Below are positions 1 to 41,802 of a DNA stretch of 41,802 bases, one piece after another. The notes below the pieces were generated by a model. It made no database searches. It was not told the DNA's origin and was given only the letters and a program-made list of their open reading frames with translations. Where the stretch lies: NCBI GenBank assembly GCA_024400395.1, contig JAKSMW010000017.1, positions 1-41,802 on the forward strand. The letters are read 5' to 3'. The first letter of the stretch is position 1; every line of letters begins with the position of its first letter. Origin of the DNA: Bacteroidales bacterium. Lineage in GTDB: Bacteria > Bacteroidota > Bacteroidia > Bacteroidales > F082. Position numbers and translations under genes: made by a program.

Positions 1-11
1 TTTAGCGGCGA

Positions 12-19
12 CAAAACTA
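12..19 (-). promoter_or_regulatory. Bacteroidetes -7 box pointing out of the window
   Basis: The minus strand reads TAGTTTTG, a match to the Bacteroidetes -7 consensus TAnnTTTG. It points left and could serve a gene starting just beyond the left edge. No coding start is visible in the remaining 11 bases. A match this short in AT-rich DNA is weak support. Confidence 0.3.
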
Positions 20-174
20 TACAAAATATTTATATGAAAAACATTTTTTTCAACATTTTTTCAACATTTTTCAAAAAGGGCTGTGGATTACATATTAATA
101 TTAATAAGGTGTATTGGAATATTATATCATTTTGCGAATGCTTCATTCATGACAACAAAATTTGTTTTTCGCTG

Positions 175-182
175 CAAAAGTA
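175..182 (-). promoter_or_regulatory. Bacteroidetes -7 box, leftward
   Basis: The minus strand reads TACTTTTG within the sequence GTACTTTTGCAGC, the same extended motif found upstream of the antitoxin gene at 807-814. It lies downstream of the toxin gene and points left. Bases 1-211 contain no convincing gene; the 67-codon plus-strand reading frame there is AT-rich and has no ribosome-binding site or family resemblance. A short transcript or a gene beyond the edge is the likely target. Confidence 0.4.
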
Positions 183-211
183 CAAAAAACACCACTTACA
201 GCGAAAAATAA

Positions 212-541
212 CTAACGGGAGCGGTATGCTTCTCTAATTTCACCGATACTGACATTTTCTATCTCATTTTTGTCATAGACAAGTACAAGTGTTATCAAGC
301 CTTCATTTTTTGCAACAATACAATTAGCTGTTATAACTCTTGCTCCACCACTTTTCCCCTTTCCCTTAGAAGTGACAGCCATTCTTATTTTTCTGAAGTT
401 GTCGGCCAACAACGCACCCTGTTCTGGATTTTCAACCAACGACTTCATCAGTTTTTCAAGGTCATTTTTGAAAGATGGATATTTTGCGGCGAGTTTTTTG
501 GCTTTTTTGTTGAAACTCGGTGTTTGCTCGAAGTCAATCAT
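212..541 (-). CDS. RelE/ParE-family type II toxin
   Basis: A 109-residue protein with the size and layout of RelE/HigB-type ribosome-dependent mRNA interferases. It starts MIDFEQTPSF, followed by a Lys-rich helical region (residues 11-35, KKAKKLAAKY), a basic strand with NFRKIRMAV near residue 50, and a C-terminal strand LVLVYDKNE. The start overlaps the stop of the upstream antitoxin gene by 4 bases (ATGA), so the two are translationally coupled, as is normal for type II modules. The family assignment comes from protein pattern and gene arrangement; the exact subfamily (RelE, HigB or ParE-like) is not clear. Toxicity is inferred from the family. Confidence 0.7.
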   Translation of the reverse strand: MIDFEQTPSFNKKAKKLAAKYPSFKNDLEKLMKSLVENPEQGALLADNFRKIRMAVTSKGKGKSGGARVITANCIVAKNEGLITLVLVYDKNEIENVSIGEIREAYRSR

Positions 542-783
542 ATTGTTTCAAGTATTTCGGCTATTGTATGTCCTTTTCTGTTGCCATTCATTATTTTTTT
601 AGCTTCATCTCGCGAATTTCTCATTTCAGCAAGAATAATTTCCTTTTCAGCCGATTTCGTTTCCTTCGTTTTTTCTTTCTTAATTTCTGTAACAGTAAGA
701 CAATCAATTGTCTTGATGAAATTTATGGCAAGCCTTGCATTAGGATTGCTACTGTCGTAAGTGATTTTTACAGTGCTATTCAT
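538..783 (-). CDS. Antitoxin partner of the RelE-like toxin
   Basis: An 81-residue, highly charged protein (central KKEKTKETKSAEKE) encoded immediately upstream of the toxin and overlapping it by 4 bases. Residues 1-30 (MNSTVKITYD, then NARLAINFIKT) look like an antitoxin N-terminal strand-helix seen in many Bacteroidales toxin-antitoxin pairs. The C-terminal part, NRKGHTIAEILETI, probably wraps the toxin. No HTH or ribbon-helix-helix motif is obvious, so its DNA-binding fold is unknown. A -7 box lies 24 bases upstream of the start codon. The antitoxin role is inferred from position and composition. Confidence 0.6.
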   Translation of the reverse strand: MNSTVKITYDSSNPNARLAINFIKTIDCLTVTEIKKEKTKETKSAEKEIILAEMRNSRDEAKKIMNGNRKGHTIAEILETI

Positions 784-806
784 AGATTATATTTATTTTT
801 TCGCTG

Positions 807-814
807 CAAAAGTA
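807..814 (-). promoter_or_regulatory. -7 promoter box of the toxin-antitoxin operon
   Basis: The minus strand reads TACTTTTG (TAnnTTTG). The predicted transcription start lies about 7 bases further on, leaving a leader of roughly 17 bases before the antitoxin ATG at 783. Confidence 0.55.
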
Positions 815-867
815 CAAAAAAGTTAAAAGAGTAGAGAGTAGAGTTAAGAGAAATTGTAAAAATTATT

Positions 868-1983
868 TTAACTCTCAACACCTCTGTAAGCCTCCAACAG
901 CCGTCGCGCCCCTTCGTATGCGCTCATCCGTTTGTTCTCAACATCGTTTTCAACCAACTGAAGCATCTCCTTCACCGTGGCGTTTTCGTAAAAGTCCGAC
1001 TTCAGTGTGTTTTCGATAGTGTCGAGCATCATCTGCACATCCTGGTTGGCACGTTTCTCGTCGAGGTAGCCCGACTTCCTGATGTTGTTCACGTGATTTT
1101 CTACCATGTCCCACACTTCCGGCACGTTGAAATGCGTGAGAGCGGAGCATGTCGTCACCTTCACTTCCTGTCCCGACTCCGACGGCGGGAAGAGATGCAC
1201 GGCGTTCTTTATCTCCGCCGCCGCTCTGTTGGCGCGGCTCACGTTGTCGCCGTCGGCTTTGTTCACCACGATGCCGTCGGCCATCTCCATGATTCCGCGT
1301 TTTATGCCTTGAAGCTCGTCGCCCGCACCACCTATTAATATTAATAGGAAGTAATCGACCATCGAATACACCGCCGTCTCGCTCTGTCCTACGCCGACGG
1401 TCTCCACGATGATGGTGTCGAAGCCTGCGGCCTCGCACAGTATTATCGCCTCGCGCGTCTTGCGCGCCACGCCTCCGAGTGTCCCCGCCGACGCCGACGG
1501 ACGGATATAGGCGTTACGCTGCTGCGAGAGTTCCTCCATGCGCGTCTTGTCACCGAGGATGCTGCCCTTGGAACGCTGGCTGCTCGGATCGATGGCGAGA
1601 ACCGCCACTTTCTTGTCACGACGCACCAACTCCATGCCCAACGCCTCGATGAACGTGCTCTTCCCCGCACCCGGAACACCAGTGATGCCGAGACGCAACG
1701 CCCTGCCGCTGTGTGGTATGCACTCCGCTATGATTTCCTGCGCAAGCCTCTGGTGCGCCGGAAGCGAACTCTCAACCAATGTTATCGCCTTGCTTAAAAC
1801 AGTGATGTCGCCGGCAAGGATGCCATCGACGTAATCCTTCAAAGGAAGCAGCTGCTGGCGACTCGCCTTCAGACGCTCCAAAGCATTGGGGTTCACCTGC
1901 ACCGCCGGCTGCTCACTGCCCGTCACCTGCAAGGCCGACTCCCACTCATGCTTCTGATTCTCGAAATGTTCTGTGTTTTCCAT
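868..1983 (-). CDS. meaB: Methylmalonyl-CoA mutase-associated GTPase MeaB
   Basis: A G3E-family P-loop GTPase that protects and reloads the adenosylcobalamin cofactor of methylmalonyl-CoA mutase. From the chosen start it is 371 residues, typical for MeaB/ArgK. Walker A is GVPGAGKST at residues 102-110. It is followed by the conserved LAIDPSSQRSKGSILGDKTRM, IRPSASAGTLGGV, IVETVGVGQSE and VNKADGDN blocks that define the family. The open frame extends 5 codons upstream, but MENTEHF is the natural start. A -7 box TATTTTTG lies only 4 bases upstream of that ATG, so the mRNA may be leaderless or nearly so. No mutase gene is in the window. Codons for LLILIG near 1333-1349 form a perfect AT palindrome. 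Confidence 0.93.
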   Translation of the reverse strand: MENTEHFENQKHEWESALQVTGSEQPAVQVNPNALERLKASRQQLLPLKDYVDGILAGDITVLSKAITLVESSLPAHQRLAQEIIAECIPHSGRALRLGITGVPGAGKSTFIEALGMELVRRDKKVAVLAIDPSSQRSKGSILGDKTRMEELSQQRNAYIRPSASAGTLGGVARKTREAIILCEAAGFDTIIVETVGVGQSETAVYSMVDYFLLILIGGAGDELQGIKRGIMEMADGIVVNKADGDNVSRANRAAAEIKNAVHLFPPSESGQEVKVTTCSALTHFNVPEVWDMVENHVNNIRKSGYLDEKRANQDVQMMLDTIENTLKSDFYENATVKEMLQLVENDVENKRMSAYEGARRLLEAYRGVES

Positions 1984-1987
1984 GCCG

Positions 1988-1995
1988 CAAAAATA
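1988..1995 (-). promoter_or_regulatory. -7 box directly upstream of meaB
   Basis: The minus strand reads TATTTTTG. It ends 4 bases before the meaB ATG, so transcription would begin at or within the start codon unless another promoter is used. Confidence 0.45.
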
Positions 1996-2060
1996 CAAAA
2001 AAAGTTAAAAAGAAAACGAAAAAGGTGAAAGGATGTGTTCCTTCCACCTATTGACGTATT

Positions 2061-2106
2061 TTAACACAAGTTGCACAAGTTTATTTCACAAGTTACACAA
2101 GTTTTT
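2061..2106. repeat. Intergenic CACAAGTT(G/A)CACAAG repeat, copy A
   Basis: Two adjacent near-identical units, CACAAGTTGCACAAG and CACAAGTTACACAAG, lie between meaB and the outer-membrane protein gene. A second two-unit copy lies at 18057-18096, 16 kb away, directly after the shortened LD-carboxypeptidase. No function is known to me. Confidence 0.6.
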
Positions 2107-2142
2107 AAATCTGACTAATTCTTTTTCCTCTAACCTTTTCTC

Positions 2143-3087
2143 TTAAAAATTAAACCCGATGCCCGCTGTGAACTGGTTGGCGTTGAAAGCGTCGCTGCCG
2201 AACATGTCGGTCAGGCCGAAACGGGTGAAGAGAATCACGCCCGCATAGCCGACCTGGAACAAGGCGTTGCATCCGAACGGATTGTAACTGAGCTTCCTGT
2301 CAATGAGCTGCTTCTCACCGTCGAATTTCGAGAAGGAACGCATCCCAATGCGCCACTCGACTTCGGCACCGGCCGACAACGTCAGCGGACGTCTCCCGAC
2401 CTTCCACTGGAGCTGCATCGTCAGAGGCAGACGGAAACTCCAATAGCGCAGGTAACTCTTTTTTGCATCGACAAACTTTCCATCCGTATAATCCTCAAGC
2501 GTGAAAATGTTGACATCACCATTCACATCGTTCTTCATGACATATCTCGTGTCGAAATGGTTGTAGCTGTTGCTGAACCCGAGACCTGTCGCCATTCCGA
2601 AGACGGTTGTCTTGCCGGTGCGGAATATCGTCACCGGGCAGTACATGCCCCATTCAAAAGAGACGGGACGCTGCGGTATCACACTCGACTCCGCGCCAAA
2701 AGCACCGTCGCCGATGTTCATGTAACTGAAATAAAGGATCGGGAGCGGCTGCGCAAGACGGCGGCGGTGCTTACAATACGACTTCTTGTAAGCAACGCTG
2801 TCATTATCACCACGATACATGCCTTTCCTGCCATCTCTGTACGGCATCCTGAAAGTCACGGTGCGTTCACCGTCGTTGCTTTCAAGATTGTAACGGCTCT
2901 CATAGACCGGTTCCTTTGAAACCTTCACGCCATCCTTGAGTTCATAGACCTTGACATCGATTTTGTCGTCTTTGTCGTAAATCTTGATTTCGTGATTTTT
3001 CACCACCATTGTGGTGTCGATTCCCTGCGCAAAAACACTTGCGGCTGAAAGCAGCATCACGGCTGCCGAAAGTAATAATTTCTTCAT
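2143..3087 (-). CDS. Outer-membrane beta-barrel protein, unknown function
   Basis: A 314-residue exported protein with a clear signal peptide (residues 1-20, MKKLLLSAAVMLLSAASVFA, cut before Q). Residues 25-110 are charged and mostly soluble. From about residue 115 there are alternating amphipathic strands (for example ILYFSYMNIG, FRLPLTMQLQW, LTLSAGAEVEWRIG) and the protein ends in phenylalanine (AGIGFNF), the usual C-terminal signature of BAM-inserted barrels. The length fits an 8-10 strand barrel. It stands alone, 148 bases downstream of the efflux operon, so its partner or cargo cannot be guessed. I do not recognise the specific family. Confidence 0.7.
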   Translation of the reverse strand: MKKLLLSAAVMLLSAASVFAQGIDTTMVVKNHEIKIYDKDDKIDVKVYELKDGVKVSKEPVYESRYNLESNDGERTVTFRMPYRDGRKGMYRGDNDSVAYKKSYCKHRRRLAQPLPILYFSYMNIGDGAFGAESSVIPQRPVSFEWGMYCPVTIFRTGKTTVFGMATGLGFSNSYNHFDTRYVMKNDVNGDVNIFTLEDYTDGKFVDAKKSYLRYWSFRLPLTMQLQWKVGRRPLTLSAGAEVEWRIGMRSFSKFDGEKQLIDRKLSYNPFGCNALFQVGYAGVILFTRFGLTDMFGSDAFNANQFTAGIGFNF

Positions 3088-3235
3088 AATTTATAATTTT
3101 GTTAATTCTCATGTTAAACGTTTCAAACCGGAAAAAGATTCATCATCCCGAAAAATTTTCATCAATTTTCTGACATTATAAAACAAATTATCAATAATAT
3201 ACTACTAATCAATAAATTACAATTTCGATTTTAAA

Positions 3236-4549
3236 TTATCTGTTATATTTCTCCATGACCTTCACTCTGTAAAGGTACTCATATTTCGCCTGAAGCATCT
3301 CGCTCTCCGACTTGAAAAGCCTGTTTTTGCTCTCGTTGAGTTCGAGAAGCGTGGCTTTTCCGGCGATGTAACTCTCATTTGAAAAACGATACGCGACCTC
3401 TGCGGCGTTGTAGCTTTCGCGTGAAGCGTCATATTTCTGCTCGGCGGCAAGAGAATTATAATACGCCTGCTGAATCTCCTTCTTGAGTTTCAACTCCTCG
3501 TTGGTAATCGCAAGCTCTTGATTCTTAATGGAAAGCTGCGACATTTTGACATTATATTTCGTCTGCATCCTGTTGAAAATCGGGATGCTGAGTTGGAAAG
3601 CAATCTGCGTGCGGTAGTTGTTTTTCATCTGATCGCCGAAAGACTCATTCGGCATCTCGCTGTTGAAATAATTATAGTAGCCGTCGGAAAACCCCGCGTA
3701 GAGATAAAGTTTCGGATACCACGCTGATTTCTTGGCTTTCAAGTCGAAATACGACTGTTCAAGACGAAGGTTGGCGGCCTGCATCCCCGGCATGTTGACG
3801 ACAGCGTGGCTGTAGGTCTGCTCCTGCGACGGCATGACGAGACTCTGTCCTTCCGCGAACAGTTCCGGCGAGACGACATCGAAATCCGTTACATCATCAA
3901 GGTCAAGGGTCTGTGCCAAGTCCAAGATACTCAACATCAACGTGTTGTTTGCCTGAACCAATGTCGATTTCGCCGTTGCGACCTGCGCCGCGCTTTCATA
4001 GACATCGGCTTCCGCCACCTTCCCGACCTGCCAAAGCTCCTGTGTCTTCTGATGCTGCTCCTCCGTCAAGGCGAGCTGCTTCTCCGCCACCGACTTGATC
4101 TCCTTATTGTAAACCACCTGCATATAATAAGCCATTATCATCAGTTCGAGGTCGAACCTCACGGCTTCGAGGTCTTTCTCCGCCGCCTGAAGATTCAATT
4201 CATTAGACTTAATCTGATTGTAAATGTTCAGACCGCTGAATATCGGCATGTCCAACGAAACACCAAACGATGTCGAAGACGAGTTGTTGGGAATGTAAAT
4301 CCCGCTTGAACTCGGCGACATTCCGAAGCCGAAATCCTCCGAGGCGTTGGCGTTCAGCGACGGCAGCCAGGCGTTCTTCGCTATTTTATATTGAAAACCG
4401 GCGTTCTCCTGACTTATCTTGCTTTGCAACACCGAAACGTTATGTTCCATGGCGTAGCTGATGCATTCGTCGAGGGTCCACGCTTTTTGCTGCGCCTTCA
4501 GCGAAAACGAAAGCGCGAGAATCGCTATTATAATAAGGTGTCTTTTCAT
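3236..4549 (-). CDS. TolC-family outer-membrane efflux channel
   Basis: A 437-residue protein with signal peptide (residues 1-19, MKRHLIIIAILALSFSLKA) and the duplicated coiled-coil layout of TolC/OEP proteins. It opens with the typical WTLDECISYAMEHN, and long heptad-rich helices occur near residues 130-215 and 330-425 (for example YNAAEVAYRFSNESYIAGKA and LLELNESKNRLFKSE). It forms the outer-membrane duct of the tripartite efflux system encoded by the four upstream genes. It is the last gene of the operon, 34 bases after the adaptor. Substrate is unknown. Confidence 0.9.
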   Translation of the reverse strand: MKRHLIIIAILALSFSLKAQQKAWTLDECISYAMEHNVSVLQSKISQENAGFQYKIAKNAWLPSLNANASEDFGFGMSPSSSGIYIPNNSSSTSFGVSLDMPIFSGLNIYNQIKSNELNLQAAEKDLEAVRFDLELMIMAYYMQVVYNKEIKSVAEKQLALTEEQHQKTQELWQVGKVAEADVYESAAQVATAKSTLVQANNTLMLSILDLAQTLDLDDVTDFDVVSPELFAEGQSLVMPSQEQTYSHAVVNMPGMQAANLRLEQSYFDLKAKKSAWYPKLYLYAGFSDGYYNYFNSEMPNESFGDQMKNNYRTQIAFQLSIPIFNRMQTKYNVKMSQLSIKNQELAITNEELKLKKEIQQAYYNSLAAEQKYDASRESYNAAEVAYRFSNESYIAGKATLLELNESKNRLFKSESEMLQAKYEYLYRVKVMEKYNR

Positions 4550-4583
4550 GTTGTAACTTTCTACTTTACAAACTTTCTACTTT

Positions 4584-5657
4584 CTACTTCACAGTCTCGT
4601 TTCCGCGGATTTTGTCGCCGGCTTCAAGGCCTTCTGTCACCACGATGTTGAGTCCGTCGGAAAGCCCTGTTTTTATCGGGGTTTTCACATCATTTTTATA
4701 GACGAATACGCTGTCGTTGCTGTAAACGATGCAGCGTTCAGGGATCGTCACCGCGTCTTTTGCGCTCTCGGTGATGATCTCGGCGTTGGCGCTGTAGCCG
4801 GCGCGGAGCGTAACGTCTTCAGGCACAAACATCTTCGCCTTCATCTTGAAGAAGACGGCTCCGTTCTCCTGCGTGCCTTTCGGCGCGATGTATTCAAGGA
4901 CGGCGTCAAATTTCCTGTCGTTCATCGCCCCGATGGTGATCACCATCGGCATCCCTTCGCTGATGCGCCCCACCTCGGTCTCGTCCATCTTGCCTTCAAA
5001 AATCATGTCGCTCATGTCGGCGACGGTGGCGATTGTCGTGCCGTCGTTGAAGGTGTTCGAGTTGATGACGCTGTTGCCCACTTTCACCGGCACGTCGAGG
5101 ATCATCCCGTCGATGGTCGATTTGATGTTCGTGTTGCTGTACTCCGAAGCGTTTTTCGAGATTCCTTCCTTGACGATGTTGAGCTGGTCGAGGGCGTTGC
5201 TGTAATTCTCTTTCGCCTGCTCGTACTCAAGCTCCGACTTCTCAAACGCCTCCGATGATATCAACCCTTTGTCTTTCAATGTCTTCTGTCGGTCATACGT
5301 CCGTTCGACGTTATCGAGATTCAGCTTCGCCATCTTCACCTGCGACTCACAGCTTGCGAGGCTGCTCACGTCGGGGATGATTTTCACCATGGCGATGACA
5401 TCACCTTTCCTGACGGTCTGACCGGCTTCCTTGTAGATTTCGGCGATGATTCCCGATACCTGCGGCTTCACCGCCACCTCGTCGCGCGGGTTGATCTGCC
5501 CCGTCACTACGGTCTTCTTCTCGATGGTGCCCGTGACCGCCTCTATCGACTCATACGTCTTTTCCTTCGGCTTCGATTTCTTGAACAAATAAACGAATGT
5601 CCATACTACTGCTGCGACTAACGCAATGATAAACAAAATCTTAAAAAATCTTTTCAT
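4584..5657 (-). CDS. HlyD/MacA-type periplasmic adaptor
   Basis: A 357-residue membrane-fusion protein. One N-terminal membrane segment (about residues 6-25) is followed by the split lipoyl-like domain (VAVKPQVSGIIAEIYKEAGQTV, near residue 65), a coiled-coil hairpin (about residues 125-190, rich in K, E and Q) and a beta-barrel/membrane-proximal part. It links the MacB-like permeases in the inner membrane to the TolC-like channel. It is encoded between the permease gene at 5779 and the TolC gene at 3236, on the same strand, consistent with one transcript. The 121-base spacer upstream carries a short dyad repeat. Confidence 0.9.
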   Translation of the reverse strand: MKRFFKILFIIALVAAVVWTFVYLFKKSKPKEKTYESIEAVTGTIEKKTVVTGQINPRDEVAVKPQVSGIIAEIYKEAGQTVRKGDVIAMVKIIPDVSSLASCESQVKMAKLNLDNVERTYDRQKTLKDKGLISSEAFEKSELEYEQAKENYSNALDQLNIVKEGISKNASEYSNTNIKSTIDGMILDVPVKVGNSVINSNTFNDGTTIATVADMSDMIFEGKMDETEVGRISEGMPMVITIGAMNDRKFDAVLEYIAPKGTQENGAVFFKMKAKMFVPEDVTLRAGYSANAEIITESAKDAVTIPERCIVYSNDSVFVYKNDVKTPIKTGLSDGLNIVVTEGLEAGDKIRGNETVK

Positions 5658-5709
5658 ATTATATTTAAATTAATTTTCGTTTTCATATATTCAATTTCAC
5701 ATTTCCGTT

Positions 5710-5740
5710 TTCTACGGATATGGAACCGCTGACGCGGTTC
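5710..5740. repeat. Short dyad intergenic repeat (GAACCGC-TGAC-GCGGTTC), copy 1
   Basis: A segment starting TTCTACGGATATGG and ending in the hairpin GAACCGC-TGAC-GCGGTTC (7-bp stem, 4-base loop) lies between the permease and adaptor genes. A nearly identical segment occurs at 14275-14304. Both sit inside operon-like gene spacings, so they may affect mRNA stability or attenuation. Confidence 0.6.
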
Positions 5741-5778
5741 TCTCTCTCCTCTCTAATCTCTCCTCTCTAATCTAAAAA

Positions 5779-7044
5779 TCACTCCTCCCGAATTGCATCG
5801 ATGGCTTTTATTTGTGTCGCCCGTTTCGCCGGAAGGATGCCCGCCAGCAGACCTGACAGCACTATGATCACCGTCGCCGAAATGGCCGTCACGAAACTGA
5901 TGTTAGGCTCGACGAACATCACGGCATCTTCACTTGAGATGTTGACGAAATTGGCGACGACAGCCATTATCGCGACACCAATCATAAGCCCGACGATGCC
6001 GGCAAGCACCGTGAGAAGCAGACTCTCCTCCAATATCTGTTTGATTATCAATGACGGTTTCGCGCCGAGCGCACGACGTATCCCGATTTCGCGTGTGCGT
6101 TCCTTGATGGTGACGAGCATGATGTTGCTCACTCCGACGACACCCGACATCAAGGTGCCGATGCCGACAATCCATATCAGCACGGCGATGCCGGTGAAAA
6201 GAGCCTCAAACACTTTGAAAAGCTGCTCGAAGTCAACAGACATCACCGCTTCGTTGTCGGTGGGCGAAATGTCGTGCCGTTCCTTTATGATGTCCTTTAC
6301 TGATTCTTGTAAATCTTTGATATTCGAGCCTTTAGCAGCCGTGAACACAAGAAGCTCGAACTTGTCGCCGAGATTATACGCCTTCTGCATCGTCGTGAGC
6401 GGAAGCAGCACCGTCTCATTCAGGTTTCCGTTGATCATAACATTCTCGTTATACGTCTGCACCACGCCAACCACCTGATAATAAATACCTCTCGCCTTAA
6501 TCATCAACCCAACGGGGTTCTTGTCGAGTCCGATGATGTCTTCATATACCTTCTTTCCGATGACGCAGACCTTCCTGCCCTCGACGATGTCAGTCTCATT
6601 GATGAAACGGCCATACAGCAGCTTGCTCCGCTCGACTTCGTTATATTCAGGACTGACGCCTTTTATCCCGAAAGAGCCGCCTTTCGTGCTGTAAAAGACG
6701 TTGTTGTCACCATTGTATGTATAGATGCTGGTAACCGGAGTGATGATGTCGATTCCTTTTACATTATTTTTAATCGACTGAATATCAGACATTTCAAACT
6801 CCCATTGACGGCCTTTCTGATAGCCTTTGTACGCCTCTGTGGTCGGCATGGTGAAGACGAATGCCGAGTTGGTGGCGAATCCCTCAATCTGACGCATCAT
6901 GCCGTTTTTGAATCCGTTGCCGCACGACAGCAGTATCACGAGGATGAAGATTCCCCAGAACACACCGAACGCCGTCAAGATGCTGCGCGTCTTGTTTCGG
7001 GCGATCGTCTGCCAAATCTCATTTATATTGTCTATATCTATCAT
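5779..7044 (-). CDS. MacB/FtsX-type ABC transporter permease
   Basis: A 421-residue inner-membrane permease from the chosen start. One membrane helix near residues 20-40 (SILTAFGVFWGIFILVIL) is followed by a large periplasmic MacB-PCD domain (about 45-285) and three C-terminal helices with the FtsX signature (VVGVSNIMLVTIKERTREIG, then IRRALGAKP). The frame is open 27 codons further upstream (to 7125), but that overlaps the preceding gene and reads as low-complexity charged residues. The ATG at 7044 follows a purine-rich AGAGAGAAG ribosome-binding region and gives the expected N-terminus MIDIDNINEIWQ. It likely pairs with the sister permease as a heterodimer. Confidence 0.88.
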   Translation of the reverse strand: MIDIDNINEIWQTIARNKTRSILTAFGVFWGIFILVILLSCGNGFKNGMMRQIEGFATNSAFVFTMPTTEAYKGYQKGRQWEFEMSDIQSIKNNVKGIDIITPVTSIYTYNGDNNVFYSTKGGSFGIKGVSPEYNEVERSKLLYGRFINETDIVEGRKVCVIGKKVYEDIIGLDKNPVGLMIKARGIYYQVVGVVQTYNENVMINGNLNETVLLPLTTMQKAYNLGDKFELLVFTAAKGSNIKDLQESVKDIIKERHDISPTDNEAVMSVDFEQLFKVFEALFTGIAVLIWIVGIGTLMSGVVGVSNIMLVTIKERTREIGIRRALGAKPSLIIKQILEESLLLTVLAGIVGLMIGVAIMAVVANFVNISSEDAVMFVEPNISFVTAISATVIIVLSGLLAGILPAKRATQIKAIDAIREE

Positions 7045-7073
7045 CTTCTCTCTTATCTCTCCTCTCTTAACTT

Positions 7074-8390
7074 TTAACTCCTGTTGTTCATGGCCTCGAT
7101 CGGCTTCACGTTCACGGCTTTCCATGCCGGCGCAATTCCGGCAATTACTCCGCTGATTATCAATACAATTGTTGCCATCAAAACTATCTTTATGTCAACA
7201 CTCAAATTCATGAAAACAGCCACATCGTCCGGACCTTTTCCGGCGTTGGCGGTCTCCAAAATCTTGTTCGCCACCTCCATCAGGCCAACACCCAAAAACA
7301 TTCCCAAATAACCGAAAATGGTCGTGATCAGAAGTGCCTCCATCACAATAGAAAGAAGAATCGAACGCGGCTTGGCACCGAGAGCCTTTCTGATACCAAT
7401 TTCAACAGTCCGCTCCTTCACAGTGATGCGCATGATGTTCGTCACGCCAACGACACCCGAAATCAGCATTGCGATGCCGATGACCCAGATGAAGACATTT
7501 ATCGTATTGAAAATCTTATTGGTTTCCAGTGCGTTAAGCATGCTGCTGTTAATCCAAACACCACGCTGGTCATCGGGCGAAAACTCATGCAGCAAGGCGA
7601 GGTTTCTCTTCAGCTCCTTCCTGAAATTTTCGTTATCCTCCTTGGTTTCAAGACCTTTCGTGGTAAATGAGAGCTGATAATATTTATTGTTCACATTATA
7701 AATCTGCTGCATGGTGGAAAACGGCGCATAGCACTGGCCCATGTTACCCCACATCTGACCTTCAAAAACGCCGATGATGGTGTAATTGATATCGTTTATC
7801 ATCACGAGCTGACCCAAAACGGAAACATCGTTTTTCTTGTATTTCTTTGTTTTCCTGACTTTTACGGGATTTTCTCTCTCTTTGTCAGAATTAATCTTCT
7901 CCCTTATAAGCTCGGCTGTAATCTTGTCGATGACAATAACCTTCGCCTTGGTTTTCATGTCGTTTTCATTCACGAAACGACCTTCCTTAATCTTGATGCC
8001 TTCTATGTCTTTGTAAATCGGCTTCACGCCTTCAACCTGCACCGACTTCGACTTGTCTTCAAAGATAAGGGTGCCGCCTTTCGAGAAGACAGGCGACACC
8101 TCGTCAACGTGATATAATTGATTTTCAAGGTATTCAATATCTTTATCGGTCAACGTGATCCAACGGTTCGCCTTGTGACCTTTGTATGGAAGCTCCGTCT
8201 CGCTCGACCAGATGGTATATGTGTTTTTTGCGCGGTCGGCGAAATTCGTGTTGACACCGTTCTTCAGGCCGTTGCCGACCGAAAGCAGGATTATCAACAT
8301 GAAAATCCCCCACGAGATCGCGAAACCCGTGAGAATCGTCCGCAGCTTGTTGCGCCGCAACGCCATGAATATCTCTGACCAAAAATCCAT
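7074..8390 (-). CDS. MacB/FtsX-type ABC transporter permease
   Basis: A 438-residue paralogue of the next gene downstream, with the same plan: helix near residues 18-38 (LTGFAISWGIFMLIILLSV), periplasmic domain, then three C-terminal helices with VVGVTNIMRITVKERTVEIG and IRKALGAKP. In classical MacB the ATPase and permease are fused; here the ATPase and two permeases are three separate genes, the usual Bacteroidota arrangement. Mechanotransmission across the periplasm rather than classical translocation is the known mode of the family. Substrate is unknown. Confidence 0.88.
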   Translation of the reverse strand: MDFWSEIFMALRRNKLRTILTGFAISWGIFMLIILLSVGNGLKNGVNTNFADRAKNTYTIWSSETELPYKGHKANRWITLTDKDIEYLENQLYHVDEVSPVFSKGGTLIFEDKSKSVQVEGVKPIYKDIEGIKIKEGRFVNENDMKTKAKVIVIDKITAELIREKINSDKERENPVKVRKTKKYKKNDVSVLGQLVMINDINYTIIGVFEGQMWGNMGQCYAPFSTMQQIYNVNNKYYQLSFTTKGLETKEDNENFRKELKRNLALLHEFSPDDQRGVWINSSMLNALETNKIFNTINVFIWVIGIAMLISGVVGVTNIMRITVKERTVEIGIRKALGAKPRSILLSIVMEALLITTIFGYLGMFLGVGLMEVANKILETANAGKGPDDVAVFMNLSVDIKIVLMATIVLIISGVIAGIAPAWKAVNVKPIEAMNNRS

Positions 8391-8467
8391 TTCTAACAGT
8401 TTTTAGTTTTGAGGGTGAAGAGTGAAGTTTTGAATCTCTCTTAACTATCCTCTCTAATCTCTTAACC

Positions 8468-9175
8468 TTATTTCACATCTCTTTCCAAATCAATGCTTCC
8501 CAAATTGTTTTCTTTAATATTTTCAATGACTCCGTCTTTAAGATGAACAATCTTATTCGTCAGATTCGCTATTCCTCTCTCATGCGTCACGATAATCATC
8601 GTGATTCCAGAAGCGTTCACTTCACGAAGAATCTTCATCACCTCAACGGAAGTCTTGCTGTCAAGCGCACCCGTCGGCTCGTCGGCCAAGATGATTTTCG
8701 GCGACGTCACCAAAGCCCTCGCTATCGAGACACGCTGCTTCTGACCGCCAGAAAGCTCGTTGGGATAATGGTCGGCCCAGTCTTTCAGACCGAAACGGTC
8801 GAGATACTCCAACGCCATCTGATTGCGCTTCTTGCGAGGAACACCCTGATAAAACAACGGCAACGCCACATTCTCGACGGCAGTCTTGAACGGAATCAGA
8901 TTGAACGACTGAAATATGAAACCGATGAACCTGTTCCGAAACTCAGCCGCCTGATTTTCAGTGAGATTCTTCACCAACTTCCCGGCCAAATAATAGTTTC
9001 CCTCATCGTAATTGTCAAGAATACCTAATATATTCAACAACGTCGATTTCCCCGAACCCGACGCCCCCATGATGGAAACCAACTCGCCTTCCTCAACATT
9101 CAGGTCAATTCCTTTCAGCACATGCAACGGCTGCGCCCCGAAATATGTCTTGTTTATTCCTTCAAGTTTTATCAT
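8468..9175 (-). CDS. ABC transporter ATP-binding protein (MacB/LolD type)
   Basis: A 235-residue nucleotide-binding domain that powers the two permeases downstream. Walker A is GASGSGKST at residues 37-45. The Q-loop (FIFQSFNLI), signature motif LSGGQKQR, Walker B IILADEPTG with D-loop ALDSKT, and H-loop VTHE are all intact. It is the first gene of the five-gene efflux operon (ATPase, permease, permease, adaptor, TolC). A -7 promoter box lies 25 bases upstream of the start. The C-terminal extension after the ATPase core is short and charged. Confidence 0.92.
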   Translation of the reverse strand: MIKLEGINKTYFGAQPLHVLKGIDLNVEEGELVSIMGASGSGKSTLLNILGILDNYDEGNYYLAGKLVKNLTENQAAEFRNRFIGFIFQSFNLIPFKTAVENVALPLFYQGVPRKKRNQMALEYLDRFGLKDWADHYPNELSGGQKQRVSIARALVTSPKIILADEPTGALDSKTSVEVMKILREVNASGITMIIVTHERGIANLTNKIVHLKDGVIENIKENNLGSIDLERDVK

Positions 9176-9200
9176 ACTGTACTATTAAACTAATACACTG

Positions 9201-9208
9201 CAAAAATA
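9201..9208 (-). promoter_or_regulatory. -7 promoter box of the efflux operon
   Basis: The minus strand reads TATTTTTG, followed after about 25 bases by the ATPase start at 9175. The rest of the 180-bp spacer to the moxR gene is AT-rich and shows no other clear signal. Confidence 0.55.
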
Positions 9209-9355
9209 GTATTAATTTTTTACATGGAAAGAATTTTTTTATAAAAATTTTATCATAAAAGTAATTATTGAAAATATAATAAACGAAAACAAGTCGATTA
9301 TATTGACAATCAACTTGTTAGTTTTATTTTTAATAAAAATTTGCTTAAAAAATCG

Positions 9356-10315
9356 TTAAAAAAGCCTCGAAATTATCTCTTCAATTCTTATTCCTTCGGC
9401 CTGTGCGGTGTAGTTTCTTACCAAACGATGCCTCAAAACCGCCACGGCAACCTTCTTCACGTCCTCGATGTCGGGCGAATACTTGCCGCTCATCAGCGCA
9501 TTGGCTTTCGCTCCGATGATGAGATACTGCGATGCACGCGGACCTGCGCCCCAGCTGAGGTACTTGTTTGCCCATTCGTGGGCGCGTTCAGTGCCCGGAC
9601 GTGTCTTAGCCACCAAGCCGACTGCGTATTCGTAAACGTTGTCCGGAACCGGCACGCGACGGACGAGCTGCTGGAAATACAGAATCTCCTCGGCGTTCAT
9701 CACAGCCTCCACCTTATTGTTAACAGGTGTCGTGGTGCTTTTCACGACGGCGATTTCCTCTTCATAAGTCGGGTAATCGAGATTGAGGTTGAACATGAAA
9801 CGGTCGAGCTGCGCCTCCGGCAACGGATACGTCCCCTCCTGCTCTATCGGGTTCTGCGTGGCGAGCACGAAAAACGGTGCGCCGAGCCTGTACGTCTTGC
9901 CGGAAACGGTGACGTTTTTCTCCTGCATCGCTTCGAGAAGTGCGGCCTGCGTCTTGGGCGGCGTGCGGTTTATCTCGTCGGCGAGGACGATGTTCGCAAA
10001 GACAGGGCCTTTGACGAACTTGAACTGACGCGTCTCATCGAGGATTTCGGTTCCCACAATATCCGACGGCATCAGGTCGGGAGTGAACTGGATACGATTG
10101 AAACTCAATCCCAACGCCTGTCCTATTGTATTGATTAACAAAGTCTTTGCCAAACCAGGAACACCAACCAAAAGCACGTGACCCTGACAGAAGATAGACA
10201 AAATGGTATCATGAATCACGTCGTTCTGCCCGATTATGACCTTGCCGATCTCCTTTTTCAGTAAATTATATTTTTCAACCAAGGCTTTTGCGCCTTCTAC
10301 ATCTGAATTGTACAT
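9356..10315 (-). CDS. MoxR-family AAA+ ATPase
   Basis: A MoxR-type AAA+ ATPase, about 319 residues from the chosen start. It has Walker A GVPGLAKT, the MoxR-typical QFTPDLMPSDIVGTEI, Walker B VLADEINRTPPKTQAALLEAMQE and sensor 1 VLATQNPIEQEGTYPLPEAQLDRFM. MoxR proteins act as chaperone-like ATPases in assembly of other complexes, often with VWA-domain partners; none is encoded in the window. Three Met starts are possible: 10372, 10336 and 10315. The first two overlap the 3' end of the upstream PPIase gene; I chose 10315, just after that stop, but 10336 (overlapping by 14 bases) is equally plausible. It is the last gene of the guaB-PPIase cluster. Confidence 0.85.
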   Translation of the reverse strand: MYNSDVEGAKALVEKYNLLKKEIGKVIIGQNDVIHDTILSIFCQGHVLLVGVPGLAKTLLINTIGQALGLSFNRIQFTPDLMPSDIVGTEILDETRQFKFVKGPVFANIVLADEINRTPPKTQAALLEAMQEKNVTVSGKTYRLGAPFFVLATQNPIEQEGTYPLPEAQLDRFMFNLNLDYPTYEEEIAVVKSTTTPVNNKVEAVMNAEEILYFQQLVRRVPVPDNVYEYAVGLVAKTRPGTERAHEWANKYLSWGAGPRASQYLIIGAKANALMSGKYSPDIEDVKKVAVAVLRHRLVRNYTAQAEGIRIEEIISRLF

Positions 10316-10322
10316 CTCCGAA

Positions 10323-11678
10323 TTATTTTGAAACATTCCAGTCAAATTGGAAATCGCAGTCGCAGAAATCATCGCAGATACTCACGAATGACTTGTTTGA
10401 CTTAGCCTTAATCCATTTGTTGATAGCCTCCTCACGTTTTTTCTGCATCGTCCACTGATGAATCAGCGCATAGTCATCTTTCAAGTTTGCCTTGTGCGGT
10501 TTCGTTTTCCTCTTGATAAGCAGCAACCTGTAAGCGTCCTTGTCTTTTTTCGTTTTCATCGGGACGGGTCCGCTCACCTCGCCGACAGCGAGTCGGTTGA
10601 TGACAACGGAGACCGACTGGTCGAGGTCTTCCGGTGCGAACAGCGTGCTGCCGGTCATCTCGTTTACGAGAACGCCTCCGCTCACCTTGTCGTCTTCATC
10701 GCTGAACTTCCTCACCGCCTCGTCAAACGTCATGCTGTCGTTTCTGATGAGGTTCGCTATTGAATCCAATTCCAAATAAGCCTTCTGCAAGGCTTCCGGC
10801 GACACCTTCACCGTCATCAGGATATGACGCACGTTCACATAGTCGCCGCGACGTTCGATGAGCTGCAGGATATGGAAACCGAACTCTGTTTCAATGACTT
10901 CCGATATTTCACCTTCTTTCAAAGTGAACGCCGTCGCCTCAAATTCCGGTGCGAACTCGCCTCTTCCGTGGAATCCGAGTTCGCCGCCTTTCTTCGCCGA
11001 GCCAGGGTCTTCGGAATACAGAAGCGCCATCGTAGAGAACCTCTCGCCTTTCAGAATCCTGCTTCTCAACTGATAAAGCTTGTCCTTCACCGCAAGTTTT
11101 TCATCCAAGGTGATAGGCGGTTTCTTCACCAACTCGGCAATCTCGTATTCGGAGTTTATCATCGGTATCGAGTCCTTCGGAATTTCCCTGTAAAAATCGC
11201 GGACATCGCCCGGTGTCGCGGAAACGCCTTCGACAATCTTGGCCTGAACCTGTTCGGAGAGATACCTGTTCTTCAAAATAGTTGCCATCTCCTCCTTGAT
11301 TTCAGCCATCGTCTTGCTGTACATCTTTTCCAAAGCCTCCTCCGAACCGAGTTGCGAGACAAAATATTTAATTCTCTGGCTCACTTCATTTTCAATCTGT
11401 TCCGGGGTGATTTCGATACTGTCGAGTTCAGCCTGATTGAGCAGAAGTTTCTGGAAAAGCAAATCTTCAAGGATCCGGCATCTGATGCTGTGCGCGCTTC
11501 CTTTTATGCCGCCCTGAAGACGATATTGCATGTACTGCTGCTCAATGTCCGATTGCAGGATAATGTTCTGTCCGACGACAGCCACAACCCTGTCGATAAC
11601 CTGCGCTTCCTGTGCGTAAACGTTTGTTTTACAGAAGGTAAGCAATATCGCAATAATTAAAAAACGTCTGAGTCTCAT
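10323..11678 (-). CDS. SurA-like periplasmic peptidylprolyl isomerase
   Basis: A 451-residue exported PPIase with signal peptide (residues 1-22, ending NVYA). A SurA-type N-terminal chaperone region (VDRVVAVVGQNIILQSDIEQQ, residues 28-48) is followed by two parvulin-like PPIC regions (about 175-275, with FSTMALLYSEDPGSAKKGGELGFHGRGE and ETEFGFHILQLIERRGD, then a more divergent one about 278-380). Such proteins escort unfolded outer-membrane proteins through the periplasm. It lies in an operon with a large PPIase, a small lipoprotein and a MoxR ATPase. The gene symbol surA is not assigned because orthology to the enterobacterial protein is only by domain. Confidence 0.88.
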   Translation of the reverse strand: MRLRRFLIIAILLTFCKTNVYAQEAQVIDRVVAVVGQNIILQSDIEQQYMQYRLQGGIKGSAHSIRCRILEDLLFQKLLLNQAELDSIEITPEQIENEVSQRIKYFVSQLGSEEALEKMYSKTMAEIKEEMATILKNRYLSEQVQAKIVEGVSATPGDVRDFYREIPKDSIPMINSEYEIAELVKKPPITLDEKLAVKDKLYQLRSRILKGERFSTMALLYSEDPGSAKKGGELGFHGRGEFAPEFEATAFTLKEGEISEVIETEFGFHILQLIERRGDYVNVRHILMTVKVSPEALQKAYLELDSIANLIRNDSMTFDEAVRKFSDEDDKVSGGVLVNEMTGSTLFAPEDLDQSVSVVINRLAVGEVSGPVPMKTKKDKDAYRLLLIKRKTKPHKANLKDDYALIHQWTMQKKREEAINKWIKAKSNKSFVSICDDFCDCDFQFDWNVSK

Positions 11679-11689
11679 AACAAATAAAT

Positions 11690-12208
11690 TTAGTAAATCT
11701 CGAATGCGCGTTCCTTCACCGCCTTGTTGTAAAGCCCGTCATTCATCTTTTTCAGGAAGTCTTTCTTTCTCTTGTTCAACAAGATATAACGAATCGCTTC
11801 TTTGTCAACCGACAATGTGTCGGCTCCGCAATAGGCCATTATTTCTTCTTCCGAAACGACAGTGTCGAGATTCTGTTCAACCAATTCACTTTCATATCTG
11901 AAGATAATCAGTGAGTTACGATAGTCTTCGATTTGTTGCGAGAAGTCAAGCTGTTCTTTGCTCAGGTTGGCTTCCGCCTGATGGATAAGGAGCTGTCGGC
12001 GAACCCACGTGTCGATGAACGACCGAGCATTGACGATGCTGTCGTTGGCTGTGATGCCGTCGTACATGACAGCTTTCAGGTCCGACTGATACAGGTTCCT
12101 GCCGTAAACCGTCGCCACAATTTTGTCGCCGTTGGATTTTTTGTAAAAATTCTGACATGATGTCAAAACGGCACAAAAAAGCAGACAAAGCCCCAATCTC
12201 TTCATCAT
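11690..12208 (-). CDS. Small lipoprotein of the PPIase operon
   Basis: A 172-residue predicted lipoprotein: signal peptide MMKRLGLCLLFCAVLTSC with lipobox LTSC (Cys18). The mature part, beginning NFYKKSNGDKIVATVYGRNLYQSDL, resembles the N-terminal half of SurA/PpiD chaperones (a short strand then helices) but no parvulin domain follows. Its ATG directly abuts the stop of the large PPIase gene upstream (TAG ATG), and 11 bases separate it from the SurA-like gene downstream, so it is co-translated with both. A role as a membrane-anchored, catalysis-free chaperone is inference. Confidence 0.72.
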   Translation of the reverse strand: MMKRLGLCLLFCAVLTSCQNFYKKSNGDKIVATVYGRNLYQSDLKAVMYDGITANDSIVNARSFIDTWVRRQLLIHQAEANLSKEQLDFSQQIEDYRNSLIIFRYESELVEQNLDTVVSEEEIMAYCGADTLSVDKEAIRYILLNKRKKDFLKKMNDGLYNKAVKERAFEIY

Positions 12209-14215
12209 CTATCTATAATATTCCCTCACCTGATTCAAAACGGCCTCGTTGACGGAGACCGGATATTTCTCCTTAAGCTCTTTGATCCATTCCTGTTCAA
12301 GCTGTGCCTGATATGCTGAAGTGATGATTCCTCTCACCTCCTTGAATTTCTTCGGCTCCGGTTCGAGGATTTCAAGCATCTTGTAAATGTAGAATGCTTT
12401 GTCAATATTGGAATAAACCTGAATCTCCGTGGTCGGGGCCCATTCCACAGCGTCGATGTATTTGTTATCACCTTTCTGGAAGAATGAGGTTTTCGCAGAA
12501 GCGCCGGAGAATCTCTTGTCTGACTTTATGATTGCCCTGATTGAATCCGACGTCAGTTTTTCATCTAAGAAATAAGTCAGTGTGTCAACCAGTTCTTCTT
12601 TTGTCGTGGTGATTACGGTTGTTTTCACGCGTTCGCCCCACATGTATTCGTCTTTGTGCTTCTCATAATAGTTGTTGAGGCCGGCGGTGTCTTTCGTTGC
12701 CTTGTTCCACACTTCTTTCTCCATGAGGTCGAAGAGCAGTATGCCGTCATGATATTCCTGGACGAGCAAATTGAATTCAGGATATTTCGTTTCAAGATGT
12801 GAGTCTTCGTATGCGAAAACCGTCTCTTTCACAAACTTGTCGTAAAGAGTGTAGGCGTATGCCTCCGGTGACAGGAACGGTTCCTGTTTCTGGTTTTTCT
12901 CGATATAGCCGATGAAGTCATTGACTGTGAAGTTTTCATCGTTAATGTTGAAAAGGACCTTGTTCACATCGACTGAAGGAGATACCACGAAAGCTCCGTC
13001 GTTGAGGGTGCTGTCAATCGTTGCGATGAATTTGTCCTTGACCTTGACGTACTCCTTGAAGTTGTTTTCTTTCATAAGACGTTTCAGCACAACCTCGTCG
13101 CTGACGTTGGCGCGCATGTCTTTCTCAACGCGTTTCTTGATGTTTTCTTTCTCCTTGTCGAAACTGTCTATTCCTGATGAAGACATGAATCTCACAATAT
13201 GATAGCCGTAACTTGTCTTTATCGGCTTGGCTATCTCGTTTTCTTTCAAGCCTTTGAGTGTCGCGATAAATTCAGGCACAATCTGACTCACCCTGAATGG
13301 AGTGAGCATACCGTTGTTGATGACGGTGCCTTTGTCTTCCGTGTATTTCCTCACGATGAGATGCCAGTTTTTCCCGTCTTCATCAATTTCATTGTAGATA
13401 TTGTTGATTTTCTCTCTGACGATCGAATCGGCCTTGGTGGGGTCGTTTTCGTCAACAGCGAGGAAGATGTGTGCTGCCTTGATCGTCCCGAAGGCCGGGG
13501 TCTTGCTGTTCACCTTGATGATATGATAACCGAAATTTGAGCGCATCGGCATTGAAATCTCGCCTTCTTTTGTGTTATATGCGCCTGTCTCAAACGGATA
13601 AACCATGTCGAACGCGGTGAAATATCCGAGGTATCCGCGGTTTCCCTTGTAGGCGCGTTGTTTGCCCGGAATCTCCTTGTGGTCGCGGGCCGAAGGGTCG
13701 TCGGAGACTTCAACGGCCACGTCGTTGAAATCCTCGCCTTTCATGATACGCTCACGGATCTTCATGGCTTTGTTGTAAGCCTTGAGGGTGTCGGCGGGAA
13801 CGGCGTGCTCGTCACATTTTATCAGGATGTGCGACGCGCTGATGTCCCATTTCATGCGTTCGTAAGCCTCCTCAACGAGATATTCCGTCGCCTCGTCATT
13901 AGAGAAATAAGGCTTGGCGAGCTGCTTGCGGTAGCCGTTCAGCTCCTTCACGAACTTGGCGGCGGTGTCCATCCCCTGACTCTGCGCCTCGATGACTTTC
14001 AACTTGAATGTCGTGAACAGGTCGAGATATTCATCGACCGACTTCTTGTCGAGAACCTCGCCGTTGACGTTGTTCTTTTCGTATATCCCCATGAACTCAC
14101 CTGCGGTGATTTGCTTGTCGCCGATGGTCATCATGGTCTCTGATTTCCAGCTCTGGGCTGAAACAATCGCCGGCATCATTGCCAACATCAATGCTAAAAC
14201 TCTTAATTTTTTCAT
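12209..14215 (-). CDS. Large parvulin-type peptidylprolyl isomerase
   Basis: A 668-residue exported protein with signal peptide (residues 1-20, MKKLRVLALMLAMMPAIVSA). It has a SurA-like N-terminal segment (MTIGDKQITAGEFMGIYEKNN), a first PPIC domain near residues 130-230 (ASHILIKCDEHAVPADTLKA, YKGNRGYLGYFTAFDMVYPFE, SNFGYHIIKV), and a second near 235-350 (AAHIFLAVDENDPTKADS, TSYGYHIVRFMSSSG). The C-terminal 300 residues are helical and without recognised domain. It probably works with the two downstream genes on outer-membrane or T9SS client folding. Confidence 0.87.
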   Translation of the reverse strand: MKKLRVLALMLAMMPAIVSAQSWKSETMMTIGDKQITAGEFMGIYEKNNVNGEVLDKKSVDEYLDLFTTFKLKVIEAQSQGMDTAAKFVKELNGYRKQLAKPYFSNDEATEYLVEEAYERMKWDISASHILIKCDEHAVPADTLKAYNKAMKIRERIMKGEDFNDVAVEVSDDPSARDHKEIPGKQRAYKGNRGYLGYFTAFDMVYPFETGAYNTKEGEISMPMRSNFGYHIIKVNSKTPAFGTIKAAHIFLAVDENDPTKADSIVREKINNIYNEIDEDGKNWHLIVRKYTEDKGTVINNGMLTPFRVSQIVPEFIATLKGLKENEIAKPIKTSYGYHIVRFMSSSGIDSFDKEKENIKKRVEKDMRANVSDEVVLKRLMKENNFKEYVKVKDKFIATIDSTLNDGAFVVSPSVDVNKVLFNINDENFTVNDFIGYIEKNQKQEPFLSPEAYAYTLYDKFVKETVFAYEDSHLETKYPEFNLLVQEYHDGILLFDLMEKEVWNKATKDTAGLNNYYEKHKDEYMWGERVKTTVITTTKEELVDTLTYFLDEKLTSDSIRAIIKSDKRFSGASAKTSFFQKGDNKYIDAVEWAPTTEIQVYSNIDKAFYIYKMLEILEPEPKKFKEVRGIITSAYQAQLEQEWIKELKEKYPVSVNEAVLNQVREYYR

Positions 14216-14228
14216 ATTTTCATTTTAT

Positions 14229-14304
14229 AAACCGCCGTGCGGTTTCTCATTATTAATAATCAATTTCGTTCACCTTCTACGGATGTGGAACCGCTGACGC
14301 GGTT
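14229..14304. repeat. Two hairpins in the guaB-PPIase spacer (includes dyad repeat copy 2)
   Basis: The spacer holds AAACCGC-CGT-GCGGTTT (14229-14245) and AACCGC-TGAC-GCGGTT (14289-14304). The second is part of a 30-bp segment (14275-14304) nearly identical to 5710-5739. The two hairpins share stem sequence, so they may also pair with each other. Possible role: processing or partial termination between guaB and the PPIase genes. Confidence 0.55.
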
Positions 14305-14321
14305 ATCAGGTTTCACCCAGA

Positions 14322-15824
<1,503 letters not shown>

Positions 15825-15863
15825 TTATTAACGTTGATTTATTTTCCAAATTTTATTAATTTG

Positions 15864-15871
15864 CAAAATTA
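15864..15871 (-). promoter_or_regulatory. -7 promoter box of guaB
   Basis: The minus strand reads TAATTTTG. The resulting leader of about 63 bases is long for this genome and could hold regulation; it contains ACCGAAACCGGTTT close to the start codon (15810-15823), a short dyad. Bases 15880-16055 show nothing else convincing. Confidence 0.5.
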
Positions 15872-16057
15872 TAAAAAAAAATTCAACGTCCGACTTAAAT
15901 TTTCAATAACTTCACAAAACTTTTTAAAATTTTTCTACGTCTGAAAATCATTTTGGAAAATAGGAAATGTTTTGGCAATAATCACGGCGGCGTTGATGTT
16001 AAGTGCCTGCTGTAACAAATCTAACAAATATTGAATTTAAAGTTTTTAAATTGGAAA

Positions 16058-16087
16058 AGTGCCGTCATCACGACGACACTTTTTTTC
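16058..16087. terminator. Bidirectional intrinsic terminator
   Basis: An imperfect hairpin AGTG-c-CGTC / GACG-a-CACT with loop ATCAC, followed on the plus strand by seven T. On the minus strand the same hairpin is followed by TTTT and would end the hypothetical gene at 16140. Confidence 0.6.
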
Positions 16088-16139
16088 AATAAATGATAAA
16101 CATCAACTATTTGAATTTATACACAATTTTTTAATTTAT

Positions 16140-16664
16140 TTATGCTTTCAATTCTTCAATAAGTTTTTCCGCATCATCACCGCGGAATACATAGATTTCG
16201 GAACACGGTTTGTATTCAAACGGCTCGTATTTATGCACCTGCACGGCGATATAGTTTCTGTCGAATGAAAAATAGAAAATCAATTGGACGTTGCCGTCTG
16301 ACTGCCTTTGCACATTACGCAATCCGCTGAACGATTTGTTCGCCAAAGCTACTTTTATTTCATGTAAGTCATTGGCATTATAAAAGATACGGTCTTTCGA
16401 CACCACAGAATTAGTCGTGGTGTCTATCATCTTTTCTCTCTGTGCAAAAAACAAATACAGTGCTATACCGATGGCTATGACACCGAAAAATATCTCTGTT
16501 GAAGAACCAAGATTACTCTCCACTTTGCCTGACAAAATGAATAACGTGACGGCCAAAATCAAAAGAACGACACCTGACATTATAGAGGTGATATTTGTTT
16601 TTTTCTCCACATCGGGGAGATCGCAATTGTTTATATTTTCTGCTAAAATTGTTATAGTATTCAT
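16140..16664 (-). CDS. Hypothetical membrane protein
   Basis: A 174-residue protein with two adjacent membrane helices (about residues 30-47, SGVVLLILAVTLFILSG, and 57-74, IFFGVIAIGIALYLFFA) followed by a soluble domain (residues 80-174) with mixed strands and a charged end, RGDDAEKLIEELKA. The frame is open to 16703, but a -7 box at 16680-16687 lies inside that extension, so the ATG at 16664 is preferred. The soluble domain is probably cytoplasmic. I do not recognise the family. Confidence 0.6.
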   Translation of the reverse strand: MNTITILAENINNCDLPDVEKKTNITSIMSGVVLLILAVTLFILSGKVESNLGSSTEIFFGVIAIGIALYLFFAQREKMIDTTTNSVVSKDRIFYNANDLHEIKVALANKSFSGLRNVQRQSDGNVQLIFYFSFDRNYIAVQVHKYEPFEYKPCSEIYVFRGDDAEKLIEELKA

Positions 16665-16679
16665 AAAATTAAAATTTGA

Positions 16680-16687
16680 CAAATTTA
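16680..16687 (-). promoter_or_regulatory. -7 promoter box
   Basis: The minus strand reads TAAATTTG, 15 bases upstream of the ATG at 16664. It supports the shorter start of the hypothetical membrane protein. Confidence 0.4.
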
Positions 16688-16754
16688 TTAATTGCAACAG
16701 CATTAAGCCATCGCATAATGAAATATTCTCTTATATCTAATCATTAACCTTTTA

Positions 16755-17126
16755 TCAAATTATCAGATGCCTCAGCATTACCACGAAGAAATCGTTGGGC
16801 GAGGCGAAGCAGCACAGCGACTGCGGTGAGGTCTTTGGTCCGAAAAACTTGAAATTGATTGGGTACCGTTTTGGAATCACGGTGTTGTTGGTCGTGGTTT
16901 GAACTTTTTTCAGCGTCGTAAACTGGACGTGCGGCGCAGGAATTGAATTCTGAAAATGCGGGGCTGTCATCTCACCACGCGGCGCGTTGAACGACGTCTC
17001 CATCATGTCACGCACCTCACCACTGATATCCGCCGACACTTCATTTTGCGTCAAATACGGATACATCATGTTGATAACCAAGCACGTGGCTATGGCGACA
17101 ATGATATGTACGAGATGTTTTTTCAT
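16755..17126 (-). CDS. Hypothetical exported or membrane-anchored protein
   Basis: A 123-residue protein with one N-terminal hydrophobic segment (residues 5-22, LVHIIVAIATCLVINMMY) that may be a signal anchor. The rest is polar, with SADISGEVRDMMETSF and a hydrophobic C-terminus FFVVMLRHLII. No family is recognised. A -7 box TAACTTTG lies 16 bases upstream of the start, which supports expression. Confidence 0.5.
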   Translation of the reverse strand: MKKHLVHIIVAIATCLVINMMYPYLTQNEVSADISGEVRDMMETSFNAPRGEMTAPHFQNSIPAPHVQFTTLKKVQTTTNNTVIPKRYPINFKFFGPKTSPQSLCCFASPNDFFVVMLRHLII

Positions 17127-17142
17127 TTCAAAATTCGATTTG

Positions 17143-17150
17143 CAAAGTTA
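17143..17150 (-). promoter_or_regulatory. -7 promoter box of the hypothetical gene at 16755
   Basis: The minus strand reads TAACTTTG, 16 bases before the ATG at 17126. Confidence 0.5.
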
Positions 17151-17222
17151 TGAACATTCTCGACACTATGACACATATTTTAAAAAATTGTTCAAAATTA
17201 AATGTCATTTTTAAATTTTATC

Positions 17223-17230
17223 TATTTTTG
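17223..17230 (+). promoter_or_regulatory. -7 promoter box of the LD-carboxypeptidase gene
   Basis: The plus strand reads TATTTTTG, 14 bases before the ATG at 17245. It is divergent from the promoter at 17143-17150. Confidence 0.5.
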
Positions 17231-17244
17231 GAAAAAATTTGAAC

Positions 17245-18057
17245 ATGATTTCACCGGAATATCTGACAATAAATTCAAAAATTGCATTGGTCGCACCGGC
17301 ACGGAAAATCAGCCGCGAAGAGATAAAATGCGCCGTCGATTGGATAAAAGACAAAGGCTTCATTCCTGTTTATGACGACAGGTTATTTGCTGAATATCAT
17401 CAACTTGCGGGCGATGACGACTTCCGCGCGTCGGTGCTTCAAGACTATCTCGACCGCGCCGACATCGCCGCCATCTTATGCGTCCGAGGCGGCTACGGGA
17501 CGATAAGGATAATCGACAAACTCGACTTCACGGAATTTGAACAACACCCGAAATGGATTGTCGGCTACAGCGACGTGACGGTGCTTCACGCGAAGATGCA
17601 ACAGCTTGGTTATCAGAGCATTCACGCCACGATGCCGATAAATTTCCCGAACAACACCAAAGAATCGCTTGATTCATTATACGACGCTTTGATTGGTAAG
17701 AAGCGCAAAACAGATTGTGTAAATGGAGAGATTGTCGGCGGAAACCTCTCGGTTCTGTATTCAATGCTTGGCTCTGATTTGTTTCCCGACACCGACGGCA
17801 AGTGGCTGTTTATCGAGGACTTGGACGAATACCTCTACCACATCGACCGCATGATGACGGCGTTGAAACGAGCCGGGAAGCTCGCTCATCTGAAAGGCCT
17901 GGTTGTCGGGGCGTTCACGCAGATGCACGACAACGCCGTTCCATTCGGCATGACCGCGAAAGAAATCATTTTAGAGAAAGTGAAAGACTATGATTATCAG
18001 GTCATCTGTGATTTTCCGGCAGGGCATATCAACGACAACAGGGCGGTGGTTTTTTGA
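17245..18057 (+). CDS. LD-carboxypeptidase (S66 family), C-terminally shortened
   Basis: Muramoyltetrapeptide LD-carboxypeptidase, which removes the terminal D-Ala from tetrapeptides during murein recycling. The Ser-Glu-His triad is visible: Ser109 in VGYSD, Glu191 in FIEDLDEYLYHIDR and His261 in FPAGHINDN. The protein is 270 residues from the ATG at 17245 (a TTG two codons upstream is not used). Family members normally continue about 20-35 residues beyond the GHxxDN motif with a final strand. Here the frame stops after NRAVVF, exactly where an intergenic repeat (18057-18096) begins. Activity may be retained because the triad is intact, but the end is atypical. Confidence 0.85.
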   Translation: MISPEYLTINSKIALVAPARKISREEIKCAVDWIKDKGFIPVYDDRLFAEYHQLAGDDDFRASVLQDYLDRADIAAILCVRGGYGTIRIIDKLDFTEFEQHPKWIVGYSDVTVLHAKMQQLGYQSIHATMPINFPNNTKESLDSLYDALIGKKRKTDCVNGEIVGGNLSVLYSMLGSDLFPDTDGKWLFIEDLDEYLYHIDRMMTALKRAGKLAHLKGLVVGAFTQMHDNAVPFGMTAKEIILEKVKDYDYQVICDFPAGHINDNRAVVF

Positions 18058-18096
18058 CACAAGTTGCACGAGTTTTTAACACAAGCTGCACGAGTG
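18057..18096. repeat. Intergenic CACAAGTTGCACGAG repeat, copy B
   Basis: Two units, CACAAGTTGCACGAG and CACAAGCTGCACGAG, separated by TTTTTAA, match the copy at 2061-2106. It lies directly behind the early stop codon of the LD-carboxypeptidase and just downstream of the orphan antitoxin. Confidence 0.6.
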
Positions 18097-18099
18097 GTT

Positions 18100-18384
18100 T
18101 CAATTATTAACTTCCTTAATGATCTCATTGATTTCATCCAATGACAAATCCTGCAATCCTTCATCGGCAACTTGCTGGCGCATTGTTAAAAACGACTCCC
18201 ATGCTTTGGTGTTTCTCATTGATTGAGAAACTTTTATCTCAAATGGAATACGCTTTTCCCGCACTACAGCCTTCATAAAAACAGTAAAAGCGGCAGTGTA
18301 ATTAAAACCAAATTCGTTGCATAACGTTTCAAAATCATTTTTCAAATTGTCTTCAACTCTGAATGTTATTGTCGATTGTGCCAT
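18100..18384 (-). CDS. Orphan RelB/DinJ-family antitoxin
   Basis: A 94-residue protein with the RelB/DinJ ribbon-helix-helix pattern: a strand TITFRVEDNLKNDFETLCNE, then FGFNYTAAFTVFMKAVVREKRIPFEI, and an acidic C-terminal toxin-binding helix (LSLDEINEIIKEVNN). Such proteins bind operator DNA and neutralise a YafQ/RelE toxin that is normally encoded just downstream. Here no toxin follows: the next 40 bases are the repeat at 18057-18096 and then the convergent LD-carboxypeptidase. Loss of the toxin through the same rearrangement is plausible. Confidence 0.78.
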   Translation of the reverse strand: MAQSTITFRVEDNLKNDFETLCNEFGFNYTAAFTVFMKAVVREKRIPFEIKVSQSMRNTKAWESFLTMRQQVADEGLQDLSLDEINEIIKEVNN

Positions 18385-18401
18385 ATTTTAAATTTTTACT
18401 G

Positions 18402-18409
18402 CAAAAATA
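18402..18409 (-). promoter_or_regulatory. -7 promoter box of the orphan antitoxin
   Basis: The minus strand reads TATTTTTG, 17 bases upstream of the ATG at 18384. Confidence 0.5.
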
Positions 18410-18440
18410 CATATAATATTTTACATTAGCAGTATTTTTG

Positions 18441-19811
18441 TCAAAAAAGTCTCTTGTACAGCTCCCCTATCGTCGCCACCGGCACGACTTCGACTTTGTA
18501 TTTGCTGATGTCGAGGCCTTTGGTGCTGTATTTTGAGATGAAGATTCTGTTGAAACCGAGTTTGTCGGCTTCCGCGATGCGTGCTTCCACTCTGTTCACG
18601 GCGCGCACCTCGCCTGAAAGCCCCACTTCGGCGGCGAAGGCCGTGCGTCCGTCAAGCGGGATGTCTTCGCTCGACGACAGCACCGCCGCCATGACCGCGA
18701 GGTCGATGGCCGGGTCCTCGACACGCAGACCGCCCGCGATGTTAAGGAACACGTCTTTCGCGCCGAGACGGAATCCGGCGCGTTTCTCCAAAACCGCCAA
18801 AAGCATGTTCAACCTCCTGATGTCGAAGCCCGTGCACGAACGTTGCGGCGTGCCGTAAGCCGCCGTGCTCACCAACGCCTGCGTCTCTATGAGCATCGGG
18901 CGCATCCCTTCCACCATCGCGGCGATGGCGATGCCGCTGACATCGGAGTCGCGTTGCGAGAGCAGTATCTCGCTCGGGTTCGTCACCTCGCGCAGCCCGC
19001 CGGCGTTCATCTCGAAGATGCCGAGTTCCGACGACGAGCCGAAACGGTTCTTCACCGTGCGCAGGATACGGAAGCCGTAGTGACGGTCGCCCTCGAACTG
19101 AAGCACCGTATCGACGATGTGCTCAAGGATCTTCGGGCCGGCGATGGCGCCGTCTTTGGTGATATGTCCGATGAGGAACACCGGCACCTGGAACGTCTTG
19201 GCTATCTTGTTCATCTCCGCCGCCGTCTCGCGTATCTGGCTGATGCTTCCGGCCGTGGCCTCCACACTCGGCGACTCAAGTGTCTGCACCGAGTCGATGA
19301 CCATGATGTCGGGCATGACATCTTTGAAATGTCTCAGGATTTCCTGCGTGTCGGTCTCGGTGAGCAGAAGGCAGTTCTCGTTTTTTATCCCGATGCGGTC
19401 GGCGCGCATTTTTATCTGTTGTTGGCTCTCCTCGCCGGAGACGTAAAGGATTTTCTTGTCTTTCAGATGCAACGCCACCTGAAGAAGAAGCGTCGATTTC
19501 CCTATTCCTGGCTCGCCGCCGAGAAGCACCAAAGAGCCGGGGACGAGGCCGCCGCCGAGAACGCGGTTGAACTCCCCGCACATCATGTCGATGCGTTTCT
19601 CGTCTGCGCTGACAACGTCTTTTATCGGAATGGGCTTCGACTTAAAATGCGCTAAATCAACATCTTTGGCAACCGACTTGCTGTCCTTGCCGGTCACCAC
19701 CGTCTCTTCGACATAACTGTTCCACGCACCGCATCCTGGGCAGTGTCCTATCCATTTCGGCGACTCGTTGCCGCATTCCTTGCAGAAAAAAACTGTTTTT
19801 ACCTTGGCCAT
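18441..19811 (-). CDS. radA: DNA repair protein RadA (Sms)
   Basis: A RecA-related helicase that promotes branch migration in recombination repair. The 456 residues show an N-terminal C4 zinc finger (Cys10, Cys13, Cys24, Cys27), Walker A GGEPGIGKST at residues 98-107, Walker B IMVIDSVQT, the RadA-specific KNRFG motif (VKNRFGSSSELGIFEM) and a C-terminal Lon-protease-like domain (RLGAKDVFLNIAGGLRVEDPAIDLAV). All key motifs are intact. It lies 50 bases downstream of the DUF1703 gene on the same strand. Confidence 0.97.
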   Translation of the reverse strand: MAKVKTVFFCKECGNESPKWIGHCPGCGAWNSYVEETVVTGKDSKSVAKDVDLAHFKSKPIPIKDVVSADEKRIDMMCGEFNRVLGGGLVPGSLVLLGGEPGIGKSTLLLQVALHLKDKKILYVSGEESQQQIKMRADRIGIKNENCLLLTETDTQEILRHFKDVMPDIMVIDSVQTLESPSVEATAGSISQIRETAAEMNKIAKTFQVPVFLIGHITKDGAIAGPKILEHIVDTVLQFEGDRHYGFRILRTVKNRFGSSSELGIFEMNAGGLREVTNPSEILLSQRDSDVSGIAIAAMVEGMRPMLIETQALVSTAAYGTPQRSCTGFDIRRLNMLLAVLEKRAGFRLGAKDVFLNIAGGLRVEDPAIDLAVMAAVLSSSEDIPLDGRTAFAAEVGLSGEVRAVNRVEARIAEADKLGFNRIFISKYSTKGLDISKYKVEVVPVATIGELYKRLF

Positions 19812-19861
19812 AATCAGGTTGTCAGGTGTTTTATGAACTTTATAACTTTATGAACTTCCAG

Positions 19862-21427
19862 CTAAACAACTTCCCATTCAACGATATTCTTTTTCTCGCT
19901 CGAGAAACTCACTCCTATGCGGAACAGTTTTCTTTTATCCGCGGCGTAAGGCTCGGCGTAGCCTTTGTCTTCAATCTGTTTCAGGGCTTCGGCGGCCGTG
20001 CCGTTTAATTTGAACTCGAAGATATAGACGTAGTCGTTTGTCTCAACTATGATATCGGCTCTTCCTCTTGAATTTTCCTTTTCCGTCAGGACCGTGTAAC
20101 ACGACAAAAGCGTGAATATCAGATACATAGTGTAATGATAGTGGCTCTCGTAGTTCCAGACGCGTTCCTGATAGTTGGCGTCGTAAGGTATCGAGGCGAA
20201 GAAGCCGGAAAGCGCGTCGCGCATGTCGTCGAGGCGGCATTCGCCGAGCATGTCGCTGATGTCGAGCACGAGGTTCTTCGGGTCGTTCCTGCTGCCGCAG
20301 TAGTTGTTCGCGAGCAGCGTCACGAAGCCGTTACGCACCTCGTTGTTCGGAAAGTCGAGTCTGTACTGTCTTCTTTTCCTGTTGTATTCCTTTATCGTGA
20401 GGTAGCCGCTTTGGTAAATCATCGCCAAAGGGTCCTCGATGTCGGCCTTGTAGTCCATGAAATAGTCACACTCGTATTCTCTGCGCAACATCTCCTGCAT
20501 ATTCGTCTTGTTGCGGTCGAGCAGTTTCACCAAGTATGTCGGCGTACCAGACTTGAACCAATAGTTCTTCAGCTTCTTTTCCGACAGGGCGTTGAGTATG
20601 CTGTACGGGTTGAAGATGTCGAGCAAACCATCTTCGCGCGAGCCTTCGGAGAAATGGTAGCCGTCGTACTGTCTCTTCAGTTCGGCGTACATCTCCTCTT
20701 TGGTGTATTCGAGTTCCTCCGCCATCACAGCAATCTCATCGTCGAAATAACTCACGAGTTCGTCCTTCGTTATGCCGCAAAGCGCGTCGAACTTGCTGTT
20801 CATGCTGATGTCCTCCGGCTGGTTGAAGCCGCTGAACACGCTCACCTGCGAGAATTTCGTGACGCCTGTGAGAAGAACGAAACGGAGATGCTCGTCGGCG
20901 ACCTTGAAAGTGCCGTAGAACTCCTTCAGCACGGCGCGGTTCTCGGCTTCCATCGGCTCCATAAGCACATCTAATAAAGGCTTGTCGTACTCGTCGATGA
21001 GGACAACGCACTTATGGCCGGTCTGCCGGTGCGCTTCGGCAAGAATATCTGAAAATCTTGAACCCGACTTGTCGATTTGCTTCTCTATCCCAAGTTGACG
21101 CTCCCACTGCGCAAGGTGTTTGTCAATATCCTTTTTAAGGTCGCCTTCAACACCGTAGCCGCCTTGTGCGAAGTCTATCCTGAACACCGGATATTGCGTC
21201 CAGTCTTTCTCCAATTCATCAATCTTCAGGCCTTTGAAGAGTTCCTTCTTCCCTTTGAAATAGCTTTCGAGCGTTGATATTAACAGTGATTTCCCGAACC
21301 GCCGCGGGCGGCACAAAAAGCAGATGCGCTTCTGTGTGAGATTATAAACGAGGTCGGTCTTATCGACATACACCATGCCTTCCTCGATGAGTGTGCTGAA
21401 CGTCTGGGTTCCGATGGGGTACTTCAT
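19862..21427 (-). CDS. AAA-ATPase-like / DUF1703 (PD-(D/E)XK) protein
   Basis: A 521-residue member of the family common in gut Bacteroidota that joins an AAA-ATPase-like domain to a C-terminal PD-(D/E)XK nuclease-like domain (DUF1703). The N-terminus (MKYPIGTQTFSTLIEEG, then VYVDKTDLVYNL) is the family hallmark. The atypical Walker A is RPRRFGKS at residues 40-47, Walker B is VVLIDEYDKPL from residue 141, and the nuclease-like end has YIFEFKLNGTAAEALKQI. The family occurs in many copies per genome; its function is unknown. A -7 box lies 24 bases upstream. Confidence 0.9.
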   Translation of the reverse strand: MKYPIGTQTFSTLIEEGMVYVDKTDLVYNLTQKRICFLCRPRRFGKSLLISTLESYFKGKKELFKGLKIDELEKDWTQYPVFRIDFAQGGYGVEGDLKKDIDKHLAQWERQLGIEKQIDKSGSRFSDILAEAHRQTGHKCVVLIDEYDKPLLDVLMEPMEAENRAVLKEFYGTFKVADEHLRFVLLTGVTKFSQVSVFSGFNQPEDISMNSKFDALCGITKDELVSYFDDEIAVMAEELEYTKEEMYAELKRQYDGYHFSEGSREDGLLDIFNPYSILNALSEKKLKNYWFKSGTPTYLVKLLDRNKTNMQEMLRREYECDYFMDYKADIEDPLAMIYQSGYLTIKEYNRKRRQYRLDFPNNEVRNGFVTLLANNYCGSRNDPKNLVLDISDMLGECRLDDMRDALSGFFASIPYDANYQERVWNYESHYHYTMYLIFTLLSCYTVLTEKENSRGRADIIVETNDYVYIFEFKLNGTAAEALKQIEDKGYAEPYAADKRKLFRIGVSFSSEKKNIVEWEVV

Positions 21428-21450
21428 AACAGTATTATTTTTTTCGGCTG

Positions 21451-21458
21451 CAAAGATA
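21451..21458 (-). promoter_or_regulatory. -7 promoter box of the DUF1703 gene
   Basis: The minus strand reads TATCTTTG within TTATCTTTGCAGC, an extended motif shared with other promoters in the window. Confidence 0.5.
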
Positions 21459-21560
21459 ACAAAAAAGTTTGAAAGTTTATAAAGTGTTAAAAGAGTAGAG
21501 TTAAAAGTTAAAAGTTAAAAGAGGAGAGAGGAGAGAGTTTTTTCGATATGCGGGGCAGAT

Positions 21561-21691
21561 GCCGGGCACGCGTGCCGCATACCCGGTTATTGAGGTACTG
21601 CCCTGCGGGCAGCCCGCAAGTCAGACGGAGTGCCTGTAAGGCACTATCTCAATAACCGGGTACATGGAGGCGAAGCCGACATGTGCCCGGC
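21561..21691. other. Highly structured intergenic element (nested inverted repeats)
   Basis: The outer arms are GCCGGGCAC (21561-21569) and GTGCCCGGC (21683-21691), a perfect 9-bp pairing. Inside is a perfect 15-bp pairing, TACCCGGTTATTGAG (21580-21594) with CTCAATAACCGGGTA (21648-21662). Inside that are two hairpins: CTGCCC-TGC-GGGCAG (21598-21612) and AGTGCCT-GTA-AGGCACT (21629-21645). The result is a branched, tRNA-like or MITE-like shape in GC-rich sequence between AT-rich flanks. It lies in the 401-bp spacer between two minus-strand genes. No protein is encoded. A structured RNA, a small non-autonomous mobile element or a dispersed palindromic repeat are all possible. Confidence 0.6.
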
Positions 21692-21740
21692 AAAATGCGA
21701 CAACCAACTACACTCTCAAAACTAAAGACTAAAAACTAAA

Positions 21741-21780
21741 AGAGAAAGCCTCACTTTTTCGTGAGGCTTTCTCTTTTCTT
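21741..21780. terminator. Strong intrinsic terminator
   Basis: A perfect 14-bp stem, AGAGAAAGCCTCAC / GTGAGGCTTTCTCT (21741-21754 and 21761-21774) with loop TTTTTC. T-rich sequence follows on the plus strand and, less strongly, on the minus strand. It ends transcription of the fimbrillin-like lipoprotein gene. Confidence 0.8.
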
Positions 21781-21828
21781 CAGACCGTCCTGCCTCGCTT
21801 CTTGACAAGGCAGGTTAAATTCTAAGAA

Positions 21829-23415
21829 CTACCGCACCGGGCGCACTGTAAACCCGTAGTACCGATAGTTGTAGCTCTGCGGACTGACATTGCCCGAAAT
21901 GAACATGTAGTACGCGCTGCGGGGACTGGACGAGTAGAGCGAACTCGACCAGTAGTAGCCGTTGGAACCCGCATCGAGGAGGCTCGCGTCATAGCGGCAG
22001 CCGGCAGCCGGAAGGAACAGGTAAACAGTGGGGTCTAAAGACGAGTCCTTCCCCTTGATCACGAGATAACCCGCAGCAACTGCCTTGAATCCTGATACCT
22101 TCGCAGATTCTACATCGGCGGCAAGCCACTCGAACGTGTTGTTGTCGTACAAGGCCTTCCACTCTTCCGTCGTCGGCATGCGCCAGCCGCCGCCCCACGC
22201 TTGGGTGGCCGCGTCGTCTGATGATTCGAGAACTAACTTGTTGTCAGGGTCACCATCTCCAGCCCAGTAATCGGTCTTACCTGTGGGTATGTACTTCGTG
22301 AAGGCTTTCTTGTTACTGTTGGAGTATGTGCCGTTGGTGAACGGGCAGTTCGCCCTGCTGTAACCGTCACTGTAACCTTCCTTCCAAGTCGGACTTGACG
22401 TCTGTCCGCCGGCGCTGTACCATGTCTCGGTCGCGCCCCACGCGTAGTAGTCGCCGTACCAGTCGGCAGCCGCGTCAAGGTCTTCCGGGTCAACGCCGAG
22501 GTTGTACTTCGACCACTCCAATTTGTCGTAAGGCGCAGGCAGACCCATGTTCACCGCCTCGTGCTGAGGGGTCGGCTGTTCCGGCTTAATCACTATCGGA
22601 TCGCCAGAGCCTTGGCCACTTCCATCATCACTTGTGTAGAAAGAGTTCGCACCGATGGGGAAGGGTATCTCAACATCATCAAGGCCACTATCTGGCGCAC
22701 TGAAAACGTAGGTCTCCTCTTTTGGATTTCCACCCTCCGGAACAAAATCAGCCGGAATGGCGACATACACTTCTTTCAATTTATCAGATGCGCATTTCAC
22801 CGAGGCAATAGGATTATTTTGCTCCTTGTTTTCTTTCTCTTTTCTGATTTCCACGGTCACATCACCATCTTTGGCGGGTGTGGCGAAGTAACTCAGGTCG
22901 AGCTTGAGCAGGGCGTAAGGCAGACCCATTGAGATGTTATCATATTTCCCTTCTGGGTTGAAACAGATCTTCTTTGTGTTCTCGACACAGAGCAGTTTGT
23001 TCTTGATATAGTCCAATGTGCCGTCCTGTGATTCAAATGACTTCTCCTCGACTGTCGGCTTTTTCCCGACACGGAAAGTGAGTTCGCCGTCTCCCGCCAA
23101 GATGTCACCTTCAAAAGTGGCACTCAATCCGTCTTCTGATATTGGGCCTACAATTTTAAGACCATCACCGCTGACATTTTCACCGCCTTCGTAAACTTTC
23201 ATTACATCATTCTCTGTCCAGGTGAGTTTGAGTTGACCTGCTACATTACTCAAATCGAGTTTTGAGTTGTTGTCACCGTAGCCTGTAGAAACAGTCACGT
23301 GTTGGAACACCCTGTCGCCGACCGGGCCGCTGTAGCTCGACATCGCCGGCTTCCTGCATTGTGAAAGTCCGAGCACCATCGCCAATGCCGCTAACAAAAA
23401 TGATAACTTCCTCAT
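21829..23415 (-). CDS. Fimbrillin-like lipoprotein with C-terminal FISUMP-type domain
   Basis: A 528-residue predicted surface lipoprotein; signal peptide with lipobox LSQC (Cys20). Residues 25-270 follow the fimbrillin-like pattern (acidic beta-rich, with LTWTENDVMKVYEGG and ATFEGDI). Residues 285-528 form the Fibrobacter succinogenes major paralogous (FISUMP) type domain: VNMGLPAPYDKLEWSKYNLG, GDYYAWGATE, GWRMPTTEEWKALY, LPAAGCRY, YYWSSSLY and the ending YGFTVRPVR. The gene starts one base after the stop of a 47-codon gene and shares its ribosome-binding site region (GGAGG at 23424-23428). A strong terminator follows. Likely a cell-surface adhesin or fimbrial tip-like protein; this role is inference. 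Confidence 0.85.
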   Translation of the reverse strand: MRKLSFLLAALAMVLGLSQCRKPAMSSYSGPVGDRVFQHVTVSTGYGDNNSKLDLSNVAGQLKLTWTENDVMKVYEGGENVSGDGLKIVGPISEDGLSATFEGDILAGDGELTFRVGKKPTVEEKSFESQDGTLDYIKNKLLCVENTKKICFNPEGKYDNISMGLPYALLKLDLSYFATPAKDGDVTVEIRKEKENKEQNNPIASVKCASDKLKEVYVAIPADFVPEGGNPKEETYVFSAPDSGLDDVEIPFPIGANSFYTSDDGSGQGSGDPIVIKPEQPTPQHEAVNMGLPAPYDKLEWSKYNLGVDPEDLDAAADWYGDYYAWGATETWYSAGGQTSSPTWKEGYSDGYSRANCPFTNGTYSNSNKKAFTKYIPTGKTDYWAGDGDPDNKLVLESSDDAATQAWGGGWRMPTTEEWKALYDNNTFEWLAADVESAKVSGFKAVAAGYLVIKGKDSSLDPTVYLFLPAAGCRYDASLLDAGSNGYYWSSSLYSSSPRSAYYMFISGNVSPQSYNYRYYGFTVRPVR

Positions 23416-23416
23416 T

Positions 23417-23560
23417 TTAAAGCCCTCCTACTCCTAAACTAATCTTTGCAGTGACTGACTGCTGTGGTGCGCCGCTCGCGGCGTAGCCGTTCTCTGTGAC
23501 GAAGCCCGCGGCTTCGATTCTCGGGGCTTCGTAGCCCAACTTTCCAATTTTTTTGTCCAT
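23417..23560 (-). CDS. Small conserved-type protein translationally coupled to the fimbrillin-like gene
   Basis: A 47-residue protein, too short for usual ORF cut-offs. It starts MDKKIGKLGYEAPRIEAAGF and ends KISLGVGGL. The YEAPRIE motif near the N-terminus is typical of small Bacteroidales proteins encoded just upstream of surface lipoproteins. Its stop codon lies one base before the ATG of the lipoprotein, and the GGAGG for that gene lies inside its last codons. Codon use is GC-rich like neighbouring genes. No signal peptide or membrane segment is seen. Function unknown. Confidence 0.7.
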   Translation of the reverse strand: MDKKIGKLGYEAPRIEAAGFVTENGYAASGAPQQSVTAKISLGVGGL

Positions 23561-23597
23561 TCTTTGAAAAATTTTTAGTTAAACAATATTGTTAATT

Positions 23598-23621
23598 ATT
23601 TTTGAATTTTTGAATTTTTGA
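23598..23621. repeat. Simple tandem repeat ATTTTTGA x3
   Basis: Three perfect 8-bp units in the leader region of the small gene at 23417-23560. A 12-bp palindrome AACAATATTGTT lies beside it at 23582-23593. Slippage in this tract could alter promoter spacing, but no -7 box was found to anchor that idea. Confidence 0.5.
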
Positions 23622-23750
23622 ATTTTAAGGTCTTTAAAGTCATTAATGTCATTAATGTCTTGAAAGACGATTCCCTGAAACGCCGAAAGCACCTCAAACG
23701 CCTAAAGGCCTCCAATGTTTTCGAAGTGAAATAAAGTAAGTGATTGATTG

Positions 23751-23858
23751 TCAGCAAGATACAATGGGAGGGGTAATTACAGCCCCGCTATCCGTCAGAA
23801 TTGACAGTCCGCCGTACAGATTTTCATATTTTATAAACTTTGCTTCTGACATGTTCAT
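23751..23858 (-). CDS. Possible 35-residue peptide
   Basis: An open frame of 35 codons starting MNMSEAKFIKYENLYGG and ending TPPIVSC, on the same strand as the small fimbrillin-associated gene. It sits in the 469-bp spacer between the divergent small gene and susC. No clear ribosome-binding site is present and only a degenerate -7-like TACTTCTG lies just upstream. The balanced residue composition and Cys C-terminus are suggestive only. The rest of the spacer (23622-23750 and 23859-24007) is AT-rich with short direct repeats and no other visible gene. Confidence 0.25.
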   Translation of the reverse strand: MNMSEAKFIKYENLYGGLSILTDSGAVITPPIVSC

Positions 23859-24007
23859 ATTTTCATATTGGCGGCAGAAGTACATCTTTTTTTGATACCG
23901 CGGACATTTTTTTTGATTTTTTTTCTGCGATTAATGTCCCAAAAATTTCATTTTTCAGTCCCTTTTAAAAATAATTTTTTTATTTCTTCATGGTGAAGAA
24001 AAATGCT

Positions 24008-24015
24008 TATTTTTG
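24008..24015 (+). promoter_or_regulatory. -7 promoter box of the susC operon
   Basis: The plus strand reads TATTTTTG, 20 bases before the susC-like ATG at 24036. The same sequence in an AT-rich leader is typical for this genome. Confidence 0.55.
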
Positions 24016-24035
24016 TGGTTTAAAAATTTTTGCCA

Positions 24036-27000
24036 ATGAAAAAGATTTATACGCTGATCTTTTGTATGTTTTTCCTGTCGTTACAGTCATTTGCGCAGGA
24101 AATTATTGTCACGGGTGTCGTCACTTCGAGTGAAGATAAGATGGAGATACCCGGCGTTGCGGTGCGTGTTGTGAGCAGCAACACCGGCACGGTGACGGGT
24201 CTTGACGGAGACTATTCCGTCGCGGCGAATCCTAATGACTCCTTGGAGTTTTCGTTTGTCGGAATGAGAAAAGTAACCCTTGCCATCAGCAACAGACATG
24301 TGATCAACGTTGTGATGGAACCTGACGCCCAGGTCTTGAGCGATGTCGTAGTGACGGCTCTCGGCATCAAGCGTCAGAAAAGGGAGTTGGGTTACGCCAC
24401 GGAGGACATCAACGGTGAGCTTTTGGCGCGTTCAGGAAGCGACAACATCATCAGTGCGTTGAGCGGCCGCGCCGCCGGTGTGCAGATCATCAACGCCGAC
24501 GGTGTCGCGGGCGGTTCGTCGCGTATCGTCATCCGCGGTAACAACAGCATCTTCGGTGACAACCAGCCGCTTATCGTCGTTGACGGCGTGCCGATGACCA
24601 ACGAAGGCGGCGTCACGGAATGGAGCGGCGGCCAGGACTGGGGAACAGCCCTGAACAACATCAACCAGGAAGACATCGAAGACATCAACATCCTGAAAGG
24701 ACCTACCGCGGCAGCGCTTTACGGCTCACGTGGCGGCAACGGCGTGATGCTCATCACCACGAAGAAAGGTAAGAAAAAAGATGGCCTCGGCCTCGATTTC
24801 TCCACAACATACAAAATAACAACGCCTTACGGTTTCCGTAACGTACAGAACAAATACGGCTACGGCGGCCCGGTGTCGTTCTCAACGCCGACGCTTTACC
24901 AGAACCCCGACGGACAATACGAGTTCCACGACACCTACAGCTCCGACAACGGACCCGCCGGCGAGGCCACCAACACCACTTTCGGTTACTACGGCGGCGC
25001 AGTGTCGTGGGGTCCCGTGATGGACGGCACAGAGATGACATGGTGGGACGGCTCGCTGAGAAACTACGCCCCGCAGCCCGACAACCTCTCGATGCTTTAC
25101 CATCACTCAAATTCAATGGTCAACTCGCTCTCCTTCCAGAACGCCGGCGACTTCGGCTCCGTCAGGGTGTCGGCCACCAACGAACGCAGCGACGCCATCA
25201 TCGACAACTGCAAACTCAACCAAACAACCGTCAACTTCGGGTCACTCATGAATATCTCAAGCAAAGTAAAAGCTGAAATATCAATGAGTTATGTCGATTA
25301 TTACAGACTCAACTCCCCTGTTCTCGGTGAGTCATACTCCAACTTTAACAAAGGTCTGCTCTACAGCTGGCCGAGAAGCTGGCAAGGCCTTGAGTCGCAG
25401 GAATACGAGCAGCCCGACGGAACACAGACAGTATGGGAGAATTACCCGTATAAATATATGTACCAGACGACATTCTGGGATTTCTACAACCATAACACGG
25501 AACTCGACCGCGACAAATTCTACGGCTCGGCACGTCTCATCATCGACCCGACCGACTGGCTGATGCTTTCCGGCAAGGTCGCCATGGACTACACCGACGA
25601 CAAATACGAGACGAAACACAAGCCAACGCTCAGCGACGGGATGACAAGCGGTTACTACAAGAAAGACGTAGGCACCGACTACACCCTCGACGCCGACTTC
25701 CTCATCACGGCTTATAAGGACAACATCTTCCACTCACAATGGAACATCAGAGGCTCCTTCGGCGGCGAACGCTACTACAGAAAGAAATATTCGATGTGGG
25801 CGGGGACAGGCACCTGGGCATACGCCGACCTTTACACATTCTACAATTACATCAACGGAAGCAACCAGACGGCGTTGTATCCTGGCGAGTCGAGATATGA
25901 GAAACAGGTCAACTCACTCTACGGATTCCTCAACGTCTCATACGCGAAATGGCTGTTCCTCGACATCACGGGAAGAAACGACTGGTCATCGACGCTGCCG
26001 TCCGACAACAACAGTTACTTCTATCCGTCAGCGACATTGAGTTTCGTGGCGACGGAGGCGTTCAAGATCAACTGGGGATGCATCTCATTCATGAAACTCA
26101 GGGGTTCGGCGGCCATGACAGCGAGCGACGACCTCCCATATCAGCTTGATTTCACATACAACACTGGTTCCTTCGGCGGTCAGCTCATGTCGAGTCTGCC
26201 GAGTCAGGTGCCGCCGCTTCAGCTGAAACCGCAGCGTCAGCGTTCATTTGAAATCGGTCTCGAAATGGGATTCTGGGACAAACTCAACCTCGACTTCACA
26301 TATTACGACATTTATTCGTGGGACCAGATTCTCTCGGCACCAGTCGCACCTTCATCAGGATCGAGCAGCGTCAGAATCAACACAGGTGTCGTGACAAACA
26401 AAGGTATCGAATTGATTCTCAACTATAATATTTTCCAGAGACCAAACAGCTACATGCAAGTCGGGCTTAACCTCGCCCGCAACACCAACAGAATCGTGAG
26501 TTTGGGCGGCGCCGACATGTACATCCTTTCGGAGATATGGGGATCCAACGGTCCGGCCATCGCCGTCAAGGAAGGTGATGTCTATGGGACGATATACGGT
26601 TGGGATTACGTCTATGAGACCACAGCCGCCGACGGGACACAGATCGGGCCGTTCTACGATGAAGACGGCAACGCGCTGCCGCTCCTCAACTCGACGGGAA
26701 CGGAATACATGAAGACGACAAACCGCGTGCCGGTGGGTAACAGCGCACCCGTCGTGACAGGCGGCATCAACCTCACATACAACTGGAAAGGCTTGCAGGT
26801 CTATGCCTTGGTCGATGCCAAACTCGGAGGCGACATCTACTGCGGCTCCTACGTCATCGCGATGCAGACCGGCCAGAGCCTCGCAACCATGGCGGAACGT
26901 GAAGGCAACGGCCTCCCGCTTTACGACGCCGACGGCACCTTCCTCGGAAACTACGGCGTCATCCTGCCGGGCGTGGCGGTCAACACCGAGACCGGCGAGG

Positions 27001-27344
27001 CGGAAGTCAACGACCAAGTTGTTCACTACCTCTATAAATATATGCCGAACTTCGGCGGCTGGGGCAACTATCTCACGACACCAGGCATCGTCAAAAACAC
27101 TTGGGTGAAACTCAGGGAACTGACGGTATCTTACACATTGCCAAAGAGATGGATAGAGAAAACCAAGTTCTTCCAAAACGTATCAGTATCAGTAACAGGC
27201 CGCGACCTCTTCTATTTCTACAAGAGCCTGCCTGACAACATCAACCCTGAAGGAACACTCGGAACCGGCAACGCACAAGGCCTCGAATACGGCTCATACC
27301 CGATGACAAGAGCGTTCCTGTTCTCACTTAAATTCGGAATTTGA
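24036..27344 (+). CDS. SusC/RagA-family TonB-linked outer-membrane protein
   Basis: A 1,102-residue TonB-dependent importer for glycans or peptides that works with the SusD-like lid downstream. Signal peptide residues 1-21 (MKKIYTLIFCMFFLSLQSFA). A CarboxypepD-regulatory-like domain spans about 24-95 (VTGVVTSSEDKMEIPGVAVRV), the SusC signature near 100-170 (SDVVVTALG, then GRAAGVQII, IVIRGNNSIFG and QPLIVVDGVPM), followed by plug and a 22-strand barrel to the C-terminal FLFSLKFGI. A TTG two codons upstream opens the frame, but the ATG at 24036 gives the proper signal peptide. The gene is followed by SusD and a secreted PNGase F-type enzyme, so glycopeptide or N-glycan uptake is the likely role. 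Confidence 0.93.
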   Translation: MKKIYTLIFCMFFLSLQSFAQEIIVTGVVTSSEDKMEIPGVAVRVVSSNTGTVTGLDGDYSVAANPNDSLEFSFVGMRKVTLAISNRHVINVVMEPDAQVLSDVVVTALGIKRQKRELGYATEDINGELLARSGSDNIISALSGRAAGVQIINADGVAGGSSRIVIRGNNSIFGDNQPLIVVDGVPMTNEGGVTEWSGGQDWGTALNNINQEDIEDINILKGPTAAALYGSRGGNGVMLITTKKGKKKDGLGLDFSTTYKITTPYGFRNVQNKYGYGGPVSFSTPTLYQNPDGQYEFHDTYSSDNGPAGEATNTTFGYYGGAVSWGPVMDGTEMTWWDGSLRNYAPQPDNLSMLYHHSNSMVNSLSFQNAGDFGSVRVSATNERSDAIIDNCKLNQTTVNFGSLMNISSKVKAEISMSYVDYYRLNSPVLGESYSNFNKGLLYSWPRSWQGLESQEYEQPDGTQTVWENYPYKYMYQTTFWDFYNHNTELDRDKFYGSARLIIDPTDWLMLSGKVAMDYTDDKYETKHKPTLSDGMTSGYYKKDVGTDYTLDADFLITAYKDNIFHSQWNIRGSFGGERYYRKKYSMWAGTGTWAYADLYTFYNYINGSNQTALYPGESRYEKQVNSLYGFLNVSYAKWLFLDITGRNDWSSTLPSDNNSYFYPSATLSFVATEAFKINWGCISFMKLRGSAAMTASDDLPYQLDFTYNTGSFGGQLMSSLPSQVPPLQLKPQRQRSFEIGLEMGFWDKLNLDFTYYDIYSWDQILSAPVAPSSGSSSVRINTGVVTNKGIELILNYNIFQRPNSYMQVGLNLARNTNRIVSLGGADMYILSEIWGSNGPAIAVKEGDVYGTIYGWDYVYETTAADGTQIGPFYDEDGNALPLLNSTGTEYMKTTNRVPVGNSAPVVTGGINLTYNWKGLQVYALVDAKLGGDIYCGSYVIAMQTGQSLATMAEREGNGLPLYDADGTFLGNYGVILPGVAVNTETGEAEVNDQVVHYLYKYMPNFGGWGNYLTTPGIVKNTWVKLRELTVSYTLPKRWIEKTKFFQNVSVSVTGRDLFYFYKSLPDNINPEGTLGTGNAQGLEYGSYPMTRAFLFSLKFGI

Positions 27345-27350
27345 TCACGT

Positions 27351-27390
27351 GTTCAAAGATTTAAAGATTCAAAGATTTAAAGATTTAAGG
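27351..27390. repeat. Short AT-rich direct repeats in susC-susD spacer
   Basis: Overlapping repeats of TTCAAAGATTTAAAGAT fill most of the 56-bp spacer. They may be a translational spacing element or simple slippage product; no function is evident. Confidence 0.45.
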
Positions 27391-27400
27391 ATTTAGAAAT

Positions 27401-29095
27401 ATGAAAAGATACATTTTAATGATAATGATTTCCGGGTTGTTGATGATTTCGTGCAACAAATTCGGCGACATGAACAAAAACCCGCAAAGCCCTACTGGAA
27501 CCGAGATAGGACCGCTTTTCAACGGCGTGGTGGCTTCACTGACTTACAACGGCAACGAGATGTTTTACCTCGACAACGAGATTTTCTATCCTGAAACAGA
27601 ACTCGGAGCCTTGACATCCGATGCGTGGGGCAACTTCCAGATCGGCACACAGGCCGTGTGGGACAATTACTATTACGCCTTGGGCAACATCCGCGACATC
27701 GAACAACGTTTTGAAGAGAGATGCAAGGACGACCCGGAGATATGCGACAAAGTAAAAGCGCAACTTATTGTACTCAAAGCGTTTAAGACTTTCAAGGTGA
27801 CTGACTATTTCGGCGACATCCCTTATTCGGAAGCCGGAAAGATCTGGTACAACACCACCGAGACAAGCAACAAGAAACCGAAGTTCGACAGTCAAGAGTC
27901 GATTTACAAGAGCCTCCTCAACGAACTCGTCTGGGCGCGTGAAATCCTTCTCGGCAACAAAGCCCAGACCGACCTCGGCAACGAATTCTTTACTCTCGGA
28001 GTTTACGATGTGCTTTATGCCAACAATTACGAGAAATGGGCCAAGATAGCCAACTCGTTGATTCTCAAACATGGTCTGAGAATGTACGACAAAGACATAC
28101 AGTTTGCCGACACACTGTTGAAGACGGCTTTCAACAAGCCCGTCATCGATGACTACTGGTGCGGCAGCGGCGGCTTCATGCTCTGGCCGATGACGCTGAC
28201 CAACCCTGTAGGCGACGTGAACTGGAGTTTCCGCGAGCACCGCAACCTCCGCATGGGCGAGACCGTCTTCGCGCAGATGTCAGACTCCGACGACCCGACA
28301 GGCGCCGGCATCTTCGACCTCCGCATGTACATATTCTTCGACACCAACCACAAGACCGACGAGTTCCCGCAAGGAGCCTGGAAAGGTTTCCCGCAGATGA
28401 AAGACGCCTCGACGCCGACAGAAGGCGGCACGCCTTACGAACGCACCCGCGACCAGAACTACGCCTTCAAAGGCCCGTCGTGCCTCTACTCCCCTTTCAA
28501 CTATTACCTCATCAGAGACAACAGCGACCAGGCCGGCTTCATCCCGAGAATACTGATGAGCGCGGCCGAAGTATGTTTCATCAAAGCCGAGATAGCCTTC
28601 AGAGGAATCGTCTCCGTCTCACAAATGGAATCAGAACAATTGATTGTGTCGGGCATCACAAACTCTTATTACATCTGGCTGCAACTGCATTCAAATGCAA
28701 CAGTTCAATATAACCCCGCCTGGAAATACACCTATCCGGCTCTGGCTGACGCACTCCAAGCCGGAGACTTCTATTCAGTCGCCAGCTCGTATGCCTCACA
28801 GATTCTGAACCACATCATTTACATGAATCCGGAATTTGATTACACACAAGAGGCGTATATCAAAGCTATCCATCAGCAGCGCTGGCTCGACCTGTTCCGT
28901 CAGCCGGGTGAGGCCTGGTGCCTCGCACGACGCGGCATGGACACGCCTACAACCACTGACCATCAAAAACTTACGTATTACCGCCTGCCATATCCTCCGA
29001 CAGAAGTCACATACAATTATGACAATTACAACCAACAGGTCGGCAAGATGTCGAACGGCGACACCAAGTACACGAAAGTGTGGTGGATGGAGTAG
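27401..29095 (+). CDS. SusD/RagB-family nutrient-binding lipoprotein
   Basis: A 564-residue surface lipoprotein that forms the lid on the SusC barrel and binds the substrate. Lipobox MISC (Cys18) follows MKRYILMIMISGLLM. The mature start NKFGDMNKNPQSPTG is typical of the SusD-like_2 group. TPR-type helices are seen around residues 75-170 and again near 200-225 (YEKWAKIANSLILKHGLRM), and the C-terminal region has QRWLDLFRQPGEAWCLARR, a SusD-family landmark. It lies 56 bases after susC and 46 bases before the PNGase F-like gene, all on the plus strand. Confidence 0.92.
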   Translation: MKRYILMIMISGLLMISCNKFGDMNKNPQSPTGTEIGPLFNGVVASLTYNGNEMFYLDNEIFYPETELGALTSDAWGNFQIGTQAVWDNYYYALGNIRDIEQRFEERCKDDPEICDKVKAQLIVLKAFKTFKVTDYFGDIPYSEAGKIWYNTTETSNKKPKFDSQESIYKSLLNELVWAREILLGNKAQTDLGNEFFTLGVYDVLYANNYEKWAKIANSLILKHGLRMYDKDIQFADTLLKTAFNKPVIDDYWCGSGGFMLWPMTLTNPVGDVNWSFREHRNLRMGETVFAQMSDSDDPTGAGIFDLRMYIFFDTNHKTDEFPQGAWKGFPQMKDASTPTEGGTPYERTRDQNYAFKGPSCLYSPFNYYLIRDNSDQAGFIPRILMSAAEVCFIKAEIAFRGIVSVSQMESEQLIVSGITNSYYIWLQLHSNATVQYNPAWKYTYPALADALQAGDFYSVASSYASQILNHIIYMNPEFDYTQEAYIKAIHQQRWLDLFRQPGEAWCLARRGMDTPTTTDHQKLTYYRLPYPPTEVTYNYDNYNQQVGKMSNGDTKYTKVWWME

Positions 29096-29141
29096 AGAGT
29101 TAAAAGTTGAAAGTTGAAAGTGAAAAGTAGAAAGTAGAAAG

Positions 29142-31703
29142 ATGAAAAAGACATTATTGACGATGGTCATGATTATGGCGGTCATGACGGGATTCTCCCA
29201 AGTGGAGCATGTGTACGACTTCAATAGCCTTTCCGAAGGCACGCAGAACCTCAACGGACAGGACGGCTGGGTGACGCATTACCAGACCGCCGCACAGTCG
29301 CAGGACTTCAACGTGGCATATACCAGCGACGGACTCATGTCACCAGACGAATCCATCGCCATTTTCTATCCTTACGGCGGCCCGGGCGTGGGAAGGACAG
29401 CGACACGCAAGGCCAGCGGCGACTTCAATTTCAACTTCCAGAGCGGCGGCATCATCGACCTTGAGTTCGACCTCTGCCGCAACTGGTGGGGCGCATTCGT
29501 CGGCGTGGGCTTCGACTCCGACAACGACGGCAACATCCTCGACGGGATGACCGACGGCGACGGCGGCGTCAGCCTCTGCGTGAAAGGCGCCGACAACAAC
29601 GAAAACCACCCGATACTCAGACTCCCGTCGGCGGCGAGCGTCACGTCGGCGTCGTACCAGCAGGAACCCAACTGGGCGAGATACAAGCTCTCGTTCGACT
29701 TCAACGCCTTCGACGAAGCCGGCTCCGTCACCGTCTTCGTGAAAGAATACACCGACGGCGAAGGCTGGGGCGAATGGCAGCAGATCGCCGACATGACAGA
29801 ACTCAACATGGGTCTCACACCAGGCTCCGGCGACAAGAACGACTACAAGGTCTGGGACGGCATCTATTTCCACTCGCAAGGCGCCACGGGCGGCTTCGAC
29901 AACATCCTCGTGCGCCAGATGCCCGACGGAAACGTACAGTACATCAACATGCCCGACATCCCGAAGCAGCTGACTATCAACGGACCGATAACGCTCCAGG
30001 CGACGGCCACATCAGGACTTCCGGTGTCGTTTGAATACGTCTCCGGACCGGCGACGCTCAACGGCAACGTCCTCACACTCACAGGCGAGACAGGCGAAGT
30101 GAAAATCAAGGCGACACAGGGCGGCGACGCCACATGGCTCCCGGCACCTGAAGTCATCAAGACGTTCCTCGTCATCGACCCGATGGACTACACCCCGACT
30201 TACACCATCCGCCGCCCGTTCGACGGCAGCACGGTCTATATGCCGGAACTCAACGCGATGGTCATCTGCGTAAGCGCATACGTCGAACACTCCGACGCCA
30301 TCGAGTTTGAAGAAGTGAAAGCTGTCATCGACGGCAGCGACGTGATCCTCGGCACCATGTATCCTGAAGACCACGAAAACGGCTACTTCTACGGCTATTG
30401 GACACCAGACTCTTTCGGCAGCCACGACATAGACATGAGCATCACCACAAGCGGCGGCAAGGTCACGACAGACCATATAACATTCGAGGTTTCAAACACC
30501 TACGACAACATAAACGTCACCACGATGAACGGCGACCTCGTCGTGACACCGAGCATCGCTTCAAGTATCAAAGACTATGAGATGCCGATGCACGTCGGGG
30601 CGTTCGATGACATCACGGCGAGTTACCAGCACAACTGCGTCGGCTCGTGCGACCCGTACGACCGCGTGGGCGGCGTGAAGGTGCGCAACTACCGCGGCGA
30701 GTGGATGGAGCTGTTCCGTTACATCAGTCCGTTCGGGGTGGAATGCGAAGCCGACCTCGACGTCACCGACTACACCTCGGTGCTTCAGGGCATCGTGGAG
30801 TTCGAGCTATTCTTCGAGACATGGAGCGGCGACGGCTACAACCCGACCCTGACCTTCGCGATGACGAAAGGCACACCTGAATACAAATACATCAACGTCG
30901 AGGAAATATGGTACGGCACGTTCTCGTTCGGCGACTACGCCAACCAGCAGCCAGTTCCGCCAGTAGATTATTTCTTCGACAGCAACGTGGAAAAAGCATC
31001 TGTCAAGGTGACGACGACGGGTCACAACTGGAGCAGCGGCAACAACGGGACGTACAATACCGGCAACGCCGCCGAGTTCCTCGAAGCGACACATCACCTA
31101 TTCGTCAACAATAACAAGGAGTTCGACCAGCACAATTGGGAGAACTGCAACCCGAACCCATTCGGATGCCAGCCGCAAAACGGCACATGGACATACCCGC
31201 GTTCCGGCTGGTGCCCAGGCAGCATCGCCATGGTGTGGGACTTCGACATCACAAACCACATCGGCCAAGGCTCCGTCAACCTGTTCTATCAGTTCGACCC
31301 GACATACATCGACCAGTGCCATCCGAACTACCCCGACTGCGTGAACGGACAGAACAGCTGCCCGCTCTGCGACGCCCCCGACAACCCGATACTGAAACTT
31401 GCCGGAAAAGTCATCACCTACAGCAACAACGTTGAAGTCCTCACCGATGTCAATGAAATCACTGAACCTGAAGCATTTAATGTCGAGATATTCCCTAACC
31501 CAGCACAGAACCAGCTCAACCTCAACACCGACTACGAGCACGGCAACCTCTGCGTGCTGATTCTCAACGCACAAGGTCAGGTGATGGCCAACTTCACATT
31601 CAGCGGAAACAAGACCATCGACGTAAGCAGCTGGACACCAGGCGTTTACTTCGTCCAGACGTTAGGCGGAACGATGAAGACACAGAAAGTCGTCATCAGG
31701 TAG
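29142..31703 (+). CDS. Secreted PNGase F-type peptide:N-glycosidase with T9SS sorting domain
   Basis: Predicted to release N-glycans from glycoproteins by cleaving the GlcNAc-Asn amide. Layout of the 853 residues: signal peptide 1-20; a jelly-roll/lectin-like domain about 21-262; an Ig-like repeat about 265-346; a second Ig-like region about 350-455; PNGase F N- and C-domains about 465-765; a T9SS type A sorting domain about 778-853 (VEIFPNPAQNQLNL to KVVIR). The family's catalytic acids are conserved: Asp507 in CDPYDR (Asp60 of Elizabethkingia PNGase F), Glu559 in FFETW (Glu118) and Glu645 in AAEF (Glu206). The landmarks KGTPEYKY and GWCPG also match. It is the third gene of the SusC/D operon, followed by a terminator. 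Residue equivalences were aligned from memory. Confidence 0.88.
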   Translation: MKKTLLTMVMIMAVMTGFSQVEHVYDFNSLSEGTQNLNGQDGWVTHYQTAAQSQDFNVAYTSDGLMSPDESIAIFYPYGGPGVGRTATRKASGDFNFNFQSGGIIDLEFDLCRNWWGAFVGVGFDSDNDGNILDGMTDGDGGVSLCVKGADNNENHPILRLPSAASVTSASYQQEPNWARYKLSFDFNAFDEAGSVTVFVKEYTDGEGWGEWQQIADMTELNMGLTPGSGDKNDYKVWDGIYFHSQGATGGFDNILVRQMPDGNVQYINMPDIPKQLTINGPITLQATATSGLPVSFEYVSGPATLNGNVLTLTGETGEVKIKATQGGDATWLPAPEVIKTFLVIDPMDYTPTYTIRRPFDGSTVYMPELNAMVICVSAYVEHSDAIEFEEVKAVIDGSDVILGTMYPEDHENGYFYGYWTPDSFGSHDIDMSITTSGGKVTTDHITFEVSNTYDNINVTTMNGDLVVTPSIASSIKDYEMPMHVGAFDDITASYQHNCVGSCDPYDRVGGVKVRNYRGEWMELFRYISPFGVECEADLDVTDYTSVLQGIVEFELFFETWSGDGYNPTLTFAMTKGTPEYKYINVEEIWYGTFSFGDYANQQPVPPVDYFFDSNVEKASVKVTTTGHNWSSGNNGTYNTGNAAEFLEATHHLFVNNNKEFDQHNWENCNPNPFGCQPQNGTWTYPRSGWCPGSIAMVWDFDITNHIGQGSVNLFYQFDPTYIDQCHPNYPDCVNGQNSCPLCDAPDNPILKLAGKVITYSNNVEVLTDVNEITEPEAFNVEIFPNPAQNQLNLNTDYEHGNLCVLILNAQGQVMANFTFSGNKTIDVSSWTPGVYFVQTLGGTMKTQKVVIR

Positions 31704-31731
31704 AAAGCTGACATTTTTTATAAAATATCCG

Positions 31732-31768
31732 ATACCACGCTGGTTTTCAACGTGGTATTGTTTTCTTA
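31732..31768 (+). terminator. Intrinsic terminator of the SusC/D-PNGase operon
   Basis: An 8-bp stem ATACCACG / CGTGGTAT (31732-31739 and 31751-31758), 11-base loop, followed by TGTTTTCTT. Confidence 0.7.
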
Positions 31769-31796
31769 TATTGAAGCAGTACAGCTTTATTTCTTA

Positions 31797-31876
31797 TGGA
31801 AAAAAGTTGTAAAAAAACAATCACAACAGTGGAAAAAAGTTGTATTTTTGCAGCAATTTCATTGGAAAAAAGTTGA
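31797..31876 (+). promoter_or_regulatory. Three 14-mers at exact 33-bp spacing over a promoter
   Basis: TGGAAAAAAGTTGT occurs at 31797-31810 and 31830-31843, and TGGAAAAAAGTTGA at 31863-31876, each start 33 bases from the last. A -7 box TATTTTTG (31843-31850) directly follows the second copy. The third copy lies in the leader, three bases before the ATPase ATG at 31880. The even spacing, near three helical turns, and promoter overlap suggest an operator for same-face binding. Confidence 0.6.
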
Positions 31877-31879
31877 AAT

Positions 31880-33211
31880 ATGTTAAGGAGAAAAATAATT
31901 GAATCACTTGACAGATGGGCGGTTAGAGACCATAAAAAGGCTTTGTTTGTCGAAGGTGCGAGGCAGGTCGGGAAAACGACATCCATCCGGGAGTTTTCAA
32001 AATCAAGATTCAAACATTATATTGAGATCAATTTCATAAAAAAACCTTTGGCAAAAAGTGCCTTTGATGGTGATTTAGACACTCAAACCATAGTGATGAA
32101 CCTTTCCATGATGGGTTTTGGAACATTCGTCCCGCATGAGACTGTGATATTTCTCGATGAAATACAAGAATGTCCACAGGCAAGGACAGCAGTAAAATTC
32201 CTTGTCGAAGACGGGGCGTATGCAATTGTGGAGTCAGGGTCGCTGCTCGGTATTAATTACAAAGGTGAAACCCATCCTGACGGAGACACCATTGATGAAA
32301 TAGCTTCAATTCCTGTGGGATATGAAGAGCATCTTGAAATGTATCCTCTTGATTTTGAGGAGTTTCTATGGGCTTGTGGAATAAACAATGACGTGATAAA
32401 AATATTGAAGGAGTCGTTTGACAGCATGAAACCTGTTGCTGATTTTGTACATAACAGGATTATGGAACTATATCGGAAATACCTTGTCGTCGGAGGTTTG
32501 CCCGAAGTCGTTGATAATTTTGTCAAAAATGAAGATTTCTCACACACTGTTTCAACACAAATTGACCTGATAAAAGGCTACCGTCATGACATTTCAAAAT
32601 ATGCAGGAAAAGACAAGGATATTGTAAAAAGAATATTTGATGCCATTCCTTCGCAACTTGCCAAGCAAGACAAGCGTTTCATTATCGCAAATCTTGAGGC
32701 GAATGCATCACGACGCAAATTCGCCGATCCGACCCAATGGCTGATAGATGCGGGGATGGCTTATTATGCCACTAATGTGAACGCACTCACACTTCCTTTT
32801 TCAAACTATGAAAACCGTAAATTGTATAAACTTTATATGCTTGACACAGGATTGGTCTGCAACATGAGTCTGAATGGACGGCAGTTTGAGGTCATGAATG
32901 GTGAAATCGGCATAAACGAAGGGGCTTTGACGGAGAATTTTGTAGCTGCCGAACTTGCAAAGAAAGGTGTTTCGCTTCATTATCACGACAAGAAAAGCAA
33001 GCATGAACTCGATTTTGTCGTAGCCACACCAAAAGGGATAAAAATCATTGAAGTAAAATCAGGACGTGATTTCAAGCGTCATGCGTCGTTGAGCTATACA
33101 ATGTCAAATGAAGGCGAAAACATCAGTGAAGCCGTTGTTCTATGCAATTCAAACGTCGAGTTTGAGAATGGTATTAAATATCTGCCGTTGTACATGACGA
33201 TGTTCCTATAG
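31880..33211 (+). CDS. AAA_14 / DUF4143 ATPase with PD-(D/E)XK-like C-terminus
   Basis: A 443-residue P-loop ATPase of the AAA_14-DUF4143 group, abundant in gut Bacteroidota. Walker A GARQVGKTT at residues 26-34, Walker B VIFLDEIQ at 89-96 and sensor-like IVESGSLLGI follow in order. The C-terminal DUF4143 region ends with Asp378 in HELDFVV and Glu391-Val-Lys393 in IIEVKSG, a PD-(D/E)XK nuclease pattern. No biochemical role is established; these proteins are sometimes linked with defence or DNA handling. It starts 3 bases after the third promoter repeat and is convergent with the lipocalin gene across a hairpin terminator. Confidence 0.9.
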   Translation: MLRRKIIESLDRWAVRDHKKALFVEGARQVGKTTSIREFSKSRFKHYIEINFIKKPLAKSAFDGDLDTQTIVMNLSMMGFGTFVPHETVIFLDEIQECPQARTAVKFLVEDGAYAIVESGSLLGINYKGETHPDGDTIDEIASIPVGYEEHLEMYPLDFEEFLWACGINNDVIKILKESFDSMKPVADFVHNRIMELYRKYLVVGGLPEVVDNFVKNEDFSHTVSTQIDLIKGYRHDISKYAGKDKDIVKRIFDAIPSQLAKQDKRFIIANLEANASRRKFADPTQWLIDAGMAYYATNVNALTLPFSNYENRKLYKLYMLDTGLVCNMSLNGRQFEVMNGEIGINEGALTENFVAAELAKKGVSLHYHDKKSKHELDFVVATPKGIKIIEVKSGRDFKRHASLSYTMSNEGENISEAVVLCNSNVEFENGIKYLPLYMTMFL

Positions 33212-33219
33212 CACATTAT

Positions 33220-33252
33220 TGGCATGGAGAGTAGCAGCGTCTCCCCATGCCA
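33220..33252. terminator. Convergent hairpin terminator
   Basis: A long stem, TGGCATGG / CCATGCCA extended by GAG / CTC around one mismatch, lies between the ATPase gene (plus) and the lipocalin gene (minus). T-tracts are weak on both sides. Confidence 0.55.
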
Positions 33253-33274
33253 CATCACATCCAATGAAGAAAAG

Positions 33275-33802
33275 CTATCTGTGTTCCACCCAAATCAGTT
33301 TGCTCGTGTCGTAGCCGCGTGCCTTCGCGCTGCCGAGCAGGAAATCCAAATCGTTCTGCGACAATTCAGGCGTGCGGCTCAAAATCCAGAGATAACTGTC
33401 TGACTTGCTGCCTATCAGTGCGTAGCGATAATCTGGCGCAAGCTCAAGGACATTGTATTCGGAATAGAAATTCAGGAAGAACGACACTTTCAGCTTGCCC
33501 GGCACGTTGTCGTCGGGGCGATAGGCCTTGCCCACCGACTCCTTGAATTTCCCGTCGAGGCTTTTCCTGTAGCCCGTGTTGGTCACTTTAACCTTGCCGT
33601 CGGATTGAAGCTCGTAGTTGGCCATGCAGCCCACGAGTCCGCGTTCGAAGCTGTGGTCGAAGCGGGCGATTTCGTACCACGGCCCCATGTAACGCTCGAT
33701 GTCGAGTTCCTTGACCGTGGTCGTGACAATTTCAGCGTGCTTGCATGAGAACAAGCCGAGAAGCATGATGCCGCTCAAAAAAGGGATGATTTTCTTTTTC
33801 AT
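33275..33802 (-). CDS. Lipocalin-family lipoprotein (Blc type)
   Basis: A 175-residue bacterial lipocalin that binds lipids or other hydrophobic ligands in the envelope. Signal peptide with lipobox LFSC (Cys20) follows MKKKIIPFLSGIMLLG. The lipocalin motif is YMGPWYEIARFDHSFERG, with later NTGYRKSLDGKF, GSKSDSYLWILSRTPELS and the C-terminal helix DLDFLLGSAKARGYD. An upstream-extended frame (to 33928) adds 42 residues without signal character; the ATG at 33802 gives the proper lipoprotein start. It is divergent from the ars cluster. Confidence 0.9.
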   Translation of the reverse strand: MKKKIIPFLSGIMLLGLFSCKHAEIVTTTVKELDIERYMGPWYEIARFDHSFERGLVGCMANYELQSDGKVKVTNTGYRKSLDGKFKESVGKAYRPDDNVPGKLKVSFFLNFYSEYNVLELAPDYRYALIGSKSDSYLWILSRTPELSQNDLDFLLGSAKARGYDTSKLIWVEHR

Positions 33803-33943
33803 AACTGTGTGTTTTAATTGATAAATCCGTTGTTTCTGAAGCATAACAACAAAGCCAACGGAATTGTTCATCGGCAGAACGAGTATCAAGAAATTGTAAA
33901 TGTTTGAATGTTTTTTACGGTTAATCAAAATTTTTTAAAATAA

Positions 33944-33959
33944 TTCGTATTTTTACGAA
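33944..33959. promoter_or_regulatory. ArsR operator, site 1
   Basis: A perfect dyad TTCGTA-TTTT-TACGAA lies at the -33 region of the arsR promoter (-7 box at 33977-33984). The same half-sites recur at 34346-34361. Binding here would block RNA polymerase, giving autoregulation. Confidence 0.7.
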
Positions 33960-33976
33960 CAAAAAGAAAAAAGTAT

Positions 33977-33984
33977 TATCTTTG
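33977..33984 (+). promoter_or_regulatory. -7 promoter box of arsR
   Basis: The plus strand reads TATCTTTG, 18 bases before the ATG at 34003. It overlaps the TTG that opens the longer frame, which argues against that start. Confidence 0.6.
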
Positions 33985-34002
33985 CCGCGAAATTTTGATG
34001 AG

Positions 34003-34326
34003 ATGAATTCTGATTATACGGACAAACAACAGAAATTGGCACGTTACGCAAAAGCCTTGGGCAACCCTACCCGTGTTGCAATAATGGAGTTTTTGCTTCA
34101 GCAGAAAACCTGTTTCTTCGGCGACATCCACGAACAACTGCCAATTGCAAAAGCCACGGCGTCGCAACATTTGTCTGAACTGAAAGATGCCGGACTGATT
34201 CAGGGCGAAATCATGCCACCGAAAGTAAAATATTGCATCAACAAGGAGAATTGGTTAGAAGCCAAAGCCTTGTTCGGCGAATTTTTCGAGCATTGCGTTT
34301 GTAAAAACGACAAGTGTTGCGGCTGA
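34003..34326 (+). CDS. ArsR/SmtB-family metalloregulator
   Basis: A 107-residue winged-helix repressor. After the start MNSDYTDKQQKLARYAKALGN comes the ArsR signature region PTRVAIMEFLLQQKTCFFGDI and the recognition helix IAKATASQHLSELKDAGLIQ. Cys residues occur beside the first helix pair (KTCFF) and in a C-terminal cluster (CVCKNDKCC), candidates for As(III) or soft-metal binding. The natural start is the ATG at 34003; the TTG at 33982 lies in the promoter. Two identical-arm operators flank this gene, one in its promoter and one before the next gene, so it likely represses the whole cluster. Confidence 0.88.
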   Translation: MNSDYTDKQQKLARYAKALGNPTRVAIMEFLLQQKTCFFGDIHEQLPIAKATASQHLSELKDAGLIQGEIMPPKVKYCINKENWLEAKALFGEFFEHCVCKNDKCCG

Positions 34327-34345
34327 TATTTTTTTGAAAATCATG

Positions 34346-34361
34346 TTCGTAGTTTTACGAA
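34346..34361. promoter_or_regulatory. ArsR operator, site 2
   Basis: TTCGTA-GTTT-TACGAA, with the same arms and spacing as site 1, lies 19 bases after the arsR stop and 38 bases before the thioredoxin-like gene. It implies a second regulated promoter or a looping site for the downstream genes. Confidence 0.7.
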
Positions 34362-34399
34362 ATACAAACAATAATATAAACACTAAACAACATTCAAAT

Positions 34400-34639
34400 A
34401 TGGAAATTAAGATTTTAGGGACAGGCTGCTCGAACTGCAAGACCTTGTTCACCAACGTGCAGCATGTCGCCGCCGAACTCAAACTCAACGCCAACATCAC
34501 CAAAGAAGAAGACATGATGAAAATCATGGCCTACAACGTGATGCAACTTCCAGCCCTTGTCATCGACGAAAAAGTAGTGGCAAAAGGGAAAATCTCCGTT
34601 GACGAAGTGAAGAAACTGCTTCAGAATTATTCTTTATGA
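34400..34639 (+). CDS. Thioredoxin-like redox-active disulfide protein
   Basis: A 79-residue protein of the redox-active disulfide protein 2 type: a minimal thioredoxin fold with active site GCSNC (residues 10-14, MEIKILGTGCSNCKTL) and the cis-proline strand LPALVIDEKVVAKG. The frame is open 22 codons upstream, but the ATG at 34400 gives the family start. Homologues lie next to ArsR and ArsP-like permeases, where they are thought to reduce or pass on metal or organoarsenical cargo. It is 38 bases downstream of operator site 2. Confidence 0.85.
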   Translation: MEIKILGTGCSNCKTLFTNVQHVAAELKLNANITKEEDMMKIMAYNVMQLPALVIDEKVVAKGKISVDEVKKLLQNYSL

Positions 34640-34663
34640 TGTTCAATTAACAAATTTAAGACA

Positions 34664-35074
34664 ATGAAAATCAAATTGTTATCAGCTTTTTGCTTGTTTA
34701 TTTCATTGATTGGCTGCGGCAACACGACAAATCAGAATGCCGATAGCAACCCGTTGGACGATGCGGTTCACGTCTATTGTTTCTATGGGAAACAACGCTG
34801 CCCCACATGCTTGGCCATCGAGAAGTTCACGCAGGAACTCGTCGAGCAGCAATACGCCAACGAAGCGAAATCGGGCAAGGTGAGATTCCAGCCCGTCAGC
34901 ATCGACGACAACGAGGCTTTGGCCGGCAAGTACGAAGTCGCATGGTCGTCGCTCATCATCGACAGAAGCGGCAACATCTGCAATCTGACCGACATGGGCT
35001 TCAAATACGCCCGCAACAACCCTGACGAGTTCAAGGCGCGACTGAAAGCCGAGATCGACAAAATGCTTCAATAA
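34664..35074 (+). CDS. ArsF-like thioredoxin-fold lipoprotein
   Basis: A 136-residue lipoprotein; lipobox LIGC (Cys18) follows MKIKLLSAFCLFISLIG. The mature part has a CPTC motif (YCFYGKQRCPTCLAIEKF) and a thioredoxin-like strand VAWSSLIIDRSGN. It resembles proteins annotated as the ArsF subunit linked to nitrophenyl-arsenical metabolism in Bacteroides ars clusters. Its stop overlaps the start of the next gene by one base (TAATG), so the two are coupled. The substrate assignment rests on family annotation remembered, not on tests visible here. Confidence 0.72.
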   Translation: MKIKLLSAFCLFISLIGCGNTTNQNADSNPLDDAVHVYCFYGKQRCPTCLAIEKFTQELVEQQYANEAKSGKVRFQPVSIDDNEALAGKYEVAWSSLIIDRSGNICNLTDMGFKYARNNPDEFKARLKAEIDKMLQ

Positions 35075-35781
35075 TGGAAACCCTGCAACAGCTTTTGGAC
35101 AGCAGTACCGCGCCTGTCATCACGGCGTTTCTGTTAGGCTTGCTGACCGCCATCAGCCCCTGCCCTTTGGCGACCAACATCGCCGCCGTGGGTTTCATCG
35201 GCAAGAACATCGGCAGCAAGTGGGGCGCATTGCGGAAAGGACTTCTCTACACCTTGGGAAGGATATTGGGTTACAGCATCTTAGGCGTCGCGCTCATCGT
35301 CATCTTGCGACAAGGCGCGGGCATCTTCGGCATACAGAAATTCTTCGGCCGCTACGGTGAGATGTTCATCGGCCCAATCATTTTAGTTGTCGGTCTGTTC
35401 ATGTTGTTCGGGAGGCGTCTGAACCTGCCGAAATTCGGTTTCCGATCCGACGGCGAGAACCTCGCAAAAAAAGGCGACTGGGGCGCTCTGCTGTTAGGCA
35501 TACTGTTCGCTCTGGCGTTCTGCCCGACGAGCGGCGTGCTTTATTTCGGCGGCCTCATCCCGCTGTCGGTAGCGTCGTCGGGCGGTTATTTCCTGCCTGT
35601 GGTCTTCGCCATAGCGACCGCACTGCCCGTTCTCATCGTCGCCGTCATCATCGCGTTCAGCGTGGAGAACATCGGCAGATTTTATGAGAAGATGCAGACG
35701 CTGCAAAGATGGATGAACTGGATCGTCGGCGTGCTTTTCATCATCATCGGCATTTATTATTGTATTATCGCTTTTTTATAA
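35074..35781 (+). CDS. ArsG-like membrane protein (DsbD/CcdA-related)
   Basis: A 235-residue protein with six or so membrane helices in DsbD/CcdA order. A conserved SPCPLATNIAAVGF lies in helix 1 (near residue 27) and AFCPTSGVLYFGGL near residue 150; these Cys-Pro pairs are the family's redox and transport sites. It resembles ArsG-type aromatic arsenical efflux permeases in Bacteroides. It overlaps the ArsF-like gene by one base and likely works with it to carry electrons or substrate across the inner membrane. Confidence 0.78.
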   Translation: METLQQLLDSSTAPVITAFLLGLLTAISPCPLATNIAAVGFIGKNIGSKWGALRKGLLYTLGRILGYSILGVALIVILRQGAGIFGIQKFFGRYGEMFIGPIILVVGLFMLFGRRLNLPKFGFRSDGENLAKKGDWGALLLGILFALAFCPTSGVLYFGGLIPLSVASSGGYFLPVVFAIATALPVLIVAVIIAFSVENIGRFYEKMQTLQRWMNWIVGVLFIIIGIYYCIIAFL

Positions 35782-35802
35782 AAATTTAAAAATCAATTCA
35801 TT

Positions 35803-36771
35803 ATGATTCAGAAATTCGCCGATTGGCTAATTTTCAACGTTGTAGGGTTAGATGCAGGCACGCACTTCGCCCTCGCCTTGAATTTCTTTGTCTTTGAGAC
35901 CATCAAGGTGCTGATGCTTTTGTTTGTCATCAGCGCGATCATGGGCGTCATCAACGCATATTTCCCCATCGACCGACTCAAGCACTACCTGCAGACACAC
36001 AAGCTCTACGGCCTGCAATATTTCATGGCGTCGGTGTTCGGAGCCATCACGCCATTCTGTTCGTGTTCGTCGATTCCGCTGTTCATCGGTTTCGTGAAAG
36101 GCGGCATTCCGCTTGGCGTGACATTCTCATTTCTAATCACTTCGCCTTTGGTCAACGAGGTGGCTGTCGCAATGTTTCTCGGTGCTTTCGGGGTGAAGAC
36201 CACGGTCATCTATGTGGTGAGCGGCATCGTTTTAGGCACCATCGGCGGCATTATCTTAGGGCAGTTCAAGTTAGAGCGTCACCTCAGTCAGTGGGTGTTG
36301 CAGATTCAGAGAGACAGCATTGAGCAAAGCGAGAAATGGGAGTCGGAGCGCATCAGTTTCTTTGGGAGGCTGCCGAAGATCGTCAGCGAGAGTTGGGGCA
36401 TCGTCAGAGGCGTGTTGATCTATGTCCTCATCGGGATCGGCATCGGCTCGGCCATCCACGGCTTCGTGCCGGAGGGGTTTTTCACAAAATACCTCAGTGC
36501 GGAGCAATGGTGGAGCGTCCCTGTCGCCGTGCTTCTCGGCATCCCGATGTACAGCAACGCCGCCGGCATCGTCCCCGTCGTCGAGGTCTTCGTGCGCAAG
36601 GGTGTCGCCATCGGCACCGCCATCGCCTTCATGATGGGCATCGTAGGCCTTTCGCTGCCCGAGATGACAATGCTGAAGAAAGTGATGAACTGGAGACTCA
36701 TCGGCATCTTTTTCGGCACCATCGCCGTCATGTTCATCCTCAGCGGATGGCTGTTCAACGCGGTGCTGTGA
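35803..36771 (+). CDS. ArsP/YraQ-type permease
   Basis: A 322-residue inner-membrane permease of the ArsP_1 (DUF318) family with two four-helix halves. The conserved CSCSSIPLFIGFVKGGIPLG block (near residue 87) and the second-half GIPMYSNAAGIVPVVEVF (near residue 246) match the family. Members export methylated or aromatic trivalent arsenicals, or Cu/Zn in some branches. It is the last gene of the ArsR-controlled cluster, 21 bases after the ArsG-like gene. Confidence 0.85.
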   Translation: MIQKFADWLIFNVVGLDAGTHFALALNFFVFETIKVLMLLFVISAIMGVINAYFPIDRLKHYLQTHKLYGLQYFMASVFGAITPFCSCSSIPLFIGFVKGGIPLGVTFSFLITSPLVNEVAVAMFLGAFGVKTTVIYVVSGIVLGTIGGIILGQFKLERHLSQWVLQIQRDSIEQSEKWESERISFFGRLPKIVSESWGIVRGVLIYVLIGIGIGSAIHGFVPEGFFTKYLSAEQWWSVPVAVLLGIPMYSNAAGIVPVVEVFVRKGVAIGTAIAFMMGIVGLSLPEMTMLKKVMNWRLIGIFFGTIAVMFILSGWLFNAVL

Positions 36772-36827
36772 AAGAACGGAAAGAAATTTTGTCTTATTCG
36801 TGCGATTTCTTGTAACATGATCATTCC

Positions 36828-36859
36828 AATTTCCCGATGATTTCCTCCTTCGGGAAATT
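36828..36859. terminator. Hairpin at the end of the ars cluster
   Basis: A 10-bp perfect stem, AATTTCCCGA / TCGGGAAATT, with a 12-base loop. It lacks a T-tract on either strand, so it may be only a weak terminator. Its right arm belongs to the repeated tail segment beginning at 36851. Confidence 0.4.
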
Positions 36860-36945
36860 CAGAATCGAGAATGCAAACCATTTCCATCACTTATTCCTTC
36901 ACCCACTTCCCGCTCCCGGCCTCGCTCCCGTCCTTGATTCACGAA
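36851..36945 (-). repeat. Protein-tail repeat, copy 1 (end of a lost CDS)
   Basis: On the minus strand this encodes an open tail, IKDGSEAGSGKWVKE then TAA, preceded directly by a stop, so it is a remnant. About 78 bp starting CGGGAAATTCAGAATC match the segment at 41639-41716 almost perfectly, and the tail also matches 38195-38260. It begins directly after the stop codon of the DUF4143 ATPase gene. Confidence 0.7.
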
Positions 36946-38112
36946 TCATATAACGGAACTGAGATTTTTGTAGTTGACGACTTTGATGTCGCCGGCGGTG
37001 TTTTCAAAGTCTCCGGCATAGACGATGATTTTTTTTGCCACCGGTGTTTTCACATAATCCTGTATCTTCTTGAGCGATTTCTCGAATTCAGCAGTGTATG
37101 TTGACGACGACTTGACTTCAATGGCTGTTATTTCGCCTTCCTGTTTTAGAAGGATGTCAACTTCGTTCTGGTTTGAGTCGCGGTAGAAGAAGACGCCGTT
37201 TTCCAGGCCTTGGTTGAAGCGGTGTTTCAAAATCTCGAGCACGATGAAATTCTCAAATATGCAGCCTCTCATCTTGTCGCGTGAGAGTTGCTTCGGGCTT
37301 TCGATGTCGAGAAGGTAGCATGCCAGTCCGGGGTCGTTGAAATACAGTTTCTGTGATTTCACGACGCGTTTTGTGACATTTTCGAAATACGGCGGGAGCA
37401 GCGTGATGAGATACGATGCCTGCAAGACCGAGAGCCAGCGTGTGACTGTCTTCGAGTCAACGCCTATCTCGTTGGCCACTTCCGATGCGTTGAACAACGA
37501 GCCCACCCTTGCGGCGCACAGCTTCATAAATCTCATAAACTGAAGCTGGTCCTGGATTTTCAACAGGTCGCGGACATCTTTCTCCAAATATGTCTTAACG
37601 TATGAAGGGTAGAACAGCCTCGCTGTGTTTTTCTGTGCGCACACCGCCGGATATAATCCGTTGAACAGCAACTCATCAAGCGGCTTGCCCTGCTGTTCAG
37701 CTCTTGTTTCATCGTATGTCATCGGCATCAGCTCGAACACCCCGGCCCGGCCAGGCAACGACTCCGAAAGGCCTCTCAAAAGCTCGAGATTTGAACTTCC
37801 CGTGATGCAGAATCTCCTGTCGGGATGTTCATCCACGATACCTTGCATGTAATCTAGCAGTGCCGGAACTTTCTGAATCTCATCAATGAACATCATCTTG
37901 CCCTTGTCATTGTTAAGAAACGCTATCGGGTCGTTTTGGGCAAACTCTCTGACATTCAAATCTTTCATACTGTATGCGACAGCGTCTGGGAAAAGATGTT
38001 TGAGCAATGTGCTTTTGCCCGACTGCCTTGGTCCGGTTACTGAAATCACCGGGAAATATTGTGACGCTTCGGTCACGACACTTTCAATTTTCCTGTTGAT
38101 ATATGAAATCAT
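36946..38112 (-). CDS. AAA_14 / DUF4143 ATPase, second copy type
   Basis: A 388-residue P-loop ATPase of a different subgroup from the gene at 31880. Walker A is GPRQSGKST at residues 27-35, Walker B MMFIDEIQ at 73-80 and sensor ITGSSNLELL. A DUF4143 region holds a helix-turn-helix-like stretch (NASEVANEIGVDSKTVTRWLSVLQ) and the end has Asp319 in NEVDILL and Glu332-Val-Lys334 in IEVKSS. The promoter lies inside a 16-bp inverted repeat. The gene plus promoter is bracketed by direct repeats of a foreign protein tail (36851-36945 and 38195-38260), as if inserted as a cassette. Confidence 0.9.
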   Translation of the reverse strand: MISYINRKIESVVTEASQYFPVISVTGPRQSGKSTLLKHLFPDAVAYSMKDLNVREFAQNDPIAFLNNDKGKMMFIDEIQKVPALLDYMQGIVDEHPDRRFCITGSSNLELLRGLSESLPGRAGVFELMPMTYDETRAEQQGKPLDELLFNGLYPAVCAQKNTARLFYPSYVKTYLEKDVRDLLKIQDQLQFMRFMKLCAARVGSLFNASEVANEIGVDSKTVTRWLSVLQASYLITLLPPYFENVTKRVVKSQKLYFNDPGLACYLLDIESPKQLSRDKMRGCIFENFIVLEILKHRFNQGLENGVFFYRDSNQNEVDILLKQEGEITAIEVKSSSTYTAEFEKSLKKIQDYVKTPVAKKIIVYAGDFENTAGDIKVVNYKNLSSVI

Positions 38113-38119
38113 ATCTGAT

Positions 38120-38166
38120 ATATTTTATGTAATTTCGGAATCACGTGCCAAAATTACATAAAATAT
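38120..38166. promoter_or_regulatory. 16-bp inverted repeat spanning the ATPase promoter
   Basis: ATATTTTATGTAATTT (38120-38135) pairs perfectly with AAATTACATAAAATAT (38151-38166) around a 15-base centre. The minus-strand -7 box TAATTTTG (38149-38156) lies across the inner edge of one arm, and the gene starts 8 bases beyond the repeat. A repressor dimer bound here would cover the promoter. Confidence 0.6.
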
Positions 38167-38194
38167 CAATGCCATTTACAGAAAAAGATATTTT

Positions 38195-38260
38195 TTCCAT
38201 CAATTATTCCTTCACCCACTTCCCGCTCTCGGTCTCGGCCTCGCTCCCATCCTTGATCAC
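38195..38260 (-). repeat. Protein-tail repeat, copy 2
   Basis: On the minus strand it encodes VIKDGSEAETESGKWVKE then TAA (stop at 38204-38206), with a two-residue ET insertion relative to the other copies. The frame runs open upstream through about 38340 without a start or family resemblance. Confidence 0.65.
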
Positions 38261-38304
38261 TGTATTTTCAACAAATTGCACAACATAAAATTTGAGTCGC
38301 ACAA

Positions 38305-38368
38305 CAAAAAAAACGCCGGTACGCCGCAAAATTTAGACTTTTTTTGCAATTTCCCAGCGTATCGGCGT
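38305..38368 (-). terminator. Strong intrinsic terminator of the sorting-domain remnant
   Basis: A 12-bp stem, ACGCCGATACGC / GCGTACCGGCGT as read on the minus strand (38313-38324 and 38357-38368, one wobble), with inner GCAAAA / TTTTGC pairing. It is followed by eight T on the minus strand. It also serves the lipoprotein genes upstream. Confidence 0.75.
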
Positions 38369-38382
38369 GAAAGGCGGTTTCA

Positions 38383-38500
38383 CTACTTTTTCACAATCTT
38401 CTCCTCGAACACCTTTCCGTCGTCGAGCGCGACTTTCATAATGTACATTCCCGGTGTTATTTCATAAACACAGTCTTTGACAGAAGCGACATTAAATATA
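38383..38500 (-). pseudogene. T9SS C-terminal sorting domain remnant
   Basis: The minus strand reads VASVKDCVYEITPGMYIMKV, then ALDDGKVFEEKIVKK and a TAG stop at 38383-38385. The PGMYIMKV...KIVKK pattern is the last strand pair of a T9SS type A sorting domain. No start or body of the cargo protein remains; the upstream lipoprotein gene ends here in another frame (TAA at 38492). A proper terminator follows, so this is the preserved 3' end of a deleted surface-protein gene. Confidence 0.6.
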
Positions 38501-38941
38501 ACCCGCAAGATTCGATTCCAAAGTCTCGTCAATGTATCTTGAGTCAATTGAGATTATTGACTTGATTTTTTTGTTGGATGTTTTGATAATCATCGGATTT
38601 GCCATGTCAAAACATACATCGTTCAGGATTCCCAAGGTGTCAAAGCACACGTCACAGTTGATTTTCTTCACGAAAACATCATCTTTGTTAAAGTCTATGA
38701 CAGTCATGTCATAATTGGGTCTTTCGTTGACATTTTTTTCAAGCCAGAGCCATGTTTCCTGGATACAACCGTAACAGGAGAACTCTGGGATGACAACAAA
38801 GCAGTGTCCTTCGTTTGGGATTTCCATGTCGTACTGTTTCAGAACATTGTTGAAACTGTCTGTCTCTTTTGAATAACTCCCGCATCCCGCAAGCAGCAAG
38901 ACAGATACGATGGCTGCAATTATATTTTTCGAATTTCTCAT
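38492..38941 (-). CDS. Lipoprotein with CxxC motif, unknown function
   Basis: A 149-residue lipoprotein: MRNSKNIIAAIVSVLLLAGC with lipobox LAGC (Cys20). The mature part has FVVIPEFSCYGCIQETWLWL, where CYGC is placed as in thioredoxin-like folds, and further Cys residues in NCDVCFDTLGI. It follows a DUF4221/beta-propeller-type lipoprotein gene by 2 bases, so both are co-transcribed. Such pairs occur in Bacteroidales near exported peptide systems, but the role here is unknown. AT-rich codon use differs from the GC-rich glycan locus and suggests separate acquisition. Confidence 0.65.
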   Translation of the reverse strand: MRNSKNIIAAIVSVLLLAGCGSYSKETDSFNNVLKQYDMEIPNEGHCFVVIPEFSCYGCIQETWLWLEKNVNERPNYDMTVIDFNKDDVFVKKINCDVCFDTLGILNDVCFDMANPMIIKTSNKKIKSIISIDSRYIDETLESNLAGYI

Positions 38942-38943
38942 AA

Positions 38944-40020
38944 TCAGAATTTAAAAAGTGTCAGTGTCAGACGTTTATCATTTTTTGAATTTTTCAATAT
39001 GTAAACACCTTCCTTGCCCGGCAAAACCAATCTCGAATCATATTCGTCATTCTTAAAACAATATTCTTTTTTCACTGTGAAAGACGAATCCATGACAATT
39101 ATCGACCACGTCGGGTCGTGGTCTTCAGCATATCTGCCGTTGTTTCCGACTTTCCTGAAATGTTCAGCAACTCGGTAATAATCATTGGCATAGCTGTCAT
39201 AAATCAAACCGGAGTATTTGGGCTGTGACAAGATGTAATTCCTGCAATATCCCATGTCGAAGGCTTTTGTGTCGTCCATCGGGGCGAATCCGTCAATATA
39301 CTTGCTCTTGCACAGGAAAGATTCTTTTTTGATTCCGTTTTCGTAAAAATAGATGCTGTCATCGCGTGCAAATGACATAATGCAGCAATCGTCATCCAAA
39401 GGGCAGATCACCGGGAACCAATCATAAAAATTGCCGTTGTTTTTTTTGTAAGACTCCGGAAATTCACCAAAGACATGAACGCCGCCGTCATTCAAATCGA
39501 CACTGCAAACCGGACTGACGCTTTCATAGTACATTGCGCGTTCATCGGCGTACGCAACGTTATATTCCATTGATGAATTTCCAATAAACACTTGATTTCC
39601 AATGCCTTTCAAACCGATTGCCGGATTCATTGCCGCAACTGCCGGATCCAAGTCAATCTCGTCGCAAGCAAGACCTTTGCGATTTAATAATTGCAATGAA
39701 TTTGTTTCGTCTGTCAACGGGAAATATGCAACCGTATCTTTGCTTTTAAAAAACATGAAATATCCGTACAATTCATCAGCGAAATCAATTGTTTCGTTGT
39801 CAATGACTCCCGTCGAATCGAATTTCACGATGTTGATATTTGAAAGATTGAGCCGCGACTGCAGCACCAAGACGTTTTCATCGCATTCAATCGCATTCGG
39901 CACGGCAATGAATGCTTGATTTTCATTCAGATGGATGTCTTTGACTTTTTCTGGCTCCTCAAATCGGCTTGTGCATGACATAAGGAATAATAAAACGGAA
40001 AAAAGCGACATTTTTTTCAT
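38944..40020 (-). CDS. DUF4221 / beta-propeller-like lipoprotein
   Basis: A 358-residue lipoprotein from the ATG at 40020 (MKKMSLFSVLLFLMSC, lipobox LMSC, Cys16); the frame opens 10 codons further upstream without signal character. Repeating strand blocks with FDSTGVIDNETIDF, LLNRKGLACDEIDLD, VYILKNSKNDKRLTL resemble Bacteroides six-bladed propeller or DUF4221 lipoproteins. It is the first gene of a two-gene unit with the CxxC lipoprotein. Function unknown; AT-rich composition as in its partner. Confidence 0.65.
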   Translation of the reverse strand: MKKMSLFSVLLFLMSCTSRFEEPEKVKDIHLNENQAFIAVPNAIECDENVLVLQSRLNLSNINIVKFDSTGVIDNETIDFADELYGYFMFFKSKDTVAYFPLTDETNSLQLLNRKGLACDEIDLDPAVAAMNPAIGLKGIGNQVFIGNSSMEYNVAYADERAMYYESVSPVCSVDLNDGGVHVFGEFPESYKKNNGNFYDWFPVICPLDDDCCIMSFARDDSIYFYENGIKKESFLCKSKYIDGFAPMDDTKAFDMGYCRNYILSQPKYSGLIYDSYANDYYRVAEHFRKVGNNGRYAEDHDPTWSIIVMDSSFTVKKEYCFKNDEYDSRLVLPGKEGVYILKNSKNDKRLTLTLFKF

Positions 40021-40075
40021 ATTACATGATTTACAGCGTGATAACGACAAAACATGACCATTATTGCATACGGTC

Positions 40076-40689
40076 TTATTCTGATTTAATCCTAAATACG
40101 CATCGCACGTTCTGAAAATTCAAATCATACGAATTTATTTCATTGTCGGAACTTATTGGCAACCCAATGTAAAAATCAACAGAATCGGTATTATTATAAA
40201 AATGGTGTAAATGTATATCACCATTTTTTATGCTGTCAAGAACATTTGGCATCAAATCCATTTCTGGAAATATTAATTTATATGATTCATCACAAAAAAA
40301 TCAGATATGTTGCCACGTTCATAACATCTTTGAAACAGTCTTCCTGTATTACAAAATTCGTTTGTTCTCTCTGCAACAACTACTACAGTAGGTAAACAGT
40401 TCCCTTTTGGAAATGCGCAAAACATCATTGCTGGTATTGTAACAAGTCCATATTCAGTCCAGCATGATTGAGCTGGGAGATTATAAAATGTTCTCATTCT
40501 TTCTCTACTTGGTGAAGTCCTGCTTATATCAGCATATGTCGGTCCGTATCCATCATATTTTGTAATGGTTGAAGAATCTTCATAGCTTAAGATTTTATCT
40601 GTTTTCCTGCATGCTTCGAATGTCACCACGATGGCTGTCACCATCAACAATGCCACTGCAGATGTGGCGAGTTTTAAATAATTCTTCAT
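40076..40689 (-). pseudogene. Secreted protein gene split by a -1 frameshift at a T7 run
   Basis: The first part (40273-40689) encodes MKNYLKLATSAVALLMVTAI, an export signal, and 138 residues ending FFVMNHIN. The second part (to 40076) has no start of its own but reads on smoothly after a -1 shift: ISDFF then CDESYKLIFPEMDLMPNV. The shift point is the run at 40294-40300, which the mRNA reads GAU UUU UUU GUG. Adding one T restores a single frame of about 204 residues. The run also matches a U UUU UUU slippery heptamer in the right phase. Sequencing error, a true mutation or programmed frameshifting are all possible. No family recognised. Confidence 0.65.
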
Positions 40690-40874
40690 TTTAATAATTT
40701 TTAAATTAACTTTTTCCGCACATGTTCATTTTTTCCGTTGTCCCGGCCTCCGCCTCGCCGTGCGCCGCGGGTCTTCAGTCGCCGTCTTCCCTTTTACCCT
40801 TTCACCGCCTCCCGCACCGATGATGAACGATGCCGTGCGGAAGGCCGAGGATGATGAATTTCAGTTGCGAATAC

Positions 40875-40964
40875 ATAAATCCCGGCGACACTCTCGTCAT
40901 TTTGGACGAGATACAATATCACCCCGTTGCGCTGACAAGGCTGAAGGTCCTGACCGAAGACTGT
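40875..40964 (+). pseudogene. AAA_14 ATPase fragment (Walker B region)
   Basis: The plus strand reads INPGDTLVILDEIQYHP then VALTRLKVLTEDC. This matches the Walker B block of AAA_14/DUF4143 ATPases, for example VIFLDEIQECPQARTAVKF in the gene at 31880. No Walker A, DUF4143 region or nuclease-like end is present, and the frame runs straight into the tandem array and stops in its second unit. It is a gene fragment. Bases 40690-40870 show no other gene, only a degraded stretch similar to the protein-tail repeats. Confidence 0.6.
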
Positions 40965-41003
40965 GTCAAAAAACTCAACATTCAAACACCAAGACTCCGC
41001 AAC

Positions 41004-41424
41004 CACCATCTTTCAGTCATTTTGACTAAAAAAAGTGATATGTATCACCATCTTTCAGTCATTCTCACCGAAAAAAGCGATACGTAACACCATCTTGCGG
41101 TCATTTTCACTAAAAAAAGCGATACATATCACCATCTTTCAGTCATTCTCACCGAAAAAAGTGATGCGTATCACCATCTTGCGGTCATTTTGACTAAAAA
41201 AAGTGATATGTATCACCATCTTTCAGTCATTCTCACCGAAAAAAGCGATACGTAACACCATCTTGCGGTCATTCTCACCGAAAAAAGCGATGCGTATCAC
41301 CATCTTGCGGTCATTTTCACTAAAAAAAGCGATACATATCACCATCTTGCGGTCATTTTCACTAAAAAAAGCGATACGTATCACCATCTTGCGGTCATTT
41401 TCACTAAAAAAAAGCGATACGTAT
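41004..41424. repeat. Tandem array of ten 42-bp units
   Basis: Units start at 41004 and every 42 bases after (41046, 41088 up to 41382); the last has one extra A. Each runs CACCATCTTKCRGTCATT, a variable CTCACCG or TTCACTA block, an A-run, then a near-palindromic GCGATACGTAT joining the next CAC. The length is a multiple of three, and one frame reads HHLAVIFTKKSDTY repeats with stops in units 2 and 6. There are no unique spacers, so it is not CRISPR. It directly follows the AAA_14 fragment. Confidence 0.85.
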
Positions 41425-41449
41425 CACCGAAAACGCTGGCTTTGTCTAT

Positions 41450-41555
41450 TTCTTCGTGCTGTCGCGGTGCGACTTTGCGAGGTTGTTGCATTCGTCGATT
41501 ATGTCTTCGACCATTTTGAGTTCGGGCCGGTACAGTATTTTACTGTTATGTGTTT
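41450..41555 (-). pseudogene. Short coding remnant
   Basis: The minus strand reads ILYRPELKMVEDIIDECNNL then AKSHRDSTKK and a stop, with a further stop about 35 codons upstream. The GC-rich codon use looks like coding DNA, but no family is recognised and no start is present. Likely the 3' end of a lost gene. Confidence 0.3.
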
Positions 41556-41678
41556 AGGTTTAACGTATGAATGTTGTTTTGATGTTTCCGACGGCAAAAA
41601 CATGCAAAAGCCATGACGCTTTCAGGTGGTTAGGTGATCGGGAAATTCAGAATCGAGAATGCAAACCATTTCCATCAC

Positions 41679-41802
41679 TTATTCCTTCACCCACTTCCCG
41701 CTCTCGGCCTCGCTGCCGCCGGAAATCACTTTCCAGACATAGACCCTACAAGGCCAGTTGGCGGCATCGATTGCCGTCTCATTCCTCGTAATGCCTTGGC
41801 TG
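41679..41802 (-). CDS. 3' end of a gene with the intact protein tail (runs off the edge)
   Basis: The minus strand reads ITRNETAIDAANWPCRVYVW then KVISGGSEAESGKWVKE and a stop at 41679-41681; the gene begins beyond the right edge. The NWPxxVYVWKV pattern resembles the last strands of a surface-protein sorting or repeat domain of T9SS cargo. The tail and the 3' flank are duplicated at 36851-36945, and the tail alone at 38195-38260. This copy has an uninterrupted upstream frame, so it is probably the parent or the only functional one. Confidence 0.6.
   Translation of the reverse strand, partial: SQGITRNETAIDAANWPCRVYVWKVISGGSEAESGKWVKE

Follow-up and report, generated by a model that had tools for sequence, protein, structure and literature searches.

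How a gut bacterium of the order Bacteroidales might couple the removal of N-glycans from glycoproteins to nutrient uptake is the question raised by a stretch of 41,802 nucleotides (contig JAKSMW010000017.1, assembly GCA_024400395.1; hereafter the window), in which the gene for an 853-residue PNGase F-family protein follows a SusC/SusD pair. The three genes lie head to tail on the + strand, separated by gaps of 56 and 46 bp (Table 1), and the SusC/SusD pair was recognized by both Pfam and NCBIfam profiles. As had been proposed for this locus, no glycoside hydrolase or regulator accompanies the cassette: neither these families nor polysaccharide lyases were matched among the 28 window proteins scanned. 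Since the window holds no linked glycoside hydrolase or polysaccharide lyase, the locus was not filed as a canonical polysaccharide utilization locus. As regards mobility, a megablast search of a plasmid collection returned no match to the three genes.

Table 1. Features of the cassette and of the 853-residue protein (window positions; residue numbers refer to the 853-residue protein)
Feature	Position	Strand	Basis
SusC/RagA-type TonB-linked outer-membrane transporter, 1104 aa when started at TTG; ATG at 24036	24030..27344	+	TIGR04056
SusD-like lipoprotein, 564 aa, lipobox-like LMISC at start	27401..29095	+	PF12771
T9SS-tailed PNGase F-family protein, 853 aa	29142..31703	+	PF09113, TIGR04183, alignment to PNGase F, fold superposition
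Signal-peptide-like start, residues 1-20, without lipobox cysteine	29142..29201	+	judged from sequence
Concanavalin-like jelly roll, L-type lectin fold, residues 19-264	29196..29933	+	fold comparison
First Ig-like domain, about residues 263-346	29928..30179	+	
Second Ig-like domain, about residues 349-452	30186..30497	+	
Double jelly-roll PNGase F-like domain, residues 451-774	30492..31463	+	alignment, fold superposition
D507, opposite PNGase F D60	30660..30662	+	alignment
E559, opposite PNGase F E118, variable in family	30816..30818	+	alignment, tree
D598, D in 31/35 core members	30933..30935	+	alignment
E645, opposite PNGase F E206	31074..31076	+	alignment
R687 to W690 (RSGW; PNGase F RAGW), R and W invariant	31200..31211	+	alignment
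T9SS sorting domain, residues 783-853, and stop codon	31488..31703	+	TIGR04183
Palindrome with T-rich flanks, 3' of the 853-aa gene	31732..31758	.	terminator scan and eye

Behind the cassette, the terminator scan found the palindrome terminator-like on the - strand alone and made no + strand call, the + strand reading being by eye. The next gene, starting at 31880, encodes an AAA_14/DUF4143 ATPase. Directly upstream of it stand three copies of TGGAAAAAAGTTG at a spacing of 33 bp (31796-31875), on which Tandem Repeats Finder made no call; TTGGAAAAAAGTTG has six matches in the window at two mismatches or fewer, a number reached by none of 100 shuffles. Two AAA_14/DUF4143 ATPase genes (31880-33211 and 36946-38112) lie on either side of a gene run that includes one ArsF-family and one DsbD_2 gene as well as an ArsP-type permease.

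Kinship of the 853-residue protein with PNGase F was upheld by a match to PF09113 (N-glycanase_C) at 44.7 bits against a cut-off of 25, by the alignment of D507 and E645 with their counterparts, and by a predicted model in which the double jelly roll superposes overall on the PNGase F fold, the segments before E645 (residues 629-637 and 639-644) having pLDDT values below 50. Of the two profiles named at the outset, only PF09113 matched; the PF09112 score fell under the cut-off, and the N-terminal jelly roll of that region was still found present. PF09113 was matched at E 0.01 or better by 21/21 aligned family members. The further parts described originally, a lectin-like N-terminus, two Ig-like regions and a T9SS tail, were all recovered. 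The lectin-like domain was assigned by fold comparison, and an assignment by sequence was rejected, since neither PDB sequences at E 10 nor the Pfam lectin families gave any match to the domain; its D125, D129 and G130 are invariant and form part of a DxDxDG-like loop, and Laminin_G_3 was found in 8 of the 21 aligned family members. The tail scored 49.7 bits with TIGR04183 (cut-off 23) and is among 72 sorting-domain matches in the source genome, from which we infer that the T9SS machinery is present; the protein is probably surface-anchored. A cysteine-rich stretch (residues 716-743, with C726, C733, C740 and C743), which comes after the RSGWCPG motif in aligned members, is conserved and lies past the bulk of the PNGase F alignment.

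All three PNGase F catalytic acids have their counterparts in the 853-residue protein, but the emphasis on a set of three needs correcting at the level of the family. D507 and E645, together with H651, R687 and W690, are invariant in 35/35 core members from 17 families of the order (a count that excludes L030-L033). The third, E559, is E in only 9/35 core members, and six switches between E and not-E are required at this position on the family tree (39 rows, i.e. 38 members and PNGase F, excluding L033 and the PNGF-II-type protein), so that the family is marked by D507 and E645 only. Among close relatives (71 rows, comprising the window and the 70 readable loci of the best 77 of 373 confirmed stretches), D507 and E645 are likewise invariant; in 56 rows position 559 is E, the others having Q (14) or V (one). 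Seven loci (L103, L105, L106, L108, L109, L110 and L116) were excluded from these counts since their match range was not read through; for every one of them, tblastn finds a single long match located further in.

According to the accessible part of PMC9522356, E118 of type I PNGases blocks core alpha-1,3-fucose, and type II PNGases have Gly at this position and another Glu as its substitute (numbered E419 in the figure legend but Glu418 in the text). When the protein is profile-aligned with the enzyme of B. massiliensis, in which the Glu was located by counting, D598 stands one column off the residue aligning with the E419 region, and we infer that D598 may take an E419-like role. Zebrafish Ngly2 has Ala aligned with PNGase F E118, and mutation of its D60- or E206-equivalent is described as wholly abolishing activity in the available portion of PMC12753239.

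The SusCD-PNGase unit was confirmed as real and recurring in Bacteroidales. The domain was matched in 75 of 295 sampled genomes of the order at E 0.001, other PNGase F-like types counted in. Several copies per genome occur, one to five when counted by domain matches, with as many as four arranged in tandem. The 853-residue protein type occurred in 19 of 20 neighbourhoods taken from better places, with SusC and SusD adjoining in 13 of these 19. Among the best 77 of 373 loci, SusC and SusD lie upstream on the same strand in 28 and not in 49; some of the latter are extra copies with the cassette elsewhere in the genome, and some lie on contigs that end too early. A LacI-type-like regulator gene, judged by eye from its first residues, stands beside the cassette in two order-level relatives (L045, 3376-4431; L052, 16313-17419). 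The source genome itself has a second copy of the same type, a paralogue (L034) without adjoining SusCD. Its contig 26 also encodes a 578-residue PNGF-II-type PNGase (L001, 1486-3222; E 1.2e-133 to PNGF-II), with no T9SS-tail match listed and no SusC/SusD match in the 20 kb inspected.

Going by genome titles, two of the four loci with 90-94% identity belong to MAGs named Horse_feces, one to a MAG of Candidatus Limimorpha caballi and one to a MAG of isolate S33M_St_15; among the best 77 of 373 confirmed stretches, many of the remoter loci bear ruminant-gut titles. The suggestion of mucin or milk glycoproteins as substrates found no support in these titles, and in the ruminant gut plant, protist, feed and host glycoproteins would all be possible substrates.

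The association with SusC/SusD turned out to be stronger than first noted, as it extends to co-occurrence across the genus. The source genome (2.12 Mb, 83% complete) yielded a single TIGR04056 SusC above the cut-off and a single PF12771 SusD, and the window holds both. Among 40 genus genomes, exactly one SusC (E 1e-60) was found in 28 and none in 12; strong matches to the 853-residue protein were found in the same 28/28 and in a single genome without SusC (G308, 1/12), matches near E 1e-7, which where listed cover mainly the T9SS tail, not being counted as a PNGase-like gene. In 24/28 the PNGase-like gene follows SusC in the same orientation, at 1.7-2.0 kb in 23 and at 5.1 kb in G301, the shorter gap being SusD-sized and filled by SusD wherever inspected. 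In G297 and G304 the contig stops within or right after SusD; in G296 and G306 something else follows SusD, and the PNGase-like gene does not adjoin SusC. In a family-wide sample of 149 genomes, the protein was present in 53/53 genus members with SusC (one SusC in 52, two in G388) and, among the 20 genus members listed without SusC, in G308 only; sister genera mostly have from two to at least five SusC. Treating this co-occurrence as statistically independent was rejected, since a Fisher value ignores ancestry: the association is uncorrected for shared ancestry, many of the genomes are incomplete, and a few gains or losses may be enough to produce it. Judging from the genomes sampled, many members of the genus seem to have no SusCD pair besides that of the three-gene unit.

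The best reading of these data, to which we give a little better than an even chance, is that the three genes constitute one surface nutrient unit in which deglycosylation would be coupled to SusCD uptake. The T9SS would take the 853-residue protein across the outer membrane and anchor it on the cell surface, where the lectin-like domain would hold an N-glycoprotein, D507 and E645 would hydrolyse the GlcNAc-Asn amide bond, and E559, or in relatives perhaps D598, would help to place the glycan core. The product, be it glycan, glycopeptide or freed peptide, would then be imported by the neighbouring SusD lid and SusC barrel. The protein may cut sugar chains off glycoproteins, and this deglycosylation step is a well-founded hypothesis. 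Counting against the coupled reading are the PF09112 score under its cut-off, the low-confidence model before E645, the gene without detected SusC in G308 and away from SusC in G296 and G306, the genome's own second copy without SusCD, the 49 of the best 77 of 373 loci without upstream SusC and SusD, and two results on transport and glycan degradation, namely the link to peptide of BT2264, the nearest solved relative of the SusC, and the failure of GH92 and GH130 to track the cassette.

These two results also favour protein feeding, in which the enzyme would strip N-glycans and so open glycoproteins or glycopeptides to proteases, SusCD would import the peptides, and the glycan would be waste or shared. 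The closest solved relative of the SusC is BT2264 (3.5e-77), far ahead of the next (1.6e-39), and a Bt2263/64 complex with bound peptide is cited in the accessible part of PMC7782687. A cassette-linked glycan pathway, sought through GH92 and GH130 only, was not found: GH92 is present in 39/40 genomes of the genus, whether or not they have the cassette, and GH130 in 0/40 at E 1e-10, although four control genomes were matched, so that neither of these glycan-degrading families tracks the cassette. The lack of glycoside hydrolase families among the window proteins points the same way; however, the three-gene unit has no peptidase either. Moreover, the solved relatives closest to the SusD include chitin- and glucan-binding proteins, besides several with unstated ligand; BT2263 matches it only weakly (2.9e-5), and a SusC match so distant cannot fix the ligand. 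We regard protein feeding as unlikely, and surface deglycosylation coupled to uptake as the better account.

The large non-catalytic part of the protein, the loss of the E118 position in most relatives and the multiplicity of copies would also suit a protein that is mainly a surface glycoprotein binder, its PNGase domain weak or inactive, serving SusCD like a surface glycan-binding protein. This is quite improbable, as the invariance of five residues across 17 families would be hard to explain without catalysis, and Ngly2 is active despite the Ala at its aligned E118 position, according to the available portion of PMC12753239. The six changes at that position and the tandem copies could instead suggest varied substrates and, with many relatives titled herbivore gut, another GlcNAc-Asn or glycosylamine bond, for instance on the surface glycoproteins of protists, archaea or bacteria living in the herbivore gut, rather than eukaryotic host or dietary N-glycoproteins; nothing positive speaks for such a substrate, and the conserved residues are those common to PNGase F; we hold it very improbable.

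Compared with known systems, the protein shares with PNGase F of Elizabethkingia meningoseptica (type I; 1pnf, 3pms) the double jelly-roll catalytic domain, the residues opposite D60, E118 and E206, the motif corresponding to RAGW, and cysteines opposite four of those in PNGase F. Those four PNGase F cysteines form disulphides. It differs in about 450 additional N-terminal residues (the lectin-like and two Ig-like domains), the T9SS tail, further conserved cysteines and the adjoining SusCD. In PNGase F-II and the Bacteroides group 2 PNGases (4r4z, 7zgn), a bowl-like domain is present at the N-terminus (in most of group 2) and Gly occupies the E118 position, and the accessible part of PMC9522356 makes no mention of a T9SS tail such as that of the window protein. 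The same part describes its two Bacteroides PNGases as predicted periplasmic, and group 2 genes as standing alone, beside GH92 or a susC/D pair, or in larger loci, with B. sartorii as a precedent for SusC/D adjoining a PNGase. The acid PNGase Ngly2 of zebrafish (9lwg), in contrast, is an animal enzyme of the lysosome and carries thioredoxin-like and PA domains. The Gpd complex of Capnocytophaga canimorsus likewise couples surface N-glycoprotein deglycosylation to a presumed TonB-dependent importer, as far as the accessible part of PMC3128124 goes, but it consists of lipoproteins and the endo-beta-N-acetylglucosaminidase GpdG, unlike the T9SS PNGase of the window. No report of this particular cassette was found among the open-licence papers listed, judged by their titles and abstract openings, and the near-exclusive pairing of a PNGase gene with a genome's single SusCD was not found in the literature searched. 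What is probably new is a PNGase F-family enzyme with a T9SS tail and a lectin-like domain beside SusCD, Gpd-like in spirit with a different enzyme and a different probable mode of anchoring.

A broader and more tentative proposal, possible though rather doubtful, is that many genomes of this Limimorpha-like Bacteroidales genus are down to one SusCD given to the surface catch, cleavage and import of N-glycoproteins, and that their T9SS enzymes would replace the specificity switch between type I and type II PNGases through a fast-changing E118 position, D598 in the place of the type II E419, and copies spanning differently core-fucosylated glycans. The position that governs whether known PNGases accept core fucose is highly variable in this family, which may therefore hold PNGases of useful specificity. 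With one importer and one enzyme family, these bacteria would offer a simple test system for the cargo of SusCD without linked glycoside hydrolases, and a PNGase with a lectin-like fusion and a T9SS tail, linked to the one SusCD pair that a genome was found to have, would constitute a different layout for the use of N-glycoproteins.
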